From assembly GCF_019884785.1 (NCBI RefSeq), contig NZ_CP082326.1, forward strand, positions 2,349,355-2,413,354: a stretch of DNA of 64,000 nt, read 5' to 3'. The notes beneath the pieces were generated by a model. The model saw only the letters and a program-made list of their open reading frames with translations. It was not told the origin of the DNA and made no database searches. Shown here in pieces: positions 1-64,000 of the stretch; position 1 is the first letter of the stretch; every line of letters begins with the position of its first letter. Both the position numbers and the translations under genes were made by a program. This DNA comes from Crassaminicella profunda. GTDB taxonomy: Bacteria > Bacillota > Clostridia > Peptostreptococcales > Thermotaleaceae.

Positions 1-1374
1 GGCTATTTTCAATGCTTGCCTAAAGGATTGTTCCATTGTACCTCCAACAATAGCTGCTAAAATCATAGGAGCTGTAGGTACTTTTACCTTTGTCATAAAG
101 TACCCTAATATACCAAATATGATTAATAAGTAAAAATCGATTACACTATTAGAAATAGCATATGTTCCTACAAATGCTAAAGAAAGCACAATTGGGTATA
201 AAATCTTAGGCGGTATAGCTAAAACACGAACTAAAGCTCCTGCTAAGGGAATATTGATAATGGCTAAAATAATATTTCCAACAAACATACTAGCAATCAA
301 TCCCCAAGCAATATCTGGGTTTTGTGTAAACAATAAGGGGCCTGGCTGAATTCCTAGCATCAATAAAGCACCCATCATTACTGCAGTTGTTCCAGATCCT
401 GGAATCCCCAAGGTCAACATAGGGATCAAAGCTCCTACTGAAGCTGCATTGTTAGCAGACTCTGGCGCAGCTAAACCTTCAATGGCACCTTCTCCAAATT
501 CTTCTGGATGTTTTGACATTTGTTTTTCGTTATTGTATGACATTAAAGATGCCATGGTTCCACCGGCTCCTGGTAAGGCCCCAATAATGAACCCTAGGGG
601 GGCACTTCTTAGGATAGGCCATTTACTTCTTTTCCACTCTTCTTTTGTTATCCAAATTTTGCCGAATTTTGTCTGTGCTTTTTTTGTTCCTTCATTGATC
701 ACTTTAAAGCTTTTAAATACCTCTCCTAGTGCATAAATACCAATGATTACAATTAGGAAATCTATCCCTGTTTGCAATTCTAATACACCAAAGGTAAATC
801 TTTCAACTCCTGATTGGGCATCAATCCCTACTGTTCCAATAATTAACCCGAAAACCATAGAAATAAATCCTTTTAGTACATTATTCTTTGACATGGATGC
901 CGTCATAGATAAAGCTGCCACCATCAATAGAAAATACTCTGCTGGACCAAATTTTAATGCAAATCTTGATACAGGTGTAGCTAGTGCAACCATAAACACA
1001 GCTGCAATTGTACCTCCAATAAATGATGCAATTGCAGAAATAGCTAAAGCAGATTCTGCCTTTCCTTTCATAGCCATTGGATATCCATCAAAGGTTGCAG
1101 CAAGGGCTGCACCATCTCCTGGTGTATTGATCAATATAGAACTTCTTGATCCTCCAAACATGGCTCCATAATAAACCCCTGTCATTGTAATCAATGCTGC
1201 TGTTGGTCCCATACTAAAAGTAATCGGTAATAATACAGCAACTCCTGTTGCTGGTCCTAATCCTGGTAGCATACCAACAATCGTTCCTAAAATTCCACCG
1301 ATAGTTACCATTAACAAATGATAGGGCTGTAATGCCACTAAGAATCCTTGTAATAAATTTGTAATTACATCCAT
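1..1374 (-). CDS. tctA: Tripartite tricarboxylate transporter large permease TctA (3' end beyond window)
   Basis: Large membrane subunit of a TTT-family, ion-driven solute uptake system, which works with TctB and the binding protein TctC. The frame runs from an ATG at 1374, behind a GGAGGTG ribosome site, off the start of the window, so the C-terminus is missing. The visible part has many hydrophobic helices and the family's glycine/proline-rich stretches, for example [11 protein letters not shown] near residue 34 and [17 protein letters not shown] near residue 85, and a later [13 protein letters not shown] segment. It is the last visible gene of the citrate lyase operon, so citrate or a related tricarboxylate is the probable substrate. 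That is inferred from context, not from the permease itself. Confidence 0.93.
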
Positions 1375-1394
1375 TTTTTCACCTCCAAGTCATG

Positions 1395-1901
1395 TTAGAT
1401 ATATAGATAGGGTATTTGTGGCAAATATATGCCTAATAGTTTTGAAAAGATCATGTAAATCCCTACACTAAAGAAAAGAGCTACAATGGTATTTACTTTC
1501 CATTTTTCTTTTCCATTCACAAGAATTAACATCATTTGTAAAAATATAAAAGTTGAAAGTACATAGCCTAAATAATCAAAGGCAATTGCATATACTATAG
1601 CAAAACAACATGTTCTCGTAATCATTTTCCAATTTAGTCGATCCTGATCAGTGGCTTCCTTTTTTAAAATTTCAAAAGATGCAATAGATTTTTTTAAATC
1701 ACTCTTTAGCAAAAGAATCATCCCAAGTATTCCTAAAGTTCCTGCAAGTATTAATGGATACATGGCTGGTGCCATAGGATTTCCTATAGCCGCTTTAGGA
1801 AGGGTATATGCCATAAAGCCATAAATCAAAGCTATGATTAGAGTAACCAATCCTGTTAATCCATTAAAATCTAACTTTTTCTTTGATTTGTCCATTTTCA
1901 C
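1395..1901 (-). CDS. tctB: Tripartite tricarboxylate transporter small subunit TctB
   Basis: Small, poorly conserved membrane subunit of the TTT transporter, 168 residues with four predicted hydrophobic helices (about residues 13-33, 43-63, 94-126 and 135-165). TctB is normally about 150-170 residues and sits between the binding protein and TctA genes, exactly as here. The start at 1901 follows GGAGAGGTGAAA. It lies 20 bp upstream of tctA and about 54 bp downstream of tctC. The short charged N-terminus rich in lysine suggests that end is cytoplasmic. Identification rests on size, topology and gene order. Confidence 0.88.
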   Translation of the reverse strand: MKMDKSKKKLDFNGLTGLVTLIIALIYGFMAYTLPKAAIGNPMAPAMYPLILAGTLGILGMILLLKSDLKKSIASFEILKKEATDQDRLNWKMITRTCCFAIVYAIAFDYLGYVLSTFIFLQMMLILVNGKEKWKVNTIVALFFSVGIYMIFSKLLGIYLPQIPYLYI

Positions 1902-1955
1902 CTCTCCTTTTTTTAATAAAAGGATTCGTGTTCAAACACGAACCCTTCACTAAAA

Positions 1956-2984
1956 TTATTTTTTGATCATACCAATTTCTTCTAATATTCCTTTGTATTG
2001 TTCATTTACAGTTCCAAGAAAGTTTGTAAATTCTTCTTGATCTAAATAAGCTTTATCCCATCCGTTTTTCTTACAATATTCATCCCATTCTTTTGTTTCT
2101 ACCATTTTGGCTAAAGTTTCTCTCCAATATTTCACAGCATAATCAGGCATTCCTGGTGCTGCAAATAAACCTCTCCAGTTTTCAAAGGTCACATCAATTC
2201 CTTGCTCTTTTACTGTTGGAATTTCTGCAAGAACACCTTCTCCTACACGTTTACCCGCTGTTTGAGCTAATACTTTTACTTCTCCACCTTTAAGTAATTG
2301 CTCTACATCTCCTAAACCAGTTGATAAAAGATCCACATGTCCACCTAATAATTGTGCAGTTGCTGTACCATCTTGAAAACTTACATAGTCAATATCTTTA
2401 ATATTTTCTACCCCTGCAGCTTTGGCTACCATTAAGAATTGAATATGGTCCATACTTCCTGCTGATGAATTTCCACCAATTTTTACACTCTTAGGGTCTT
2501 TCTTTAATGCCTCTAATACTTCACTAATTGAATTGTATTTAGAGTCCTTTGGTACAACGAACGCACCATAGTCTGTAATCAATCTCGCAAGGGGTGTTGT
2601 ATCCTTATAGCTTAAATCTGTAGAACCATTTAGGTTTATTAAGATTAGTGGTGGCGAATAAACAGAGATCAAACTATCAGATCCTTTTTTCGTTTGCATA
2701 TACGCAAGGTTTACTCCACCTCCGCCACCTGGCTTATTTGTAATAGGCATTGGTACAGATACTAAATTTGTATCTTTAAGAGCCTTAGCTGTAGTACGAA
2801 TAGTTAAATCCCAACCACCACCAGCTCCTCCTGGTGCAATGAATTCCATTGCTTTTTTAGGATACTTATCAGGAGCTGATGAATCCGCAGTTTTTGCATC
2901 TTTGCTACCACACCCAGTTAATAATCCTGTTCCTATTAAGGTTACTGCTAAACCTAATGCAAGCATTTTCTTCTTTATTGCCAT
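1956..2984 (-). CDS. tctC: TctC/Bug-type periplasmic-binding lipoprotein of the TTT transporter
   Basis: Extracytoplasmic solute receptor for the TctAB permease, 342 residues. It has a lipoprotein signal peptide with lipobox LTGC (cysteine near residue 25), so in a Gram-positive cell it would be anchored to the outer face of the membrane. The body shows Bug-family features: PGGAGGGWDLTIR near residue 51, the NKPGGGGGVNLAYM loop, and the IGGNSSAGSMDHIQ ligand segment. The ATG lies inside the last codons of citX (10-bp overlap) behind GGGAGGAAATAAA, which implies translational coupling to the citrate lyase genes. This supports a tricarboxylate such as citrate as ligand. The ligand itself is inferred. 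Confidence 0.93.
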   Translation of the reverse strand: MAIKKKMLALGLAVTLIGTGLLTGCGSKDAKTADSSAPDKYPKKAMEFIAPGGAGGGWDLTIRTTAKALKDTNLVSVPMPITNKPGGGGGVNLAYMQTKKGSDSLISVYSPPLILINLNGSTDLSYKDTTPLARLITDYGAFVVPKDSKYNSISEVLEALKKDPKSVKIGGNSSAGSMDHIQFLMVAKAAGVENIKDIDYVSFQDGTATAQLLGGHVDLLSTGLGDVEQLLKGGEVKVLAQTAGKRVGEGVLAEIPTVKEQGIDVTFENWRGLFAAPGMPDYAVKYWRETLAKMVETKEWDEYCKKNGWDKAYLDQEEFTNFLGTVNEQYKGILEEIGMIKK

Positions 2985-3520
2985 TTTATTTCCTCCCTTT
3001 TATTTTTTATAAAATACGCCTTAGCTGTTTTTTCAATAAACGTTAGCATTTCATCAATACTATGTGCTCTCGTTCTTGAACACACCCAGACGTACTTATC
3101 ACATAAAAAACATTTTCTTTGCTCTTTCCCTATGCTTTCTCTGCTAATGGAATTTCCTAAAGCATCCATCACATCAAAGTCATATATTCTTCCTAGCCCG
3201 TCTGTTTCCTCAATTTCTGTACATATTTTTTTCGTTTTTATAGCGTCTGTATCTACAATAATAAAAGCTTCCGAACCAGTGGATTTATTCCATATTTCCT
3301 TGAATATCATCTTTATTTTTGCTTTATTTAATGAAACTTTCAGTAGCTTTAATCCATTATTAAAAATTTCTCTGTACAATTCTCCATCTTTTTTAGGTCC
3401 TGGAATATTTAACTTCAATGCAACCAAAGTCTTTTTATATTCCTTTACAAGCTGTTTTTGATAAAAATATCTTTTTTCTCTTGCCCTAAGAATTGTTTCT
3501 ATATTTTTATTTTCATTCAT
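2975..3520 (-). CDS. citX: Citrate lyase holo-ACP synthase (phosphoribosyl-dephospho-CoA transferase) CitX
   Basis: Transfers 2'-(5''-phosphoribosyl)-3'-dephospho-CoA from the CitG product onto the serine of the citrate lyase acyl carrier CitD. The 181-residue length is typical of free-standing CitX. Visible motifs are the IPGPKK segment near residue 39, GLGRIYDFDVMD near residues 108-119 (the family's GRLxDxDV nucleotide motif) and the late CSRTRAHS stretch. In some bacteria CitX is fused to CitG, but here they are separate genes. It lies 11 bp after citF and overlaps tctC by 10 bp. Confidence 0.92.
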   Translation of the reverse strand: MNENKNIETILRAREKRYFYQKQLVKEYKKTLVALKLNIPGPKKDGELYREIFNNGLKLLKVSLNKAKIKMIFKEIWNKSTGSEAFIIVDTDAIKTKKICTEIEETDGLGRIYDFDVMDALGNSISRESIGKEQRKCFLCDKYVWVCSRTRAHSIDEMLTFIEKTAKAYFIKNKREEIKWQ

Positions 3521-3531
3521 AAGGAATCTCC

Positions 3532-5070
3532 TTATTTTACTTGCTTGATTACGTCAATAATACTGCCATCACGATATTCTACAATACCGACAACTCTTTC
3601 TAAGTATTCTATAGGTCTTCCTTTTCCTACAACTTTTTCTGCCTTTTCTTTTAATTCTTCTATTGTAAAAATAGGCAAATCTGTATTTTTAAATATTTCT
3701 AGTAAATCTTTTCTTCTTGGATTAATAGCAATCCCTCGGTCAGTTACTAAAACGTCTACTGTTTCTCCAGGGGTAATTATTGTATTTACCTGATCCACTA
3801 CTGTTGGAATTCTTCCTCTAATAAGGGGTGCCACAATGATAGATAATTTTGAAGCCGCAGCTGTATCTGAATGTCCTCCTGACGCCCCTCGAATAATACC
3901 ATCAGAACCTGTAATAACATTTACATGGAAATTTGTATCTATTTCTAATGCACTTAAGATAACAACATCTAATTGATTGGCAATACATCCTTTGTTATGG
4001 GGATTGGCATAAAAGGATGCATCAATTTCATGATGATTTGGATTCTTTATGATTGATTCACAAGCAACCAAATCAAAACTTTGTACATCAAACAACTGCT
4101 CAATAAATCCTTCCTCATGCATCTCTACCATAGGTTTGGTAATACCACCTAATGCAAATCGAGCTTTGATATTTTTATCTTTCATCTCTTCTTTCAAAAA
4201 TCTTGTTACAGCTAGAGATGATCCTCCTGATCCTGTTTGGAATGAAAATCCATCTTTAAAATAGGGTGAATTTACAATTAATTTACTCGCATATTGGGCG
4301 ATTAATAATTCTTTTGGATTCTTTGTAAAACGTGTTGCTCCTGAAGCAATTCCACTTGGATTTCCAATTGCATCCACCTTTATAACATAATCCACATTTG
4401 TTTGTGAAATACTTGCTGGACAATTGGGGTAAGGTACCAAATCATCTGTAATGATGACAACTTGGTCAGCATAAGCTGCATCAACTTTTGAATATCCTAA
4501 AGAACCACAAATAGTATTTTCTCCCTTGCCTCTACTATTTCCATATGGATCACAGGAGGGTGCTCCTAAAAATGCCACATCAATTTTAATTTCACCAGCT
4601 TCGATAGCTCTTGCTCTTCCACCATGAGAACGAATGACAATGGGTTTTTCCATTAATCCATTAGAAATTTCTTCTGCTAATCTTCCTCTTATACCACTAG
4701 TATGAATCCCTGTAATCACGCCATTTTTTATATGCTCTACTAAAGATTCATGAATGGTCGATAAAGAACTTGGTACAATAGTAATATCTTTTAATCCCAT
4801 TTTTGCAATGGTGTCTATAACATTATTGAGAATGTAATCCCCATTTCTAAAGTGATGATGAAAAGAAATAGTCATGCCATCTTTTAATCCTACTTTTTTA
4901 ATTAATTCTTCCAAACTACTTACTACCTTACTTTCATTAGGTTTTACTTGTTTTAATAAAGGAGCTATTTTTCTCCCCACAGGCTCTTTACTAAAGGGAG
5001 CAGAGTAATTGATTACCTCATCATACCAAATAATATCTTCTGGAATCTCTCTTCCGATTGTGTTCTTCAT
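3532..5070 (-). CDS. citF: Citrate lyase alpha subunit (citrate:acetyl-ACP transferase) CitF
   Basis: Alpha subunit of citrate lyase. It exchanges acetyl for citryl on the ACP prosthetic group, giving citryl-ACP and acetate. The length of 512 residues fits the family (about 505-515). Recognisable segments include SFHHHFRNGDYILN near residue 90, the GIHTSGIRGRLAEEI segment, PYPNCPASISQTNVDYV, and GSGGSSLAVTRFLKEEM. The ATG starts one base after the citE stop, with the Shine-Dalgarno GGAGGG inside the end of citE, so the two are translationally linked. With citD and citE it forms the complete three-subunit lyase. Confidence 0.97.
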   Translation of the reverse strand: MKNTIGREIPEDIIWYDEVINYSAPFSKEPVGRKIAPLLKQVKPNESKVVSSLEELIKKVGLKDGMTISFHHHFRNGDYILNNVIDTIAKMGLKDITIVPSSLSTIHESLVEHIKNGVITGIHTSGIRGRLAEEISNGLMEKPIVIRSHGGRARAIEAGEIKIDVAFLGAPSCDPYGNSRGKGENTICGSLGYSKVDAAYADQVVIITDDLVPYPNCPASISQTNVDYVIKVDAIGNPSGIASGATRFTKNPKELLIAQYASKLIVNSPYFKDGFSFQTGSGGSSLAVTRFLKEEMKDKNIKARFALGGITKPMVEMHEEGFIEQLFDVQSFDLVACESIIKNPNHHEIDASFYANPHNKGCIANQLDVVILSALEIDTNFHVNVITGSDGIIRGASGGHSDTAAASKLSIIVAPLIRGRIPTVVDQVNTIITPGETVDVLVTDRGIAINPRRKDLLEIFKNTDLPIFTIEELKEKAEKVVGKGRPIEYLERVVGIVEYRDGSIIDVIKQVK

Positions 5071-5071
5071 T

Positions 5072-5959
5072 TTACTCGCCCTCCTTTATAAGCCCTGACA
5101 TTTTTGCAAGTTCTATTACTCTTTCTGCTCTCTCCACAATTGGCTTATCAATCATTTTTCCATTTAGTGCTATAACGCCTGAGCCTTTTTCATTGGCTTC
5201 TTCAATGGCTCTCATCACTTTTTTCGCATGATCAATTTCCTTCTCAGTAGGGGCATAAATCTCATGAACTGGACCAATTTGTCTCGGATTAATAATTGAT
5301 TTTCCATCAAAGCCAAGCTGTTTGATTAGCTTTACTTCTTCACGGAAGCCTTCTTCATTATTCACATCAGAATAAACCGTATCAAGGGCATAAATACCTG
5401 CAGCTCGAGCAGCTATTAAAATTTGACTTCTTGCCATTAATAATTCAATTCCTTCTGGACTTCTTTTCGTCTTCATATTTGTAACATAATCTTCTGCTCC
5501 TATAGCAATCCCCATTAACCTTTTGCTTGCTTGAGCAATTTCTACTGCATTGATTACCCCTAAAGGACTTTCAATAGCTCCCATCATCTTTGTTGAACCT
5601 ATCTTTTTTCCTATCTTCTTTTCTACTTCTTCTATAATCTTTTCTACCTCTATCACATCTTGTGCCGTTTCAGTCTTTGGTAAACGAATCACATCCACAC
5701 CAGCTCGTACCATGGCTTCTATATCACTACGTCCATAAGGAGAGTCTAACCCATTGATTCTTACAACAATCTCCATTCCTTCATAGTCCATATTTTTTAC
5801 TGCATGATATACTAATAATCTTGCTGCATCCTTTTCTGCAAGAGATATAGAATCTTCCAAGTCAAACATCAAAGAATCTGCTCCATAAATATGAGCATCC
5901 GTAAGCATTCCAGGGTTATTACCAGGAACATACATCATGGTCCTTCTTAGCTTTTGCAT
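5072..5959 (-). CDS. citE: Citrate lyase beta subunit (citryl-ACP lyase) CitE
   Basis: Cleaves citryl-ACP to oxaloacetate and acetyl-ACP. A 295-residue TIM-barrel protein of the HpcH/HpaI aldolase (CitE) family. Motifs seen are MMYVPGNNPGML at the N-terminus, FDLEDSISLAEKDAAR near residues 33-48 (acidic metal/substrate ligands), the IRLPKTE strand and AIGAEDYVTNM near residue 152. The ATG follows directly on the citD stop behind a GGGGG ribosome site. Its place between citD and citF and its close length match make the assignment secure. Confidence 0.97.
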   Translation of the reverse strand: MQKLRRTMMYVPGNNPGMLTDAHIYGADSLMFDLEDSISLAEKDAARLLVYHAVKNMDYEGMEIVVRINGLDSPYGRSDIEAMVRAGVDVIRLPKTETAQDVIEVEKIIEEVEKKIGKKIGSTKMMGAIESPLGVINAVEIAQASKRLMGIAIGAEDYVTNMKTKRSPEGIELLMARSQILIAARAAGIYALDTVYSDVNNEEGFREEVKLIKQLGFDGKSIINPRQIGPVHEIYAPTEKEIDHAKKVMRAIEEANEKGSGVIALNGKMIDKPIVERAERVIELAKMSGLIKEGE

Positions 5960-6256
5960 CTATAATAACCCCCAATCTATATCATTTTCCTTTGTCATAG
6001 CACGCATTACTGCACTTTGCACACGAGCACGAATGGTACAATCTAAAGCTCCTCGATCCATCGCTCGAACAACAACATTTGTTATGCTCATACTTTCTAG
6101 TGTTTCAAGAATCACTTTCTTGATTTGTTCTCCAAATTGTTTTTGAACAGTACTGTCAAGATATATTTGAATACCAACTTCTTGACTTTTTTCTATTACC
6201 ACATGAATATCACTGGATTCCATTGTTCCAGCCATTCCTGTTTTGATAATTTCCAC
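5960..6256 (-). CDS. citD: Citrate lyase gamma subunit (acyl carrier protein) CitD
   Basis: Acyl carrier protein of citrate lyase, which carries the phosphoribosyl-dephospho-CoA arm that holds the acetyl or citryl group. I place the start at the GTG at 6256 rather than an in-frame GTG at 6265. The GGGG of the ribosome site touches the upstream codon but sits 8 bases from 6256. Starting there gives 98 residues and aligns the AGTMESSD motif with AGTLESGD of E. coli CitD, putting the modified serine at position 14. Later conserved parts are VQKQFGEQI and MDRGALDCTIRARV. It lies 16 bp after citC and is immediately followed by citE. Confidence 0.94.
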   Translation of the reverse strand: MEIIKTGMAGTMESSDIHVVIEKSQEVGIQIYLDSTVQKQFGEQIKKVILETLESMSITNVVVRAMDRGALDCTIRARVQSAVMRAMTKENDIDWGLL

Positions 6257-6272
6257 ATGAATCACCCCTTTA

Positions 6273-7319
6273 TCAGTGTCTTTTCTTTACTTCTTGAATT
6301 TTATGAATAACTTTTTCTCCTTCTTCTGAAGTTAAAAAATTATACGTAGACTCAGGAACAAAGGGTTTAATCTTTTCAATATCCCCTTTTGCTATAAAAC
6401 TTCTCACTTTCGATGCACTAATGGTATCACTGTTTATGGATTTTCTTGGAATTTCATTTACACCCATGCCAAATTGAGGTAATATCTCTTTCATTACTTG
6501 ATTGTATTGATTGGTCGTTTCGCAATAAGGTTCTTCCCCAACATATCGTTCATGAATTCCAAGACTCGGTCCAATATAATTTCCAAAAATTCTAAGATCT
6601 AAGGCTGCATGAATTTTAACAATTTCACTTGGCTCTTTTATAAAATAAGAGGGAAATGTAGCATTTGAGATAATATAATCTCCCCCTTCATGGATTGTAA
6701 TATTTTTTATATGCTTTGTTCCTTCCCTCATCAATTCCCTACGAACTTCATAAGGAAAACTAGATAAATCAGAAGATACAATAAAAACATGTACATGTTG
6801 ACTTTCCTCTGCTGCTTTTTCAATTAAATAAAGATGCCCATTGGTAAATGGATTGCCATTCATAACAACACAGCTTATTTTCTCTCCTATTACTTTCTGT
6901 TTTGCTAATCCATCTAAATAAGATTTCATGCCATCATGTTTATTTTCCATTAAAACTACCTTTCCACTTACTTCTTCAATCTTATGAAATCCCATAAATT
7001 GAAAACTCTTTTGAGCAGATGGCTTTGTGTATACAAATAAATGGTTAACCTCTCGCAGATATTGCATATGGACTAATTCATTCATCAATAAATTCAATAC
7101 CCCTGTACCTTGATACTCCTCATCTACAGCTATACATCTTAAAGTGTTTCCTTTAATCGATCCAGCTCCTATTAAATTTTCTCCATCATAAATTCCTACT
7201 GTATCCTCTAATCCAAAATCTAAAGTAAGATGATTTTTTTCCAAAAGATTTAATACTTGGTTCCTTGCTTTTGCTTCATCCATATAGATTTTTTCAATTT
7301 TAAATTTTTCATATAACAT
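6273..7319 (-). CDS. citC: [Citrate (pro-3S)-lyase] ligase CitC
   Basis: Acetylates the thiol of the citrate lyase prosthetic group using acetate and ATP, switching the enzyme on. About 348 residues in two parts. An N-terminal GNAT-like domain (about residues 15-120) contains EEYQGTGVLNLLMNEL. A C-terminal nucleotidyltransferase domain contains the HIGH-type motif VVMNGNPFTNGHLYLIEKA. The second of two close in-frame ATGs (7319) is preferred because AAGGAG lies 8 bases before it. It is the first gene after the promoter, cre-like site and hairpin at 7353-7590, so its product would limit lyase activation. Confidence 0.96.
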   Translation of the reverse strand: MLYEKFKIEKIYMDEAKARNQVLNLLEKNHLTLDFGLEDTVGIYDGENLIGAGSIKGNTLRCIAVDEEYQGTGVLNLLMNELVHMQYLREVNHLFVYTKPSAQKSFQFMGFHKIEEVSGKVVLMENKHDGMKSYLDGLAKQKVIGEKISCVVMNGNPFTNGHLYLIEKAAEESQHVHVFIVSSDLSSFPYEVRRELMREGTKHIKNITIHEGGDYIISNATFPSYFIKEPSEIVKIHAALDLRIFGNYIGPSLGIHERYVGEEPYCETTNQYNQVMKEILPQFGMGVNEIPRKSINSDTISASKVRSFIAKGDIEKIKPFVPESTYNFLTSEEGEKVIHKIQEVKKRH

Positions 7320-7336
7320 ATTCATTTCTCCTTATA

Positions 7337-7397
7337 AGGAACAAAAATCAAAAAAGGTCAATATACAAAACTTAAAAAGTTTTATATATTGACCTTT
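7337..7397 (-). terminator. Long hairpin with T-tract in the citC leader (candidate attenuator)
   Basis: Arms 7353-7365 and 7385-7397 (AAAGGTCAATATA and its complement) pair perfectly. After a C/A mismatch, a second 7-bp stem (7367-7373 with 7377-7383) closes on a 3-nt loop. On the minus strand it is followed by TTTTTTGATTTTTG, so it reads as an intrinsic terminator between the citC promoter and the citC start. Because it lies about 190 bp downstream of that promoter, it would stop the cit-tct transcript unless relieved. What relieves it is not visible. Confidence 0.75.
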
Positions 7398-7536
7398 GAA
7401 AGCATAATCATTCATTATCTTTCGCCTTGTCAAACAATATGATTTAATTGTATTTAAATAATTTCAACCATTTCCAAATTTCTTATCTTATGAATAGTCT
7501 ACTCAATGTATCTATCACAAGCTTAAGACGTTGTCT

Positions 7537-7550
7537 TGGAAACGTTTTCT
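7537..7550 (+). promoter_or_regulatory. cre-like catabolite repression site for the cit operon
   Basis: TGGAAACGTTTTCT with a preceding T matches every defined position of the relaxed cre consensus WTGNAANCGNWNNCW and is nearly palindromic. It lies about 12 bp downstream of the citC -10 box, within or just after the start point, a position where CcpA typically blocks transcription. Adjacent bases 7525-7537 form a small AAGAC/GTCTT inverted repeat of unknown meaning. Confidence 0.65.
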
Positions 7551-7561
7551 TATTTTCTTTT

Positions 7562-7590
7562 ATTATACTACGTATTCTTTTAAAAAACAA
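7562..7590 (-). promoter_or_regulatory. Sigma-A-type promoter of the citCDEFX-tctCBA operon
   Basis: On the minus strand TTGTTT (7585-7590), a 17-bp spacer and TATAAT (7562-7567) lie just after the citG stop. The transcript would carry a leader of about 230 nt containing the hairpin at 7353-7397. Confidence 0.7.
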
Positions 7591-7616
7591 TATTTTTCTA
7601 CAAAAAATTTAACAAA

Positions 7617-8486
7617 TTATAATTGTTCCACCAAAAATAACATAATCGTAATAGCCAATAAATCAGCTGCACCACCAGGACTTACCCAGTTTTCAATACA
7701 CCATTCATCAAGCGCTTCCAGACTTTCCAATCCATCTTCGGAAAAAACGCCACCTTTTTCAAAAACTTTCTTTGCCTTAGCCTGTACTCTTTTTAGCATA
7801 TCTAAATCATGTCTTCCAAGAATATTCGAATCTTCCGTATATATCATCAAACATAATAATACCTGTACAAATCGTTCATTCAATGTTCCCTTTTCAGATT
7901 TCATCAATTCCTTTAGCACTGGAAGTCCATGGGTACAAACCGTTTGAAATCCAGAAGCAACTTCTCCCCTTATACCGGTTATTCCATATTTTACATATAA
8001 TCGTTCCCCATAGGTTAAGGATTCACCAAAAGTTTTTTTCTTTAATTCCTGATCTACTAACCCCTTGGTCATGAACTTTACTTGCTTACAAATATCATCA
8101 GCTGAATAACTGCCACATCTATTCTTTTGATAAAGAAATCCAATCACAGCAGCTATAATTCCTAATGAGAAAATAAGACCTTTATGGGTATTAACACCAT
8201 TTGTTGTAGCAAACATTTTTTCTTCACCCATTTTCCCGATGGGGCGAATCTCTTGAAGTAATCCTTCTATTTCTCCACTATATCCTATTCCTGCTAATGT
8301 ACATTCATAAAAAACTTCTCCTAAAGCTGTACTACTATCAACAAATGTAAAAAAATCCATATCCTTATGGGCACCATTATTTTTCCGATCTACAAGCCCT
8401 GGTTTAGGGGTAGCTGATACTTCATATAAAAGGGCACGTACTGCAATAGCTTCTATTTCTCTTGCAAACTTTTCTTGATTCTTCAT
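7617..8486 (-). CDS. citG: Triphosphoribosyl-dephospho-CoA synthase CitG
   Basis: Makes 2'-(5''-triphosphoribosyl)-3'-dephospho-CoA, the precursor of the citrate lyase prosthetic group, from ATP and dephospho-CoA. CitX then uses it. The start is placed at the ATG at 8486, 7 bases after AGGAG, rather than an upstream in-frame ATG without a site; this gives 289 residues. Family motifs seen: EVSATPKPGLVDRKNNGAHKDMDF near residues 21-44, GVNTHKGLIFSLG, and the C-terminal SPGGAADLLAITIML. It precedes the main cit promoter and may be transcribed separately or read through into citC. Confidence 0.94.
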   Translation of the reverse strand: MKNQEKFAREIEAIAVRALLYEVSATPKPGLVDRKNNGAHKDMDFFTFVDSSTALGEVFYECTLAGIGYSGEIEGLLQEIRPIGKMGEEKMFATTNGVNTHKGLIFSLGIIAAVIGFLYQKNRCGSYSADDICKQVKFMTKGLVDQELKKKTFGESLTYGERLYVKYGITGIRGEVASGFQTVCTHGLPVLKELMKSEKGTLNERFVQVLLCLMIYTEDSNILGRHDLDMLKRVQAKAKKVFEKGGVFSEDGLESLEALDEWCIENWVSPGGAADLLAITIMLFLVEQL

Positions 8487-8586
8487 GTAATCGCTCCTAA
8501 TTTTTATCAACTTTAAAAGATAAATGCCCTTTTATCATATAGGATTATTGGAAATTTTTCAACAATTCAATTTCATATATCAAAAA

Positions 8587-8871
8587 TCAACTTTTATTCT
8601 CTTTATTATAAATTTTATTGCTCCAATACCACATCCACATTCCCCAAAAATACCCTCCTATAGGGAATACGATTACGGATGTAACTAAGTTCAATATAAA
8701 CTTTCTACTTGTAAATGCATCTATATTTAACCCATTATTCAATATAGCCATACTCACTTGAAATAATATAGCTGTTGGAATCCCCCATCCTAATACCCCT
8801 TTTCGCCAAATGAAATATGATTTTCCTTTTTGTCTTGTTCTTTCCCATGCTTCTCTTTTCTTTGAATTCAT
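8587..8871 (-). CDS. Small membrane protein with two predicted helices, unknown function
   Basis: A 94-residue protein with a basic N-terminus (MNSKKREAWERTRQKGK) and two hydrophobic stretches, about residues 28-47 and 58-82, the second rich in glycine and tryptophan (GGYFWGMWMWYW). Similar small proteins occur widely in Firmicutes as uncharacterised membrane proteins, but I do not recognise a named family with confidence. The ribosome site is weak (AGGAGT about 9 bases upstream). It is about 100 bp upstream of citG in the same direction without a visible terminator between them, so partial co-transcription is possible. Confidence 0.6.
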   Translation of the reverse strand: MNSKKREAWERTRQKGKSYFIWRKGVLGWGIPTAILFQVSMAILNNGLNIDAFTSRKFILNLVTSVIVFPIGGYFWGMWMWYWSNKIYNKENKS

Positions 8872-9040
8872 TACTTATACTCCTTTTGATTAGAATCTAT
8901 ATCATTTTTCTGCTCCTATTTCTTGTCTAAAAATTCATGTATATTATATCATTTACACTGCAATTTTTGTATTTTTTATCAATAGATGAAACTGATAAAA
9001 CAATCTTTACCATAAAAAATATTTTATAATCTATTTTAAA
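8872..9040. other. AT-rich intergenic stretch, nothing recognised
   Basis: First part of the 314-bp gap between the small membrane protein gene and the gene at 9186. No coding frame with a ribosome site, no strong hairpin and no promoter pair stands out. The remainder of the gap contains the nfo 3'-end copy at 9041-9079 and the leader of the gene at 9186. Confidence 0.5.
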
Positions 9041-9079
9041 TCAAAAAACACCTAACTATATGCCAAGTGTTCCTTTCAA
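9041..9079 (-). repeat. Displaced copy of the nfo 3' end and terminator (direct repeat A)
   Basis: On the minus strand this reads in frame as L-K-G-T-L-G-I-stop followed by AGTTAGGTGTTTTTTGA. The true end of nfo (repeat B, 9777-9816) reads L-K-E-T-L-G-I-stop followed by AGTCAGGTGTTTCTTTGA. About 34 of 39 positions agree, including the loop of the terminator hairpin. No similarity continues upstream, where an in-frame stop precedes. The two copies are 736 bp apart in direct orientation. Confidence 0.75.
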
Positions 9080-9185
9080 TTATTTAGTAAGTATAAATAC
9101 AGCCCTTTGAATCAAAACTAAGGATAGACTATATTAAGTCAACAAATCAATATGATTTTATCCCTAAAGAAAGGAATTCTCATCC

Positions 9186-9755
9186 ATGCTCAAAAAAAAA
9201 TTTATCTCAAAAATACTATCATTAATTTTTACAATTGTTCTCTTTTTTATTTCTATTCAATTTTTTATAAAAAAAGAAATTTCACTGCTTCTTTACGTAG
9301 TTTTTGTATATATTGTTTATCTGATCTTGCTTTATTTTGAATATAAAAAAGGATATAAAATAGAGACTTATATAAAAGTATTGATCGTCTCCTCCCTTAT
9401 TATAGATATTGTATGGGGATTTTATTTTGACATGTATCACACTTCAAATTGGTTTGATAAGCTTATGCATCTATTTGGATGTTTTTGTTTTACACTTGTT
9501 TTGGTTTCAATCATTCATTCCTATGTGAAAATTTTATCCCCTTCTAAAATAATCATTTTTATTTTTATAACCTCTTTAGGTGTTACTTCTGGCGTTTTTT
9601 ATGAATTTATTGAATTTGGATTAGATGTAGTTATAAAGACACAAACACAAAATGGTTTAGTAGATACTAACTTAGATTTACTATTTGATACCTTTGGTTC
9701 TATGGCTGCTGCTGGTTTAGTATTATACAAAAAGGTGGGGATCTATATACAATAG
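9186..9755 (+). CDS. DUF2238/YjdF-like multi-pass membrane protein
   Basis: A 189-residue hydrophobic protein with about five or six predicted helices. The motifs FDKLMHLFGCFCF (about residues 91-103), GVFYEFIEFGLD (about 137-148) and VDTNLDLLFDTFGSMAAA (about 160-177) match the conserved D-x3-H, E-x2-E and DT-x2-D pattern I associate with the YjdF/DUF2238 family. The family's function is not established. The ATG at 9186 follows AAAGGA by 10 bases. The gene is the only one between the two nfo 3'-end repeats and is transcribed opposite to nfo, which suggests acquisition as a small unit. Base composition is as AT-rich as its surroundings. Confidence 0.65.
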   Translation: MLKKKFISKILSLIFTIVLFFISIQFFIKKEISLLLYVVFVYIVYLILLYFEYKKGYKIETYIKVLIVSSLIIDIVWGFYFDMYHTSNWFDKLMHLFGCFCFTLVLVSIIHSYVKILSPSKIIIFIFITSLGVTSGVFYEFIEFGLDVVIKTQTQNGLVDTNLDLLFDTFGSMAAAGLVLYKKVGIYIQ

Positions 9756-9776
9756 ATCCTATGTTTTAGATATTAC

Positions 9777-9816
9777 TCAAAGAAACACCTGACTAAATGC
9801 CAAGTGTTTCTTTTAA
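9777..9816. terminator. Bidirectional terminator overlapping the nfo 3' end (direct repeat B)
   Basis: A 10-bp stem (AAAGAAACAC with GTGTTTCTTT) encloses a 15-nt loop. The last codons and stop of nfo are inside it, and it is flanked by T-rich sequence on the plus side. It can end both the plus-strand gene at 9186-9755 and nfo. The sequence is the intact member of the repeat pair with 9041-9079. Confidence 0.75.
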
Positions 9817-10623
9817 GAGCTTAATTTCTTCTCCATGCCCTTTTACCTCATTGGGTGTTTCTAATATAAATGGTAGATTTGATAATTTAGGATGGGTGAT
9901 TATATTTACAATAGCCTCTAAGCCTATTAATCCTTCTCCGATTAATTCATGTCGATCTTTATTACTACCTAGTCCATGCTTTGTATCATTTAAATGAAAT
10001 GCTTTAATCCTTTCTAAACCTATAATTCCATCTATTTCTTCTATCACTCCATCTAAATCATTTACAAGATCATACCCACTTGAATACAAATGACAAGAAT
10101 CTAAACATACACCCAATTTTTCATATTGAACCCCCTCTATAATTTGTATGAGTTCTTCAAGACTTCTTCCCACTTCTGTTCCTTTTCCACTCATGGATTC
10201 TAGTAAAATCCAAGTATCTGTATCTTCTTGTATAGCTTCATTTAATGCATTAATAATCTGCTCAGTAGCTTTTTCTATCCCTTGTCCTGTATGAGAGCCA
10301 GGATGAAAATTATACAAACTATTGGGAATATGTTTTAACCTTTCTAAATCATCTTTTAACATATTCTTTGCAAATTTACGAATATCTGGTTTGGCTGAAC
10401 ATAAATTCATTGTATAGGGAGCATGGGCAAGAATGGGTGCAAAATTATTTATTTCCATAAGTTCTTTTGCTTTTTTTATATCTTCTAAGTCAAGAGCTTT
10501 CGCCTTTCCCCCTCTTGGATTTCTAGTAAAAAATTGAAAAGTATTGGCATCTATACTTAATGCCTCTTTTACTGCTTTATAAAAACCTTTTGATATGGAT
10601 AAATGACATCCTATATTTAACAT
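9793..10623 (-). CDS. nfo: Endonuclease IV (apurinic/apyrimidinic endonuclease) Nfo
   Basis: Zinc-dependent AP endonuclease of base excision repair, which cuts 5' of abasic sites. The start at 10623 (276 residues) is chosen because the product then begins MLNIGCHLSISKGFYKAV as in the family, and AGAGGGA precedes it. The longer open frame runs into the neighbouring gene. Motifs seen: FTRNPRGGKAK, ILAHAPYTMNL (metal ligand histidine), YNFHPGSH, ILLESMSGKGTEVG, CLDSCHLYSSGYD, KAFHLNDTKHGLGSNKDRHELIGEG and FILETPNE, together supplying the three-zinc ligand set. It lies 17 bp after the DUF456 gene and probably shares its transcript. Its 3' end is the site duplicated at 9041-9079. Confidence 0.97.
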   Translation of the reverse strand: MLNIGCHLSISKGFYKAVKEALSIDANTFQFFTRNPRGGKAKALDLEDIKKAKELMEINNFAPILAHAPYTMNLCSAKPDIRKFAKNMLKDDLERLKHIPNSLYNFHPGSHTGQGIEKATEQIINALNEAIQEDTDTWILLESMSGKGTEVGRSLEELIQIIEGVQYEKLGVCLDSCHLYSSGYDLVNDLDGVIEEIDGIIGLERIKAFHLNDTKHGLGSNKDRHELIGEGLIGLEAIVNIITHPKLSNLPFILETPNEVKGHGEEIKLLKETLGI

Positions 10624-10640
10624 TTTCTTCACATCCCTCT

Positions 10641-11111
10641 CTATCTTAATACTTTTAGTAAAAATATTCCTATCATGGTAACACCTATTGTCATATTCAC
10701 GATTACTCCTAAAATATATCCAATAATGGTTCCAACGCCTGATTTCATAGAGTCTTTTAATTCTTTTCCATAATACCATTCTCCAATACAAGTCCCTACG
10801 AATTGTCCTATTAATAGTCCGAATATATTTAAGATAAAAAAGCCGATTACTCCTCCTAAAATCCCTCCAATAATCCCTGGTTTTGTAGCACCAAATTTTT
10901 TTGCCCCTAACATACTTGCCACATAATCAAATACAAAAGCTAAAATAGTAAGTACGCCAAAAAATATAATAAAACTTACACTGATTTTCTCAAACTTCGT
11001 AAATATTCCATACCCTAATGTTGATAAAAAAATCAATCCATTTCCAGGAATTCCAGGTATACAACTCCCCAAAAGACCAATCATCATTAAAATAATTACT
11101 ACAACTAACAT
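10641..11111 (-). CDS. DUF456 family membrane protein
   Basis: A 156-residue, glycine-rich, very hydrophobic protein with about four helices. The pattern GLLGSCIPGIPGNGLIF near the N-terminus, FDYVASMLGAKKFGATKPGIIGGILGGVIGFF (residues 62-93) and GQFVGTCIGEWYYGKEL are characteristic of the DUF456 membrane family, for which no biochemical function is established. It is immediately upstream of nfo (17 bp) on the same strand. The ribosome site GGGAGAAG precedes the ATG. A role beyond membrane localisation cannot be stated. Confidence 0.8.
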   Translation of the reverse strand: MLVVVIILMMIGLLGSCIPGIPGNGLIFLSTLGYGIFTKFEKISVSFIIFFGVLTILAFVFDYVASMLGAKKFGATKPGIIGGILGGVIGFFILNIFGLLIGQFVGTCIGEWYYGKELKDSMKSGVGTIIGYILGVIVNMTIGVTMIGIFLLKVLR

Positions 11112-11242
11112 AAAACTTCTCCCTTCACAATAAAATTTTACCCAATATCCTTTATTCCAACCATTCTTTTTTGAACTTATTTTTTAGGTTTCACATATTC
11201 TAATAGTATAGCATAAAATTCTTTATTCGCAGGAGGGAAACC

Positions 11243-11890
11243 ATGACAAGAATTACTCCAAAAAAATTTGATTTTCGTTCAATAGAAGGTATCTCAAGAA
11301 AGCAGCTTAATGAGCACTATCAATTATATAAAGGCTATGTAAAAAAAATTAATCTCATATGGAGAAAATTAAAAGAAGAAAAATTTATAGACCCAAATAC
11401 TACTTATAGTCCCTATCGCTGTTTAAAACTCGGTGAAAGCTATGCATTAAACGGTGTAAAATTACATGAATTATACTTTGGAAATTTAGGAGGTAGAAAA
11501 AATAAGCCCTATGGAAAACTTTTAGAAAAAATAGAAAAAGATTTTGGTAGCTATAAAAATTGGGAAAAAGATTTATTAGATGCTGGAAAATCTGCCAGAG
11601 GATGGGTTGTAACTGCTTATGATTTGATGGATGACAAAATAAGAAATTATTTATGTGACGGACATGATCAAGGGGGCATTTGGAATGCTTTACCTATTCT
11701 AGTTTTAGATGTGTATGAACATGCATACATGATTGATTTTGGTATTGACAGAGAGAAATATCTTGATATTTTTATAAAAAATATTAATTGGGAAATATGT
11801 GAAAAAAGATATGGTGAAATTTTAAGACATGTAAATCGCCCTAGACCCCGCCCTTATCCTATGCCAATGCCTTATTTTTTCAATAATTAA
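11243..11890 (+). CDS. Divergent Fe/Mn superoxide dismutase-like protein
   Basis: A 215-residue protein of the Fe/Mn superoxide dismutase fold. The four metal ligands can be followed: H25 (NEHYQLYKGY), H75 (KLHELYFGNLGG), D156 and H160 (LDVYEHAYMIDFG). The C-terminal NINWEICEKRY block is also typical. Divergent features are a longer N-terminus (KKFDFRSIEGISRKQL), DGHDQGG near residue 139, and a proline/arginine tail (RPRPRPYPMPMPYF) absent from ordinary SODs. Spore-formers often carry such SOD variants associated with the coat, but that role is only an analogy here. No signal peptide is seen. The ATG follows AGGAGGGAAACC. Dismutase activity is likely but not proven by sequence. Confidence 0.85.
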   Translation: MTRITPKKFDFRSIEGISRKQLNEHYQLYKGYVKKINLIWRKLKEEKFIDPNTTYSPYRCLKLGESYALNGVKLHELYFGNLGGRKNKPYGKLLEKIEKDFGSYKNWEKDLLDAGKSARGWVVTAYDLMDDKIRNYLCDGHDQGGIWNALPILVLDVYEHAYMIDFGIDREKYLDIFIKNINWEICEKRYGEILRHVNRPRPRPYPMPMPYFFNN

Positions 11891-11923
11891 AAGCAGTGAC
11901 TTTTGTCACTGCTTTTAATTATT
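11882..11923. terminator. Bidirectional terminator between convergent genes
   Basis: A perfect 19-bp stem (11882-11900 with 11905-11923) closes on TTTT. The A-rich 5' flank and T-rich 3' flank serve both the SOD-like gene and the kinase gene that converge here. Confidence 0.9.
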
Positions 11924-11931
11924 AAACAGAT

Positions 11932-13596
11932 TTATTCTTCAAAACAACTGCCTCCAATAAATTCTTTGATGATAGAAGTTTGAGGAACTACTTGATCTTC
12001 TTCTATAGAAGCAAAATAATGAAGGAATTTTAGAAGCCTCTTTGCCTCTGTATATTGGGGTTCTTCTTCTGATATTTCATTTAAAAGAGGTTCTGCATAT
12101 TTTTTAAGCACTGCGAGTTCATAGAATAGAGCAGAATTAAACATAACATCTGCTTCTTCTTGGAATGGGAAAATATTTCTTTTCTCCCCTCTTCTCACTG
12201 AATTCCAAAGCTTTAATGTGGTAAGTGCTGAATGCCCTCTATATTTACTATCTCTTACAATTCTTCTAATGATTCTAGTATCTGTAGTAGGAATTCTATT
12301 ATGGTCATCAATATTTAATTGAGTTAATGCACTAATATATATTTTGAATTTTTTATCATGAGAAATATCTTTTGTCAACTGATCATTTAATCCATGAATT
12401 CCTTCAATAATGATTGGTTGATCTTCCTGGATCTGCATGAATTTTCCTCTATATTCTCTCAGTCCTTTATGAAAATTAAATGTAGGGATTTCTACTTTTT
12501 CTCCCTTTAAAAGTCTTGTAAGATGGTCATTAAATAATGCTAAATCCACAGCTTCTATGGCTTCAAAATCATACTCACCCTTTTCATCTCTTGGGGTAAG
12601 CTCTCGGTTCACAAAATAATCATCTACTGATAGGGCCACTGGTCTTAATCCATTTACCTTTAGTTGAATGGATAGACGCTGAGCAAAGGTTGTTTTGCCA
12701 GAAGAAGAGGGTCCTGCAATTAAAATAATTCTTTTATTCTTCTCTGTAATCATATCTGCGATTTGTGCGACCTTCTTTTCATGAAGAGCTTCTGCGATTC
12801 GAATAAGTTCTGGATATTCCTTATTTATAATTGCTTTATTTAAATTGGCAACATAACCAATTCCTAAGATTTCTCCCCATTTTTCTGCTTCTCTAAATAT
12901 ACTTGAAAGCTTTTTTTGTTCTTCAAAAACAGGAATTTCATTAGGCGTATATTTTTCAGGATATTGTATAATCACTCCAGGAGCATAATACTTTAGCTGA
13001 AATAATTTTAGATAGCTTGTACTCGGAACCATATATCCATAAAAATAATCCTTTAACCATCCACAACTATATATATTGATTTCTGGGCTTTTTCTAAAAT
13101 CTAAAAGTTCTGTTTTGGCTTCCATTCCTAATTCTTTGAAAATTCTTTTTGCTTCTTCTATAGATACACTGTTCTTTATAAATGGTACGTCTTCCTCAAT
13201 AATCTCTCTCATTCTAGATTCAATTTTTACTACATCCTCTTCTGTAATTTCCCTTTTATAGTGTATTTCACAATATAATCCTTTACTCAAAGAATGTTCT
13301 ACAGTTACTTTACATCCTGAAAGCATTTCCATAGCTGCTCTTATAAACACAAAGGATAGGCTTCTTTGATAAATTCTTATTCCATCTGATGTGGATAAAT
13401 CAACAAACTCAATATTCGCGTCTTCATGTATTTCATAATTTAATTCTCTTAACCGATTATTCATTTTTGCTCCCACAATAATAGAGCTCTTATCCTCTTT
13501 AAAAACTTTACTAATTTCCTTGAGGGTGATTCCTTTATTTTCTTCTATCTCTTTTTCATTGTTAATGACAATTTTTATTTTTTTGTCAGTATCCAT
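11932..13596 (-). CDS. TGS-domain nucleoside (uridine kinase-like) kinase
   Basis: A 554-residue protein of the clostridial/Thermotogae nucleoside kinase group. An N-terminal TGS-like domain (about residues 5-70) and a region resembling the threonyl-tRNA synthetase editing/SAD segment (about 80-220) precede a uridine kinase/phosphoribulokinase domain. That domain has Walker A GPSSSGKTTFAQ near residue 296, followed by SVDDYFVNRELTP and the IIIEGIHGLND strand. The substrate could be uridine, cytidine or another nucleoside; sequence does not decide. It is transcribed alone, with terminators on both sides. The N-terminal architecture is shared with tRNA synthetases but no synthetase catalytic core is present. 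Confidence 0.88.
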   Translation of the reverse strand: MDTDKKIKIVINNEKEIEENKGITLKEISKVFKEDKSSIIVGAKMNNRLRELNYEIHEDANIEFVDLSTSDGIRIYQRSLSFVFIRAAMEMLSGCKVTVEHSLSKGLYCEIHYKREITEEDVVKIESRMREIIEEDVPFIKNSVSIEEAKRIFKELGMEAKTELLDFRKSPEINIYSCGWLKDYFYGYMVPSTSYLKLFQLKYYAPGVIIQYPEKYTPNEIPVFEEQKKLSSIFREAEKWGEILGIGYVANLNKAIINKEYPELIRIAEALHEKKVAQIADMITEKNKRIILIAGPSSSGKTTFAQRLSIQLKVNGLRPVALSVDDYFVNRELTPRDEKGEYDFEAIEAVDLALFNDHLTRLLKGEKVEIPTFNFHKGLREYRGKFMQIQEDQPIIIEGIHGLNDQLTKDISHDKKFKIYISALTQLNIDDHNRIPTTDTRIIRRIVRDSKYRGHSALTTLKLWNSVRRGEKRNIFPFQEEADVMFNSALFYELAVLKKYAEPLLNEISEEEPQYTEAKRLLKFLHYFASIEEDQVVPQTSIIKEFIGGSCFEE

Positions 13597-13684
13597 TCTA
13601 CACGCCCCCTTATGATTATTATTTGATTTGCATATTTGCTATTCTCTTCTATTATACCCAAATTTATTCTTTTAATCTTCTATA

Positions 13685-13726
13685 AATATTAGAAAGTTCC
13701 TGTTTTTTTCAGGAACTTCCTAATAT
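13685..13726 (-). terminator. Terminator downstream of the CBS-domain gene
   Basis: Arms 13685-13700 and 13711-13726 region (AATATTAG-A-AAGTTCCTG with its complement, one mismatch) enclose a T7 loop. It abuts the stop codon of the CBS gene. Confidence 0.75.
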
Positions 13727-14152
13727 TTACATGTTCGTTTTATTTGGTTGGGATATATCACTTAAAGCGTCTCCCGCCTCATTCACATAAATATTTACAG
13801 TAGCTAAATCACCTATAGCTAATATTCCCTCAAGTTTTCCATTTTCTACTACAGGTAATCTTCTTATTTGATGATCTGCCATAATCTTTGCTGCCTCATG
13901 AGCATCCATATCTGGTGTTGCATAAACTAATTGTCCTGACATAATTTCTTGAGCATTTACATTGATATTGCCATTTGAAACACTACGAAGAACAATATCT
14001 CTATCTGTAACAATACCAACTGCACGATGATTTTGATCACAAACTGGAATAGATCCAACATCTAAATCTTTCATCTTTGTTGCTACCTGGCTAAGTGGTG
14101 TATTTGTATTTGCAAAGGATACTTCTTTTGTCATCAAATCTCTAACTTTCAT
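13727..14152 (-). CDS. CBS-domain pair protein
   Basis: A small stand-alone Bateman module: two CBS domains (about residues 5-60 and 70-125) that in related proteins bind adenosine nucleotides and sense energy state. Motifs VRDLMTKEVSFANTNTPL and GIVTDRDIVLR in the first half, AQEIMSGQLVYATPDM and RRLPVVENGKLEGILAIGDLA in the second, are typical. The start is the ATG at 14152, nine bases after AGGAGG; a TTG nine bases further upstream is too close to that site. No effector domain is attached, so its partner is unknown. Length is about 141 residues. Confidence 0.92.
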   Translation of the reverse strand: MKVRDLMTKEVSFANTNTPLSQVATKMKDLDVGSIPVCDQNHRAVGIVTDRDIVLRSVSNGNINVNAQEIMSGQLVYATPDMDAHEAAKIMADHQIRRLPVVENGKLEGILAIGDLATVNIYVNEAGDALSDISQPNKTNM

Positions 14153-14222
14153 TACAATCAACCTCCTTTAATATTTTTCACTATTTATCATGCGCAATTT
14201 TGAGTAAAAATAAACAACAAAA

Positions 14223-14241
14223 AAAGAGCATTACGCTCTTT
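14223..14241 (-). terminator. Terminator of the receiver/zinc-ribbon gene
   Basis: AAGAGC (14224-14229) pairs with GCTCTT (14235-14240), extended by A-T pairs. On the minus strand it runs into a T-rich tail. The stop codon is inside the loop. Confidence 0.7.
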
Positions 14242-14677
14242 CTCTTAGTTTTTGACCACAATAAGGACATATATAAAAATCTTCCTGAATTTCCTTTTTA
14301 CAATGAAAACAAATATTTTTTCTATTTATAATATAATTTTCAATGATTTCTTTTATTTTATTTGTCTCAATAGGAATCTTTACAATTTCATCTATCCACG
14401 ATCCTTTAAATTGACTTTTTAAAAGTTTACTACTGGAAGTTAATATACACACTATTTGAGGATAGTTTTTCTTTATTTCTTCAATCAACTGATCTCCTGT
14501 AATATCTTCCATAATATAATTTACCACTACCATAACAGGACTTATATTCTTTAAATCATTCATTATCGTATGCTCATGGGAAATAATTCCATTCATTCCT
14601 AACTTAGTCAATATATCTTTTAAAATAATACTTTCTAATTTTGAATCATTTACAATTAAAACCTCATTGGTTGACAT
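14231..14677 (-). CDS. Degenerate response-regulator receiver with C-terminal zinc ribbon
   Basis: A 148-residue protein. Residues 1-118 follow the CheY-like receiver pattern (VLIVNDSKLESIILKDIL at the start, ITGDQLIEEIKK after strand 3, switch residue region ILTSSS near 78-83, lysine K100 before IP). The phospho-acceptor position is asparagine (VVN53YIM) instead of aspartate, and the acidic pocket is N10-D11 instead of two acids. Phosphorylation is therefore unlikely. The C-terminus carries C123-x2-C126 and C137-x2-C140, a probable zinc ribbon. Such a receiver/zinc-ribbon pair could be a protein- or nucleic-acid-binding adaptor. The function is unknown. A terminator hairpin overlaps its stop codon at 14224-14240. 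Confidence 0.75.
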   Translation of the reverse strand: MSTNEVLIVNDSKLESIILKDILTKLGMNGIISHEHTIMNDLKNISPVMVVVNYIMEDITGDQLIEEIKKNYPQIVCILTSSSKLLKSQFKGSWIDEIVKIPIETNKIKEIIENYIINRKNICFHCKKEIQEDFYICPYCGQKLRERA

Positions 14678-14757
14678 CCGTATCCCACCTTTTTATTAGG
14701 ATATTATTATCTTCTATAGTTTTATAGTATATTCCTTTATAAAAATACATTTTTATA

Positions 14758-14782
14758 AAAAAACTTAGGCAGATTACCTAAG
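14758..14782 (-). terminator. Terminator downstream of the signal peptidase gene
   Basis: CTTAGG (14764-14769) and CCTAAG (14777-14782), with flanking A-T pairs, are followed on the minus strand by T7. Confidence 0.75.
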
Positions 14783-14786
14783 CTTT

Positions 14787-15311
14787 TTACTGCACTTTTC
14801 CAATTTTATTAAAGGGATATAGACGAACTAAAACCTTTCCTCTAACGGTTTCAATTGGAACAGGCCCTACTCTTTCATCTCTACTATCTAAACTATTTTG
14901 TCTATTATCTCCCATGACAAATATCATATTTTCTGAAACTTCAAGTTCAACTTCTCCTGGTGTATAATCACCATTGATATAGGGTTCATCTAACTTTTCT
15001 CCGTTCACATACACGTCTCCATCTGTTACTTTTATTTTGTCTCCAGGAACACCGATTACTCTTTTAATTAAATCTTTATCCTTTCCATCTACTGTCTTTA
15101 AATGAGATTTAAAAACAACAATATCGCCTTTTTCCGGATCATGCATCATATAAGGAATTTTATTAATAATCAAATAATTATATTCATTCAAAGTTGGATA
15201 CATAGAAGAACCCTTTACTAAAGTGGGTCTTACAAATTGTGTTATAATCATTGCAATAACAACAGATATAACAATGGTCTTAATCCATTCTATAATCTCT
15301 TTCCTATCCAT
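14787..15311 (-). CDS. lepB: Type I signal peptidase
   Basis: Membrane-bound serine/lysine protease that removes signal peptides from exported proteins. It has 174 residues with a single N-terminal membrane anchor (about residues 10-27), the Gram-positive SipS-like form. Catalytic motifs are KGSSMYPTL with nucleophile S36 and DLIKRVIGVPGD with general base K83. The later GDNRQNSLDSRDERVGPV box is also present. Transcribed as a single gene with its own terminator. There is nothing unusual in length. It probably processes the exported proteins of this region, such as secreted enzymes, while lipoproteins need signal peptidase II. Confidence 0.96.
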   Translation of the reverse strand: MDRKEIIEWIKTIVISVVIAMIITQFVRPTLVKGSSMYPTLNEYNYLIINKIPYMMHDPEKGDIVVFKSHLKTVDGKDKDLIKRVIGVPGDKIKVTDGDVYVNGEKLDEPYINGDYTPGEVELEVSENMIFVMGDNRQNSLDSRDERVGPVPIETVRGKVLVRLYPFNKIGKVQ

Positions 15312-15383
15312 CTTAATCTCTCCTTATTAAACTTTAGTACGCTTTATTGTATCATGTATTTTATATTTGAACAATCATGAAAT

Positions 15384-16157
15384 TTACATAGTTTTCAAGA
15401 GTTCTAAAATATAACCATTTATTTTATCATACTTATTGATACGAATATTTACCCCGATTCTTTCTAATACATGACAAAAATCATCAATAATCGCTTCTGG
15501 ATTTCCATAAATATTTACAAGATCTCTTCTTTTTACACCTATAAAACCATGTCCTGCAATACATGCATGTCTTAATTCAATTATTTCATTCATCTTGTTC
15601 GTGTTTAGTATTTTCAAGGCCTCATGGTATCTTGGATCTTTTAAGTATTTACTAATATAATTAGAAATAGCAAAGCTTAAATTTGGATTATGAATTTTAT
15701 ACTTTTTTCTCAATACTTTAAGAATCATTCGTTTGGACATAGCCTCTGTCCTAAATGAAAATTTACTTTTATCTATATGATTTTTTACAAAGATATATTT
15801 TAAAATAGCTTCTTTCAATCTATATACTCTGCTTAAAAAGTCAATATATCTACGATTTTCGATCTGCATTTTTGTATTTTCTATTAGTTCAGAAAAAATC
15901 ACATGAGCTCTTCCATCCATTAACTCTTGTAAATTTTTCTTCAAATTGATTAATTTTTTATCCGAATCTATATTCTCTATACCTGATACTTCATAATAAG
16001 CTGATTTAAAATCAAAATTCATGGCATATTTGCACGAATAAAGGAGTTTCATCATCATTGGATCTACATTTTCCATTTTCTCTAATAATTCTATCACTCC
16101 AGCATAGTCATATCTGTTTATTAAAGCTTTAGCCATTACATAATGTATCTGATTCAC
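15384..16157 (-). CDS. Stand-alone HEPN-like protein resembling the C-terminal half of Csm6/Card1-type proteins
   Basis: A predicted soluble, mostly helical protein. I prefer the GTG at 16157, seven bases after GGGGG, to an upstream ATG without a ribosome site; this gives 257 residues. The N-terminal ALINRYDYAGVIELLEKM, the middle YIDFLSRVYRLKEAILKYIF and the C-terminal ELRHACIAGHGFIGV resemble the helical/HEPN part of CRISPR-associated CARF-HEPN proteins (the TIGR02710 group). R196-H197-x5-H203 would be the HEPN ribonuclease R-x4-6-H motif. There is no CARF domain and no cas gene or array nearby. The family assignment is from remembered patterns and is tentative. It follows the pseudouridine synthase gene by 35 bp on the same strand. 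Confidence 0.5.
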   Translation of the reverse strand: MNQIHYVMAKALINRYDYAGVIELLEKMENVDPMMMKLLYSCKYAMNFDFKSAYYEVSGIENIDSDKKLINLKKNLQELMDGRAHVIFSELIENTKMQIENRRYIDFLSRVYRLKEAILKYIFVKNHIDKSKFSFRTEAMSKRMILKVLRKKYKIHNPNLSFAISNYISKYLKDPRYHEALKILNTNKMNEIIELRHACIAGHGFIGVKRRDLVNIYGNPEAIIDDFCHVLERIGVNIRINKYDKINGYILELLKTM

Positions 16158-16192
16158 TTGTTTTCCCCCTTTTGCCATCTTCATACATAATT

Positions 16193-17173
16193 TTACAGTG
16201 ATGATGAAAATAAATCAATTTTTATTTTTTCTAATTTTTGAGGTAAATTTGAATAAAAACTTTTCCCTTTTAAATACCCTAAATTTCCAATTCCTTGCTC
16301 AAAGTATATTTTGTAGGCATGTAAAAACTGATGTTTTAACCCAAATTGATTCTTAAAATTTTTATTTATTTTCATATCTCCATATTTTCCATCTCCAACA
16401 AGTGGATGTCCAATACTTGCTAGATGTGCACGTATTTGATGGGTTCTACCTGTTATAATTTCAACTTCTATTAGGCTATACTGTCCATTTGTTTTAATTT
16501 TTTGATAGATGGTATGGATTTCTTTTGCCCCCTGCTTTTTTGAATCAATAATTTTTACTTTATTTGTTTTTTCATCCTTGATTAGATATCCTTTCAATTC
16601 CTTTTTATCTTTCACGTTTCCTTTTACAATGGTTAAATAATATTTTCTTACATCCTCTTTATTTCGAATCATTTCATTAAGATTTTGTAAAGTTTCATTA
16701 TTTTTCCCAATCATAACAATACCGCTAGTATTTCGATCTAATCGATTCACACTAGCAGGAACAAAAGTTTTTTCTACTTCTGGATCATATTCTTTATTGT
16801 CATATAAATATTTTATTACTTGATTCACTAATGTGTTTTCATTTTCTTTTAAATCTTCATGAACTAAAAGACCTTGGGGCTTTTCTGCTAACAATATATT
16901 TTTATCTTCATAAACAATGCCAAAATTCTTCTCTATTTTTTTTATCTCTTTTTTTTCAATAAATCCTTCTATGGTTTCTTCACTTAAATATAGTTGAATA
17001 TAATCTCCTTCTTTTAATATGTAATGATTTTCTGTTCTTTTTTTATTTACCTTAATATTTTTTTTTCGAATCATTTTATAAATGAAACTTAGGGAAGCTT
17101 TTGCCATATATTTTCTAAGAAATTTATCTATTCTTTGATTTTCCTCATTTTTTCCTATATTTATTTCTCTCAT
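16193..17173 (-). CDS. RluA-family pseudouridine synthase with S4 domain
   Basis: Predicted to isomerise uridine to pseudouridine in 23S rRNA or tRNA. An N-terminal S4 RNA-binding domain (about residues 10-70, with RIDKFLRKYMAKASLSFIYKMI) precedes the catalytic domain. The catalytic aspartate lies in NRLDRNTSGIVMIGK near residue 150; most family members have HRLDR, so the leading histidine is replaced by asparagine. Further motifs are TGRTHQIRAHLASIGHPLVGDGKYGD and the C-terminal LHAYKIYF. The ATG at 17173 is preferred to the GTG nine bases upstream because AGAGGTG then has correct spacing. The exact RNA site cannot be told. Confidence 0.93.
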   Translation of the reverse strand: MREINIGKNEENQRIDKFLRKYMAKASLSFIYKMIRKKNIKVNKKRTENHYILKEGDYIQLYLSEETIEGFIEKKEIKKIEKNFGIVYEDKNILLAEKPQGLLVHEDLKENENTLVNQVIKYLYDNKEYDPEVEKTFVPASVNRLDRNTSGIVMIGKNNETLQNLNEMIRNKEDVRKYYLTIVKGNVKDKKELKGYLIKDEKTNKVKIIDSKKQGAKEIHTIYQKIKTNGQYSLIEVEIITGRTHQIRAHLASIGHPLVGDGKYGDMKINKNFKNQFGLKHQFLHAYKIYFEQGIGNLGYLKGKSFYSNLPQKLEKIKIDLFSSSL

Positions 17174-17329
17174 TTTCTTCACCTCTACTCTATTATGCCA
17201 TAAACATTCCTTCTTTGTTAATTATTTTCTCCTTTACTCTGCCTATCATTCTTAATTGTATGTTGAAAAAGCATAGAAAAATGTGCTATCCTTTAACTAT
17301 GGACAAGTGCCTAAGAGGGAGGATTATCT

Positions 17330-17905
17330 ATGTGGGAAAGAATAAAAGATCTATTATATGAAATAAGCGATTTACTTTTAGCCTTTGCAATTATACTTGT
17401 AATGACAACAGTTATTACTTGGAAAGTTACAGATTCATTAGCTGTTACTAAAGAAACTACTGCTACATTCAATAACATTACACAAAATGAAAAAGTAAGT
17501 GATGAAACAAACCAAACTTCTTCAGAAGCGGATGCAAACCTCCCTGCCGTAGATGAAACAACAAATACATCTAGTGAAGAGAGTACACTTCCTGAAAATG
17601 AAGAACAGGTTGAAGAAATTCCTGAACCTTCAACTGCTGTAGAAACAACTGTTGAACCTTCACCACAACCTGAGCCTCAACAAGTTGAGCCTACCATTAT
17701 AAAGGTTAATATTCCTAGTGGTACTCCTGGCATAGGTATCGCAAAAATATTAAAAGAAAAAGGTCTTATTGAAGATACTTCAATATTCATTAAGCGAGTA
17801 GAAGAACTAAAACTTGCGTCAAAACTAAAATCAGGTACTTTTGACATTCAAACAGGTAGCTCTTTAGATAATATTATTTATATGATTACAGGCAAAAAAA
17901 AATAG
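17330..17905 (+). CDS. Membrane-anchored protein with a MltG/YceG-like LysM-type subdomain
   Basis: A 191-residue protein with one N-terminal membrane helix (about residues 13-33), a long acidic Thr/Ser/Glu/Pro-rich linker (about 38-122) and a C-terminal domain. In that domain VNIPSGTPGIGIAKILKEKGLIEDTSIF, followed by LASKLKSGTFDIQTGSSLDNIIYMITG, matches the N-terminal LysM-like subdomain of MltG (YceG) endolytic transglycosylases. The catalytic part of MltG is absent, so it is probably a cell-wall binding or division-related accessory protein rather than an enzyme. The ribosome site GGGAGGATTATCT is strong, and a terminator follows directly. Confidence 0.75.
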   Translation: MWERIKDLLYEISDLLLAFAIILVMTTVITWKVTDSLAVTKETTATFNNITQNEKVSDETNQTSSEADANLPAVDETTNTSSEESTLPENEEQVEEIPEPSTAVETTVEPSPQPEPQQVEPTIIKVNIPSGTPGIGIAKILKEKGLIEDTSIFIKRVEELKLASKLKSGTFDIQTGSSLDNIIYMITGKKK

Positions 17906-17926
17906 GCTAATTTTAGCCTATTTTTT
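17896..17926. terminator. Bidirectional terminator between convergent genes
   Basis: A/T-flanked TAGGCTA stem (17903-17909 with 17914-17920, extended by A-T pairs). T-rich on the plus side and, read from the minus strand, followed by T9, so it can serve both the MltG-like gene and the small gene at 17925-18203. Confidence 0.85.
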
Positions 17927-18203
17927 AGTCTTCTTCATTTAAAAATTTCATAATTTTTTCTAACTTCTTCTTCTGCCCCTCATCTAAAAAGCCTTTCATC
18001 TGCTCTATTGCTTGCATTTGTTTTTTATACTTCTTTGTATTCTGCATCATACTTCCCTTTAATTTTTTTAATTCCTTCATAACCTCTTCTTCACTTTTAT
18101 CTCCATATTTAGAAGCCATCTGCTCCATCATTTTTTTCTGTTCATCTGTAGGCTGTACATCTCCCATGGACTTCATAAATTTTTGTATTTTCTTTTTATC
18201 CAT
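17925..18203 (-). CDS. Small charged helical protein, unknown
   Basis: A 92-residue, methionine- and lysine-rich protein predicted to be almost entirely helical (KKMMEQMASKYGDKSEEEVMKELKKLKGSMM and a later LDEGQKKKLEKIMKFL). No signal peptide or membrane segment. The ribosome site GGAGGTGGGGG just upstream of the ATG is strong, so it is very probably expressed. It is divergent from the gene at 18357, whose product has similar methionine/lysine-rich helices. I do not recognise a named family. Confidence 0.65.
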   Translation of the reverse strand: MDKKKIQKFMKSMGDVQPTDEQKKMMEQMASKYGDKSEEEVMKELKKLKGSMMQNTKKYKKQMQAIEQMKGFLDEGQKKKLEKIMKFLNEED

Positions 18204-18356
18204 TCCCCCACCTCCATCATAGTTTTGTCACCACTCACTTAAATCTATGACTACTTTTATCTATTTATTACTTGAAATCTTTATCGTTTATGGTAACACA
18301 ATTTTTTCTACAGCATATGATAGAACAAAGATTGTTTTTAGGAGGAAGAAAAGCGT

Positions 18357-19112
18357 ATGAACGAGCTAACCCCTATTGATCAAAATGAAGCTTACGTACC
18401 CGTAGATGAACTAAGTATGGCTAGATTTTCCCTATCCAATAATAAAATGTTTATTTTTATCATTCCTTTACTTGTATTTGCATTTTTTAAGAATAAAAAT
18501 ATGACATCTACATTTACCACTGAAAATTATGAAGCACCAAAGAGTCCTCCCATCAATACAAATACTTTAGATAAAATGTCTAATTTGTTAGATAATGTAA
18601 AAAAAGCTGCTACCCTCAATGATTTAAAGAGAAATATATCTCAATCAGGTAGTATTCTTGGAAAACGAAACATGGGTGCTATCAAAAAAGCATTGAATGT
18701 TTTTAGTGAAAGTATGGATGAAGACAAGAAAGCAAATATGCAAAAGATCGTAAACGTCCTATCCGTAGCAGAAAAAATTAAAGATGTGAAAAGTATTTTA
18801 AATATACAAAAGGCAGTAAAATCTGAAAATGGAGATCTCTCTGCTCAGATTAATAATATTATTGATGTAGTTGCCCCAATGCTTCCACCAGAACAAGCAA
18901 AAAATGTAGGTAACTTTAAAAAAATGGCACAAATGATGAAACTTATGTCAGCCTTTGAGGGAACAGATGATGAAGAAGATGAAGATCACGAAAATATTGC
19001 TACAAATAGCACAACTGACAAGTCCATGGATGGAAATTTCGGAGAAGAAGAGATTGTTGAAGGAAATAATATTTTAGAAGATGATATAAATGATACACCG
19101 GAAGAAGAATAA
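18357..19112 (+). CDS. Unknown single-pass membrane protein with acidic tail
   Basis: A 251-residue protein with one hydrophobic segment (about residues 30-44, MFIFIIPLLVFAFF). A helical region (about 70-200) has repeated short helices such as LDKMSNLLDNVKKA, MQKIVNVLSVAEKIKDV and FKKMAQMMKLMSAF. The C-terminus is very acidic (TDDEEDEDHE and later). The ATG follows AGGAGGAAGAAAAGCGT. The family is not recognised, though proteins of this layout occur beside other sporulation-era orphan genes in Clostridia. It is divergent from the small helical protein at 17925-18203, which may be a functional partner. Confidence 0.65.
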   Translation: MNELTPIDQNEAYVPVDELSMARFSLSNNKMFIFIIPLLVFAFFKNKNMTSTFTTENYEAPKSPPINTNTLDKMSNLLDNVKKAATLNDLKRNISQSGSILGKRNMGAIKKALNVFSESMDEDKKANMQKIVNVLSVAEKIKDVKSILNIQKAVKSENGDLSAQINNIIDVVAPMLPPEQAKNVGNFKKMAQMMKLMSAFEGTDDEEDEDHENIATNSTTDKSMDGNFGEEEIVEGNNILEDDINDTPEEE

Positions 19113-19124
19113 CCATACAAAATA

Positions 19125-19159
19125 GGACGGTTCTCCTTTAATTAGATGAAGAACCGTCC
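19125..19159. repeat. Palindrome of the GGACGGTTCT / AGAACCGTCC type
   Basis: Ten-base arms at 19125-19134 and 19150-19159 around a 15-nt loop, between convergent genes. The arm sequence is one I have seen as a dispersed intergenic palindrome in clostridial genomes. The T-tract is modest, so terminator function is possible but not clear. Confidence 0.6.
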
Positions 19160-19167
19160 CCTTAATT

Positions 19168-19599
19168 TTATTCACTTATATTCATTAATGCCCTCATAGC
19201 TAAAACATATCCCTCTATACCTAATCCACATATTTGCCCAATACACGCAGCTGCTGTAACAGATTTTTTTCTGTATTCTTCTCTTTTATGAACATTACTA
19301 ATATGAACCTCAACTGTAGGAATTCCTACGCCTTTTATTGTATCATAGATTGCAATACTATAATGGGTATAAGCAGCAGGATTGATGACGATCCCATCAT
19401 ATTTTCCATACGCTTCTTGTATGAAATTTACAACTTCTCCTTCTATATTGCTTTGAACAATATCCACTTCTAAACCTAACTTCTTTCCTTCTTCATGTAA
19501 GTATATGCACATTTGTTTATAAGTCTTTTCTCCATAGATATTTCTTTCTCTTATTCCTAAAAAATTAATATTCGGTCCATTCACAATTAATATTTTCAA
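19168..19599 (-). CDS. aroQ: Type II 3-dehydroquinate dehydratase AroQ
   Basis: Third step of the shikimate pathway, dehydroquinate to dehydroshikimate. I start at the TTG at 19599, eight bases after AGGAG, rather than the ATG at 19608 that abuts the ribosome site. The product then begins MKILIVNGPNINFLG as in the family and has 143 residues. Motifs are RERNIYGEKTY (catalytic tyrosine region), QSNIEGEVVNFIQEA, NPAAYTHYSIAIYD and VEVHISNVHKREEYRKKS (catalytic histidine). It is the last gene of the aro cluster, 42 bp or so after aroK. Confidence 0.95.
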   Translation of the reverse strand: MKILIVNGPNINFLGIRERNIYGEKTYKQMCIYLHEEGKKLGLEVDIVQSNIEGEVVNFIQEAYGKYDGIVINPAAYTHYSIAIYDTIKGVGIPTVEVHISNVHKREEYRKKSVTAAACIGQICGLGIEGYVLAMRALMNISE

Positions 19600-19649
19600 A
19601 TTTCTCATCTCCTAATAAATTATTTTTCAAACAGTAAATAGTCTTTATG

Positions 19650-20153
19650 CTAATCTGTTTTTTTAATATCTAACATATTTACAATTTTATCTGTCACTTT
19701 CTCTAAAGTATCATCATTCATTACTTCATAATCACAATACTTCTTATATAAATCCACTCTTTCTTCATATAAGTTATATAATTTTTCTTTTCCATCTTTC
19801 ATTAGTGGTCTGTTGCTTATATCAATATCTGCTACAATCTCTTCTATGGGTCTATTGATAAATAAGATCATCCCATTTTTTTTTAGATTTTGTATGTTAC
19901 TAAAAGATTTCACCACGCCTCCTCCGGTAGCTATAATCATAGCAAATTTTTTACTTATTTCTTCTACTGCATTTCTTTCAATCCTTCTAAAAACCGATTC
20001 TCCGTCTTTAAATATCTCTGGAATAGATTTTTTTGTATTTTCTTCAATATATTCATCTATATCACAAAATTTTTTATGAAGTCTTTCTGCTAAAAGCTTT
20101 CCTATGGTTGTCTTGCCACATCCTGGCATACCTATTAATACAATATTTTTCAT
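19650..20153 (-). CDS. aroK: Shikimate kinase AroK
   Basis: Phosphorylates shikimate at the 3-hydroxyl with ATP. The 167-residue length is typical. Walker A GMPGCGKTTIGK is at residues 8-19, the shikimate-binding FCDIDEYIEE at about 30-39, FRRIERNAVEEI and the IATGGGVVK loop near residue 77, and the adenine-site SNRPLMKDG. Starts at an ATG behind AAGGTGG. It is separated from aroE by about 140 bp that contain a small hairpin (20194-20212), unlike the tightly packed genes upstream. Confidence 0.96.
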   Translation of the reverse strand: MKNIVLIGMPGCGKTTIGKLLAERLHKKFCDIDEYIEENTKKSIPEIFKDGESVFRRIERNAVEEISKKFAMIIATGGGVVKSFSNIQNLKKNGMILFINRPIEEIVADIDISNRPLMKDGKEKLYNLYEERVDLYKKYCDYEVMNDDTLEKVTDKIVNMLDIKKTD

Positions 20154-20193
20154 TTTTTAACCACCTTATTCTACGGGTCTTAGAAAAATCAAT

Positions 20194-20212
20194 ACAGTGT
20201 TTTCAACACTGT
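20194..20212 (-). terminator. Weak hairpin between aroE and aroK (possible attenuator)
   Basis: ACAGTGTT (20194-20201) pairs with AACACTGT (20205-20212) over a 3-nt loop. On the minus strand it is followed by ATTGATTTTTC. The T-tract is displaced, so it may only reduce read-through to aroK and aroQ. Confidence 0.45.
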
Positions 20213-20292
20213 CCAGATTTAACTAAAACAACAGACTTACTTACTATTAACCACAAAATTTATCTATAGAAATAATTCGATTTGTATACAAA

Positions 20293-21099
20293 CTATAACC
20301 TAGCAATCTCCTCATATACCTTATCACAGATATGATTATCTATTTTTACATCATTCCACAATTCCTGTGCTTTTATAGCTTGACCTACCAACATATAAAG
20401 TCCATTTACAGCTTTTAATCCTTTTTCCTTTGATTCTTTTAAAAGCAACGTCTCTTGTGGATTATAGATTAAATCAATAGCCGTATGAAAATTTAAAAGG
20501 TCTTCTTTTTTTACTGGTGAAACATCCACATGAGGATACATACCACACGGAGTACAATTGATGAGCATGTCATAATCTTTTAGAGTTTTTACCTCCTTAT
20601 AAGAGATCATTTTAAATTCCTTATACTTTTCTTTCCCTTTATGAACATCTCTACTTACAAGAGTGATATCTTTTATTCCTCCATCTAAAAGATATTGCAG
20701 CACTGCCTTTGAAGCTCCTCCTGTTCCTAATACAGCGGCCCTTTTATTTTCTATTTGAATATCATTTGTATCAAGCATCATTCCAAATCCATAATAATCT
20801 GTATTGTATCCAATAGTTTTTCCATCTCTAAAGCATATTGTATTTACAGCACCTATTCTTTTAGCCTCTTCTGATATTTCATCTAAATACTTCATTAAAT
20901 CAACCTTATAAGGAATGGTTACATTTACGCCCCCTACCTCTAAAGCTTTTAATCCATATAAGGCATCCTTTAAATTTTCTCTTTTGATTTCAAACAAATG
21001 ATAATGTCCTTTTCTTTTTAATTCTTTAAATATTATTTCATGGATCTTAGGAGAAAAGCTATGCGTTAATTTTTCTCCTATAAGACCGTAAAGTTTCAT
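20293..21099 (-). CDS. aroE: Shikimate dehydrogenase AroE
   Basis: NADP-dependent reduction of 3-dehydroshikimate to shikimate. Starting at the ATG at 21099, five bases after GGGAG, gives 268 residues beginning MKLYGLIGEKLTHSFSPKIH with the substrate-binding SFSP. Other features: NVTIPYKVDLM with the catalytic lysine (about residue 65), GAVNTI, the nucleotide-binding AAVLGTGGASKAVLQYLL near 125-142, NCTPCGMYP and GLYMLVGQAIKAQELW. It lies 12 bp after pheA. Confidence 0.96.
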   Translation of the reverse strand: MKLYGLIGEKLTHSFSPKIHEIIFKELKRKGHYHLFEIKRENLKDALYGLKALEVGGVNVTIPYKVDLMKYLDEISEEAKRIGAVNTICFRDGKTIGYNTDYYGFGMMLDTNDIQIENKRAAVLGTGGASKAVLQYLLDGGIKDITLVSRDVHKGKEKYKEFKMISYKEVKTLKDYDMLINCTPCGMYPHVDVSPVKKEDLLNFHTAIDLIYNPQETLLLKESKEKGLKAVNGLYMLVGQAIKAQELWNDVKIDNHICDKVYEEIARL

Positions 21100-21111
21100 A
21101 TTCTCTCCCAC

Positions 21112-22236
21112 CTATCTGTTATGTTCTTTGTAATTTCCAAGAAGTTGAAAAAAGCTACTCCCTTGCCCAATTAAATCAATGGATTTCTTTACAACCTCTT
21201 CATTTAAATTTCCCTCAAAATCTATATAAAAGAAGTATTCCCATGACTTGTTAATCATTGGTCTAGATTCTATTTTTAACATATTCAAATTATTTTCTGC
21301 AAAGTATCTTAAAATACCATATAATGCTCCTGCCCTGTGAGGAGTTGCTACTACTACACTAATTTTGTTAGCCTTTAAATCCATTTCTAAATTTTTTCCT
21401 ATAATAATAAATCTTGTATAATTGCTTTTATTATAATTTATATTGGATGCAATAATATCTAAATCATATAACTTCGCTGCCTTCTTACTGGCTACAGCAG
21501 CCTTCATTTTTGTATTTTCATCCTTTATAAGCTTTGCACTCATTGCCGTATTTTTGTAAGGGATTAATTTAAGATCTTCATATTTTTTAAAAAATTCACT
21601 TGATTGACTAAATGCCTGAGGATGAGAATATACTTCTTTTATATCCTCCATTTTTGTCCCTTTCATTCCTAACAAATGGTGCTCTACTTTTATACATTTC
21701 TCTCCTATAATGTAAAATCCATATTGCCTTAAAAGATCATACACTTCTGCAATACCACCCGTAGAAGAGTTTTCAATGGGTAGTACACCATAATTGATTT
21801 CATCTCTTTTTAAGCTTTCAAATACATCTTTAAATTCACGAACATTTTTTCGAGTAGCATTTTCTCCAAAATATTCTATCAAGGCTTGTTCACTAAAAGA
21901 ACCTTCTACCCCTTGAAATCCTACTATCAGTTTATCATCATCTCTTTTTTTATTTTCTTCTTCAATACTTTTCAATTCTTCCTTCTGAACACTTCGACTA
22001 ATTTCCATCAACTTTTTGAAAAATTCTTCTGTTGGTTCCTGAAAAGATTTGTTTTTTAAATGATCAATATTTTTCTTTATTACTTGAATTTCTCTATCTT
22101 TATGAAATACAGGCATATGATTTATTTTTTTATATTGGGCGATTTTTAATACGGTTTCCATACGTCTTTCAAAGAGCTTTACCATTTCTTTATCAATATA
22201 ATCAATTTCATTCCGTAGCTTATCTAAATCATCCAT
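21112..22236 (-). CDS. pheA: Bifunctional chorismate mutase / prephenate dehydratase PheA
   Basis: Makes phenylpyruvate from chorismate for phenylalanine synthesis. An AroQ-type mutase domain (about residues 1-85, MDDLDKLRNEIDYIDKEMVKLFERR) is followed by a prephenate dehydratase domain (about 105-285; VGFQGVEGSFSEQAL, GVLPIENSSTGGIAEVYDLL, TRFIIIGK). The C-terminal ACT domain has GALYGILRYF and IESRPM, the phenylalanine-binding feedback motifs. I start at the ATG at 22236 (374 residues), because the longer open frame runs into aroC. This overlaps the aroC end by 13 bp. Confidence 0.95.
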   Translation of the reverse strand: MDDLDKLRNEIDYIDKEMVKLFERRMETVLKIAQYKKINHMPVFHKDREIQVIKKNIDHLKNKSFQEPTEEFFKKLMEISRSVQKEELKSIEEENKKRDDDKLIVGFQGVEGSFSEQALIEYFGENATRKNVREFKDVFESLKRDEINYGVLPIENSSTGGIAEVYDLLRQYGFYIIGEKCIKVEHHLLGMKGTKMEDIKEVYSHPQAFSQSSEFFKKYEDLKLIPYKNTAMSAKLIKDENTKMKAAVASKKAAKLYDLDIIASNINYNKSNYTRFIIIGKNLEMDLKANKISVVVATPHRAGALYGILRYFAENNLNMLKIESRPMINKSWEYFFYIDFEGNLNEEVVKKSIDLIGQGSSFFQLLGNYKEHNR

Positions 22237-23324
22237 CCTATCCCATCCTTTTCCATTAAAAGATCCAATAAGGCTATTGCTGCTGCAGCTTCTACTACAG
22301 GTACTGCTCTTGGTACAATACAAGGATCATGCCGTCCTTCTATTTTCATATTTATATTTTCTCTTTTTTCTATATGAACACTTCTCTGCATTTTTCCAAT
22401 AGAAGGGGTGGGCTTGAGGGCTGCTTTAAAAATGATAGGCATGCCATTACTAATTCCACCAAGGATTCCTCCATTATGATTGGTAAAGGTTTTTATTTTG
22501 TCTTCTTCTATAAAATATTCATCATTGGCATATGATCCTTTCATACTTGTAATAGAAAATCCTTCCCCAAATTCAACCCCCTTAACCCCAGGAATAGAAA
22601 ATAACATATGAGAAACCTTACTTTCTATAGAATCAAAAAATGGAGAACCTACTCCTACTGGAAAGTTTATGATAGCTGTCTCTATAATTCCTCCAATAGA
22701 ATCTTCTTTACTCTTTGCTTTTAAAATCGCCTCTTTCATGATACTTCCCTTTTCATCATCTATAACAGGAAATTCTTTGTGGGTCAATTTTTTTAAAAGT
22801 TCTCCTTTTATATTTACACTATCAAAACCTTCTTCTACAATAGATCCAATGCTTTTGATATGACTTCCAATGAATATATCCTTTTTCCCTAAAATTTGTT
22901 TTGCCACTGATCCTGCGAAAACAAGAGGTGCCGTTATTCTTCCTGAAAAATGCCCTCCCCCTCTATAATCATTGGCTCCAAAATATTTTACATATCCTGT
23001 ATAATCAGCATGCCCAGGTCTTATCATAGCCTTTGTTTTTTCATAATCCTTTGACCGCTGATTGGTATTGTATATGACAGCACAAAGAGGTGTTCCTGTG
23101 GTTTTATTGTTAAAATATCCACTTAATATGTCAAATTGATCCTTTTCTTTTCTCGATGTAGCTAACTTACTTTTTCCAGGTGCTCTTCTTTGCATTTCTC
23201 TGTTGATTTCCTCTAAGTCTAGAGTGATTCCGCCTTTAAGTCCATCTATGACAACACCAATTCCTTTTCCGTGAGATTCTCCGAAAATAGAAACCTTTAT
23301 GTTATTTCCCCATAGGTTGCTCAT
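22224..23324 (-). CDS. aroC: Chorismate synthase AroC
   Basis: Converts EPSP to chorismate using reduced FMN. It has 366 residues starting at an ATG behind AGGAGGAAAAATTA. The signature blocks are present: FGESHGKGIGVVIDG (residues 14-28), the RRAPGKSKLATSRKEKD stretch near 46-62, YRGGGHFSGRITAPLVFAGSVAKQ, and the C-terminal GRHDPCIVPRAVPVVEAAAAIAL. It overlaps aroA by 23 bp upstream and pheA by 13 bp downstream, so these three are translationally linked. Confidence 0.97.
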   Translation of the reverse strand: MSNLWGNNIKVSIFGESHGKGIGVVIDGLKGGITLDLEEINREMQRRAPGKSKLATSRKEKDQFDILSGYFNNKTTGTPLCAVIYNTNQRSKDYEKTKAMIRPGHADYTGYVKYFGANDYRGGGHFSGRITAPLVFAGSVAKQILGKKDIFIGSHIKSIGSIVEEGFDSVNIKGELLKKLTHKEFPVIDDEKGSIMKEAILKAKSKEDSIGGIIETAIINFPVGVGSPFFDSIESKVSHMLFSIPGVKGVEFGEGFSITSMKGSYANDEYFIEEDKIKTFTNHNGGILGGISNGMPIIFKAALKPTPSIGKMQRSVHIEKRENINMKIEGRHDPCIVPRAVPVVEAAAAIALLDLLMEKDGIGWMI

Positions 23325-24600
23325 TAATTTTTCCTCCTAGTTTTTCAAAATCTTTCCAAAATCTTGGATAAGATTTTTTCACAGCATCATTGTTTTGTAT
23401 GATGACAGGCTCCGTACACTTTATAGAGGCAACGGCTAAAGCCATAGCAATACGATGATCATTCCAGCTATCAACGACCCCACCCTTTAGTTCTTCTTTT
23501 CCATGAATCTCTAAACCATCTTCTAATTCTTTTATATCTGCACCTAATTTACTTAATTCTGTTGCCATAGCCTTTAGTCTATCGGATTCCTTTATACGAA
23601 GTCTCGCTGCATTGACTATTTTGGTTGTTCCCTTACTAAGGGCTCCTAAAACAGAAAGGATGGGCACTAAATCAGGACATTGGGATGCATCAATGATCAT
23701 TCCTTCAGTTTTTGACTGCTTAACTTTAACAAAATCATCATGAATAGCTATATCTGCTCCCATTTTCCCTACAATATCTAAAATAGCTTTATCCCCTTGT
23801 AAAGAATCTATATTTAGATCTTTGCACTTCATAGATTCTCCTAATATTCCTGCTACAATAAAGAAGGCTGCTTGTGAAAAATCTCCTTCTACTCTATAAT
23901 TGTCAGACTTATACTTTTGATTTCCTTTAATGATAAACTCTTCATAGTTATTATTTTCTACCTCTATAGAGAATTTTTTCAGCATATCTAGTGTTAAATC
24001 TACATACCCCTTAGATTCAAGCTCCGTTGTAATAAGGATTTTAGAATCTCCATCAAGAAGGGGGAGTACAAATAAAAGACCTGTTATAAACTGTGAACTA
24101 ATATTTCCTTTCATTTTAAAAGTACCTGATTTTAGTATTCCCTCTACGCTTAAAGGTAGTTTTCCTTCATTATTTGAATAATCTATATTTTGCTCTTTAA
24201 AAATCTTATAGTACGTATCAAGAGGACGTTCCACAAGTTTTCCTCTTCCCGTATAGGTTACCTTTTCACCTAAAATGCCTGCCATGGGAATTAAAAATCT
24301 AATGGTAGAACCAGATTCTTTACAGTCAATTTGATGATTCAATAATTTTAATTTTTTCTTTCCTTGTATATGCACACTACATATTCCATTTTCATCTATT
24401 TCCGAATTTTGTGCTGTAATACCAAAGGATTTCATAGCTTCTAGCGTTGCAATAATATCATCAGAAAATGCAATATTTTCTATAAGGCTCTCTCCTTCAG
24501 AAAGAGCTGCACAAATAATGGCTCTATGACTCATACTTTTCGATGGCGGTATTTTTACTTCTCCATTTAATACGGATGGATTAATTTCTACACACTTCAC
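23302..24600 (-). CDS. aroA: EPSP synthase (3-phosphoshikimate 1-carboxyvinyltransferase) AroA
   Basis: Adds the enolpyruvyl group of PEP to shikimate 3-phosphate. The GTG at 24600 is chosen as start: AGGAG lies nine bases before it, and the product (432 residues) then begins shortly before the conserved IPPSKSMSHRAIICAALS. Other signatures are KESGSTIRFLIPMAGIL (the glyphosate-site loop has G and no obvious resistance change), YVDLTLDMLKKF, SQAAFFIVAGIL, RLRIKESDRLKAMATEL and DSWNDHRIAMALAVA. It is 16 bp after aroB. Confidence 0.96.
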   Translation of the reverse strand: MKCVEINPSVLNGEVKIPPSKSMSHRAIICAALSEGESLIENIAFSDDIIATLEAMKSFGITAQNSEIDENGICSVHIQGKKKLKLLNHQIDCKESGSTIRFLIPMAGILGEKVTYTGRGKLVERPLDTYYKIFKEQNIDYSNNEGKLPLSVEGILKSGTFKMKGNISSQFITGLLFVLPLLDGDSKILITTELESKGYVDLTLDMLKKFSIEVENNNYEEFIIKGNQKYKSDNYRVEGDFSQAAFFIVAGILGESMKCKDLNIDSLQGDKAILDIVGKMGADIAIHDDFVKVKQSKTEGMIIDASQCPDLVPILSVLGALSKGTTKIVNAARLRIKESDRLKAMATELSKLGADIKELEDGLEIHGKEELKGGVVDSWNDHRIAMALAVASIKCTEPVIIQNNDAVKKSYPRFWKDFEKLGGKINEQPMGK

Positions 24601-24616
24601 ACGCACAAACTCCTTT

Positions 24617-25672
24617 CTATATAAGGACTTCAATATCTTTTCTATGAATTTTTTCAATGAAACTTTCCCCTATTTTTTTGATCAATACCATATTCATATA
24701 TTGTCCCTTGTTTTTCTTATCAAGTCCGATGGTTTTAATGATTTCTTCTTGATCCATAGGAGGCATTTCATAGGGCAAATCATATTTACAAAGTATTTCT
24801 TTTATGAAATTCTTCGTTCCCTTCTCTGTTATTCCCATTGCTTCACCTTTTTTTGTTATGTGATACATGCCTATTGCCACAGCTTCTCCATGAGTATACT
24901 TTTCATACCTATAATGTTTCTCTACTGCATGACCTAAAGTATGACCAAAGTTTAAAAGCATTCTTTCTCCTGTATCCAATTCATCTCGCTCAACAATACT
25001 TTTTTTGATATGACAACATGTATAGATGATTTTTTCTAAATGTTCAAACAATTCTTCCTTTGTATAGTTTAATAAATCATCAAAAAGATTTTGATCTCTT
25101 ATACACCCATATTTAATGATCTCTGCCATTCCATCACAGAAAAATCTATTATCTAGTGTTTTTAAAAGCTCTGGATCTATAAACACTGCTTTAGGATGAT
25201 AAAAATTTCCTACTAGATTTTTGCCTTTAGGTAAATTAACAGCCACCTTCCCTCCTACGCTACTATCAATTTGTGCTAAAAGAGAAGTTGGAACTTGTAT
25301 AAATGGAATTCCTCGTAGAAGTGTCGCAGCTGCAAATCCTGTTAAATCTCCTACAACACCACCTCCAAAGGCCATGATTAAATCTCCTCTAGTGATTTCA
25401 AAGTCTAAAAGTTCCTCATATACATTTTGTAATACACTTATTGATTTGCTTTTTTCTCCAGGCTCTACCACAATCATTTTTATTTCAAAATCATTCCTTA
25501 GTTGTTCCTTGATTCTTTGTCCATATATTTTTTCTACATTATTATCTGTAACAATTGCAATTTTTTTATTTTTGTATATTTTTTTAATTTCTTCTCCAAT
25601 ATGATTTAGCATTCCCTTTTTAATCAATATTGGATATTTCTTTTCTGGAAGATTTATATTTAATGTTGGCAT
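24617..25672 (-). CDS. aroB: 3-Dehydroquinate synthase AroB
   Basis: Cyclises DAHP to 3-dehydroquinate, using NAD and a divalent metal. It has 351 residues. Visible motifs: VEPGEKSKSISVLQNVYEELL, the NAD-binding FGGGVVGDLTGFAAATLLRGIPFIQVPTSLLAQIDSSVGGKVAVNLPKGKN region in pieces (about residues 100-150), the metal-binding EIIKYGCIRD near 190, and LLNFGHTLGHAVEKHYRYEKYTHGEAVAIGM with its histidines near 245-275. It overlaps the end of tyrA by 13 bp, so translation is probably coupled. Confidence 0.97.
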   Translation of the reverse strand: MPTLNINLPEKKYPILIKKGMLNHIGEEIKKIYKNKKIAIVTDNNVEKIYGQRIKEQLRNDFEIKMIVVEPGEKSKSISVLQNVYEELLDFEITRGDLIMAFGGGVVGDLTGFAAATLLRGIPFIQVPTSLLAQIDSSVGGKVAVNLPKGKNLVGNFYHPKAVFIDPELLKTLDNRFFCDGMAEIIKYGCIRDQNLFDDLLNYTKEELFEHLEKIIYTCCHIKKSIVERDELDTGERMLLNFGHTLGHAVEKHYRYEKYTHGEAVAIGMYHITKKGEAMGITEKGTKNFIKEILCKYDLPYEMPPMDQEEIIKTIGLDKKNKGQYMNMVLIKKIGESFIEKIHRKDIEVLI

Positions 25673-26520
25673 TTTTTTATAAATTCCTCTCTCTTTATTC
25701 TTGCATCTTCAAATATAGTTTCTAATTCTTCATGGTCTTTATTGATTATAGCATTTTTGATACTTCCAACATATTCTTCAAATTCCTCTATTTTTTCTAT
25801 TGTATTTTCTTGATTATCTATTAAGAGATCCGCCCAAAGCCTTCCATTTAGTCTAGCAACTCTTGTAGCGTCCCTAAAGCTCCCTGCAACAAATAGATGA
25901 GTTTCTTCCTTTACCCCCTTCATCAATGCCGCTGCCATAATATGTGGTAGTTGGCTTGTATAAGCCATGATTTCATCATGCTTTTTTGCACTGATCTTCA
26001 TGATATTTTTACAGCCTATCCCTTTCACTATTTTTTCTATTAATGCTATATTTTCTTTTTTATTATATGGAGTAGGTGTAAGAATATAATTTGCACCTAC
26101 AAATATATCCTTTGATGCAAAGGATAGTCCCTTATATTCTCTTCCCGCCATAGGATGGCCTCCAATAAAATCTAAATCTTTTCTTAAAAAACGATTGATT
26201 TCTTTTATTAATGTCTCCTTTGTACCTGCTACATCTGTAATAATGGCTCCCTTTTTAAAAAATTGCATATTCTCTTTTATGAATTTTGTCATTAACGCTG
26301 GATATACACATAGAATAATTATATCTGAATCCTTTAAAGGAACTTTTACATCTGTATATCCCTTATCAATAATACCCTTCCTTTGGGCAATTTCAATAGC
26401 CTCTTTGTCTATATCCACTGCCCATAAGTTTTTAGGTTTCAATTCCTTTAGTGCCATGGCATAAGAACCACCAATAAGTCCTAATCCCACTATAGTAATA
26501 TTAAAATCAAAGCCGTCCAA
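25660..26520 (-). CDS. tyrA: Prephenate dehydrogenase TyrA
   Basis: Oxidatively decarboxylates prephenate to 4-hydroxyphenylpyruvate for tyrosine. The start is taken as the TTG at 26520, right after GAGGTGGTTTCT; the upstream frame overlaps the DAHP synthase gene. The product is 286 residues. The nucleotide-binding GLGLIGGSYAMALKEL is near the N-terminus, followed by DVAGTKETLI, GGHPMAGREYKGLSFA with the substrate-site residues, and the SQLPHIMAAAL helix. There is no C-terminal ACT domain, so feedback by tyrosine through such a domain is not expected. It overlaps aroB by 13 bp. Confidence 0.94.
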   Translation of the reverse strand: MDGFDFNITIVGLGLIGGSYAMALKELKPKNLWAVDIDKEAIEIAQRKGIIDKGYTDVKVPLKDSDIIILCVYPALMTKFIKENMQFFKKGAIITDVAGTKETLIKEINRFLRKDLDFIGGHPMAGREYKGLSFASKDIFVGANYILTPTPYNKKENIALIEKIVKGIGCKNIMKISAKKHDEIMAYTSQLPHIMAAALMKGVKEETHLFVAGSFRDATRVARLNGRLWADLLIDNQENTIEKIEEFEEYVGSIKNAIINKDHEELETIFEDARIKREEFIKKCQH

Positions 26521-26533
26521 AGAAACCACCTCA

Positions 26534-27547
26534 CTATAGTTTTCTATTTTCAATCTCTGCAATTTTCTTTAAAGATTTCATGAGTGAACCAAATCTCTCA
26601 GGAGTTATGGATTGCTGTCCATCACATTTTGCATTAGATGGATCATTATGCACTTCTATCATTAATCCGTCTGCCCCAACTGTAATAGCCGCTTTTGCAA
26701 GAGGCTCTACTAACCACCATAATCCACCTGCATGACTTGGATCTACGATTACTGGTAAGTGACTCAATTTCTTTATTACAGGTATAGCACTTAAATCTAA
26801 TGTGTTTCTTGTATATTTTTCAAAGGTTCTTACCCCTCGCTCACAAAGGATTACTTTTTCATTTCCCTCAGACATAATGTATTCAGCCGCCATTAATAAT
26901 TCTTCAATAGTTGCAGACATGCCTCTCTTTAATAATATAGGCTTATCTGTTTTTCCAACCTCTTTTAATAAATCAAAGTTTTGCATATTTCTTGCACCAA
27001 TCTGTATTACATCTACATCCTCTATAAATTTGTCAATGTAATCTGTTGTCATAAGCTCTGTAACAATTGGAAGCCCTGTCTTTTCTCTTGCTAGCTTCAA
27101 TAATTCAAGCCCTTCTTCTCTTAGCCCTTGGAAGCTATATGGAGAGGTTCTTGGTTTAAATGCCCCTCCTCTTAGGAAAGTTGCTCCTGATGATTTTACC
27201 TGCTCTGCTATAGTTATGATTTGTTCTTCATTTTCTACGGAACAAGGACCTGCAATAACCGCTAACTTTTCTCCTCCAATACTACTATTTCCAATATTTA
27301 TGATAGAATCTTCTGGATGAAAAAGTCTATTTACCTTTTTATACGGTTCTTGTACATGCATTACTTTTTCAACATATCTATTGGCCTTAATCAAATCTGG
27401 GTCAATCTTACTTGTATCTCCTACGAGTCCTAATATCTGTCTATTTTCTCCTATTGTTTCATACACTTCACAACCTAAGCTTTCCATCTTTCTTTTGATT
27501 TTTTCAATATCTTCTTGTGCTGTTTTTGGTCTAATTACGATTACCAT
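26534..27547 (-). CDS. aroF: DAHP synthase, type I-beta, copy 1 (second of two)
   Basis: First step of the shikimate pathway, condensing PEP and erythrose 4-phosphate. It has 337 residues. An N-terminal ferredoxin-like regulatory domain (about 1-70, VIVIRPKTAQEDIEKIKRKM), as in the Thermotoga-type enzymes that respond to Phe/Tyr, precedes the catalytic barrel. Barrel motifs: VIAGPCSVENEEQI, FLRGGAFKPRTSPYSFQGL, IQIGARNMQNFDLL, LLKRGMSATIEELL, CERGVRTFEKYTRNTLDL and VIVDPSHAGG (metal and substrate ligands). It has its own promoter, leader peptide and terminator (27569-27872). It is roughly three quarters identical by eye to the copy at 27952. Confidence 0.96.
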   Translation of the reverse strand: MVIVIRPKTAQEDIEKIKRKMESLGCEVYETIGENRQILGLVGDTSKIDPDLIKANRYVEKVMHVQEPYKKVNRLFHPEDSIINIGNSSIGGEKLAVIAGPCSVENEEQIITIAEQVKSSGATFLRGGAFKPRTSPYSFQGLREEGLELLKLAREKTGLPIVTELMTTDYIDKFIEDVDVIQIGARNMQNFDLLKEVGKTDKPILLKRGMSATIEELLMAAEYIMSEGNEKVILCERGVRTFEKYTRNTLDLSAIPVIKKLSHLPVIVDPSHAGGLWWLVEPLAKAAITVGADGLMIEVHNDPSNAKCDGQQSITPERFGSLMKSLKKIAEIENRKL

Positions 27548-27568
27548 TGTTATCCCTCCTATTTTTTG

Positions 27569-27600
27569 TAAAAAAAAGAAGACTCATCTAATGAGTCTTC
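27569..27600 (-). terminator. Attenuator terminator in the leader of DAHP synthase copy 1
   Basis: GAAGACTCAT (27578-27587) and ATGAGTCTTC (27591-27600) form a perfect 10-bp stem with loop CTA. The minus-strand transcript continues into about eight U residues, then the ribosome site of the gene. Nine bases of the 5' arm plus loop (CUCAUUAGA in RNA) are exactly complementary to UCUAAUGAG within the leader ORF, giving an alternative antiterminator pairing. Confidence 0.9.
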
Positions 27601-27636
27601 TGCTTACCTATACTATAATTTTATAGTACAAACAAT

Positions 27637-27798
27637 CTATACAGAAATACATATACTTTTAATATTCTCATTAGAAAAGGTTTTTATTATTTTTTTATAG
27701 AACAAATAGCTAGCGCTAAAATAAAAATAGCCCCAGATAAAGTAAAAACTAAAAAATTTATTTTGTTCTACATTTCCCTTTCTAATAAGTTTTTCCAT
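27637..27798 (-). CDS. Aromatic-rich leader peptide upstream of DAHP synthase copy 1
   Basis: A 53-codon ORF with a strong ribosome site (GGAGG, eight to nine bases before ATG 27798) and no other role evident. It begins MEKLIRKGNVEQNKF. Residues 15-34 contain thirteen aromatic residues in twenty (seven Phe, five Tyr, one Trp), e.g. FFSFYFIWGYFYF. The codons for S-N-E (UCUAAUGAG, 27667-27675) can pair with the downstream terminator. This is the arrangement of a translation-dependent attenuator: stalling at Phe/Tyr codons would leave UCUAAUGAG free. A small membrane protein is the alternative reading. A homologue precedes the other DAHP synthase gene. Confidence 0.8.
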   Translation of the reverse strand: MEKLIRKGNVEQNKFFSFYFIWGYFYFSASYLFYKKIIKTFSNENIKSICISV

Positions 27799-27844
27799 TT
27801 TGTATTCCTCCAAAAATTTATTTTAAAATTGTTTATAGTTTGAA

Positions 27845-27872
27845 ATTATATCAGAAAAAAATTAAATGTCAA
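27845..27872 (-). promoter_or_regulatory. Promoter for the leader and DAHP synthase copy 1
   Basis: Minus-strand TTGACA (27867-27872), 16-bp spacer, TATAAT (27845-27850). It lies between the stop of copy 2 and the leader ORF, giving the downstream aro genes an internal promoter. Confidence 0.85.
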
Positions 27873-27951
27873 CAAAATACTGTATATTTTCCAATATTTT
27901 TGAATCATTCTTATTATTTTGTAAATTGTCATCTTCCCAATTTACGCTACA

Positions 27952-28968
27952 CTATCGAATCTCTTTACCCACCAAATTTGCCATATCTCTTATAGATTTT
28001 ACCAAAGATTTTAATTTTTTAGGCTTAATAGACTGTTGCCCATCACACAAAGCATTTGTAGGATCATTGTGTACCTCAATCATTAATCCATCAGCACCCA
28101 CTGCTACAGCAGCCTTTGCCAATGGTTCTACCAACCACCATAGTCCTGCTGCATGACTAGGATCTACAATAACCGGTAAATGACTTAATTTTTTTATAAT
28201 AGGAATTGCACTAATATCTAATGTATTTCTAGTATATTTTTCAAAGGTTCTTATCCCTCTTTCACAAAGAATGATTCTTTCATTTCCTTCAGACATAATA
28301 TATTCAGCCGCCATTAATAATTCTTCAATGGTTGCAGACATACCTCTCTTTAATAAAATAGGCTTATTGGTCCTTCCTACTTCTTTTAGCAAATCAAAAT
28401 TTTGCATATTTCTTGCACCTATTTGAATCACATCTACATCTTCAACAAACTTTTCGATCAAGTAAGGAGACATGAGTTCTGTTACAATAGGTAATCCAGT
28501 TTCTCTTCTTGCTGTTTTTAACAATTCTAATCCTTCGTCCATTAATCCTTGAAAGCTGTATGGAGATGTTCTTGGTTTATATGCACCTCCTCTTAAAAAA
28601 GATGCTCCTATTTCCTTTATTTCCTCTGCAATGCTTACAATTTGTTCCTCACTTTCTACTGAACAGGGACCTGCAATAATGGTAAAACCGTCTCCTCCAA
28701 TTGTCTTGTCATTTACTGATATAAGCGTATCTTCAGGATGAAAAAGTCTATTTGCTTTCTTATAGGGTTCCTGAACAAATATTAATTTTTCTACATTTCT
28801 ATTTGCTTGAATTTGATTTGGATCAATTTTACTGGTATCTCCTACCAACCCTAATAAATGATAATTTTGCCCCTTTGATTCGTGAATTTCACATCCTAAA
28901 CTTTTCATCTTTCTTTTGATTTTTTCAATTTCACTTTGTGATGTTTTGGGTCTCATTACAATAATCAT
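27952..28968 (-). CDS. aroF: DAHP synthase, type I-beta, copy 2 (first of two)
   Basis: Paralogue of the enzyme encoded at 26534, with the same two-domain layout. The 338 residues include an N-terminal regulatory domain (IIVMRPKTSQSEIEKIKRKM) and barrel motifs IIAGPCSVESEEQI, FLRGGAYKPRTSPYSF, IQIGARNMQNFDLL, RGMSATIEELLMAAEYIM, CERGIRTFEKYTRNTLDI and VIVDPSHAAG. Differences cluster in the regulatory domain and the residues just after it (NDKTIGGDGF versus NSSIGGEKL), which suggests the two isoenzymes may be inhibited by different end products. Reached only through its own leader peptide and attenuator at 29034-29341, so it is the promoter-proximal gene of the aro cluster. Confidence 0.96.
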   Translation of the reverse strand: MIIVMRPKTSQSEIEKIKRKMKSLGCEIHESKGQNYHLLGLVGDTSKIDPNQIQANRNVEKLIFVQEPYKKANRLFHPEDTLISVNDKTIGGDGFTIIAGPCSVESEEQIVSIAEEIKEIGASFLRGGAYKPRTSPYSFQGLMDEGLELLKTARRETGLPIVTELMSPYLIEKFVEDVDVIQIGARNMQNFDLLKEVGRTNKPILLKRGMSATIEELLMAAEYIMSEGNERIILCERGIRTFEKYTRNTLDISAIPIIKKLSHLPVIVDPSHAAGLWWLVEPLAKAAVAVGADGLMIEVHNDPTNALCDGQQSIKPKKLKSLVKSIRDMANLVGKEIR

Positions 28969-29033
28969 ATTCTTATACCTCCTAAATTTTAATAAAAAAT
29001 TCGCAATTTTAAAGTTTTATAATTTCCTATAAT

Positions 29034-29063
29034 ATAAAAAGAAGACTCATCTAATGAGCCTTC
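29034..29063 (-). terminator. Attenuator terminator in the leader of DAHP synthase copy 2
   Basis: GAAGACTCAT (29041-29050) faces ATGAGCCTTC (29054-29063). In the minus-strand RNA all ten positions pair, one as G-U, with a U-rich tail. The 9-nt alternative pairing to the leader ORF (29137-29145) seen in copy 1 is preserved exactly. Confidence 0.88.
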
Positions 29064-29106
29064 TTTTTATAAAAATATAGGATCGTTTTATAGTCATAAC
29101 CCTATT

Positions 29107-29265
29107 TTATACAGAAATACAAAAATTTATAATTCTCTCATTAGAAAAGGAATCTTTTATTTTTTTATAGAACAAATAACCAGCACCATAATAATAGTCC
29201 CAGGTAAAGTAAAAACTAAAATAATTAAATTGTTCTACATTTCCCTTTCCAATAAGTTTTTCCAT
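29107..29265 (-). CDS. Aromatic-rich leader peptide upstream of DAHP synthase copy 2
   Basis: A 52-codon ORF starting at ATG 29265 behind GGAGGAAAAGGGA. The longer open frame to 29310 begins at the promoter -10 and cannot be translated. It begins MEKLIGKGNVEQFNYF and has thirteen aromatic residues between 13 and 33 (six Tyr or more in FYFTWDYYYGAGYLFY). It is clearly homologous to the 53-residue ORF at 27637 (same start, same SNE codons, same CISV end), though richer in tyrosine. The conserved UCUAAUGAG at 29137-29145 can disrupt the terminator. Likely an attenuation leader sensing Tyr/Phe supply. It could instead encode a tiny membrane protein. Confidence 0.8.
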   Translation of the reverse strand: MEKLIGKGNVEQFNYFSFYFTWDYYYGAGYLFYKKIKDSFSNERIINFCISV

Positions 29266-29313
29266 TCCCTTTTCCTCCAAATTGATTTTATAAAAATAGT
29301 TTACTTTCATAAA

Positions 29314-29341
29314 AGTATATCAAAACAATTTCCCATGTCAA
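29314..29341 (-). promoter_or_regulatory. Promoter for the leader and DAHP synthase copy 2
   Basis: Minus-strand TTGACA (29336-29341), 16-bp spacer, TATACT (29314-29319). It separates the aro cluster from the preceding trp operon, whose last gene ends at 29413. Confidence 0.85.
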
Positions 29342-29412
29342 TAGAAAACTATGAATTTTTTAATTTATTTGAATATTTATTATTTTTTAACAATCGCTAT
29401 TTTTATATTTAT

Positions 29413-30207
29413 TTAATGAATTGCTTCATGCAATCTATTTACAAACTCAAAAACTTTTTCTTCAATATTATCTTCTTTTATTCCTTCTTCTATTTTTTTG
29501 ATTATAGCACTTCCAACAATCAATCCATCCCCTAGTTCCTTTAATTCTTTTATTGCCTGTTCATTAGATATACCAAATCCAATTGCTAAAGGAGTATCTG
29601 TATATTTTCTGACTTTATTGATGAAATCTGATAAATCTTTTTCAAAGCTCTCTCTCATTCCTGTTACACCTATTGATGAAATACAATAAACAAACCCCTC
29701 CGTATCTGAAACAATTTCTTTTATTCTATCTTCAGATGTAGGCGCAACAAGAGGTATTAAATCAATAGCATAATCTTTCATCATCTCATTTAATTCTTTT
29801 TTCTCTTCTAATGGCAAATCTGGAATAATCAATCCATCAACACCATAATCTTTACAATTCTCTAAAAATTTTTCTACTCCATATCTAAAAACAGAATTAT
29901 AATATAGCATAAATACAAGAGGAAGATCTGTCTTCTCTCTTAATTTTGAGACCATATGAAAAATAGAATCAATATTTGTTCCATTTTTTAATGATCTTTG
30001 CGCAGCTCTTTGTATTACAGGTCCATCTGCTAATGGATCTGAATAAGGAATCCCTAGCTCAACTATATCAACTCCTGCCTCTTCCATTTTCAAAACCAAA
30101 TTTATGGTAGTATGAATATCTGGATCTCCACTTGTTATATAAGCAATCAGTGCTTTTTCATTTTTTTCTCTTAATGTATTAAATTTTTCTGTTATTCTAC
30201 TCTTCAT
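29413..30207 (-). CDS. trpA: Tryptophan synthase alpha subunit TrpA
   Basis: Cleaves indole-3-glycerol phosphate to indole, which passes to TrpB. The start at 30207 (264 residues, [12 protein letters not shown]) is preferred because GGGAG lies eight bases upstream; it overlaps trpB by 11 bp. Signatures: [39 protein letters not shown] with the catalytic Glu and Asp, [15 protein letters not shown], the Ser/Gly-rich [13 protein letters not shown] loop and [11 protein letters not shown]. It is the last gene of the trp operon. Confidence 0.96.
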
Positions 30208-31396
30208 TTTTTTCACTCCCAATAACATTTAATATAGTATCTATATCCTTATCTCCTCTGCCCGATAAATTTACTACAATGAGATCATCCTTTTTCGTAT
30301 TTGGTGCTAATTTCATCAAATAAGCAATGGCATGAGCACTTTCAAGTGCAGGAATAATCCCTTCTACTTTCGTTAAATATTGAAACCCTTCAATAGCTTC
30401 ATTATCATTGATCACTTCATATTTTACTCTACCAATAGAATGATAATATGCATGTTCTGGTCCTATTCCTGGATAGTCTAATCCTGCTGATATAGAATAT
30501 ACTGGCATAATTTGTCCATACTCATCCTGAAGTAAATAAGTCATCATCCCATGGATTACCCCTATAGAACCTTTGCTAATGGTAGCTGCATGTTGCTCTG
30601 TATCAACCCCTAGCCCACCTGCTTCAACCCCATATATTTTTACATCTACCTCTTGTGCAAATGGATAGAATAATCCCATTGCATTACTTCCTCCCCCTAC
30701 ACAAGCTATTAAATAATCTGGAAGTCTTCCTTCTTTTTCTATAATTTGTTCCTTTACTTCATCTCCAATGATTCTCTGAAAATCTCTTACCATTGTAGGA
30801 TAAGGATGAGGTCCCACAACAGAACCAATTACATAAAATGTATCTCCTACATTTGAAACCCAATCTCTTATCGCTTCATTTGTAGCATCCTTTAATGTTT
30901 TTGTCCCTGAAGTTACCGTATTGACCTTTGCTCCAAGTAATTTCATCTTAAATACATTTAACGATTGTCTTTGTACATCCTCTTCTCCCATATAAATTTC
31001 ACACTTTAATCCAAACATAGCACATATTGTAGCAGTTGCAACGCCATGCTGACCAGCCCCTGTTTCTGCTATAATCCGTTTTTTCCCCATTCTCCTTGCT
31101 AATAAAACTTGACCGATTACATTGTTAATTTTATGAGCCCCTGTATGGTTTAAATCTTCTCTCTTAAGATAGATCTTTCCTCCACCTAACTGCTTCGTTA
31201 AATTTTCTGCATAGTATAAGGGTGTGGGTCTTCCTGAATATTCCTTCACATAATACGCATATTCTTTTAAAAAGCTTTCATCTTCCTTTGCCTTCATAAA
31301 TTCTCTTTCTAACCCTATTAAAGCATTCATTAATGTTTCTGGTACAAATTGACCTCCAAATTTTCCAAACCTTTTCATCATATTTTTTGTATTCAT
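30197..31396 (-). CDS. trpB: Tryptophan synthase beta subunit TrpB
   Basis: PLP enzyme that joins indole and serine. It has 399 residues. Motifs: [14 protein letters not shown] at the N-terminus, [17 protein letters not shown] with the PLP lysine near residue 87, [11 protein letters not shown], the phosphate-binding [14 protein letters not shown] and the LSGRGDKD end. It is the canonical TrpB1 type that partners TrpA. The ATG follows the trpF stop by one base with GAGGGGATAAA as ribosome site. Confidence 0.97.
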
Positions 31397-31397
31397 T

Positions 31398-32000
31398 TTA
31401 TCCCCTCACATTCCTAATAATTTTTTTCATTTTTTCAAAATTCTTCACATGATCCACCTCAACTCCGCTACTTACATCCAAAACCTGAGGATTTACAGCT
31501 TCAATTGCCTCCTTTGCATTTTTGGGGTTTAGTCCTCCTGCTAAAATGACAAATTTATTTTTACTCATATCGGATACAATTTCCCAATTGAAAACTTTCC
31601 CGGTTCCTCCATAGGTTCCTTTTGTATAGGTATCTACTAAAAATCCATCCACATTATATTTTTCCAATTCTTTTAAGCTATTTTCATCTTTGATTCTAAA
31701 TGCTTTCCATACCTTATTTTCAAAAGAGTTACAATAGAGAGGGTCCTCATCTCCATGAAATTGAAGTATGTCCAATTCACAAAATTTTGCAATTTTCTTT
31801 ACTTCATCTATAGAATGATTTAAAAATACCCCTACCTTTTTTATACTTTTATCTAAACCCATAATTAATTCTTTTGCCCTATATTTATCAATTTGCCTAC
31901 TGCTTTTTGCAAATACAAATCCAACATAATCCGGTTTTAGCTTATTTGCATATACAATATCCTCTTCTCTTTTTAATCCGCATATTTTTATCTTGGTCAA
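31398..32000 (-). CDS. trpF: Phosphoribosylanthranilate isomerase TrpF
   Basis: Third step of the tryptophan branch, an Amadori rearrangement in a TIM barrel. It has 200 residues. Seen are [11 protein letters not shown] with the catalytic cysteine (about residue 7), [60 protein letters not shown] with the catalytic aspartate, and [15 protein letters not shown]. It overlaps trpC by 4 bp. Confidence 0.96.
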
Positions 32001-32779
32001 CCCATCTCCCCCCTAAGCTCTCTTAACTTTTCATCTATGGATTTTGCCCTCATTAGGCTTTCACCTATTAATACGCCATCTACACCTATTTTTTTTAGAA
32101 ACTCCATATCTTTTCTTGTATGGATTCCACTTTCACTGATGACAATCTTTCCTTTTGGTATATGTTTTATCAGTTCTTCTGTTGTTTCAAGTGTTGTTTT
32201 AAATGTCTTTAAATCCCTATTATTAATCCCAATAATATCTGATCCTGTAGCGAGTACTGTCTCTAGTTCATATTGATCATGAACTTCTACCAAACACGCA
32301 ATTCCTAAGTTTGTTGCTACATTTTGAAAATCGATTAATTTATTTTTCGATAGAACCTTCGCAATCAAAAGAATTGCATCAGCTCCTATAACTTTTGCTT
32401 GATAGATTTGATAGGGGTCAATGATAAAATCCTTTCTTAAAATGGGAGTAGATGTTTGTTTTTTTATCTCTGATAGATATTCATTTTTTCCTTGAAAAAA
32501 TCTATCTTCTGTTAGTACGGAGATTGCCTCAACCTTATTTTCATCATAAGTTTTTGCAATAGCAATAGGATCAAAATCTTCTCTTACAACCCCCTTAGAA
32601 GGAGATGCCTTTTTCACCTCAGCAATCATACTTATATCTGGATGCTCTTTTATGCATTTCTTAAAATCTCTTCCTTTATCACATAACTTTATTTGTTTGA
32701 TCAGTTGATTAAAAGAAATACTATTCTTCTCTTCTTCCACTTTTTTTCTTTTATAAGCAACGATTTTTTCTAGAATCAT
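31997..32779 (-). CDS. trpC: Indole-3-glycerol phosphate synthase TrpC
   Basis: Ring closure of CdRP to indole-3-glycerol phosphate. It has 260 residues and is a single-function enzyme separate from TrpF. Motifs: MIAEVKKASPSKGVVREDFDP with catalytic lysines, ISVLTEDRFFQGKNEYL, PILRKDFIIDPYQIYQAKVIGADAILLIA in pieces, CLVEVHDQYEL, IGINNRDLKTF and VISESGIHTRKD. It overlaps both neighbours by 4 bp (ATGA-type junctions). Confidence 0.97.
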   Translation of the reverse strand: MILEKIVAYKRKKVEEEKNSISFNQLIKQIKLCDKGRDFKKCIKEHPDISMIAEVKKASPSKGVVREDFDPIAIAKTYDENKVEAISVLTEDRFFQGKNEYLSEIKKQTSTPILRKDFIIDPYQIYQAKVIGADAILLIAKVLSKNKLIDFQNVATNLGIACLVEVHDQYELETVLATGSDIIGINNRDLKTFKTTLETTEELIKHIPKGKIVISESGIHTRKDMEFLKKIGVDGVLIGESLMRAKSIDEKLRELRGEMG

Positions 32780-33795
32780 CTTTTCATCTCCTGACTAAAC
32801 TTTACTAATTGGTTTAATTTTTCTAAAGCTAGACCTGTATCTATGATTTCTTTTGCTTTATCTATTCCCTCTTCTAAAGAGTTTGCCTTTTTTCCAACAT
32901 ATATGGCCGCTCCAGCATTAAGTAGTACCATATTTCTCTTTGCTCCTCTTTCTCCTTTTAATATATTTAATAAAATCTGTGCATTTTCTTTAGGTTCTCC
33001 TCCTTTAATCTCCTCTTTATTAGCCAAAGGTATGTCAAATTTTCTTGGATCAATATGGTAGGTATTTATTTTTCCATTTCTTAATTCACTAATCTTCGTT
33101 TTTGTAGTAATAGTAATCTCATCTAATCCATCTAATCCATGTACAACCATAGCTCTCTCAACCCCTAATTTCTTCAAAACACCTGCTAAAACTGATGTCA
33201 AATTTTCATCAAACACCCCAAGGACTTGCCCATTGACTCTTGCTGGATTTGTTAAAGGCCCTAGTACATTGAATATAGTTCTTATCCCTAATTCTCTTCT
33301 TGGTCCTATGGCATATTTCATTGCTTTATGATATTTTGGTGCAAACATAAATCCTATATTGTTTTTCTCTACACATTTTTCTACCTCTGTAGGACTTAGT
33401 TCAATGTTTACTCCCAAATGCTCTAATACATCTGCGCTTCCACATTTACTTGAAATCGACCGATTCCCATGCTTTAGCACTGTAACATTTGCCCCCGCTG
33501 CAATCATTGCTACTATTGTTGAAATATTAAATGTATTCCCTTCATCTCCACCTGTTCCACATGTATCGATTGCATCATCACTCTTTATATTCACTCTTAA
33601 TGATTTATCTCTCATGGCCTTGGCAGCACCAACAATTTCTTCTAATGTTTCTCCTTTCATTCGAAGGGCTATTAAAAAACCTCCTATTTGTGCTGGTGTT
33701 ACCTTACCTTCCATAATCATACTCATCACATGAATCATTTCATTCTCTGTCAAATCTTTATTTTTAATGAGTTTATTCATTGCAATTTTTAGCAC
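32776..33795 (-). CDS. trpD: Anthranilate phosphoribosyltransferase TrpD
   Basis: Joins anthranilate to PRPP. It has 339 residues from a GTG at 33795, seven bases after AGGAGG. Conserved parts: AIDTCGTGGDEGNTFNISTIVAMIAAG (PRPP-binding glycine loop, about residues 76-100), KHGNRSISSKCGSADVLEHLG, NIGFMFAPKYHKAMKYA, and VRRELGIRT-like GPRRELGIRTIFNVLGPLTNPA. It lies 13 bp after trpG. Confidence 0.96.
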   Translation of the reverse strand: MLKIAMNKLIKNKDLTENEMIHVMSMIMEGKVTPAQIGGFLIALRMKGETLEEIVGAAKAMRDKSLRVNIKSDDAIDTCGTGGDEGNTFNISTIVAMIAAGANVTVLKHGNRSISSKCGSADVLEHLGVNIELSPTEVEKCVEKNNIGFMFAPKYHKAMKYAIGPRRELGIRTIFNVLGPLTNPARVNGQVLGVFDENLTSVLAGVLKKLGVERAMVVHGLDGLDEITITTKTKISELRNGKINTYHIDPRKFDIPLANKEEIKGGEPKENAQILLNILKGERGAKRNMVLLNAGAAIYVGKKANSLEEGIDKAKEIIDTGLALEKLNQLVKFSQEMKR

Positions 33796-33808
33796 ATTAT
33801 CTCCTCCT

Positions 33809-34372
33809 TTATAATTCCAGAAAGTTTTTCAATATTTCTTTCCCATATTGTGTAGAAATAGATTCAGGATGAAATTGTAATCCAAATATAGGATACTTTT
33901 TATGCTTCAATCCCATAATTTCACCATCTATAGTTTCAGCTGTAATCACTAATTCATCTGTAATGGAAGCTTGATCTACGATCAAAGAATGATATCTTGT
34001 TACAGTTAATGGATTTTTAATATTCTTAAATAAATCCCTTTCATTATGATAAATCTCTGACGTTTTTCCATGCACCATATTTTTAGCATGTACAACGTCT
34101 CCTCCAAACACTTCTCCAATTACCTGATGCCCAAGGCATACGCCTAAGGTTGGAATATCCTTCCCAAAGGTTTTAATCACCTCCATGGATATTCCTGAAT
34201 CCTTTGGAAACCCTGGCCCAGGTGAAATAATCATATGGGTAATATCCATTTTTTTCAAAGTTTCTATTGTTACTGCATCATTTCTAAAAACTTCAACATT
34301 TGGATTGATTTCTCCAACATATTGATACAAATTATAGGTAAATGAATCGTAATTATCAATGATTGCAATCAA
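33809..34372 (-). CDS. trpG: Anthranilate synthase glutamine amidotransferase component TrpG
   Basis: Supplies ammonia from glutamine to TrpE (and possibly to para-aminobenzoate synthase). It has 187 residues. The start is a TTG that overlaps the trpE stop, behind AGGGGGATTTATT. The class I amidotransferase triad is present: LGVCLGHQVIGE with the cysteine near residue 79, and GLQFHPESIST with His and Glu. Also seen are IDNYDSFTYNLYQY and ISPGPGFPKDSG. Confidence 0.95.
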   Translation of the reverse strand: MIAIIDNYDSFTYNLYQYVGEINPNVEVFRNDAVTIETLKKMDITHMIISPGPGFPKDSGISMEVIKTFGKDIPTLGVCLGHQVIGEVFGGDVVHAKNMVHGKTSEIYHNERDLFKNIKNPLTVTRYHSLIVDQASITDELVITAETIDGEIMGLKHKKYPIFGLQFHPESISTQYGKEILKNFLEL

Positions 34373-35838
34373 AATAAATCCCCCTCTACTTTTTTTATGG
34401 TCTCCATAAGTGCCTTTGCTTTCCTAAGGGTCTCATGAAATTCACTTTCTGGATTTGAGTCAGCAACAATTCCTGCACCTGCCTGTATATAAGCCATGTT
34501 ACCTTTAAAAACAATGGTCCTTATCGCAATACATGTATCCATGTTTCCATTAAAACCTAGGTATCCAACAGCACCTGCATAGACCCCTCTTTTATGATTT
34601 TCTAATTCATCCATAATTTCCATAGCCCTCACCTTTGGAGCACCAGATACAGTACCCGCAGGAAAACAAGATATTAAACTATCATACATATCACAATCAT
34701 CTCTCATTTTTCCAATTACATTTGATACGATATGCATTACATGAGAATACTTTTGAATCTCCATAAACTGATTGACCTCAACCGTTCCAAACTCTGATAT
34801 TTTTCCAATATCATTTCTTGCTAAATCCACAAGCATCAAATGTTCTGCTCGTTCTTTCTCGTCTTTTAGTAATTCTTCCATATATTTTTCATCATCTTTT
34901 TCACTTTTTCCTCTAGGTCTTGTACCTGCTATAGGACATGTCTCAACAACATCTCCCTTTACTTTCACCAAAAGCTCTGGTGATGAACCTACCAAATGAT
35001 ATTCTCCAAAATCTATATAAAACATGTATGGAGATGGATTTAAACTTCTCAACGTTCTATAAGCCTTAAATGGATTAATTTCTGTTTCTATCTTGAGTCT
35101 TTGTGATAATACAACTTGAAATATATCCCCATTTCTTATATACTCTTTTGCTCTTAGAACCTTTTTCATGAAAGCTTCTTTTGTCTCATTACTCAAATAG
35201 TCTATTTTTCCTGAAGCTTTTCCTTGATCATCCATATTCAAATCATTTTCCAATATTTCTTTCTTAATTTTTTCTAGTCTATTGATTGCATCTTTATATT
35301 GACTTTCAACATCACAATTTATTGATATATTTACGATAATCTTAATCTTTTGTTTTACATGGTCATAAACAATTACTTCCTCTGTCAATAAAAGATGTAC
35401 ATCTGGCATTTTTATATCATCAAAATTTATATGGTTTAGTTTTTCATAATTCCTTATGACGTCATATCCTATATATCCAACTGCACCTCCAACAAAATCA
35501 CCTATGCCATCTATTTGAGACATCTTATAATCATTCATTAAATTTTTTAATATCTCAAGTACATTTCCTTTTTTAGTAATAACTTCATTTTTTTTATGGA
35601 TCGAAACACGGTCACCATAACTCTTTATAATCATAAATGGATTTCTCCCAATATATGAATACCGTCCCCACTTATTTCCTCCCTCCACACTCTCTAAAAG
35701 ATAACTATTTTTGTTTTTACAAAGCTTTTTAAAAATAGTAATAGGGGTATCCATATCCCCTTCCATTTCTAGAGAAATAGGAATCATTTTTGAACTTTTA
35801 CTCAATTTTTGAAATTTTTGATAGTCTGGATAAATCAT
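34369..35838 (-). CDS. trpE: Anthranilate synthase component I TrpE
   Basis: Chorismate-using subunit of anthranilate synthase. The start at 35838 (489 residues) is chosen because GAGGAG lies seven bases upstream. The open frame extends further, but that part encodes the T-box leader. The SYLLESVEGG motif near residue 45 is the tryptophan feedback site. The catalytic half has YIRNGDIFQVVLSQR, CPIAGTRPRGKSEKDD, LMLVDLARNDIGKI, FPAGTVSGAPKVRAMEIM and IQAGAGIVADSNPESEF. It overlaps trpG. Confidence 0.96.
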   Translation of the reverse strand: MIYPDYQKFQKLSKSSKMIPISLEMEGDMDTPITIFKKLCKNKNSYLLESVEGGNKWGRYSYIGRNPFMIIKSYGDRVSIHKKNEVITKKGNVLEILKNLMNDYKMSQIDGIGDFVGGAVGYIGYDVIRNYEKLNHINFDDIKMPDVHLLLTEEVIVYDHVKQKIKIIVNISINCDVESQYKDAINRLEKIKKEILENDLNMDDQGKASGKIDYLSNETKEAFMKKVLRAKEYIRNGDIFQVVLSQRLKIETEINPFKAYRTLRSLNPSPYMFYIDFGEYHLVGSSPELLVKVKGDVVETCPIAGTRPRGKSEKDDEKYMEELLKDEKERAEHLMLVDLARNDIGKISEFGTVEVNQFMEIQKYSHVMHIVSNVIGKMRDDCDMYDSLISCFPAGTVSGAPKVRAMEIMDELENHKRGVYAGAVGYLGFNGNMDTCIAIRTIVFKGNMAYIQAGAGIVADSNPESEFHETLRKAKALMETIKKVEGDLF

Positions 35839-35861
35839 ATTCTCACTCCTCATATCTGAAA

Positions 35862-35945
35862 TAAAAAAAAGCATTTCATCCCTATAATTAGGGACGAAAT
35901 GCTTTACATTCCGCGTTGCCACCCATGTTAGATATAATGCTATCT
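35862..35945 (-). promoter_or_regulatory. Second T-box antiterminator/terminator module (no stem I) of trpE
   Basis: The conserved T-box sequence (minus strand, 35909-35924, GGGTGGCAACGCGGAA) is followed by a terminator: 17-nt arms 35868-35884 and 35889-35905, then T8. Only about 50 nt separate it from the terminator of the first module, too little for its own specifier stem, so it probably depends on the upstream stem I or on tRNA acceptor binding alone. Confidence 0.85.
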
Positions 35946-35970
35946 TAAATAAATAACAAAACGATCCAAA

Positions 35971-36266
35971 ATAAAAAAACACTTCATCCTACACTTAGGA
36001 CGAAATGTTTATATTCCGCGTTGCCACCTATTATTAGATAGTAAATCTATCTCACTCTTCATAAGTACGGAAATAGATCCATCTATTTCGATACCCTGTC
36101 TCTATAACGTAAGACCTACGGCAAGTGATACTCTCTAATGATTTCACACTGCTTCTCATGGAACCATTCAGTAAACAATCCACATCAGGCTTCCACCATC
36201 CCCGACTCGCTATACCTTCATGTCTTACTTACTTTTTCCATTCATCGAATTTTATATGATACTTTT
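35971..36266 (-). promoter_or_regulatory. T-box riboswitch (tRNA-Trp specific) of the trp operon
   Basis: The leader from about 36266 contains a stem I with the distal GGATGGTGGAAGCC element and a specifier loop GAA-TGG-TTCC in which TGG (36164-36166) is the tryptophan codon. The T-box AGGTGGCAACGCGGAA is at 36014-36029, and the terminator at 35978-36008 has a T7 tail. Uncharged tRNA-Trp should pair with TGG and with the T-box bulge and let transcription continue. Confidence 0.92.
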
Positions 36267-36272
36267 TTTAAG

Positions 36273-36301
36273 ATTATAATCTTAATTCTGAATTTTGTCA
36301 A
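36273..36301 (-). promoter_or_regulatory. Consensus promoter of the trp operon
   Basis: Minus-strand TTGACA (36296-36301), 17-bp spacer and TATAAT (36273-36278): a perfect match to the vegetative sigma factor consensus. Confidence 0.92.
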
Positions 36302-36345
36302 CAATATTTTTAAAATAAATTTTTAACTTATCATTATTCATCTTT

Positions 36346-37068
36346 CTATCTATTTTTTAATTTTCCTAAATCTTCTTCCGTTAACTCTTTATATTCTCCC
36401 AATGCTAAATCCTCATCCAATTTCAAATCTCCCATGGCAATCCTCTTTAAATAGATTACTTTTTTCCCAACAGATTGGAACATCCTTTTTACTTGATGAA
36501 ATTTCCCCTCATATATGGTTAATTCAATTTCTGATATTTCATCACTTTTAATAATATTTAGTTCTGCTGGCAAGGTCTTATAACCATCATCTATTACAAC
36601 ACCTTCTTTAAAGATACGTTGATCTTTTTCATCCACTTTTCCTTCAACATGTGCATAATAAGTTTTTGGCACATGTTTTTTAGGTGAAAGTAATCCATGG
36701 GATAGCTTTCCATCATTTGTGAGAATCAATAATCCTTCCGTATCTTTGTCTAATCTTCCTACTGGAAATGGTTCAAATATTTGATAAGTTGGATCTAGTA
36801 AATCTACTACCGTTTCAACCCTTGCATCAAAAGTAGCCGAAATTACTCCCTGAGGTTTATTCATCATGATATAAATAAATTCTTTGTAAACTAATTTCAC
36901 CCCATCAATTTCTATATGGTTTTCATAAGGATCTATATGCATGCTACTATCCTTTACAACTCTTTCGTCTACCTTAACGCTACCCTTTTTAATGATACTT
37001 TTTATCTCTTTTCTAGTCCCATATCCCATATTGCTAAGTACCTTATCGAGTCTTTGTCCCTTTGCCAT
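36346..37068 (-). CDS. RsuA/RluB-family rRNA pseudouridine synthase
   Basis: Predicted to convert one uridine of 16S or 23S rRNA to pseudouridine. It has 240 residues. An N-terminal S4 domain (RLDKVLSNMGYGTRKEIKSIIKKGSVKV) precedes the catalytic domain with VGRLDKDTEGLLILTNDG (catalytic aspartate near residue 104). Also seen are MMNKPQGVISAT and EGKFHQVKRMFQSVGKKVIYLKRIAMG. The length and KPQG/GRLDKDTEG motifs point to the small RsuA-like subgroup (16S position 516 in E. coli), but the target base is not certain. It follows the methyltransferase gene by 9 bp. Confidence 0.93.
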   Translation of the reverse strand: MAKGQRLDKVLSNMGYGTRKEIKSIIKKGSVKVDERVVKDSSMHIDPYENHIEIDGVKLVYKEFIYIMMNKPQGVISATFDARVETVVDLLDPTYQIFEPFPVGRLDKDTEGLLILTNDGKLSHGLLSPKKHVPKTYYAHVEGKVDEKDQRIFKEGVVIDDGYKTLPAELNIIKSDEISEIELTIYEGKFHQVKRMFQSVGKKVIYLKRIAMGDLKLDEDLALGEYKELTEEDLGKLKNR

Positions 37069-37077
37069 AAGTTCCTC

Positions 37078-38439
37078 CTAATCTATCCATCTCCAAGCTG
37101 ATGGGTAACAATTTTTAAGCATATTTCCTGTTTGCTTGGCCCATCCTAATGGAAAATGATCTACACAAACAAGGGTCCACCCCTTCTCTCCACCTATATT
37201 TAAGGTTTCTCCTTTTAAATATTTTTTTACTTCCATATCCTCTCTATGAAAGTTCATTATTCTCTTGGCATCTTTAAAAGTCAATCCCATAGCGAGTGCA
37301 TGACTTGGCTCAAATCTATTTTTCTTAAAGGTTCCTAAAAACCACCCTGATCTTAAAACTTTTAATCCTTTTAATTCAGGTAACCCTTTAGGAACTAAAT
37401 ATAGATTATTACTATATACTTCAAATTTTCCTTCTATCTCAATATTTAAATTTTCTTTCATAAATTCATAAAATTCCTTCGAAGGTTTAATCTTTGATTT
37501 CTTTTCGTCATCAAAAGAAATGTTTTCTCCTTCTGAATCTTTTTCTAGAAGTGCTAAAAAATGTCCTTCTCCCTCTAATTTATGAGGCCATAATCTTGCA
37601 CACCCCTCTAAATCTTTTTCACCATGAACCCACTCATGTCTGCCTTTTGATAAACCATTATTTTTAGGAATCTCTACTATATGAAAATTTTCATGATTTT
37701 CTATAAAATTTTTAATAGTAGCTTCATTCTCCTCTGGCGAAAAAGTACATGTAGAATAAAAAAGCCTTCCACCTTTCTTTAACATGCCCTCAATATTTTC
37801 TAAAATTTGTTGTTGTATAGGAGCATAATAGGTTTCATCATGCTTTTCCCAACTTTTTACCATAGAAGCATCTTTTCTAAACATTCCTTCTCCTGAACAA
37901 GGAGCATCTACCAATATTTTATGGAAATAATCCTTAAAATAATTTTTCATCTTTTCTGGCGTTTCATTAGTAACAATAGCATTTTTAATTCCAAACAATT
38001 CCATATTCTTAATCAATGCTTTTACACGATTCATATTGATATCATTTGTAATCAATAATCCTTGTCCTCTAAGCTTTGCAGAAATTTGTACTGATTTTCC
38101 TCCAGGAGCAGCACATAAATCTAATACCTTATCCTTAGGCGTAGGATTTAGTATTTCTACTGGAGCCATAGCACTAGGTTCCTGAATATAATACAGTCCT
38201 GCATGATAGTAAGGATGCTTTGCAGGTCTTTCTCCTTCTTCAAAATAAAATCCATCTTTACACCAAGGAATAGGTCTTAGTTTAAATGGTGAAATTTTTT
38301 TAAAATCTTCTATTGAAATTTTTAAGGTATTCACTCTTAATCCTTGAAATTTTTCATCTTCATAAGATTTTAAGAATGCTTCAAATTCATTTCCTAATAA
38401 TTGCTTCATTTTATTTGAAAATTTCTCCGGTAAGTACAT
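37078..38439 (-). CDS. RsmF/NOL1-NOP2-Sun family rRNA cytosine-C5 methyltransferase
   Basis: SAM-dependent enzyme predicted to methylate cytosine in rRNA. It has 453 residues. The catalytic half shows YIQEPSAMAPVEIL, the SAM motif VLDLCAAPGGKSVQISAKL near residue 105, LVDAPCSGEGMFRKD with the release cysteine and FYSTCTFSPEENEATI with the catalytic cysteine. The C-terminal part (HALAMGL, GWTLVCVDHFPLGWAKQTGNMLKNCYP) matches the extension found in RsmF/YebU-like proteins. It is in an operon with the pseudouridine synthase gene that follows, both ribosome maturation functions. Confidence 0.93.
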   Translation of the reverse strand: MYLPEKFSNKMKQLLGNEFEAFLKSYEDEKFQGLRVNTLKISIEDFKKISPFKLRPIPWCKDGFYFEEGERPAKHPYYHAGLYYIQEPSAMAPVEILNPTPKDKVLDLCAAPGGKSVQISAKLRGQGLLITNDINMNRVKALIKNMELFGIKNAIVTNETPEKMKNYFKDYFHKILVDAPCSGEGMFRKDASMVKSWEKHDETYYAPIQQQILENIEGMLKKGGRLFYSTCTFSPEENEATIKNFIENHENFHIVEIPKNNGLSKGRHEWVHGEKDLEGCARLWPHKLEGEGHFLALLEKDSEGENISFDDEKKSKIKPSKEFYEFMKENLNIEIEGKFEVYSNNLYLVPKGLPELKGLKVLRSGWFLGTFKKNRFEPSHALAMGLTFKDAKRIMNFHREDMEVKKYLKGETLNIGGEKGWTLVCVDHFPLGWAKQTGNMLKNCYPSAWRWID

Positions 38440-38496
38440 ATGTTTTCTCCTCTTTCTATTTCATATCTCCTATCATTACCAACCTTTGGGCAAAAT

Positions 38497-38518
38497 TATA
38501 CCCACCTTCATAGGTGGG
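38497..38518 (-). terminator. Hairpin downstream of pssA
   Basis: CCCACC (38501-38506) pairs with GGTGGG (38513-38518) over a 6-nt loop. On the minus strand it is followed by TATAATTTTG, a weak tail. Confidence 0.6.
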
Positions 38519-38525
38519 CAAACTA

Positions 38526-39041
38526 TTATCTTTTTTTTAGCTTAATTTTCTTGCTGATCATTGCATAGGATAAAAACAGCATAGAAATTAACAGAAAATG
38601 TAAATTTGCTACATATTTTGTAGAATAAAGAGACATTAGGGCTACAAGACCACCACAAAGTGTTATTGGAATTCCCATATATACACCCTCGAATTCCATA
38701 ATATTGTATCGAGCTAATCTTACCGTACCACAAAGTACAAAAACTAATGTAACAATAATCCCTAAATCCCCTGTTTCCATTAAATTAGAATTCCACATCA
38801 ATAATGCTGGTGCTACTCCAAAGGAAATCAAATCACATAATGAATCTAATTCTTTTCCAAATTCACTTACTACATCTAATTTCCTTGCTAATTTACCATC
38901 CATTCTGTCCATCATTCCTGCAATAATAATTAAAGTCGCTGATAAAACATAACTTTCATTAAATATCGAAAGAATTGCTAATATCCCTAATATCAAATTA
39001 AAAAGAGTAAACATATTAGGTATTTGCTTTTTATATTTCAC
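38526..39041 (-). CDS. pssA: CDP-diacylglycerol--serine O-phosphatidyltransferase PssA
   Basis: Membrane enzyme that makes phosphatidylserine from CDP-diacylglycerol and serine. It has 171 residues with about five or six helices. The CDP-alcohol phosphotransferase signature is complete: MDRMDGKLARKLDVVSEFGKELDSLCD, i.e. DG-x2-AR-x8-G-x3-D-x3-D. The N-terminal IPNMFTLFNLILG and the small size fit the Bacillus/Clostridium PssA type. No decarboxylase gene (psd) is adjacent in the window. Related enzymes using glycerol phosphate share the signature, but the DSLCDLISFGVAPA stretch favours serine. Confidence 0.9.
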   Translation of the reverse strand: MKYKKQIPNMFTLFNLILGILAILSIFNESYVLSATLIIIAGMMDRMDGKLARKLDVVSEFGKELDSLCDLISFGVAPALLMWNSNLMETGDLGIIVTLVFVLCGTVRLARYNIMEFEGVYMGIPITLCGGLVALMSLYSTKYVANLHFLLISMLFLSYAMISKKIKLKKR

Positions 39042-39394
39042 CTTTTTTCTCCCCCCTATCTCTATTCACTTACATAATTATTATTTTCATTAAGAAATAA
39101 ATTTTATGTTATATGTTCTATACTATTATAATATTATATTAAAATGGATAATATATCTACTATATATACTATTGTACCGTAATTTTTTTATTCTTCAAAG
39201 GTTTTTTTGTGGTATTTTTTATCTTATTGTTATATAATTACAATTGAGTAGATAAATGCTCATATCAAACTACATATTATTCTAATTTTATAGATTTAGT
39301 ATAGTATATTTCTATTTATATGCTATACTAAATTAGTTGTTTTATTTTTAATAATTTTTTATCATTTATCTTTAAATACATAGGAGGTTTTATT
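39042..39394. promoter_or_regulatory. Divergent intergenic region with an 11-bp inverted repeat before fba
   Basis: A 353-bp, very AT-rich gap between divergent pssA and fba. The one distinct element is an inverted repeat: ATTTAGTATAG (39294-39304) and CTATACTAAAT (39323-39333) with an 18-nt spacer. It includes a TATACT that could be the fba -10 box, so it may be an operator. No coding frame is convincing. Confidence 0.5.
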
Positions 39395-40327
39395 ATGCCA
39401 CTAATTACATCAACACAAATGTTTAAGAATGCACATGAGGGACAATATGCAATTGGTGCATTCAATGTAAATAATATGGAAATTATTCAAGGAATTGTAG
39501 AAGCTGCAAAGATAGAAAAGTCCCCTCTTATTCTTCAAGTTTCTGCTGGAGCAAGAAAATATGCTAATTCTATTTATCTTAAAAAACTTGTTGAAGCAGC
39601 TATTGAGGATAGTGGACTTGATATTGTCCTACACCTTGATCATGGTGAAAGCTTTGAAATCTGTAAAGCATGTATCGATGATGGATTTACTTCAGTAATG
39701 ATTGATGGATCTAAATACCCATTCGAAGAAAACATAGCTCTTACAAAAAAGGTCGTAGAATATGCTCATGCAAAAGGTGTTGTAGTAGAAGCCGAACTTG
39801 GGAAACTTGCAGGAATTGAAGATGCTGTAAATGTTAAGACCAAAGATGCCACATTTACAGACCCTAAGGAAGCAGTAGAATTTGTAGAAAGAACCGGTGT
39901 AGACTCCCTTGCTATTGCTATAGGTACAAGTCACGGTGCATACAAATTCAAAGGAGAGCCTCGATTAGATTTTGAAAGACTAGAAACCATTACAAAGCTT
40001 CTTCCAAATACACCATTAGTTCTACATGGTGCCTCTACAGTTCTTCCAGAATTTGTGAAACACTGTAATGAATATGGTGGAGAAATTCCTGGAGCTCAAG
40101 GTGTTCCTGAAGATATGATCAGAAAAGCAGCAAAACTTGGTGTATGTAAAGTAAATATTGATACAGACTTAAGACTAGCCATGACTGCTGCTGTTAGAAA
40201 ATTCTTAGTAGAAAATCCTTCTGTATTTGATCCTAGAAAATATTTGGGCCCTGCAAGAGAGGGTATTCAAAAAATGGTTCAACATAAAATCAAGAATGTT
40301 TTAGGTTCAAGCAACAAATTAAGATAA
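39395..40327 (+). CDS. fba: Class II fructose-1,6-bisphosphate aldolase
   Basis: Zinc-dependent glycolytic/gluconeogenic aldolase, here 310 residues. The ligands are visible: HLDHGESFEICK with two histidines (about residues 81-84), VEAELGKLAGIED with the glutamate, the GTSHGAYKF histidine near 179 and LVLHGASTVLPE near 211. The C-terminal CKVNIDTDLRLAMTAAVRKF is also typical. The ATG follows AGGAGGTTTT. It is transcribed alone, between a possible operator and a strong terminator. It would also supply triose phosphates linking with the glycerol genes in this window. Confidence 0.97.
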   Translation: MPLITSTQMFKNAHEGQYAIGAFNVNNMEIIQGIVEAAKIEKSPLILQVSAGARKYANSIYLKKLVEAAIEDSGLDIVLHLDHGESFEICKACIDDGFTSVMIDGSKYPFEENIALTKKVVEYAHAKGVVVEAELGKLAGIEDAVNVKTKDATFTDPKEAVEFVERTGVDSLAIAIGTSHGAYKFKGEPRLDFERLETITKLLPNTPLVLHGASTVLPEFVKHCNEYGGEIPGAQGVPEDMIRKAAKLGVCKVNIDTDLRLAMTAAVRKFLVENPSVFDPRKYLGPAREGIQKMVQHKIKNVLGSSNKLR

Positions 40328-40328
40328 C

Positions 40329-40356
40329 AAATAGCCAGGACATCCTGGCTATTTCT
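40329..40356 (+). terminator. Terminator downstream of fba
   Basis: AAATAGCCAGGA (40329-40340) pairs with TCCTGGCTATTT (40343-40354), followed by a T-rich stretch. Confidence 0.85.
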
Positions 40357-40395
40357 ATCTTTGTATAAAGAATTTTTTTATAAGGAGTGCTTACA

Positions 40396-40785
40396 ATGAA
40401 AACAGCTGCAATTGGCATCGTTATTAAAAATAATGAAGTTCTTTTAGTAAAAAGAAGATGGCACCCTATGGTTTGGGCACCACCAGGAGGATTTTTAGAT
40501 CCAGGAGAAACCCAAGTAGAAACTGTACTCCGTGAAGTATGGGAAGAAACAGGCGTACAATGTAAAGCCCTAGAAAAAGTTTATGACTTTGTTTATGATA
40601 ATGGATACGGTAAATCCCATATTCATGTATATGCTTGTGAATATATTTCAGGAGATCTTCAATGTAGCTTTGAAAGCAGTGAGGTAAAATGGTTTCCTAT
40701 TGAACATCTTCCTCATCCAATTTCTCCTGAAAAACCAATTTTTCAAAAAGCAATTGAGATTTTAAACAATAAAAAGCTGGCATAA
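40396..40785 (+). CDS. Nudix hydrolase
   Basis: Hydrolyses a nucleoside diphosphate linked to another moiety. The substrate is unknown. The ATG at 40396 lies eight bases after AAGGAG and gives 129 residues; a GTG at 40387 is too close to the site. The Nudix box is complete: GGFLDPGETQVETVLREVWEETG (GX5EX7REUXEEXGU, about residues 36-58 in two overlapping pieces). The C-terminal VKWFPIEHLPHPISPEKP resembles ADP-ribose or (d)NTP pyrophosphatases of the MutT type. Confidence 0.9.
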   Translation: MKTAAIGIVIKNNEVLLVKRRWHPMVWAPPGGFLDPGETQVETVLREVWEETGVQCKALEKVYDFVYDNGYGKSHIHVYACEYISGDLQCSFESSEVKWFPIEHLPHPISPEKPIFQKAIEILNNKKLA

Positions 40786-40803
40786 CATTTGCCAGCTTTT
40801 CTC
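40772..40803. terminator. Terminator between Nudix and cyclophilin genes
   Basis: AAAAGCTGGCA (40772-40782) and TGCCAGCTTTT (40790-40800) form an 11-bp stem with a 7-nt loop. Symmetrical A and T flanks let it work for both convergent genes. Confidence 0.88.
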
Positions 40804-40804
40804 T

Positions 40805-41323
40805 TTAAAGTTTTTCAGGTTCAGGGTATTCTTCTCCGAATAAATCAACAGTTACTTTTTTCATTTTTTGTTCTTCTGATGGTTGATCTTGAAAATTTGT
40901 TCTAACAGCTGCAATACGGTCTACTTCTTCTATACCTTCTATAATTTTTCCAAAAGCCGCATATTGTCCATCAAGATGTGGAGAATCTGCATGCATAAGA
41001 AAAAACTGTGAACCCGCTGAATTTGGTTGTGCAGCTCTTGCCATTGAAATAACACCTTTTGTATGCTTTAAATCATTTTTGAAACCATTCATACTAAATT
41101 CACCTTTAATAGAATATCCCGGTCCTCCAATTCCCATACCCTTTGGACATCCCCCTTGTATCATAAAACCTGCTATGACTCTATGGAAAATTAATCCATC
41201 ATAAAAACCTTTTTGTACTAAAGATATAAAGTTATTTACCGTATTTGGTGCTACATCAGGATACAACTCTATCTTGATTTCATTGCCATTTTCCATTTCA
41301 ATGGTTACAATAGGATTTTTCAT
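40805..41323 (-). CDS. Cyclophilin-type peptidyl-prolyl cis-trans isomerase
   Basis: Cytoplasmic proline isomerase. No signal peptide or membrane anchor is visible. The start is the ATG at 41323, seven bases after GGGAG, giving 172 residues. The active-site set is present: YDGLIFHRVIAGFMIQGGCP with Arg, Phe and Gln, GVISMARAAQPNSAGSQFFLMHADSPHLDGQYAAFGKI in parts (Gln, Phe, His positions of the family; the usual tryptophan that contacts cyclosporin is Y/Q here). It is monocistronic, with a terminator shared with the convergent Nudix gene. Confidence 0.95.
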   Translation of the reverse strand: MKNPIVTIEMENGNEIKIELYPDVAPNTVNNFISLVQKGFYDGLIFHRVIAGFMIQGGCPKGMGIGGPGYSIKGEFSMNGFKNDLKHTKGVISMARAAQPNSAGSQFFLMHADSPHLDGQYAAFGKIIEGIEEVDRIAAVRTNFQDQPSEEQKMKKVTVDLFGEEYPEPEKL

Positions 41324-41553
41324 ATTCAATCTCCCTTTCTTTTTTTATTACCCTCTATTACTTTTTACTACATTTTGGTTATCTATGCAAGATAAGTTTT
41401 TTCTCGTAACATAAACTTAACACAGATTCTCTTTACACCCGTATATAATAAATAGTATTATATTGATAATCTCTTATATCCATACATATATATAATATAT
41501 GAAAAAGCAAATCTAAATATTGAGGAAAATACTTATCTAAGGAGGAATTCTAT

Positions 41554-41763
41554 ATGGTCAATGGTCTTAAGATCAGGGAATTACGCTTAAAGAAAGGATA
41601 TACCTCACGGGATTTGGCAAATCTCAGTAAATTATCTAAAAGTTATGTTGAAGAATTAGAAAGAGGAGATAAAATTAATCCAAGTTTTTCTACAGTTGAA
41701 AAGTTAGCAGATGCATTAAATGTACTTATAGATGATTTGCGCTGTTCTGTAGAATATGTATAA
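41554..41763 (+). CDS. Small XRE-family helix-turn-helix regulator
   Basis: A 69-residue protein consisting almost only of a Cro/CI-type HTH domain: IRELRLKKGYTSRDLANLSKLSKSYVEELERGDKINPS (about residues 7-44) followed by TVEKLADALNVLIDDL. No sensor or multimerisation domain is attached, so it probably binds DNA as a dimer and responds through a partner or its own level. The ATG follows AGGAGGAATTCTAT. A terminator follows closely. Target genes cannot be read from the sequence; autoregulation is common in this family. Confidence 0.88.
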   Translation: MVNGLKIRELRLKKGYTSRDLANLSKLSKSYVEELERGDKINPSFSTVEKLADALNVLIDDLRCSVEYV

Positions 41764-41780
41764 ATAAGTATTTAAATCAT

Positions 41781-41815
41781 AACAGTAGTCAATTTAAGAC
41801 TGCTGTTATTTTTCA
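41781..41815. terminator. Terminator between the XRE gene and the DUF1461 gene
   Basis: AACAGTAGTC (41781-41790) pairs with GACTGCTGTT (41798-41807; one T-G wobble), then ATTTTTC. It overlaps the approach to the stop of the convergent gene. Confidence 0.8.
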
Positions 41816-42496
41816 TTGATATCTTTCTTTATATAAAGACACTATTCCTAGAAAAATCATACTGCCCATGAACCAAACAATGATCTTTGTTGCAATATCA
41901 TAAAAAAATCCTAAAGGAAGCATCTGAATCAATAGATCTGTTTTAGGATTTAACAACCACAAATCATTATCAAAAAAAATTTTATGAAAGTAAGTAAAAT
42001 ATTTATAAAAATTAATTTGCACCAATACAAAAATAAATATCATACATCCTAAAGATAAAATACTTGCACCCTTTAAACTTTTATAAATATCTCTATCTAT
42101 TTTTTCTGATGTTTTTATTAAAAGAATCAAAGAAATCACCAGAAAAGATATCCCAATTTTTTGTAAAAGATACCCTTTTTGAAATAACTTCTTCACATCC
42201 ATCATATGCAATTTTTCACGCTCTCCAAAGGCTTCAGTATTTTTTTCATTTATTTTTATAAAAATTTTTATATTATTATCCTCATCTTTTAAATAATGAA
42301 TCATTTTATCTGCAATTCTATCTAATTCTTTTTGCTCTATTTTTGTATTTTCAGCTATATGATATTTTTCAAATTCTTTTAAATAAAAATCTTTATCAAA
42401 CGCATATGCTTGAAAAATCATTAATAATAATACTATTGGTAAGAAAATAATCATCACGCCTTGACTGATTTTACAAACATAATTAATCTTTTTCAC
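41813..42496 (-). CDS. DUF1461/TIGR01906 family integral membrane protein
   Basis: A 227-residue protein with four predicted helices (about 12-33, 109-127, 140-160 and 200-220) and one extracytoplasmic loop containing HHxx-poor, charged sequence (about 35-105). The stretch FYKYFTYFHKIFFDNDLWLLNPKTDLLIQMLPLGFFYDIA (residues about 163-202, in pieces) is the hallmark of the TIGR01906 group, for which no function is established. A ribosome site before the ATG is weak. It is transcribed alone, convergent with the small XRE regulator gene. Confidence 0.8.
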   Translation of the reverse strand: MKKINYVCKISQGVMIIFLPIVLLLMIFQAYAFDKDFYLKEFEKYHIAENTKIEQKELDRIADKMIHYLKDEDNNIKIFIKINEKNTEAFGEREKLHMMDVKKLFQKGYLLQKIGISFLVISLILLIKTSEKIDRDIYKSLKGASILSLGCMIFIFVLVQINFYKYFTYFHKIFFDNDLWLLNPKTDLLIQMLPLGFFYDIATKIIVWFMGSMIFLGIVSLYKERYQ

Positions 42497-42684
42497 TCTA
42501 TATTCTCCATTCTTGTAATTTTATTCTTATTTATCTATTTATAACCAAATATGCAAAGAGTTATAATTTTTTTGTTTGATTCGTTGAATATTTATATAAA
42601 TCCAAAATAAATTTATAAAAAGCATATCATTCACAACAGCTATAACATAAAATATTATAGAATAAGAAGAAAGGAGCAAGGATA

Positions 42685-42930
42685 ATGGCAAAGTATACAA
42701 AGGACATAGCCACTTTATTAGCATCAGAAACTTTTTGCAAATTTGCCAATACTGATGTCATTAAAATTGCTGAGCTCAATGCTGCCCTTACATTACTCAT
42801 CAAAGCCAATATTGACTTTGATTTACAATTTACATCTGGTACAAGAAGAAACTCTCCTCAAGTTATCCTTGTAATAAGCATCACTCCTTGTTCAGATATT
42901 ACCTTCACTATAGAGTTAGGACCATGTTAA
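42685..42930 (+). CDS. Small protein of unknown function
   Basis: An 81-residue protein beginning MAKYTKDIATLLASETFCKFANTD, without signal peptide, membrane segment or known motif. The second half (FDLQFTSGTRRNSPQVILVISITPCSDITFTIELGPC) is predicted beta-rich. AAAGGAG lies about 9 bases before the ATG, so translation is likely. It stands alone between AT-rich gaps. Small orphan proteins of this type recur in Clostridia, but I cannot attach a function. It could be spore-related or phage-derived; nothing in the neighbourhood decides. Confidence 0.55.
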   Translation: MAKYTKDIATLLASETFCKFANTDVIKIAELNAALTLLIKANIDFDLQFTSGTRRNSPQVILVISITPCSDITFTIELGPC

Positions 42931-43030
42931 ATCTTAATATACCGTTATAAAAATCCAATATTATTCTATCAAAATTTCCAAACATAAAATTTATGGACAA
43001 CCACTAAAAAATTAATTATCCACATGAAAA

Positions 43031-43056
43031 TAAAAATTGCCGGAATATCTCCGGCA
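43031..43056 (-). terminator. Terminator of the thioesterase gene
   Basis: TGCCGGA (43038-43044) pairs with TCCGGCA (43050-43056). On the minus strand it is followed by ATTTTTATTTTC. Confidence 0.85.
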
Positions 43057-43063
43057 TTATTCT

Positions 43064-43489
43064 TTAAAAATCCTTATTTTTCAGTTTTTCAGCTCTTTTA
43101 TTTGCACGATTTAATAGGGACTTCTTATTTACAATCATTCTTTCATGAGTTCCTCTGCCAATTGTGCCTATTTCATCAAATGCTACCATTTCTAAAAGTA
43201 TTTTGTTTCCATCATAGCTTTTAATCGTAACCTTAACACTAACCGTTTGCCCTAATACTGTAGGTTTTTCATGTATTGTTTCTGTTCTCTTTCCTATTGT
43301 TATGAAGCCTTCTGGAAGTTTTTCATCTATTAATTTTACTGAAGCTGCAATCATTAAAGCCACTAATCTTGGTGTTGCAAACAATTTTTCTAATTTACCA
43401 CTTCCATAGTTTAGTGCTGTATCTTCATGGGTAACTTTTCTTTGAATAGTTAAACTATCATTCACTTCAACTTTAGGAGCCTTGATCAT
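43064..43489 (-). CDS. Hot-dog fold thioesterase (FlK-like)
   Basis: A 141-residue protein of the small thioesterase group that includes fluoroacetyl-CoA thioesterase. The conserved ATPRLVALMIAASVKLID helix, GFITIGKRTETIHEKPTVLGQTVSVKV (with T, E and H that form the FlK active site) and VAFDEIGTIGRGTHERMIVN are present. The real substrate is probably another acyl-CoA: such proteins are common in anaerobes without fluoroacetate exposure. The ATG follows AAAGGTGGCGATAAG. It has its own terminator. Confidence 0.88.
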   Translation of the reverse strand: MIKAPKVEVNDSLTIQRKVTHEDTALNYGSGKLEKLFATPRLVALMIAASVKLIDEKLPEGFITIGKRTETIHEKPTVLGQTVSVKVTIKSYDGNKILLEMVAFDEIGTIGRGTHERMIVNKKSLLNRANKRAEKLKNKDF

Positions 43490-43571
43490 CTTATCGCCAC
43501 CTTTCGTTTTACGTGATTACCATAATATATTTTAATAATACCCTATACTATTATATTTATTCAAAAATTTT

Positions 43572-46490
43572 TTAAATAGTTCTTCCATTTTTTCTTAGCA
43601 TAAATGTAAATGTTTTTACATCTAATGGAGGACTATAGTAATACCCCTGTGCTTCATTGCATTTTTTGTTGATTAAAAAATTTTCTTGATCTATGGTCTC
43701 AATGCCTTCAGCATTTATTTTAAGATTTAAATTCTTACCCAATTCAATAATAATATTTGCAATTGAACCATCATCTTTATCTGGAATATCTTTTATAAAA
43801 GATCGATCAATTTTCAATTTATCAACAGGTAAATCCTTAAGATAACTAAGAGAACTATATCCTGTACCAAAATCATCAATGGCTATTTTTACCCCCATTT
43901 TTTGAAGTTCATAGAGAAACCCAATTACTTGCTCCTTATTGTCAATAAACAACCGTTCTGTTACTTCAAGTTCTAAAAACTTAGGAGGGAGCTTTGTCTC
44001 ATTTAAAATCAACTGTACTTTCTTTACAAAATCTTTTTCATAAAATTGTCTAGGAGATAAGTTTACTGCCACAATCAAATCTTTATATCCCATATCATGC
44101 CATTTTTTATTTTGTTCACAGGCCCTTTTTAAAACCCATTCTCCCATATCAACAATCAACCCTGTTTCTTCAACTAAAGGAATAAATGTATTGGGCATAA
44201 CCTTTCCAAAGATAGGACTGTCCCATCGAATAAGGGCTTCCATTCCTATCCATTTTTTCGTATGAAGATTAATTTGAGGCTGATAATATAAAAGTAATTC
44301 ATTGTTTTCTATCCCATGGCGAAATGCTGTAATCATCTTATTTCTTTCTTCTGCGCGCTTATTCATTTTCACATCATAAAATTGATAATTCCCTTTTCCC
44401 TTCTCCTTTGCATGCACTAATGCAGATGAAGCAAACCTTACTATTTCTGATGGTTCTATACTATCAACTGGATATAAACTAATTCCAATACTTGCAGTAA
44501 TAAATATTTCTTCACCATATACTTTATACCCAGCCTCTATGGTATTCATAATCTCTTCTGCTCTTATAGCAATTTCTTCAACAGCACCAATATGATTATA
44601 AAGGATTGCAAATTCATCACCATTCATTCTTGCTACAATTCCATTCCCTTTTGCAATTGATTTCAATCGATTAGACACCATTTTCAGTACTTCATTTCCT
44701 CCTTCATGCCCAAGAACTTCATTGATATTTCTAAAATTATCTAATCCCATGATCATGACAATTCCAGAAATATCCTCTTCTTCTCTATCTTGAATAAATT
44801 CTTTTAATACATTTAAAAACAACTTTTCCTTTGGTAAATTCGTCAAAGGATCATAGTCTTTTAAATATTGAATTTGCCTCTCTTTTTTTTCTCTCTCTGC
44901 AATTTCATTTTTAAGTATTTTATTTTGCCTATGTAACTGCTGGAAAGTCGATTTAATTTCTCCAATCATATTTCTAATGGCACAAGCTAAATTTCCAATT
45001 TCATCATCAGACTCTACATCTACTTTCACATCATAATTTTTATTCATTATTTCTATAGTAGCTAATTCAAGCTTTTTTAATCCTTCCGTCATTCTTTCAG
45101 TCATTATATAAATGAATCCACTTAGCCCAATAATAGTCAATAAAGCAATAAAAATTTGCTTACCTACAATTAAATTTCTGCTATGATTAATCTTATTTCT
45201 AGCACTTATCATTGAAGAAAAAAATTCTTCTTTAGGCATAACAAACCCTAAAGTCCATATTTCTTCATAAAAACCTTTATCTTTATTCCATGTATTAAGG
45301 GGTTTTAAATTCTTTTGGACAACCATATACTCTTTCTTATCAATACGAATTTGCTCCTTAGTAATTTCCGTTCCCTTTGGCAAACAAATATTTTGAATAT
45401 CTTCATATATACTTTCATTTAAAAAACGTTCCATTGGATTAAAACCAATGCCTGTATCTCCTTTTTTTATTGCATCCTCTGTTACCTTTAGTCCTAATAT
45501 CTTAGCTCCTTCATCATTAATAGCAATTACATTTCTATTTGATTGGATAATATAAGCAAATCCTGTATTTGCTAATTTTATCTTTTTTATATAATTAATA
45601 ATATCTTCTAATGCAACATCTATGCTAATAGAACCTCTAAATTTATTCCTTTCTTTATTCCATATAGGATGATTCATAGTCATTATGATCTTTCCTGTAC
45701 CACCATCTTGAATGGGCGCTTTTATAATTGCTAAAGAAGATAAATCTTTAATAGATTTTAAACCTTCCTTTATTTCTTTTTCCCACCCTCCAACCAATCC
45801 TGGATTAAAAGCTTCCCAATTTGGATTATTGGTATGTCTAGGATAAATCTTATCTAGAGCTGTTCCAGCATCATTCCATGGTACAATTCTCATAAATGAT
45901 GCATTGAGTCCCCCTGAAAAATAGACCCATTGCTTATCAGCTCCATACTTGTAGACAGAAGGCATTAACAAATCCAAAAGAACAGATTGATCAATTTGTT
46001 CTTTTATATGAGGCTTTATATGATTTTTATCATCTAATAAATAGCGTTGTACCAACACAACTGCTGGTTCACTTGAGCTATTTTGATACCATCTTCCTTG
46101 AAATTTTAAATGATCTTTAAAAAAAGGCTGTTGGCACATTTTTTTGATTACTGGTGAAAATTCTTCTTCATGATCTATAGTTTTCTGAAATATATCTGCA
46201 AGCATAGCCTGCTCCTCAAAATAATTTTGTATTTGAGACTCTACTAATTTTCCAGTAATATGAATATAATTATCTAAATACTCATTCGTCACAGCATTTA
46301 ATCCCTTATTCATTTCATCTGTTGCATCCTGAAAAAGCATTTGAACACCATGATATGAAACAATTACCGTTAAAAAAAGTCCAATAAAAACACTAAAAAA
46401 AGCAACTAAACCTATCTTAAATTGATATTTATTTAAAATCTTCCCTTTTTCCCTTAGAAGACGGTTTTTTCCCATATCATTCCTTATCAA
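43572..46490 (-). CDS. Cache-HAMP-GGDEF-EAL membrane protein (c-di-GMP signalling)
   Basis: A 972-residue membrane protein. Order: membrane helix (about 27-50), a large extracytoplasmic sensor of dCache type (about 55-430), second helix (about 440-462), HAMP (about 463-520), coiled coil, GGDEF domain (about 545-705) and EAL domain (about 715-970). The EAL domain keeps the catalytic residues (MEALIRWDS, NLSPRQF, LEVTERLF, AIDDFGTGYSSLSYL, LKIDRSFI, NAEGIET), so phosphodiesterase activity is likely. The cyclase signature is ARMNGDEFAILY, with N in place of the first G, which may weaken or abolish synthesis. A TTG at 46490 sits seven bases after AGGAGG; an ATG at 46475 is the alternative start. 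Confidence 0.93.
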   Translation of the reverse strand: MIRNDMGKNRLLREKGKILNKYQFKIGLVAFFSVFIGLFLTVIVSYHGVQMLFQDATDEMNKGLNAVTNEYLDNYIHITGKLVESQIQNYFEEQAMLADIFQKTIDHEEEFSPVIKKMCQQPFFKDHLKFQGRWYQNSSSEPAVVLVQRYLLDDKNHIKPHIKEQIDQSVLLDLLMPSVYKYGADKQWVYFSGGLNASFMRIVPWNDAGTALDKIYPRHTNNPNWEAFNPGLVGGWEKEIKEGLKSIKDLSSLAIIKAPIQDGGTGKIIMTMNHPIWNKERNKFRGSISIDVALEDIINYIKKIKLANTGFAYIIQSNRNVIAINDEGAKILGLKVTEDAIKKGDTGIGFNPMERFLNESIYEDIQNICLPKGTEITKEQIRIDKKEYMVVQKNLKPLNTWNKDKGFYEEIWTLGFVMPKEEFFSSMISARNKINHSRNLIVGKQIFIALLTIIGLSGFIYIMTERMTEGLKKLELATIEIMNKNYDVKVDVESDDEIGNLACAIRNMIGEIKSTFQQLHRQNKILKNEIAEREKKERQIQYLKDYDPLTNLPKEKLFLNVLKEFIQDREEEDISGIVMIMGLDNFRNINEVLGHEGGNEVLKMVSNRLKSIAKGNGIVARMNGDEFAILYNHIGAVEEIAIRAEEIMNTIEAGYKVYGEEIFITASIGISLYPVDSIEPSEIVRFASSALVHAKEKGKGNYQFYDVKMNKRAEERNKMITAFRHGIENNELLLYYQPQINLHTKKWIGMEALIRWDSPIFGKVMPNTFIPLVEETGLIVDMGEWVLKRACEQNKKWHDMGYKDLIVAVNLSPRQFYEKDFVKKVQLILNETKLPPKFLELEVTERLFIDNKEQVIGFLYELQKMGVKIAIDDFGTGYSSLSYLKDLPVDKLKIDRSFIKDIPDKDDGSIANIIIELGKNLNLKINAEGIETIDQENFLINKKCNEAQGYYYSPPLDVKTFTFMLRKNGRTI

Positions 46491-46603
46491 GGATTTCCCT
46501 CCTCTACTCCTTTTGATTTATCTTAAAATTCAATCTATTCGCCCTTGTTTATGCATATTCTCGATTTCCAATTATTTCTCCTTCTATTTTCCTAAATTTA
46601 TTA

Positions 46604-46631
46604 AAACCACTGCCCTTATAGACAGTGGTTT
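46604..46631 (-). terminator. Terminator of the tlpA-metallopeptidase operon
   Basis: AAACCACTG (46604-46612) pairs with CAGTGGTTT (46623-46631). The minus strand continues TTTTAATAAATTT. Confidence 0.75.
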
Positions 46632-46636
46632 ATAAT

Positions 46637-47944
46637 TTACTTCAGATTCAATCTGATGTCTTCTCTTATTTTTCTTAATTCTTTAAATTGATAAAAGAAT
46701 AATATTTTTTGTTCTGCTACCGTATCTCCTTTTGGTTTATTCTCTACTACGAATTGCATAAAGCTTTCTGCAATATCTTCTTCTATGTTGGTTGATGCAT
46801 AATCAGAAACATATTCATTTTTATGCTTTTCATAAAAATCAATCAATGCTTGATTTTCTCCATATTCATCTACTTCTGATTGATCTGCTTTTTCCCACTC
46901 TTTATAAATACCCTTCCAGAATTGATTGTAGAATTGATTTAAATAAGATTCCTTTTTTGTTGTTCCTTCCTCCGTTGTATATGTAGGGCTATTTTCATTT
47001 CTTTCCTTCATCATTTGGCTATCATTTAAAGTTAAAATATGACCAAATTCATGAATTAATGTTTTATCAAATTCCTTAACAAGTTTTCCTTCTTTTCCAA
47101 TTGCATCTTTTATATCTACAGCTAATCTCCATATTTTGTTGCTTTCGTCTGGTGAATTTACATGAGCAAATACCTCTTCTTTTCCATCTGTGTTGATCTC
47201 AAAGTTTATTATTCTTTCTAAATAAGACTGTGGAATGATCTTTTTTACTCTTTCCCATATCATCTTATGTTTCTTAATATCTTCTTTTGACAAATCCTTT
47301 ATTGTATGGTTATTAATAGGTTTATAATTTATTTGACCATTCTTCACATCATAAAGGGCAATCAAAATATTTTTGTTTTCTACATGATCTAAAAGCTCAT
47401 CTAAATCATATCCTAATGGGTTTAATATTTCTTCAACCTGATTCCAAAGCTTTTCAATCTTTTCTTCAGTTGCTTTTTTATTATTCTCCTCTAATGTTTC
47501 TAAATGCTCATTTAGCTTTTCAATCTCTCCATAAACCTTATTGATTTTATTAAAATCTTCTTCTTTCAACTTATTTTTAATAGATTCTGCAAAGCCAAAG
47601 AAATCTTTGAAGGGTACTGCAATACCAGCGTCTCTTAAGGTATCATCAAATTGATCCCAAAGCTGGTCTGCTTCATCATAATTTTCTTCTTTTTCCTTTT
47701 CTACTATTTTTTCATATAATGCTTTTAGTTCCTTTGCATCTACAGCTTTTAATAAATTTATATCCTCCCCTAAGTACTCTTCAAAGTTAGGCATTTCATA
47801 TTCTTCAGCTTCTTCTATGCTCTGATTTTCTTGATTTTTATATGCAGTGTGCTGAATTTGCTTCGTATTGGTCCATATTCCTATGGAAAAAATAAATATG
47901 GCTACTACAATAGACAACATTATTAATTTACTTTTATTTTTCAT
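46637..47944 (-). CDS. Membrane-anchored HExxH zinc metallopeptidase
   Basis: A 435-residue protein with an N-terminal signal/anchor helix (about 8-25), a coiled-coil, glutamate/lysine-rich middle (about 65-190) and a C-terminal zincin domain. The zinc motif H298-E-F-G-H302 in TLIHEFGHIL and the downstream NIEEDIAESFMQF (third ligand probably E389 or E393) fit a gluzincin-type metallopeptidase, with a pattern reminiscent of lethal-factor-like enzymes (HEFGH plus ED-x-AE). No exact family is certain. It follows the TlpA-like lipoprotein by 22 bp, so both are probably exported together and act on the cell surface. Confidence 0.8.
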   Translation of the reverse strand: MKNKSKLIMLSIVVAIFIFSIGIWTNTKQIQHTAYKNQENQSIEEAEEYEMPNFEEYLGEDINLLKAVDAKELKALYEKIVEKEKEENYDEADQLWDQFDDTLRDAGIAVPFKDFFGFAESIKNKLKEEDFNKINKVYGEIEKLNEHLETLEENNKKATEEKIEKLWNQVEEILNPLGYDLDELLDHVENKNILIALYDVKNGQINYKPINNHTIKDLSKEDIKKHKMIWERVKKIIPQSYLERIINFEINTDGKEEVFAHVNSPDESNKIWRLAVDIKDAIGKEGKLVKEFDKTLIHEFGHILTLNDSQMMKERNENSPTYTTEEGTTKKESYLNQFYNQFWKGIYKEWEKADQSEVDEYGENQALIDFYEKHKNEYVSDYASTNIEEDIAESFMQFVVENKPKGDTVAEQKILFFYQFKELRKIREDIRLNLK

Positions 47945-47966
47945 TCTTTCTCCCCCTCTATCCTAA

Positions 47967-48518
47967 CTATTTTTTCTCTAGCAATTCTTCTATAATCTTT
48001 TTAAACGTTTCATAATCACTACCCCCAGGTATAAATTTTTTCATTATTTCTCCTTTATTATTTACAAACAATGTCACAGGAACATAATCAAAACGATTAA
48101 CAATTTGATTTTCTAAAACTTCATCTGGAATAATATTGGTATAAGAGATTTCCTTTGTAATATTTTTTGCTTCCTCTACTGCTTTATCTGATACAATTCC
48201 AACTACTTTTACCTTTTTATCTTTTAATTCCTTTTGAAGTTTATCTAATTCTGGCATTTCTTCAACACATGGTCCACAGAATGTTCCCCAAATATTTACT
48301 ACCGTCATATTATTTTCTGAAAAAATATCGTTGGTTACTTCATTGCCCTCTAAATCTTTTGCTTTAAATTCCTTTACTATTTGTCCTTCTAAAGGATTTT
48401 TCTCTTCTACACTTTCTTCAACACTTGCTACCTCACTAGTAACATCTTTCTTTTCCCCACACCCTGTTAAACTTACTACTAACAAAATACTTACCAATAA
48501 TAAAATTATTTTTTTCAT
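47967..48518 (-). CDS. TlpA/ResA-like thioredoxin-fold lipoprotein
   Basis: Membrane-anchored thiol-disulfide oxidoreductase, 183 residues. The lipoprotein signal ends in LTGC (Cys about residue 20). The acidic linker (about 22-45) leads into a thioredoxin fold with NIWGTFCGPCVEEMPELDKLQKEL, whose C-x2-C is the redox pair. A cis-proline-type VPVTLFVNNKGEI strand and FIPGG follow. The ATG at 48518 is preferred to one six bases upstream because AGGAG is then nine bases away. It likely reduces or oxidises exported proteins, perhaps its operon partner, the metallopeptidase. Confidence 0.9.
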   Translation of the reverse strand: MKKIILLLVSILLVVSLTGCGEKKDVTSEVASVEESVEEKNPLEGQIVKEFKAKDLEGNEVTNDIFSENNMTVVNIWGTFCGPCVEEMPELDKLQKELKDKKVKVVGIVSDKAVEEAKNITKEISYTNIIPDEVLENQIVNRFDYVPVTLFVNNKGEIMKKFIPGGSDYETFKKIIEELLEKK

Positions 48519-48581
48519 ATGCATTCTCTCCTTTTTTCATTTTATTGATGCTTTTATTATATTTCCTTAAAATAAATTAAA

Positions 48582-48610
48582 GCTTAATCCAATCTTAAAT
48601 TTATCTTAAA
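48582..48610 (+). promoter_or_regulatory. Three 11-bp direct repeats, probable response-regulator boxes
   Basis: GCTTAAT (48582), TCTTAAA (48593) and TCTTAAA (48604) recur exactly every 11 bp, the geometry of OmpR/PhoB-type operators. They lie in the divergent gap between the tlpA-metallopeptidase operon and the two-component genes, about 65-70 bp from each start. Confidence 0.6.
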
Positions 48611-48677
48611 AACCTAAAAAACAATATTTTTATGATAAAATCTTATAGAATACTATTTAGGGGAAAGGAGTACATAC

Positions 48678-49373
48678 ATGCCAATTAATATTTTAATCAC
48701 AGAAGACAATGAAGATATTAACAATCTTCTTTCTTTACATCTAACCAAAGAAGGATATACGGTTTTTCAAGCCTTTGATGGCTTAGAAGGATTACAATTA
48801 TTTAATAAGGAAGAAATAGATTTAATGATTTTAGACGTAATGATGCCAAAAATAGATGGATTTAATTTGCTTACTAAAATCAGAGAAACCAGTGAAATTC
48901 CTGTAATCCTGCTTACTGCTAGAAGTGAAGATGCTGACAAAGTATTAGGATTAGGCTTAGGGGCAGATGATTATGTGGTAAAACCCTTTAGTGTCATTGA
49001 AATTATATCTAGAGTACAAGCCCAATTAAGACGATACATAAAATATTCAAGTAAAGAATCTAAAGACATTCTAACCAATGGTTCTATTTCTTTAGATCTA
49101 ACAAACTATATAGTAAAGAAAAAAGATATTTTGATCAATCTTAATCCAAAAGAGTTTAAATTATTATCTGTATTTATGAAACATCTGGGCAGTATTTATA
49201 CCAAAGAACAATTATATGAAATAGTCTGGGAAGAATTGTATCATGGAGATAGCAATACGATTATGGTTCACATGAGCCATCTAAGAGAAAAGATAGAAGA
49301 TGATCCTAAAAATCCAAAATATTTAAAAACCATCAGAGGAATAGGGTATAGAATGGAAAAAGTCAATGAATAA
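48678..49373 (+). CDS. OmpR/PhoB-family response regulator
   Basis: Two-component transcription factor of 231 residues. The receiver (about 1-118) has the acidic pair E9-D10 (ILITEDNEDI), phospho-acceptor D53 in LMILDVMMPKIDGF, the LLTARSE threonine and the KPF lysine. The winged-helix domain (about 132-228) has LNPKEFKLLSVFMKHLGSIYTKEQLYEIVW and VHMSHLREKIEDDPKNPKYLKTIRGIGYRME. The ATG follows GGAAAGGAG. The stop overlaps the kinase gene by 8 bp. The direct repeats at 48582-48610 are its probable site. Confidence 0.96.
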   Translation: MPINILITEDNEDINNLLSLHLTKEGYTVFQAFDGLEGLQLFNKEEIDLMILDVMMPKIDGFNLLTKIRETSEIPVILLTARSEDADKVLGLGLGADDYVVKPFSVIEIISRVQAQLRRYIKYSSKESKDILTNGSISLDLTNYIVKKKDILINLNPKEFKLLSVFMKHLGSIYTKEQLYEIVWEELYHGDSNTIMVHMSHLREKIEDDPKNPKYLKTIRGIGYRMEKVNE

Positions 49374-50748
49374 ATTAAAAAACAAACTCAATTTATTTCA
49401 TAGTAACAGCATCTCCAAACAATTCTTAATCAATTATAGCTTTTTATTTGTTTTACTTCTTGTAATTATTGGTTTTACTTTTATCGCTAATTACTTATAT
49501 GTAAATTCCATGTATATCACTTCTGAGATTGATATCGAACGTGTTTATAAAAATACATTGGACCACGGAATGAAAAAAGCATTTGAATTAGAATATCTTC
49601 CCGAAAATGCTTATTTAGAATATATAGATGATCATTTAACCGTACTTTCAGCCTATAATAGTTCCCATAAAATAGGTTATACCTATTCGCAAAAACATTA
49701 TAATGAAATGATTTTTGATGATCCTTATGGCTTTATGGTCTATTATCCAGAGCATAAAAATGAATTTTTGTTAATTTATCTTCCTCCTGAAAAAAATTTT
49801 ATCGATATCTTCATATTTACGGGAAGTTTTTTTATCATCAGCTTAATCATTGCAATCATTCTTTATGCAAAGGTAACCTCTATTCAAATTGTACAACCAA
49901 TCAATCACATACTAGCAGGAGTTAAAATTATTAGTGACGGAGATTATTGTAATAAAATCAATTTTGAATCAAAAAATGAATTAGGCGTATTAAGAGATGC
50001 AATTAATCAAATGACAGGCAAAATTCAAGAAGAAATAAGTCTTAGAGAAAAATCTGAATCTAATAGAAAAAGATTAATCTTAGATATATCTCATGACCTA
50101 AAAACACCACTAACCAATATAGCTGGATATGCTCAAACCCTTTCCTCAAGTGATGATTTATCTACTGAGCAAAAGGATAATTATTTAGATATTATTCTCA
50201 CTAATAGTAATCGAGCAAACAACCTTATTCAAGATTTATTTGAATTATCTCAAATGGAAATGGAAGAAAAGATTCTCATGAAAGAAGAGAAAAATTTATG
50301 TGAACTATTGAGAAGAATCTTAATCAGCTATATCCCAGAACTAGAAACAAATCATATGGCATATACCTTTGAAATTCCTGAGTTTCCAATATGGTGCCTT
50401 ATTCATGAGCAAAAAATAGAAAGAGCCATTGGAAATATAATTACAAATAGCATTAAATATAGTGGAAAAAATACCACCCTTTATTTAGAAATGAAGGTTT
50501 CTAAAAATAATGCAATCATTATTATACAAGATACTGGCATTGGCATTACCAAAGAGTTTGTACCCGTTATCTTCGAGCCTTTTGTTCGTGCGGATCTTTC
50601 AAGAAATACTAAATCTGGAGGAACTGGATTGGGACTAGCTATTACTAAAAAAATTATGGAGAAACACGAGGGGCAAATATACTTAGATTCAGATTACAAA
50701 AATGGTTGTAGATTTGTTATTTCTCTTCCACTTAGTAAAACAACTTGA
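49366..50748 (+). CDS. Sensor histidine kinase (HisKA-HATPase)
   Basis: Partner kinase of the preceding regulator, 460 residues. Helices at about 21-44 and 143-167 bracket an extracytoplasmic sensor of about 100 residues without a named fold; a HAMP domain follows (about 168-220). The HisKA box is LDISHDLKTPLTNIAGYAQTL with the phosphorylated histidine near residue 242. The ATP domain has NIITNSIKYSG (N box), IIQDTGIGI (G1), FEPFVRADLSRNTKSGGTGLGLAI (F and G2 boxes). Translationally coupled to the regulator (8-bp overlap). The signal is not known. Confidence 0.95.
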   Translation: MNKLKNKLNLFHSNSISKQFLINYSFLFVLLLVIIGFTFIANYLYVNSMYITSEIDIERVYKNTLDHGMKKAFELEYLPENAYLEYIDDHLTVLSAYNSSHKIGYTYSQKHYNEMIFDDPYGFMVYYPEHKNEFLLIYLPPEKNFIDIFIFTGSFFIISLIIAIILYAKVTSIQIVQPINHILAGVKIISDGDYCNKINFESKNELGVLRDAINQMTGKIQEEISLREKSESNRKRLILDISHDLKTPLTNIAGYAQTLSSSDDLSTEQKDNYLDIILTNSNRANNLIQDLFELSQMEMEEKILMKEEKNLCELLRRILISYIPELETNHMAYTFEIPEFPIWCLIHEQKIERAIGNIITNSIKYSGKNTTLYLEMKVSKNNAIIIIQDTGIGITKEFVPVIFEPFVRADLSRNTKSGGTGLGLAITKKIMEKHEGQIYLDSDYKNGCRFVISLPLSKTT

Positions 50749-50878
50749 TTAAACAAACAACCATCTTGCTATCCATGACCTTAGAGCACATTTTTTAAAA
50801 TATTTTAATAAAATATTTTAAATTTCTATACTGCTCTTTGCCAAATGATGATAAAATAGTATAAAAGGAGGTATACAC

Positions 50879-51469
50879 ATGACAAAATATATTTTATTAG
50901 TAATCGTAGCATATCTAGTTGGAAGCATTCCTTTTTCTTACATTACTGCAAAATTTATAGGAAATATTGATATAAGAAAACATGGCAGTGGAAATTCTGG
51001 TGCTACGAATGTCCTTAGAACACTAGGCCCAAAAGCAGGCGCCATTGCTTTTATACTAGACTTCCTAAAGGGATTTATTCTTGCCCTTATTGGAGAAAAA
51101 TTATTAGGCAGTCAAGGTGGAGCTATTGCTTCTACTTTTGTAGTCATTGGTCACTGTTATCCCTTTTCTCTAGGTTTTAAAGGCGGCAAAGGGGTTGCTA
51201 CTGCTGGTGGAACAATTTTTGCTCTATATCCCCTTATAGGCGTTATATTGTTGATTATCCATTTTTCTATTACAGGACTTACAAGAATGGTTTCTTTAGC
51301 TTCTATTACTGTAGCTGCTTCATTTCCAATTTTGTGTTTTATTTTTAAAGAGCCTATACCCTTTATACTATATGCTTTATGTTTAGGTTCCTTTGTTATT
51401 TACAAACATAAAGCAAATATAAAAAGATTATTGGCTGGAACTGAATCAAAAATACATTTTAAAAAATAA
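50879..51469 (+). CDS. plsY: Glycerol-3-phosphate acyltransferase PlsY
   Basis: Membrane enzyme that acylates glycerol 3-phosphate from acyl-phosphate, the first committed step of phospholipid synthesis. It has 196 residues and about five helices. The three conserved loops are clear: YLVGSIPFSYITAKFIGNIDIRKHGSGNSGATNV (pieces, about residues 11-44), GHCYPFSLGFKGGKGVATAGG (about 97-117) and the C-terminal FVIYKHKANIKRLLAGTESK. The ATG follows AAAAGGAGGTATACAC. It is monocistronic with a strong terminator. Depends on PlsX, which is not in this window. Confidence 0.97.
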   Translation: MTKYILLVIVAYLVGSIPFSYITAKFIGNIDIRKHGSGNSGATNVLRTLGPKAGAIAFILDFLKGFILALIGEKLLGSQGGAIASTFVVIGHCYPFSLGFKGGKGVATAGGTIFALYPLIGVILLIIHFSITGLTRMVSLASITVAASFPILCFIFKEPIPFILYALCLGSFVIYKHKANIKRLLAGTESKIHFKK

Positions 51470-51507
51470 AGAAAATTCTTTGTCCCCTCAAAGAATTTTC
51501 TTTTTTT
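51468..51507. terminator. Bidirectional terminator between plsY and the sigma-54 activator gene
   Basis: GAAAATTCTTTG (51471-51482) pairs with CAAAGAATTTTC (51489-51500), with A-rich and T-rich flanks. It also closes the convergent glycerol operon. Confidence 0.88.
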
Positions 51508-51508
51508 A

Positions 51509-52918
51509 TTAGCTCTCATTTTCTATAATTTTATATTTTCTTGCTTTTGATGCTACCGTCTTATGTGTAATCCCTAATGCGTTTCCTGCTGCATTAAAAC
51601 TTCCAAAAGTGTTTAATGCCATTTTTATTATTTCCTTTTCATATTCTTCTAATGTTGCTAAAGCACCCTTTTTATTCATATTGATTAAGCCAGTAGATTC
51701 TTGATCTCTAGCATACATTTTATAAATATTAGATATATTTCTTGGTATATGTTCAACATCTATAAGAGGCTCATCTGCTAGGGCAATGATTCTTTCCACC
51801 GTGTTTTGAAGTTCTCTTATATTTCCAGGCCATTTATATGCAGCCAAACATGCTTCAGCTTCTTTTGTCAACTTTACAGGATCTACTTCCATATTTTTTG
51901 AAATCTTTTTTATAAAGTATTCAATCAATAAAGGAACATCCATCTTTCTCTCCCTAAGAGGAGGTAAATATATAGGAATTACATTTAATCGATAATATAA
52001 ATCTTCTCGGAATTTCCCCTCATCCATCATGTGTTCTAAATTTTTGTTTGTAGCTGCAATAATTCGAATATCCACATGAATGACTTCATTTCCACCAATT
52101 CTTTCAAATTCTTTCTCTTGTAATATCCTTAGGAGTTTCACTTGCATTTCCATAGGCAAATCTCCTATTTCATCTAAAAATACGGTGCCATGATTGGCTC
52201 TTTCAAATTTTCCAATTTTTCTTTTTAAAGCCCCTGTAAAAGCCCCTTGCTCATGACCAAACAGCTCTGACTCTAATAACTCAGATGGAATAGCGCCACA
52301 GTTTATGGCAACAAAAGGCCCTGCCTCTCTTTGGCTGTTTTCATGAATAGCTTTAGCTACTAACTCTTTTCCCGTTCCACTTTCTCCTCTGATCAAAACC
52401 GTTGATAAAATTTTTGAAGCTTTTTGAGCTCTTAAAAGGGCTTTTTTTATAGAGGGACTATTACCAATAATCTTTCCAAAGGGCTTATCAAGCTCAAAAT
52501 CCCATTGATTAAAAGAAGTAGGAAGTTCCAATATATTGGTTTTCTCGTCTTTTGTATCATCTTTTCTATAGATAGCAATAACTCCTTTAAACTGATTCCC
52601 TTCATACAATGGAGAAACAGATCCTTCAATTTCCATTGATCCTTTACAAAGACGGATTTTCCCTTTTAAATTTTTCTTTTTACGAAAGGCATTTAAAATA
52701 AGTTCATCATTTTTAGTTGCAAAAATACTTTTTCCTTCCTGCAAAAATCCATTTACATGAAATATTTTTTCATAAGCCCTATTCATATATTCTATATTTC
52801 CAAACTCATTAATAATGCACACACCATCTACAAAATAATCAAATAAATGAGAATAACTGATATCCTCTTTTTTTACACTTTTTCTTTGATTAACAGAAGA
52901 AAAATTTGCTATTCTCAC
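51509..52918 (-). CDS. Sigma-54-dependent transcriptional activator (PAS-AAA+-Fis)
   Basis: Enhancer-binding protein of about 469 residues. Order: PAS sensor (about 20-120; FDYFVDGVCIINEFGNIEYMN), AAA+ domain (about 150-385) with Walker A RGESGTGKELVAKAIHE, the sigma-54 contact loop ELFGHEQGAFTGALKRK, Walker B GTVFLDEIGDLP and sensor LRERKMDVPLL, and a Fis-type HTH at the C-terminus (FNAAGNALGITHKTVASKARKY). The GTG at 52918 sits six bases after GGGGGG; a GTG at 52948 overlaps the preceding stop and is the alternative. Its place at the end of the glycerol operon, whose upstream region has a -24/-12 promoter and paired palindromes, suggests that it controls that operon. Confidence 0.92.
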   Translation of the reverse strand: MRIANFSSVNQRKSVKKEDISYSHLFDYFVDGVCIINEFGNIEYMNRAYEKIFHVNGFLQEGKSIFATKNDELILNAFRKKKNLKGKIRLCKGSMEIEGSVSPLYEGNQFKGVIAIYRKDDTKDEKTNILELPTSFNQWDFELDKPFGKIIGNSPSIKKALLRAQKASKILSTVLIRGESGTGKELVAKAIHENSQREAGPFVAINCGAIPSELLESELFGHEQGAFTGALKRKIGKFERANHGTVFLDEIGDLPMEMQVKLLRILQEKEFERIGGNEVIHVDIRIIAATNKNLEHMMDEGKFREDLYYRLNVIPIYLPPLRERKMDVPLLIEYFIKKISKNMEVDPVKLTKEAEACLAAYKWPGNIRELQNTVERIIALADEPLIDVEHIPRNISNIYKMYARDQESTGLINMNKKGALATLEEYEKEIIKMALNTFGSFNAAGNALGITHKTVASKARKYKIIENES

Positions 52919-52944
52919 TTGCATCCCCCCATATCCATATTTTT

Positions 52945-53310
52945 TCACTGTATTTTTTCCATGGTTTTTGTGGCAACTACATCTATACCTGTTCCTAATA
53001 TATTATGAATAATCACATCACCTATTTTAACTGGTGCTTCCACTTCAACACCATTGATGATTTCCATACATTTAAAAATCAGTTCTTTGGGAACAGGTTT
53101 ATTTGTTTTTACTGAAAGCCTTTTTAAAAATCCATTTTTTATTTTTACAGTAGTAGGAATCACTCGAGTAGGATTTGTCATCTCCTTTACCCCATAAGCT
53201 TCTCCTCTTTTGCAGGTATTTCCTGTAACCTTATAACCATCTTCCTCTTTACTTACGGTAAGTCTGCAGCCCATTGGACAAACAATACAAATAATTTCTT
53301 TTTTATCCAT
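52945..53310 (-). CDS. DUF1667 family protein of the glycerol oxidation operon
   Basis: A 121-residue protein with CIVCPMGCRL near the N-terminus and a further cysteine in GNTCKRGEAYG, the cysteine set of DUF1667, a family that regularly accompanies GlpA-like and NAD(P)/FAD oxidoreductases in clostridia. It may bind a metal or Fe-S centre and serve as the third component of the dehydrogenase. The ATG at 53310 follows the oxidoreductase stop at once, with AGGTGA as ribosome site. Function is inferred from context only. Confidence 0.85.
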   Translation of the reverse strand: MDKKEIICIVCPMGCRLTVSKEEDGYKVTGNTCKRGEAYGVKEMTNPTRVIPTTVKIKNGFLKRLSVKTNKPVPKELIFKCMEIINGVEVEAPVKIGDVIIHNILGTGIDVVATKTMEKIQ

Positions 53311-53311
53311 C

Positions 53312-54577
53312 CTATTCACCTGCCTTTACAACATCCACAGATATTTCCCTAATATTTTTCTCTTTAAATAACCTTGAAGGTATGCTTATTCTTTCCATTT
53401 CTCCTGGTGCCATATGTCTTTTATTCATTTCTTTTATTATCTTTCCATCCCCTTTAACGATCAATTTACCGTTTCTATAAACATCCTTCACCCTCATGAG
53501 TAAGTCCAATGTATTTTCAATATTAGATGGTCTGATAACTTGGGGAACGATATAAGCAATCCCATTTCCTGCAAGCGTTTTCACGGTGTCTACAGAATCT
53601 TTTAATTGATTCTTTATAAACTTGGCTGCACTTTTTCCTGCTTTCTGACTTTCTTTTGTAACCCAATCTACAAGATCATGTACATGAACAACATTCCCGC
53701 ATGCAAAAATACCTTTTACAGTGGTCTCCATAGATTCATTAACCATTGGTCCACCTGTTACAGGAGCTAACTTCACATGAGCACTCTTTGATAATTCATT
53801 TTCTGGAATCAATCCTACTGACAAAAGTAATGTGTCACAAGTATATTCTTTTTCTGTTCCTGAAATTATTTTTTTCTTATGATCTACCTCAGCAATCACA
53901 ACAGCTTCTACTCTATCCTTTCCCTTGATCTGTGTAACTGTATGATTAAGGAGAAGTGGAATATTATAATCATCTAAGCATTGTACAATATTTCTTGTAA
54001 GCCCACTTGAAAATGGCATTAATTCAGCTACAGCTAACACTTTAGCACCTTCTAATGTAAGTCTTCTTGCCATGATAAGACCTATATCTCCTGATCCTAA
54101 TATGACTACTTTCTTTCCTACCATATATCCTTCCATATTTATATATCTTTGAGCGGTCCCTGCAGTAAATACTCCAGCAGGTCTTGTTCCTGGTATAGCA
54201 ATTGCCCCTCTCGTTCTTTCTCTGCATCCCATAGCCAAAATAATTGCTTTTGCTTTTATTTTCATAAATCCGTCCTTTGTATTCATAACACTTAATTCTC
54301 TATTTTCATCAATATCTAATACCATTGTGTCTAACTTATATTCTATGTCCATCTCCTTTAATTCATTAATGAAACGATCTGCATATTCAGGGCCTGTTAA
54401 TTCTTCTTTAAAGACATGGAGGCCAAACCCATTATGAATACATTGCTGCAAAATTCCTCCCAATTCTCGATCTCTGTCAACTACCAAAATATTTTTTACC
54501 CCATTTTTCTTAGCTTCTATAGCTGCAGCAAGACCTGCAGGACCACCGCCAATCACAACAATATCATAGTTTAACAT
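53312..54577 (-). CDS. FAD/NAD(P)-dependent oxidoreductase of the glycerol operon
   Basis: A 421-residue pyridine nucleotide-disulfide type oxidoreductase. The FAD site is DIVVIGGGPAGLAAAIEAKKNG at the N-terminus, the second nucleotide site KKVVILGSGDIGLIMARRL near residue 165, and GIFACGNVVHVHDLVDWV closes the FAD domain. IILAMGCRERTRGA is also typical of the group. The ATG at 54577 is chosen, because GGAGGTGATTAT precedes it; it overlaps the glpA-like stop only slightly upstream. With the GlpA-like protein and DUF1667 it probably forms a glycerol-3-phosphate oxidising complex that passes electrons on to NAD(P) or a ferredoxin. Confidence 0.88.
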   Translation of the reverse strand: MLNYDIVVIGGGPAGLAAAIEAKKNGVKNILVVDRDRELGGILQQCIHNGFGLHVFKEELTGPEYADRFINELKEMDIEYKLDTMVLDIDENRELSVMNTKDGFMKIKAKAIILAMGCRERTRGAIAIPGTRPAGVFTAGTAQRYINMEGYMVGKKVVILGSGDIGLIMARRLTLEGAKVLAVAELMPFSSGLTRNIVQCLDDYNIPLLLNHTVTQIKGKDRVEAVVIAEVDHKKKIISGTEKEYTCDTLLLSVGLIPENELSKSAHVKLAPVTGGPMVNESMETTVKGIFACGNVVHVHDLVDWVTKESQKAGKSAAKFIKNQLKDSVDTVKTLAGNGIAYIVPQVIRPSNIENTLDLLMRVKDVYRNGKLIVKGDGKIIKEMNKRHMAPGEMERISIPSRLFKEKNIREISVDVVKAGE

Positions 54578-54581
54578 ATAA

Positions 54582-56078
54582 TCACCTCCTACTTTCTTCA
54601 TCACGAGAAGACGCCACTAAATCTTTTGCTTTCTCATATTCACTGGTTTCTTTTGTATAACCTGTAAGCATATATGAATTCGTTCCTTCTTTTACAATAT
54701 CTTTCATATCTTTTCCTAATTCTCTAGCTAAAATTTCAATTACTCTCGGTCCACAAAATCCCCCTTGACATCTTCCAGCTCCTGGCCTTGCTCTTCTTTT
54801 AACACCATTTACCGTTCTAGCTCCAGCATTTCTATTAATGACATCTACAATTTCTCCTTCAGTGATTTTTTCACATCTACAAATAATTCTTCCGTATCTC
54901 GGATCTTTTTTGATTATTTCTATCTTTTCGTCATCACTTAATTCAGCAAATCGAATTTTTTTTCTTCTCTTTGGATTAAAATCTTTTCTTTCTTCAAGAT
55001 CTCCTACCATATTTTTTACTAATTCAACTACATAGCTTGCAATAGCTGGTGAAGAAGAAAGTCCTGGAGATTTTATACCTGCAACATTAATAAATCCTTT
55101 TACCTCTTTAGATTCTTCAATAATGAAATCTCCTGTACTCGGTTCAGCTCTTAAACCTGCAAAAGTAGTTATATTATTCTTTAATGCTATTTTACTGCAA
55201 CTTTTCATTACCCTTTCTTTTATAAATGAAAGACCTTCTCTTGTAGTTTCTCTAGCTTCCTTATCATCTAAATCCTGTGCATCAGGTCCAATGATAATAT
55301 TTCCATCAACAGTAGGACTCATTAATACTCCCTTTCCTAGTTTTGTAGGACATTGAAAAATCGTTCTTTTAACAAGACCGCCTTCACTTTTATCTAATAA
55401 ATAATATTGTCCTCTTCTAGGTGTAATCTTAAAATGACTATCTGCTACCATATTATAAATATCATCTGAATAAAGCCCTGCACAGTTTATTACATATTTT
55501 GTATCTATTTCATTTTCATTTGTATAAATTCTATATCCACCTTCATTTTTTTCTATTCTTTTTACCTTATTGTTTAAAAGCAATTCTGCTCCATTATCTA
55601 ATGCATTTTCTGCTAATGCTATTGCTAACTCAAAGGGTCCTATAATTCCTGCTGTAGGTGCATACAAAGCTCCTACAATATGATCATTTAAATTAGGCTC
55701 CATTTCTTTTACTTTTTTTGCATCAATGATCTCCATATTGGGTACCCCTATTTTTACTCCATTTTCATAAAGATCTTGAATCGTCTTTAAATCTTCCTCA
55801 TTAAAAGCAACTACTAATGATCCAATCCTTTTAAAAGGTACATCAAGTTCTTCACATACCTTGTCAAACATAGCATTTCCTAAAACATTGAATTTTGCTT
55901 TATTACTTCCTGCCTTTGCATCATATCCTGCATGTACAATTGCGCTATTTGCCTTTGTTGTACCATTTGCCACATCATTATCCTTTTCTAAGATAACAAT
56001 CCGTAATTTATATCTAGATAGTTCCCTTGCAATAAAAGTACCTACTACACCAGCCCCTATGACGGCTACATCATACAT
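54582..56078 (-). CDS. glpA: GlpA-like FAD-dependent glycerol-3-phosphate dehydrogenase with [2Fe-2S] domain
   Basis: A 498-residue flavoprotein of the DAO superfamily, predicted to oxidise glycerol 3-phosphate to dihydroxyacetone phosphate. The FAD site is DVAVIGAGVVGTFIARELSRY at residues 3-23. The BFD-like [2Fe-2S] domain near residues 395-450 has CRCEKITEGEIVDVI and RPGAGRCQGGFCGPRVIEIL, supplying four cysteines as in GlpA. Related L-2-hydroxyglutarate oxidases share the fold but lack that domain. The adjacent glycerol kinase supports the substrate. The ATG follows TAGGAGGGATATAA. Confidence 0.88.
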   Translation of the reverse strand: MYDVAVIGAGVVGTFIARELSRYKLRIVILEKDNDVANGTTKANSAIVHAGYDAKAGSNKAKFNVLGNAMFDKVCEELDVPFKRIGSLVVAFNEEDLKTIQDLYENGVKIGVPNMEIIDAKKVKEMEPNLNDHIVGALYAPTAGIIGPFELAIALAENALDNGAELLLNNKVKRIEKNEGGYRIYTNENEIDTKYVINCAGLYSDDIYNMVADSHFKITPRRGQYYLLDKSEGGLVKRTIFQCPTKLGKGVLMSPTVDGNIIIGPDAQDLDDKEARETTREGLSFIKERVMKSCSKIALKNNITTFAGLRAEPSTGDFIIEESKEVKGFINVAGIKSPGLSSSPAIASYVVELVKNMVGDLEERKDFNPKRRKKIRFAELSDDEKIEIIKKDPRYGRIICRCEKITEGEIVDVINRNAGARTVNGVKRRARPGAGRCQGGFCGPRVIEILARELGKDMKDIVKEGTNSYMLTGYTKETSEYEKAKDLVASSRDEESRR

Positions 56079-56105
56079 TTATATCCCTCCTAAAGCCATA
56101 TATGA

Positions 56106-56153
56106 AAAACCGTACGAAACTAACCTACGTTCCCATAGGTTAAATTCGTACGG
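56106..56153 (-). terminator. Long two-part hairpin between glpK and glpA
   Basis: Outer arms CCGTACGAA (56110-56118) and TTCGTACGG (56145-56153), a 2x2 internal loop, then a 7-to-9-bp inner stem capped on the minus strand by a GGAA tetraloop. The minus strand continues TTTTTC. It reads as an intrinsic terminator or attenuator after glpK. The GAGCCGTACG ... CGTACGG outer stem and GNAA loop also recall domain V of group II introns. Confidence 0.7.
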
Positions 56154-56231
56154 CTCTCCAAGTCTCCGGCCTTCAATATAAAGTTCTCTTACTATACTAT
56201 ATGCATGACTTTTAAAAATGTTCCTTTTATT

Positions 56232-57791
<1,560 letters not shown>

Positions 57792-57855
57792 TTATGTAAA
57801 ACCTTCTATACCAAAAATATGAAATATGCTATAAAGAATGATTCCTATTTTTAAA

Positions 57856-57879
57856 CTCTAGGGCTTAAAAGCCCTAGAG
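57856..57879 (-). terminator. Hairpin between the transporter genes and glpK
   Basis: CTCTAGGGCTT (57856-57866) pairs with AAGCCCTAGAG (57869-57879) on a minimal loop. On the minus strand TTTAAAAATAGG follows. It may reduce read-through from the transporter genes to glpK, or protect the upstream mRNA. Confidence 0.65.
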
Positions 57880-57886
57880 ATTAAAT

Positions 57887-58219
57887 TTAAAGACATGAGA
57901 GTATAAATCCACCTATTGTTCCTCCAATAATTGCGAAAACTCCGTTTGTTAATCCTTTTCCAACGTGATCCCCTGCTGCTGCAGATGCTACAAACAATCC
58001 AAATGCTCCTGCCCAAGCCTGATCTATCCAGGCAGTTCCTGATTGGAAAATAAACCCTACCCCATGGGTTAAGCTCCATGTAGTCCCAACAACAAATGCT
58101 GCAAACATCCATCCTGCTATAGAACCCCACTCGTCAACCATTTTCCCTACACATAATCGAAGTAAGAAAGGAAAAATGAATGCTCCTGCAAAAGTTGTTA
58201 CCATATGAGGAAATGTCAT
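57887..58219 (-). CDS. Small membrane protein, putative glycerol transporter subunit B (Lin0368-like)
   Basis: A 110-residue hydrophobic protein with about three or four helices. The start is ATG 58219 behind AAAGGAGGTAAATAT. GTAWIDQAWAGAFGLFVASAAAGDHVGKGL and the GGTIGGFIL end parallel GAWIDMALGIGVCGTMRDVF and VGAIVGGL in its upstream neighbour, so the two are paralogues. I recall proteins of this kind annotated as 'Lin0368 family putative glycerol transporter subunit' beside glpK. No GlpF-type aquaglyceroporin gene is here, so the pair is a good candidate for glycerol entry. Evidence is family memory and context. Confidence 0.65.
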   Translation of the reverse strand: MTFPHMVTTFAGAFIFPFLLRLCVGKMVDEWGSIAGWMFAAFVVGTTWSLTHGVGFIFQSGTAWIDQAWAGAFGLFVASAAAGDHVGKGLTNGVFAIIGGTIGGFILSCL

Positions 58220-58245
58220 ATATTTACCTCCTTTCAAATACTTTT

Positions 58246-58617
58246 TTATGCTGCTGATTCTTCTTTCTCTTTTTTCTCAGCTAAATACACTTCTATTTTG
58301 TAAGCTGTCAAACCACCAACGATTGCTCCAACAATCACAACGCCTAATGTTGGTAATGAAGAAATACCTGCATCCACACCATGTCTAAATACATCTCTCA
58401 TGGTTCCACATACACCAATTCCAAGGGCCATATCTATCCATGCCCCATCATTGTTATGAACACCTAGAAAATGATTCAAGAACCACATAATTCCAATAAT
58501 AGCCAATCCTGCAAACCATCCACCAGCTATTCCATATGCATCTGAAAATGCTCCCCAAACACTCATAACAAACATCCCTGCGATAGCAGTTCCACAAATT
58601 GTACCTATATGTTTCAT
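58246..58617 (-). CDS. Small membrane protein, putative glycerol transporter subunit A (Lin0368-like)
   Basis: A 123-residue protein with about three hydrophobic segments (residues 3-20, 31-52 and 88-108) and a charged C-terminus (EVYLAEKKEKEESAA). It shares GxAGGWFAGxAxxGxxWxLxH-like and G-AWID motifs with the following gene, indicating an ancient duplication. As the first gene of the operon it lies directly behind the -24/-12 promoter, with AAGGAGGTGAAAG as ribosome site. Likely half of a two-part glycerol channel or transporter. No experimental support is visible in sequence. Confidence 0.65.
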   Translation of the reverse strand: MKHIGTICGTAIAGMFVMSVWGAFSDAYGIAGGWFAGLAIIGIMWFLNHFLGVHNNDGAWIDMALGIGVCGTMRDVFRHGVDAGISSLPTLGVVIVGAIVGGLTAYKIEVYLAEKKEKEESAA

Positions 58618-58662
58618 TCTTTCACCTCCTTTTTTTTATTTAACTTCTCATTATCTTATATA

Positions 58663-58678
58663 AGCAAATATCATGCCA
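58663..58678 (-). promoter_or_regulatory. Sigma-54 (-24/-12) promoter of the glycerol operon
   Basis: On the minus strand TGGCAT (58673-58678), five bases, TTGCT (58663-58667): GG and GC with exactly ten bases between, matching TGGCAY-N5-TTGCW. It is about 45 bp upstream of the first glycerol gene. Confidence 0.8.
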
Positions 58679-58729
58679 AATGCATTTTTCTTAATTTTCT
58701 TGAAATTTCACAGATCACCCTACTCCTAT

Positions 58730-58746
58730 TTGGTATTTTTTACCAA
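58730..58746. promoter_or_regulatory. Palindromic upstream activator site 1 of the glycerol operon
   Basis: TTGGTATTTTTTACCAA is a perfect palindrome of 6-bp arms and 5-bp spacer, centred about 86 bp upstream of the predicted sigma-54 start point. It is the likely binding site of the activator encoded at 51509-52918. Confidence 0.65.
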
Positions 58747-58770
58747 CGTCATTGTTTTTTGAAATCCGAA

Positions 58771-58787
58771 TTGGTAAAAAATATCAA
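58771..58787. promoter_or_regulatory. Palindromic upstream activator site 2 of the glycerol operon
   Basis: TTGGTAAAAAATATCAA repeats site 1 with one mismatch in the arms. Centre-to-centre distance is 41 bp, close to four helical turns, as expected for cooperative enhancer sites. The remaining gap up to 59013 shows no further element. Confidence 0.6.
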
Positions 58788-59013
58788 GTCTTACCCATAC
58801 CCTATTTCTTCTTTACTTATACAAATTTTCATATTCATCACCCCACCTGGATGAATATAATATTATGTATATTTAATCAAAATGCCATCTCTAAAAAAAC
58901 TTCTATGAAATTCATAGTTTATATTAATAATTCTATGGCAATATTCTATTTCCTTCCTTTTTATGTATATTTTTACCATTGTCTTTTTATTAATGAATTT
59001 TTTAAAATTTTCA

Positions 59014-59048
59014 TAAAAAAAACTTTCCTCATCATAATAAGGAAAGTT
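59014..59048 (-). terminator. Terminator of the DUF362 gene
   Basis: AACTTTCCT (59021-59029) pairs with AGGAAAGTT (59040-59048). The minus strand continues with T8. Confidence 0.88.
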
Positions 59049-59063
59049 AAAACTTTATCAGAT

Positions 59064-60212
59064 CTATAACTTAGCCAATAATTTCATAAGCAATGGTCGA
59101 TGAATCTCAACAGCTTGTACTGGACATAATTCCTGACAGCAAAAACATCGTATACATTCGTCTAAATTTACTATAGGTTTTTTATTGACCATTTCTATCA
59201 CACGGGGTGGACAATTTTTTGCACAATCACTACAGCCTATACATTTATCATGGATAAATACTGGTTTTGGTTGCAGTAGTCCATTTAAAATATCTCTTAA
59301 AAACTTAGGAATTTTCCCTTCTAATAAATCCAAGCTTCTTATTTCAGGGACAATAAAATCATTCAATATAAAATTCTTTATATCATCACCTTTTAGTTCT
59401 ATATCTTCAAAATTACCTTTGCATAATTCTCTCTCTACGCACCTTTCAATAGTTGGTACTTTAGTAGGTTCTATTCCAACAATCGTTGTGGCTGCTACAT
59501 CTAAATGATATGGACTAGTAGACCCAATCACAACCCCTATGTCTCTGGGATCTCCTCCACTAGGGCCTGCCCCTTCCATTCCAACTATACCATCCATAAA
59601 TGATAAAATAGGCTTAGAAACTAAACAAATATCTACTAAAGCATTTGAAAAATCAATATTATTTGGCATACGCACATGATATTCTGCTTTTTCTAGTCCT
59701 GCAACAATTCCAAACATATTTTTTACTGCTCCAGTAAACAACATCATTCCATGGGTTTTTAACTTAGATACAGATATAACTTTATCTACTTCTTTTAATA
59801 CTTCAATAGCTGTTATTTTTTTTAAGATTAATCCATCATTATTGCTAATTTCTACTGAATTCGTATTATAATTTAATACGACTGGCAAATCTTTTGCAAA
59901 TTCCTCATAACCGCAAACCTTGTAAATTCCTTTTAATATTTTAGCGTTAAATGGCCCCCCTGGACTATCTCCTATAATTACTTTTGCACCATATTCTATT
60001 AACTCTTCTGCTAAAGCTTTAACAAAATTGGGATGTGTCGTAGTAGCTTCTTCAGGTCTTTTTTTCATAAGTAAATTTACTTTTAGAAGAACAGATTCCC
60101 CTTTGCTTATATATTTTTCAATACCTCCCAAATTGTCAAAGGTTTTTTTAATACATGCTCTTACTTTGTTGTATTCATAATCTTTACATTCTATTAAAGA
60201 AACAATCTCCAT
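59064..60212 (-). CDS. DUF362 protein with two 4Fe-4S clusters
   Basis: A 382-residue cytoplasmic protein. The N-terminal DUF362 domain (about 1-300) shows VLLKVNLLMKKRPEEATTTHP, VIIGDSPGGPF, VSKLKTHGMMLFTGAVKNMFG and MDGIVGMEGAGPSGGDPRDIGV. The C-terminal ferredoxin domain has CIGCSDCAKNCP and CIRCFCCQELCP, two complete 4Fe-4S motifs. The family is widespread in anaerobes and its reaction is not established; electron transfer is likely. It stands alone with its own terminator, upstream of and in the same direction as the glycerol operon. Confidence 0.9.
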   Translation of the reverse strand: MEIVSLIECKDYEYNKVRACIKKTFDNLGGIEKYISKGESVLLKVNLLMKKRPEEATTTHPNFVKALAEELIEYGAKVIIGDSPGGPFNAKILKGIYKVCGYEEFAKDLPVVLNYNTNSVEISNNDGLILKKITAIEVLKEVDKVISVSKLKTHGMMLFTGAVKNMFGIVAGLEKAEYHVRMPNNIDFSNALVDICLVSKPILSFMDGIVGMEGAGPSGGDPRDIGVVIGSTSPYHLDVAATTIVGIEPTKVPTIERCVERELCKGNFEDIELKGDDIKNFILNDFIVPEIRSLDLLEGKIPKFLRDILNGLLQPKPVFIHDKCIGCSDCAKNCPPRVIEMVNKKPIVNLDECIRCFCCQELCPVQAVEIHRPLLMKLLAKL

Positions 60213-60342
60213 TTTCTACCTCCACCTAAATATGATTATTCATCCATACAACTTCTAATCAGCTATGGTTATATTGATTATATCAAGAATTTATCAATTT
60301 ACAAGACTCCCACTTCTATAAGTAGGAAATTAAAATTTTCTC

Positions 60343-60372
60343 CTTCAGGTGGAGTAGCGTCTCCACCTGAAG
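60343..60372. repeat. Perfect 12-bp inverted repeat in a hairpin-rich gap
   Basis: CTTCAGGTGGAG (60343-60354) and CTCCACCTGAAG (60361-60372) around TAGCGT. The flank has CTCCCACTTCTATAAGTAGG just upstream. The style resembles subterminal hairpins of IS200/IS605-type elements or their non-coding relatives, but no transposase gene is present. The T-tract is poor. Confidence 0.55.
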
Positions 60373-60507
60373 TTTCTATGTTTTGCTTTAAGGAAACAAG
60401 TTCACTCTAAGGAATAGGTTTCTTTTTTGTATAAAAAAGGATTTATTGTATATATATAGAATATACACAATATAGAATATTTAGACTTTTGAGAATGGAG
60501 TGATAAA

Positions 60508-60789
60508 ATGAAGAAGGAAAGCTTCAAATCTTTTTTAATGACATCCAATCAATCCCAAAATATAGACACTTTAATAGCAGCATCAGAAAGGTTAGAATCA
60601 TCCTATGAAATAGACCTTGATGAAATCGTTTCAACAGAAACAAAAGCACAAAAACTTCGTATTTCAGTATACTTTGATCATGAATTAACGCCCCTTGATC
60701 GAAAACTATATCCAGATGTAATAAAATCATATTTTCAGTTTATACACAATGCTACATTACCACCACTAAATTTTAAAACGAAAGTGTAA
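60508..60789 (+). CDS. Small protein of unknown function
   Basis: A 93-residue protein (MKKESFKSFLMTSNQSQNIDTLIAASERLESSYEIDL...) without membrane segment, signal or cysteine. The second half carries LRISVYFDHELTPLDRKLYPDVIKSYFQFIHNA. The ATG follows AATGGAGTGATAAA, and a clear terminator follows at 60810, so it is a complete single-gene transcript. The upstream gap has repeated ATATAGAATAT sequence. I do not recognise a family. Confidence 0.6.
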   Translation: MKKESFKSFLMTSNQSQNIDTLIAASERLESSYEIDLDEIVSTETKAQKLRISVYFDHELTPLDRKLYPDVIKSYFQFIHNATLPPLNFKTKV

Positions 60790-60809
60790 AATAACAAATC
60801 AATTACTTA

Positions 60810-60842
60810 GACTATGAGTACTATAACCACTCATAGTCTTTT
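60810..60842 (+). terminator. Terminator of the 93-residue protein gene
   Basis: GACTATGAGT (60810-60819) pairs with ACTCATAGTC (60829-60838), then TTTTAAAT. Confidence 0.85.
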
Positions 60843-61064
60843 AAATACACCTATACTTTCTGAGTTTTATGTTTTCTCACTTTAATATTTGAATACTTAT
60901 TTTTCTAATCATTTTCTTGTATCTATAATAAAGAAGAAATTCTCGACAAAATATAACAACCTTCACTGTTGAAATGGTGTAAAATAAAAATAGTTTTATT
61001 ATTATAGGTTCATAAAAACATCAAATTTTCTATAGATCTGTTTATAACGAAAGGTGAGAGACGA

Positions 61065-61331
61065 ATGCCCAAAAATTATATGGAGGATATTGTAAATCAT
61101 TTATTACCATCTGTTTTAGAAAAATATAATCATATATGTACCTGTGATAAATGTATTAAAGATATAAAAGCATTAACCCTAAATAATTTGCCACCTTTAT
61201 ATGTAGCTAGTGAACAGGGAAAAGCTTTTGCAAAATCCAATGAACTAAGCAGACAATTTCAGGTAAATGTCATTCAAAAAATCGTTGAAGCTATTGAGAT
61301 TGTCCAAAAAAATGTTAAACACAGCTTATAA
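61065..61331 (+). CDS. ComFB-family protein
   Basis: An 88-residue protein of the late-competence ComFB family: MEDIVNHLLPSVLEKY, a CTCDKCIKDIKALTLNNLPPLYV segment with the C-x2-C pair near residues 25-28, and QVNVIQKIVEAIEIVQKN. ComFB domains have been reported as c-di-GMP receptors in some bacteria, and a large GGDEF-EAL protein is encoded at 43572-46490, so a link is conceivable. The ATG follows AAGGTGAGAGACGA. It is not in a comF operon here. Confidence 0.85.
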   Translation: MPKNYMEDIVNHLLPSVLEKYNHICTCDKCIKDIKALTLNNLPPLYVASEQGKAFAKSNELSRQFQVNVIQKIVEAIEIVQKNVKHSL

Positions 61332-61345
61332 AAATCTAGATACTT

Positions 61346-61378
61346 AAAAAATCAGGCTAAATTTCAGCCTGATTTTTT
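61346..61378. terminator. Terminator between comFB and the convergent membrane-protein gene
   Basis: AAAAAATCAGGCT (61346-61358) pairs with AGCCTGATTTTTT (61366-61378) over 7 nt. A and T flanks permit both directions. Confidence 0.88.
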
Positions 61379-61398
61379 AATTTTTCTTCAAATCATTT

Positions 61399-61707
61399 TT
61401 ACATGTACTCTTTTAAGTCTTCTTGTTGATCATCAATAACCACTTCAAGACCACCAAATTTACCTGCTAACACATTATAAAGCACAGCAAATAATGCTCC
61501 AAAAGCACCATAAATCCCTATCATTAATACGGACATAATCATATAACCAATTCCAAAGAACATAGGTTCCTTTGATCCAGAAACTGCACCAATTAAAAGG
61601 GCGATAATCCCTACAATTATCATAATAATTACAGGTATAATAGCAAAATACATTGTTACTTTAAAAGCACTTCCAGCTTTTACTTTTTTGATTTCTAGTT
61701 CTTTCAT
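61399..61707 (-). CDS. Small two- to three-helix membrane protein (DUF3566-like)
   Basis: A 102-residue protein, started at ATG 61707 behind AGGAGGTGAAAAA; the upstream frame has no ribosome site. Sequence KKVKAGSAFKVTMYFAIIPVIIMIIVGIIALLIG, a second glycine-rich helix pair (about 55-85, MIMSVLMIGIYGAFGALFAVLYNVLAG) and the end KFGGLEVVID fit the DUF3566-type transmembrane family layout. The function is unknown. A TTGTCGAA word (Spo0A-box like) lies about 30 bases upstream of the start. Confidence 0.6.
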   Translation of the reverse strand: MKELEIKKVKAGSAFKVTMYFAIIPVIIMIIVGIIALLIGAVSGSKEPMFFGIGYMIMSVLMIGIYGAFGALFAVLYNVLAGKFGGLEVVIDDQQEDLKEYM

Positions 61708-61846
61708 TTTTTCACCTCCTATTCCATTTATTGTATTCGACAACAAAAGCTCAATTCCTACATTTATTTTTTATTACTTGTTTCTTTTTATTTTATTATG
61801 TTAAAATATTATAAAAATATTATTATCACCATTGGAGGAGTATATT

Positions 61847-62410
61847 ATGCTTGAATTTATAAAAAACATTGATATTAGTATCATAGACTATATTTATAAC
61901 TATATTCAGTCTCCCTTTTTAAATAAAATAATGATTCCTATTAGCACCATAGGGAATGGTGGTTTCATCTGGATTATTATTATTTTAATTCTTTTACGAA
62001 CTAAAAAACATAGAAAAATGGGTTTGGCTGCTACTTGTGCATTGCTCCTTAGTGCCATTTTAGGACTACTTATATTAAAACCTCTAATTCAACGTCCTAG
62101 ACCCTTTGTAGAATTATCATATATTCATTTGCTTATTCATGCACCATCTTCATATTCTTTTCCTTCTGGCCATACAATAACAGCTTTTTCTACAGCAATT
62201 ACCTTAGTAAAAATGATCAAGAATAAAATATTTGCAATTCCAATTATGCTATTAGCTATATTTATCGGATTTTCACGAATATATTTAACCGTACATTATC
62301 CTTCGGATGTATTAGCTGGCATCATTCTAGGATTTATTTGTTCAAATACCGTATTATTCCTATTAGAAAAAAATATATGGAACAGACAAAAAACGTCTAC
62401 TAATGAATAA
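61847..62410 (+). CDS. PAP2-family membrane phosphatase
   Basis: A 187-residue membrane phosphatase with about five helices, acting on lipid phosphates (phosphatidic acid or undecaprenyl pyrophosphate; sequence does not decide). The start is ATG 61847 behind TTGGAGGAGTATATT. The three active-site motifs are KPLIQRPRP (about residue 79), PSGH (about 107) and SRIYLTVHYPSDV (about 145-157). The terminator stem overlaps the stop codon. Confidence 0.93.
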   Translation: MLEFIKNIDISIIDYIYNYIQSPFLNKIMIPISTIGNGGFIWIIIILILLRTKKHRKMGLAATCALLLSAILGLLILKPLIQRPRPFVELSYIHLLIHAPSSYSFPSGHTITAFSTAITLVKMIKNKIFAIPIMLLAIFIGFSRIYLTVHYPSDVLAGIILGFICSNTVLFLLEKNIWNRQKTSTNE

Positions 62411-62430
62411 TTCATTAGCAGACGTTTTTC
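62388..62430 (+). terminator. Terminator of the PAP2 gene
   Basis: AAAAACGTCT pairs with AGACGTTTTT, and CTAATGAAT with ATTCATTAG inside it, one mismatch between. The stop codon is within the stem. Confidence 0.88.
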
Positions 62431-62495
62431 ATCTATTTATACACTTTTCTATACCAAAAATAAGCTATGTTCTAAATATCCTAATATAACATTTT

Positions 62496-63416
62496 TTACT
62501 CAAACATAATCTTATAAGCTTTTAATCCTCTTATAGGATCTACTTCTTTATCTTTCTTCATATAATCAATTACATCTGGATATAATCTAGTTGCTTTAAT
62601 AATATCTCTTAGCCCTTTTTCCAAAAGATTTTCATGAATATAAAAACAACCTCTATTATAATATAAGACCCAAGTTTCTGAATTATACTCAATCCCTTTT
62701 GTAATTACTTTGATAGCTTCCTTATATTCCTTTTCTTCTTTATAAAGAACGGCTAAATTCAAAAAACTATAGGGATAATTTGGATTTTGATCAATAGATT
62801 TTCTATAATAATATATGGATTCATCCTTTTGTCCTAATTTTTTCAAAATAACACCCATATTAAATAATCCCATATAATGATTTGCATCTATTTCAAGACT
62901 TTTTTTCATCATTTCCAAAGCCATTTCATTTTGATTTAACTCCTCATAAATAGATCCTAAGTTGATATATGCCCAAATATCTTCAGGTTCAAGGTCAATT
63001 ACTTTTTTATAATAGCATATAGCTTCATCTTTATCTCCAATTTGATCATATGCATCTGCCAAGAAAAAGTATGCACGATCATAACTAGCATCCACATCAA
63101 TAGCTTTATGATAATAATCAATAGCCTTTTTATATTCCTTTTGATGATCATATATAATTGCTAAACCATAATAGGCTCTAGCTTCTTTAACATCTATTTG
63201 TAAAACTTCCTTATACTTTTCTTTAGCTGCTTTATAATCTCCTAGTTCATCATACAATAACCCTAAATCTAATAATAGTTCAACATCTTCTTTTCCCCCT
63301 TCAAGCCTATATGCTTTATGATAAAATTTCAAAGCTTTCATCAATTGGTTTTCTTCATAAAATTGATTAGCTATATTTCTATAATTATTTTTCATATAAT
63401 CATTCTTTGTCATCAT
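62496..63416 (-). CDS. Tetratricopeptide-repeat protein
   Basis: A 306-residue soluble protein made of about seven TPR units of 34 residues, starting near residue 14 (e.g. LMKALKFYHKAYRLEG, ARAYYGLAIIYDHQKEYKKAIDYYHKAIDVD, IWAYINLGSIYEELNQNEMALEMMKKSLEID in pieces). TPRs mediate protein contacts, so it is a scaffold or regulator, with no catalytic domain. The ATG at 63416 follows AAGGAAATGA. It lies directly downstream of the chemoreceptor gene, from which a terminator separates it. Confidence 0.88.
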   Translation of the reverse strand: MMTKNDYMKNNYRNIANQFYEENQLMKALKFYHKAYRLEGGKEDVELLLDLGLLYDELGDYKAAKEKYKEVLQIDVKEARAYYGLAIIYDHQKEYKKAIDYYHKAIDVDASYDRAYFFLADAYDQIGDKDEAICYYKKVIDLEPEDIWAYINLGSIYEELNQNEMALEMMKKSLEIDANHYMGLFNMGVILKKLGQKDESIYYYRKSIDQNPNYPYSFLNLAVLYKEEKEYKEAIKVITKGIEYNSETWVLYYNRGCFYIHENLLEKGLRDIIKATRLYPDVIDYMKKDKEVDPIRGLKAYKIMFE

Positions 63417-63462
63417 TCATTTCCTTCCTGTTTTTAAATTCCATACCATTAGCATATAAAAA

Positions 63463-63487
63463 AGCATCTCTATTTTCAAGAGATGCT
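63463..63487 (-). terminator. Terminator of the chemoreceptor gene
   Basis: AGCATCTCT (63463-63471) pairs with AGAGATGCT (63479-63487). On the minus strand it is followed by T6. Confidence 0.88.
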
Positions 63488-63494
63488 CTATATT

Positions 63495-64000
63495 TTATAA
63501 TTTAAATTTGCTAATGATTTCTTGTAAGTCTTGAGCTAAATGAGCTAAGCCATCACTAGCACTAGCAATTTCATTCATAGAAGCCGTCTGTTCTTCTGTA
63601 GAAGCCGCAGCTTCTTCTGTACCAGCAGCATTTTCCTCAGCAACAGCAGATAGATTTTGAATAATATCTATAATTTGGTTTTTCTTATATTCAACCTCTT
63701 TTTCAGCATCATTTAATTTCCTAATTAATACGACTGCTTCTTTTATTGAAATTTCTATTTCATTGTATTTTTGCTCTGTTATTTTCACCTTTTGTGATTG
63801 TTCTTCTGTAACTTTAGAAACTTTTTCAACCATTATTACTGTTTTTTGAGAATTTTCTTGTAGTTCTTTCACAACTATATCAATTTCTTTTGTTGATGCA
63901 GTTGACTGCTCTGCAAGTTTTCTAATCTCATCAGCCACTACTGCAAATCCTTTACCTGCTTCTCCTGCTCTTGCAGCCTCTATAGCTGCATTTAATGCCA
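63495..64000 (-). CDS. Methyl-accepting chemotaxis protein, C-terminal part (5' end beyond window)
   Basis: The frame is open to the window end and reads [32 protein letters not shown], the conserved signalling hairpin that contacts CheA and CheW. It is followed by a long coiled coil and the methylation region with repeated [19 protein letters not shown]. About 168 residues are visible, ending in [17 protein letters not shown]. The sensor and any membrane helices lie outside the window, so the stimulus is unknown. Confidence 0.93.

What the first reader, a model, noticed from the sequence alone, without database searches (positions are those of the whole stretch)
58663..58787. Glycerol operon apparently driven by sigma-54 with paired activator sites
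Upstream of the transporter-glpK-glpA genes is an exact-spacing TGGCAT-N5-TTGCT promoter and two TTGGTA-N5-TA(C/T)CAA palindromes 41 bp apart at about -86 and -127. The last gene of the same operon encodes a PAS-AAA+-Fis activator with an intact GAFTGA loop. Glycerol catabolism in Firmicutes is usually known from GlpP antitermination and CcpA; sigma-54 control with a self-encoded activator would be a new circuit.
Basis: partly seen in the sequence, partly recalled or inferred. Interest (0 to 1): 0.75.

Follow-up and report, generated by a model that had tools for sequence, protein, structure and literature searches.

The report
Sigma-54 switch for a glycerol operon
An operon for using glycerol in this anaerobic Firmicute appears to be switched on by the rare sigma-54 system through an activator encoded in the operon itself, with a second, GlpP-type control further along the message; the arrangement recurs across several bacterial families and I found no earlier report of it.

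Summary
The window has an exact sigma-54 promoter (58678-58663, minus strand) and two palindromic sites centred about 85 and 126 bp upstream of the predicted start. The operon runs DUF6905a-DUF6905b-glpK-glpA-FADox-DUF1667-activator. The genome has rpoN and 40 exact sigma-54 sites (control pattern: 1); only this promoter carries the paired sites.

Comparative genomics decides the case. All 16 complete glpK operons that end in this activator have an exact sigma-54 promoter before their first gene (DUF6905a or glpP), with two sites 41-42 bp apart at fixed positions in nearly all. None of 19 operons without the activator has such a promoter. On a GlpK tree the trait changed about six times (at least three well supported), and activator and promoter went together each time.

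Two corrections. GlpP control is added to, not replaced: a terminator/antiterminator element lies between glpK and glpA, and many relatives carry glpP as the first gene. The "transporter" is a DUF6905 pair of unknown function, also found beside dhaK and arsenic genes, mostly in genomes without GlpF. No binding or transcription was measured.

The parts
58663..58678 (-). sigma-54 promoter TGGCAT-N5-TTGCT; predicted start about 58653
   Evidence: exact match; 40 such sites in the genome against 1 for the control pattern; conserved in relatives
58730..58746 (-). proximal activator site, TTGGTAAAAAATACCAA, centre about -85
   Evidence: position and spacing conserved
58771..58787 (-). distal activator site, TTGATATTTTTTACCAA, centre about -126
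   Evidence: position and spacing conserved
58246..58617 (-). DUF6905a, small membrane protein, first gene
   Evidence: Pfam PF21846, E 6.8e-34
57887..58237 (-). DUF6905b, small membrane protein
   Evidence: Pfam PF21846, E 5.7e-28
56232..57776 (-). glpK, glycerol kinase
   Evidence: TIGR01311 775.9 bits, cut-off 590
56104..56175 (-). terminator/antiterminator RNA element between glpK and glpA, probable GlpP target
   Evidence: same element in other glp leaders of this genome and of relatives; that GlpP binds it is inferred
54582..56078 (-). GlpA-like FAD-dependent glycerol-3-phosphate oxidoreductase with a BFD [2Fe-2S] domain
   Evidence: DAO and Fer2_BFD; best NCBIfam match type 2 G3P oxidase, below its cut-off
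53312..54604 (-). NAD/FAD pyridine nucleotide-disulphide oxidoreductase
   Evidence: Pyr_redox_2, E 5e-37
52945..53319 (-). DUF1667 protein
   Evidence: Pfam PF07892, E 3e-36
51509..52948 (-). PAS-AAA+-HTH sigma-54 activator, last gene
   Evidence: Sigma54_activat E 1e-74, HTH_50; GAFTGA and Walker motifs conserved
51468..51503 (-). terminator after the activator gene
59021..59048 (-). terminator of the upstream DUF362 gene, insulating the operon

Best explanation
The glycerol operon at about 58653-51468 is a sigma-54 transcription unit with its own activator. The PAS-AAA+-HTH protein from its last gene binds the two sites at -85 and -126, about four helical turns apart, and uses ATP to open sigma-54 polymerase at the -24/-12 element, so the operon feeds back on its activator. 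A terminator/antiterminator between glpK and glpA adds a second gate, probably opened by GlpP with glycerol-3-phosphate: the DUF6905 pair and glpK are made on activation, while the G3P-oxidising genes and the activator gene follow fully only once G3P is present. Shown by sequence and comparison: promoter, paired sites, activator, their co-occurrence, and the RNA element. Inferred: binding by this activator, the GlpP link, the signal (perhaps glycerol or a C3 metabolite sensed by the PAS domain) and the feedback.
For: Exact promoter in a genome with rpoN and 40 exact sites against 1 control. Only this one of the 40 has the paired sites. 16 of 16 complete glpK operons with the terminal activator have the promoter, 0 of 19 without it do. 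Two sites 41-42 bp apart at fixed positions; 17 of 21 promoters beat 300 of 300 shuffles with a motif taken from the window alone. About six changes on the GlpK tree, at least three well supported, with promoter and activator going together. The activator group is distinct and its catalytic and HTH motifs are conserved. Terminators bound the unit. RNA element in glp leaders with a covarying stem; two glpP genes in the genome.
Against: No transcription or binding data. Only three label changes are firmly independent, so a formal sign test is not significant. Sites are weak in L074, L076, L080 and L117. A 10-of-12 sigma-70-like match overlaps the promoter. The genome has two other glp loci with glpP, so this operon need not be the main glycerol route.
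Confidence: 0.85

Rival explanations
1. The sigma-54 promoter is real but is driven by another activator of the genome, while the terminal activator serves a different promoter.
For: The genome has about 33 other matches to the activator; no binding was measured.
Against: Promoter and paired sites appear and disappear together with this activator gene across families; no other sigma-54 promoter of the genome has the sites.
Confidence: 0.07
2. A sigma-A promoter (TTGGCA-18-GATAAT at 58679-58650) drives the operon and the palindromes bind a repressor; regulation is mainly by GlpP antitermination.
For: A 10-of-12 match overlaps the site; a GlpP-type RNA element is present.
Against: Sigma-70-like matches here are at chance level, 8 against 5.4 in shuffles. 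What is conserved in relatives is the exact -24/-12 element, and it is missing where the activator is missing.
Confidence: 0.06
3. The promoter and palindromes are chance resemblances.
For: With two mismatches allowed, palindrome counts in the window are at chance level, 22 against 21.5.
Against: Exact pair in 0 of 300 shuffles; 40 to 1 excess of exact sigma-54 sites; same layout in 20 further promoters.
Confidence: 0.01

Closest known systems
DhaQ-dhaKLM sigma-54 regulon of Clostridiales (Nie et al. 2019, PMC6615313)
   Same: One-component sigma-54 activator for a C3 pathway; dhaK-linked activators next to DUF6905 pairs fall in the same 99% tree group.
   Different: Targets glpK and glpA instead of dhaK; other site sequence (TTGATA-N5-TACCAA against GGGGAAAAATTCCCC-type repeats); no HPr domain at the N-terminus. 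None of the 39 groups of that paper holds glp genes.
GlpP antitermination of glpFK, glpD and glpT in Bacillus subtilis (described in PMC9604022)
   Same: Terminator element before glp genes, glpP in the genome, often the first gene of the operon in relatives.
   Different: Here one element lies inside the operon, between glpK and glpA, and initiation is by sigma-54.
PrdR and DhaR activators
   Same: Sigma-54-type activators of similar architecture; PrdR is the best NCBIfam match.
   Different: Both score far below their curated cut-offs: 422.9 against 795 and 246 against 551 bits.

Membership tests
sigma-54 (RpoN) dependent promoter | -24 GG / -12 GC element with exact spacing | tested here: met
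sigma-54 (RpoN) dependent promoter | rpoN in the genome | tested here: met
sigma-54 (RpoN) dependent promoter | activator sites upstream, conserved among orthologues | tested here: met
sigma-54 (RpoN) dependent promoter | transcription lost without RpoN, start at the predicted base | not testable with these tools
   needs an experiment
bacterial enhancer-binding protein | AAA+ sigma-54 interaction domain with Walker A/B and GAFTGA, plus a DNA-binding HTH | tested here: met
PrdR | NCBIfam NF041552 cut-off of 795 bits | tested here: not met
   422.9 bits
DhaR | NCBIfam NF008485 cut-off of 551 bits | tested here: not met
   246 bits
DhaQ regulon (Nie 2019) | controls dhaKLM | tested here: not met
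   the operon holds glpK and glpA, no dhaK; related by tree only
GlpP antitermination system | glpP in the genome and a terminator element before glp genes | tested here: met
GlpP antitermination system | GlpP with G3P binds the RNA and relieves termination | not testable with these tools
   inferred from its place in glp leaders only

The most novel reading that the evidence does not exclude
A two-gate glycerol circuit (sigma-54 and a self-encoded activator at initiation, GlpP-type antitermination before glpA and the activator gene) that controls a new kind of glycerol entry protein: the DUF6905 pair would replace GlpF as a facilitator for glycerol, dihydroxyacetone and arsenite, since it occurs beside glpK, dhaK and ars genes and 18 of 20 DUF6905 genomes tested lack any MIP channel.
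Probability: 0.45. Interest if true: 0.72.

Novelty: new variant of a known kind. Interest (0 to 1): 0.58.

Why it matters
Glycerol use in Firmicutes is described through GlpP antitermination and CcpA. A conserved sigma-54 initiation step with a self-encoded activator, joined to an internal GlpP-type gate, adds ATP-dependent and potentially very tight control to this pathway in at least six families of anaerobes. The pattern of 16 of 16 against 0 of 19 gives a named set of species for direct tests, and the DUF6905 pair becomes a testable candidate for a new glycerol entry route.

Tried and rejected
The third palindrome copy in the genome (270115) lies inside a coding sequence with no exact sigma-54 site beside it: taken as chance. 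A first look at relatives seemed to show loss of the promoter; this was wrong, because glpP is the first gene there and the promoter lies before glpP. A first sigma-54 script missed sites through an index error and was redone. A first GlpP query was read from the wrong strand and replaced. Membership in PrdR or DhaR was rejected by cut-offs. Covariation of the activator HTH with the shifted Alkaliphilus site was looked for; one residue stands out, which is not convincing. An AlphaFold model of DUF6905a (pLDDT 80.6, pTM 0.55) gave no significant PDB match. Rfam gave no match at 50000-60500. Literature searches found no sigma-54 control of glpK; the library is open-access only and supplementary tables could not be read.

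Full report
WHAT IS THERE. On the minus strand the window holds DUF6905a (58617-58246), DUF6905b (58237-57887), glpK (57776-56232), a GlpA-like G3P oxidoreductase (56078-54582), an FAD/NAD oxidoreductase (54604-53312), DUF1667 (53319-52945) and a sigma-54 activator (52948-51509). A terminator closes the upstream gene (59048-59021) and another follows the activator gene (51503-51468), so this looks like one transcription unit. The promoter TGGCATGATATTTGCT is exact. The two palindromes have centres 61 and 102 bp before the GG, that is -85 and -126 from a start near 58653.

IS IT MORE THAN CHANCE. The genome (4.59 Mb, one contig) has rpoN, 34 matches to the activator protein including itself and 40 exact TGGCAY-N5-TTGCW sites against 1 for the reversed pattern. 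The palindrome TTGGTA-N5-TAYCAA occurs only at these two places and once in a coding sequence. Of the 40 sigma-54 sites only this one has the pair: mismatch sum 0, against 7 to 11 for the other 39.

CONSERVATION. Sixteen family genomes, 394 order genomes and about 85,000 species genomes were searched with DUF6905, so loci were found through the first gene and not through the activator or the promoter. All 16 complete glpK operons ending in the activator (window, L066, L074, L077, L079-L084, L086, L087, L089, L090, L092, L117) have an exact sigma-54 promoter before the first gene: before DUF6905a in the window, L066 and L083, before glpP in the others. Five loci cut by contig ends, where the activator cannot be seen, also have it (L075, L076, L078, L119, L120). 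None of 19 operons without the activator has one in the upstream stretch scanned, up to 2.6 kb with one mismatch allowed. Caveats: L088 has only 1.6 kb upstream, and L096 only about 0.5 kb beyond DUF1667.

PAIRED SITES. The glp promoters show two sites 41-42 bp apart, at -102/-61 from the GG, or -92/-51 in the Tepidanaerobacter group. The commonest form is an inverted pair of TTGATACTTTTTACCAA. In L074 and L117 (near-identical operons) one site is good and the other degenerate; in Alkaliphilus (L080, L086) the half-site is shifted to CTGTTC/TTGTTC. A motif taken from the window alone gives pairs that 0 of 300 shuffles match in 17 of 21 promoters; the weak ones are L074, L076, L080 and L117. 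Operons without the activator look like their shuffles, apart from L106.

INDEPENDENCE. On a GlpK tree the activator label changes about six times, at least three on well-supported branches, and the promoter follows in every independent pair. With three firmly independent pairs the sign test alone cannot reach 0.05; the weight lies in the exactness of promoter and geometry. Families include Thermotaleaceae, Natronincolaceae, Caminicellaceae, Thermohalobacteraceae, Fusibacteraceae and Tepidanaerobacteraceae. The glp activators fall with dhaK-linked activators in a 99% group apart from the other activators of this genome that were included. Walker motifs, GAFTGA and the HTH are conserved; the N-terminal PAS part is not (12-41% identity).

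SECOND LAYER. Between glpK and glpA (56175-56104) lies GGC-cgGAGActtGGAGA-GCC, followed by a strong terminator that uses the same GCC strand. The same element is in this genome before glpF, glpT and further glpA genes, and in many relatives just before glpA, before glpP, or between glpP and DUF6905a. Its stem covaries (GGC/GCC, AGC/GCT, GTGGT/ACCAC, GGACTT/AAGTCC) over 27 elements. GlpP of B. subtilis works on leaders with a binding site and a terminator (PMC9604022), and this genome has two glpP genes. That GlpP acts here is inference. If so, the DUF6905 pair and glpK are under sigma-54 alone, while the G3P-oxidising genes and the activator gene also need G3P.

KNOWN OR NEW. The survey of sigma-54 regulons in Clostridiales (PMC6615313), which covered Geosporobacter and Alkaliphilus, lists 39 activator groups and none with glp genes in its main text; the nearest is DhaQ-dhaKLM. 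The C. beijerinckii sigma-54 study saw no effect of its mutation on growth on glycerol (PMC6510779). No other report was found. I call it a new variant of a known kind: a new activator regulon combined with an internal GlpP-type gate.

DUF6905. The pair also occurs before dhaK-dhaL-tpi-rpiB (L095), near dhaK (L094), and beside arsR, arsD, arsA, ArsP-type permease and LMW-phosphatase genes (L100, L029). Of 20 DUF6905 genomes tested, 18 lack MIP channels, and in the window's family every genome with glpK has MIP or DUF6905. Such neighbours are typical of aquaglyceroporins (own knowledge: arsenite also passes GlpF-type channels), so a facilitator is a reasonable guess, not a result.

Noticed in passing
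57887-58617; L095, L094, L100, L026, L029: DUF6905 pairs sit beside glpK, dhaK and arsenic genes, mostly in genomes without MIP channels: candidate replacement of GlpF.
   Followed up: partly
56104-56175; L043, L044 and many of L066-L120: Terminator/antiterminator RNA element with a conserved GAGA-N2-4-GGAGA loop and a covarying stem before glp genes; probable GlpP target, no Rfam match in the window.
   Followed up: partly
G000:C1:4063000-4092000 (L043, L044): Two more glp loci in the same genome, with glpP, glpF, glpK, a glpT-like gene and glpA.
   Followed up: partly
L028, L030, L034, L035 about 50 bp before DUF6905a; L033, L046, L051, L059: cre-like palindromes around AAACGTTT between glpP and DUF6905a in relatives, absent before the window's operon.
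   Followed up: no
L080 and L086 promoters: In Alkaliphilus one half of the activator site is changed (CTGTTC/TTGTTC for TTGATA) at unchanged spacing.
   Followed up: partly
L095 6958-8994; L095 and L097 promoters: dhaK-linked activator with an N-terminal HPr-like domain and two PAS domains, next to a sigma-54 promoter with GGGGAAAAATTCCCC-type repeats.
   Followed up: partly
L049 and L086, between glpP and DUF6905a: A gene that reads like a chemoreceptor joined to a substrate-binding domain is inserted in the Alkaliphilus peptidifermentans operon.
   Followed up: no
57856-57879: A 10-pair hairpin between DUF6905b and glpK without a clear T run on the operon's strand; perhaps a processing or attenuation site.
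   Followed up: no
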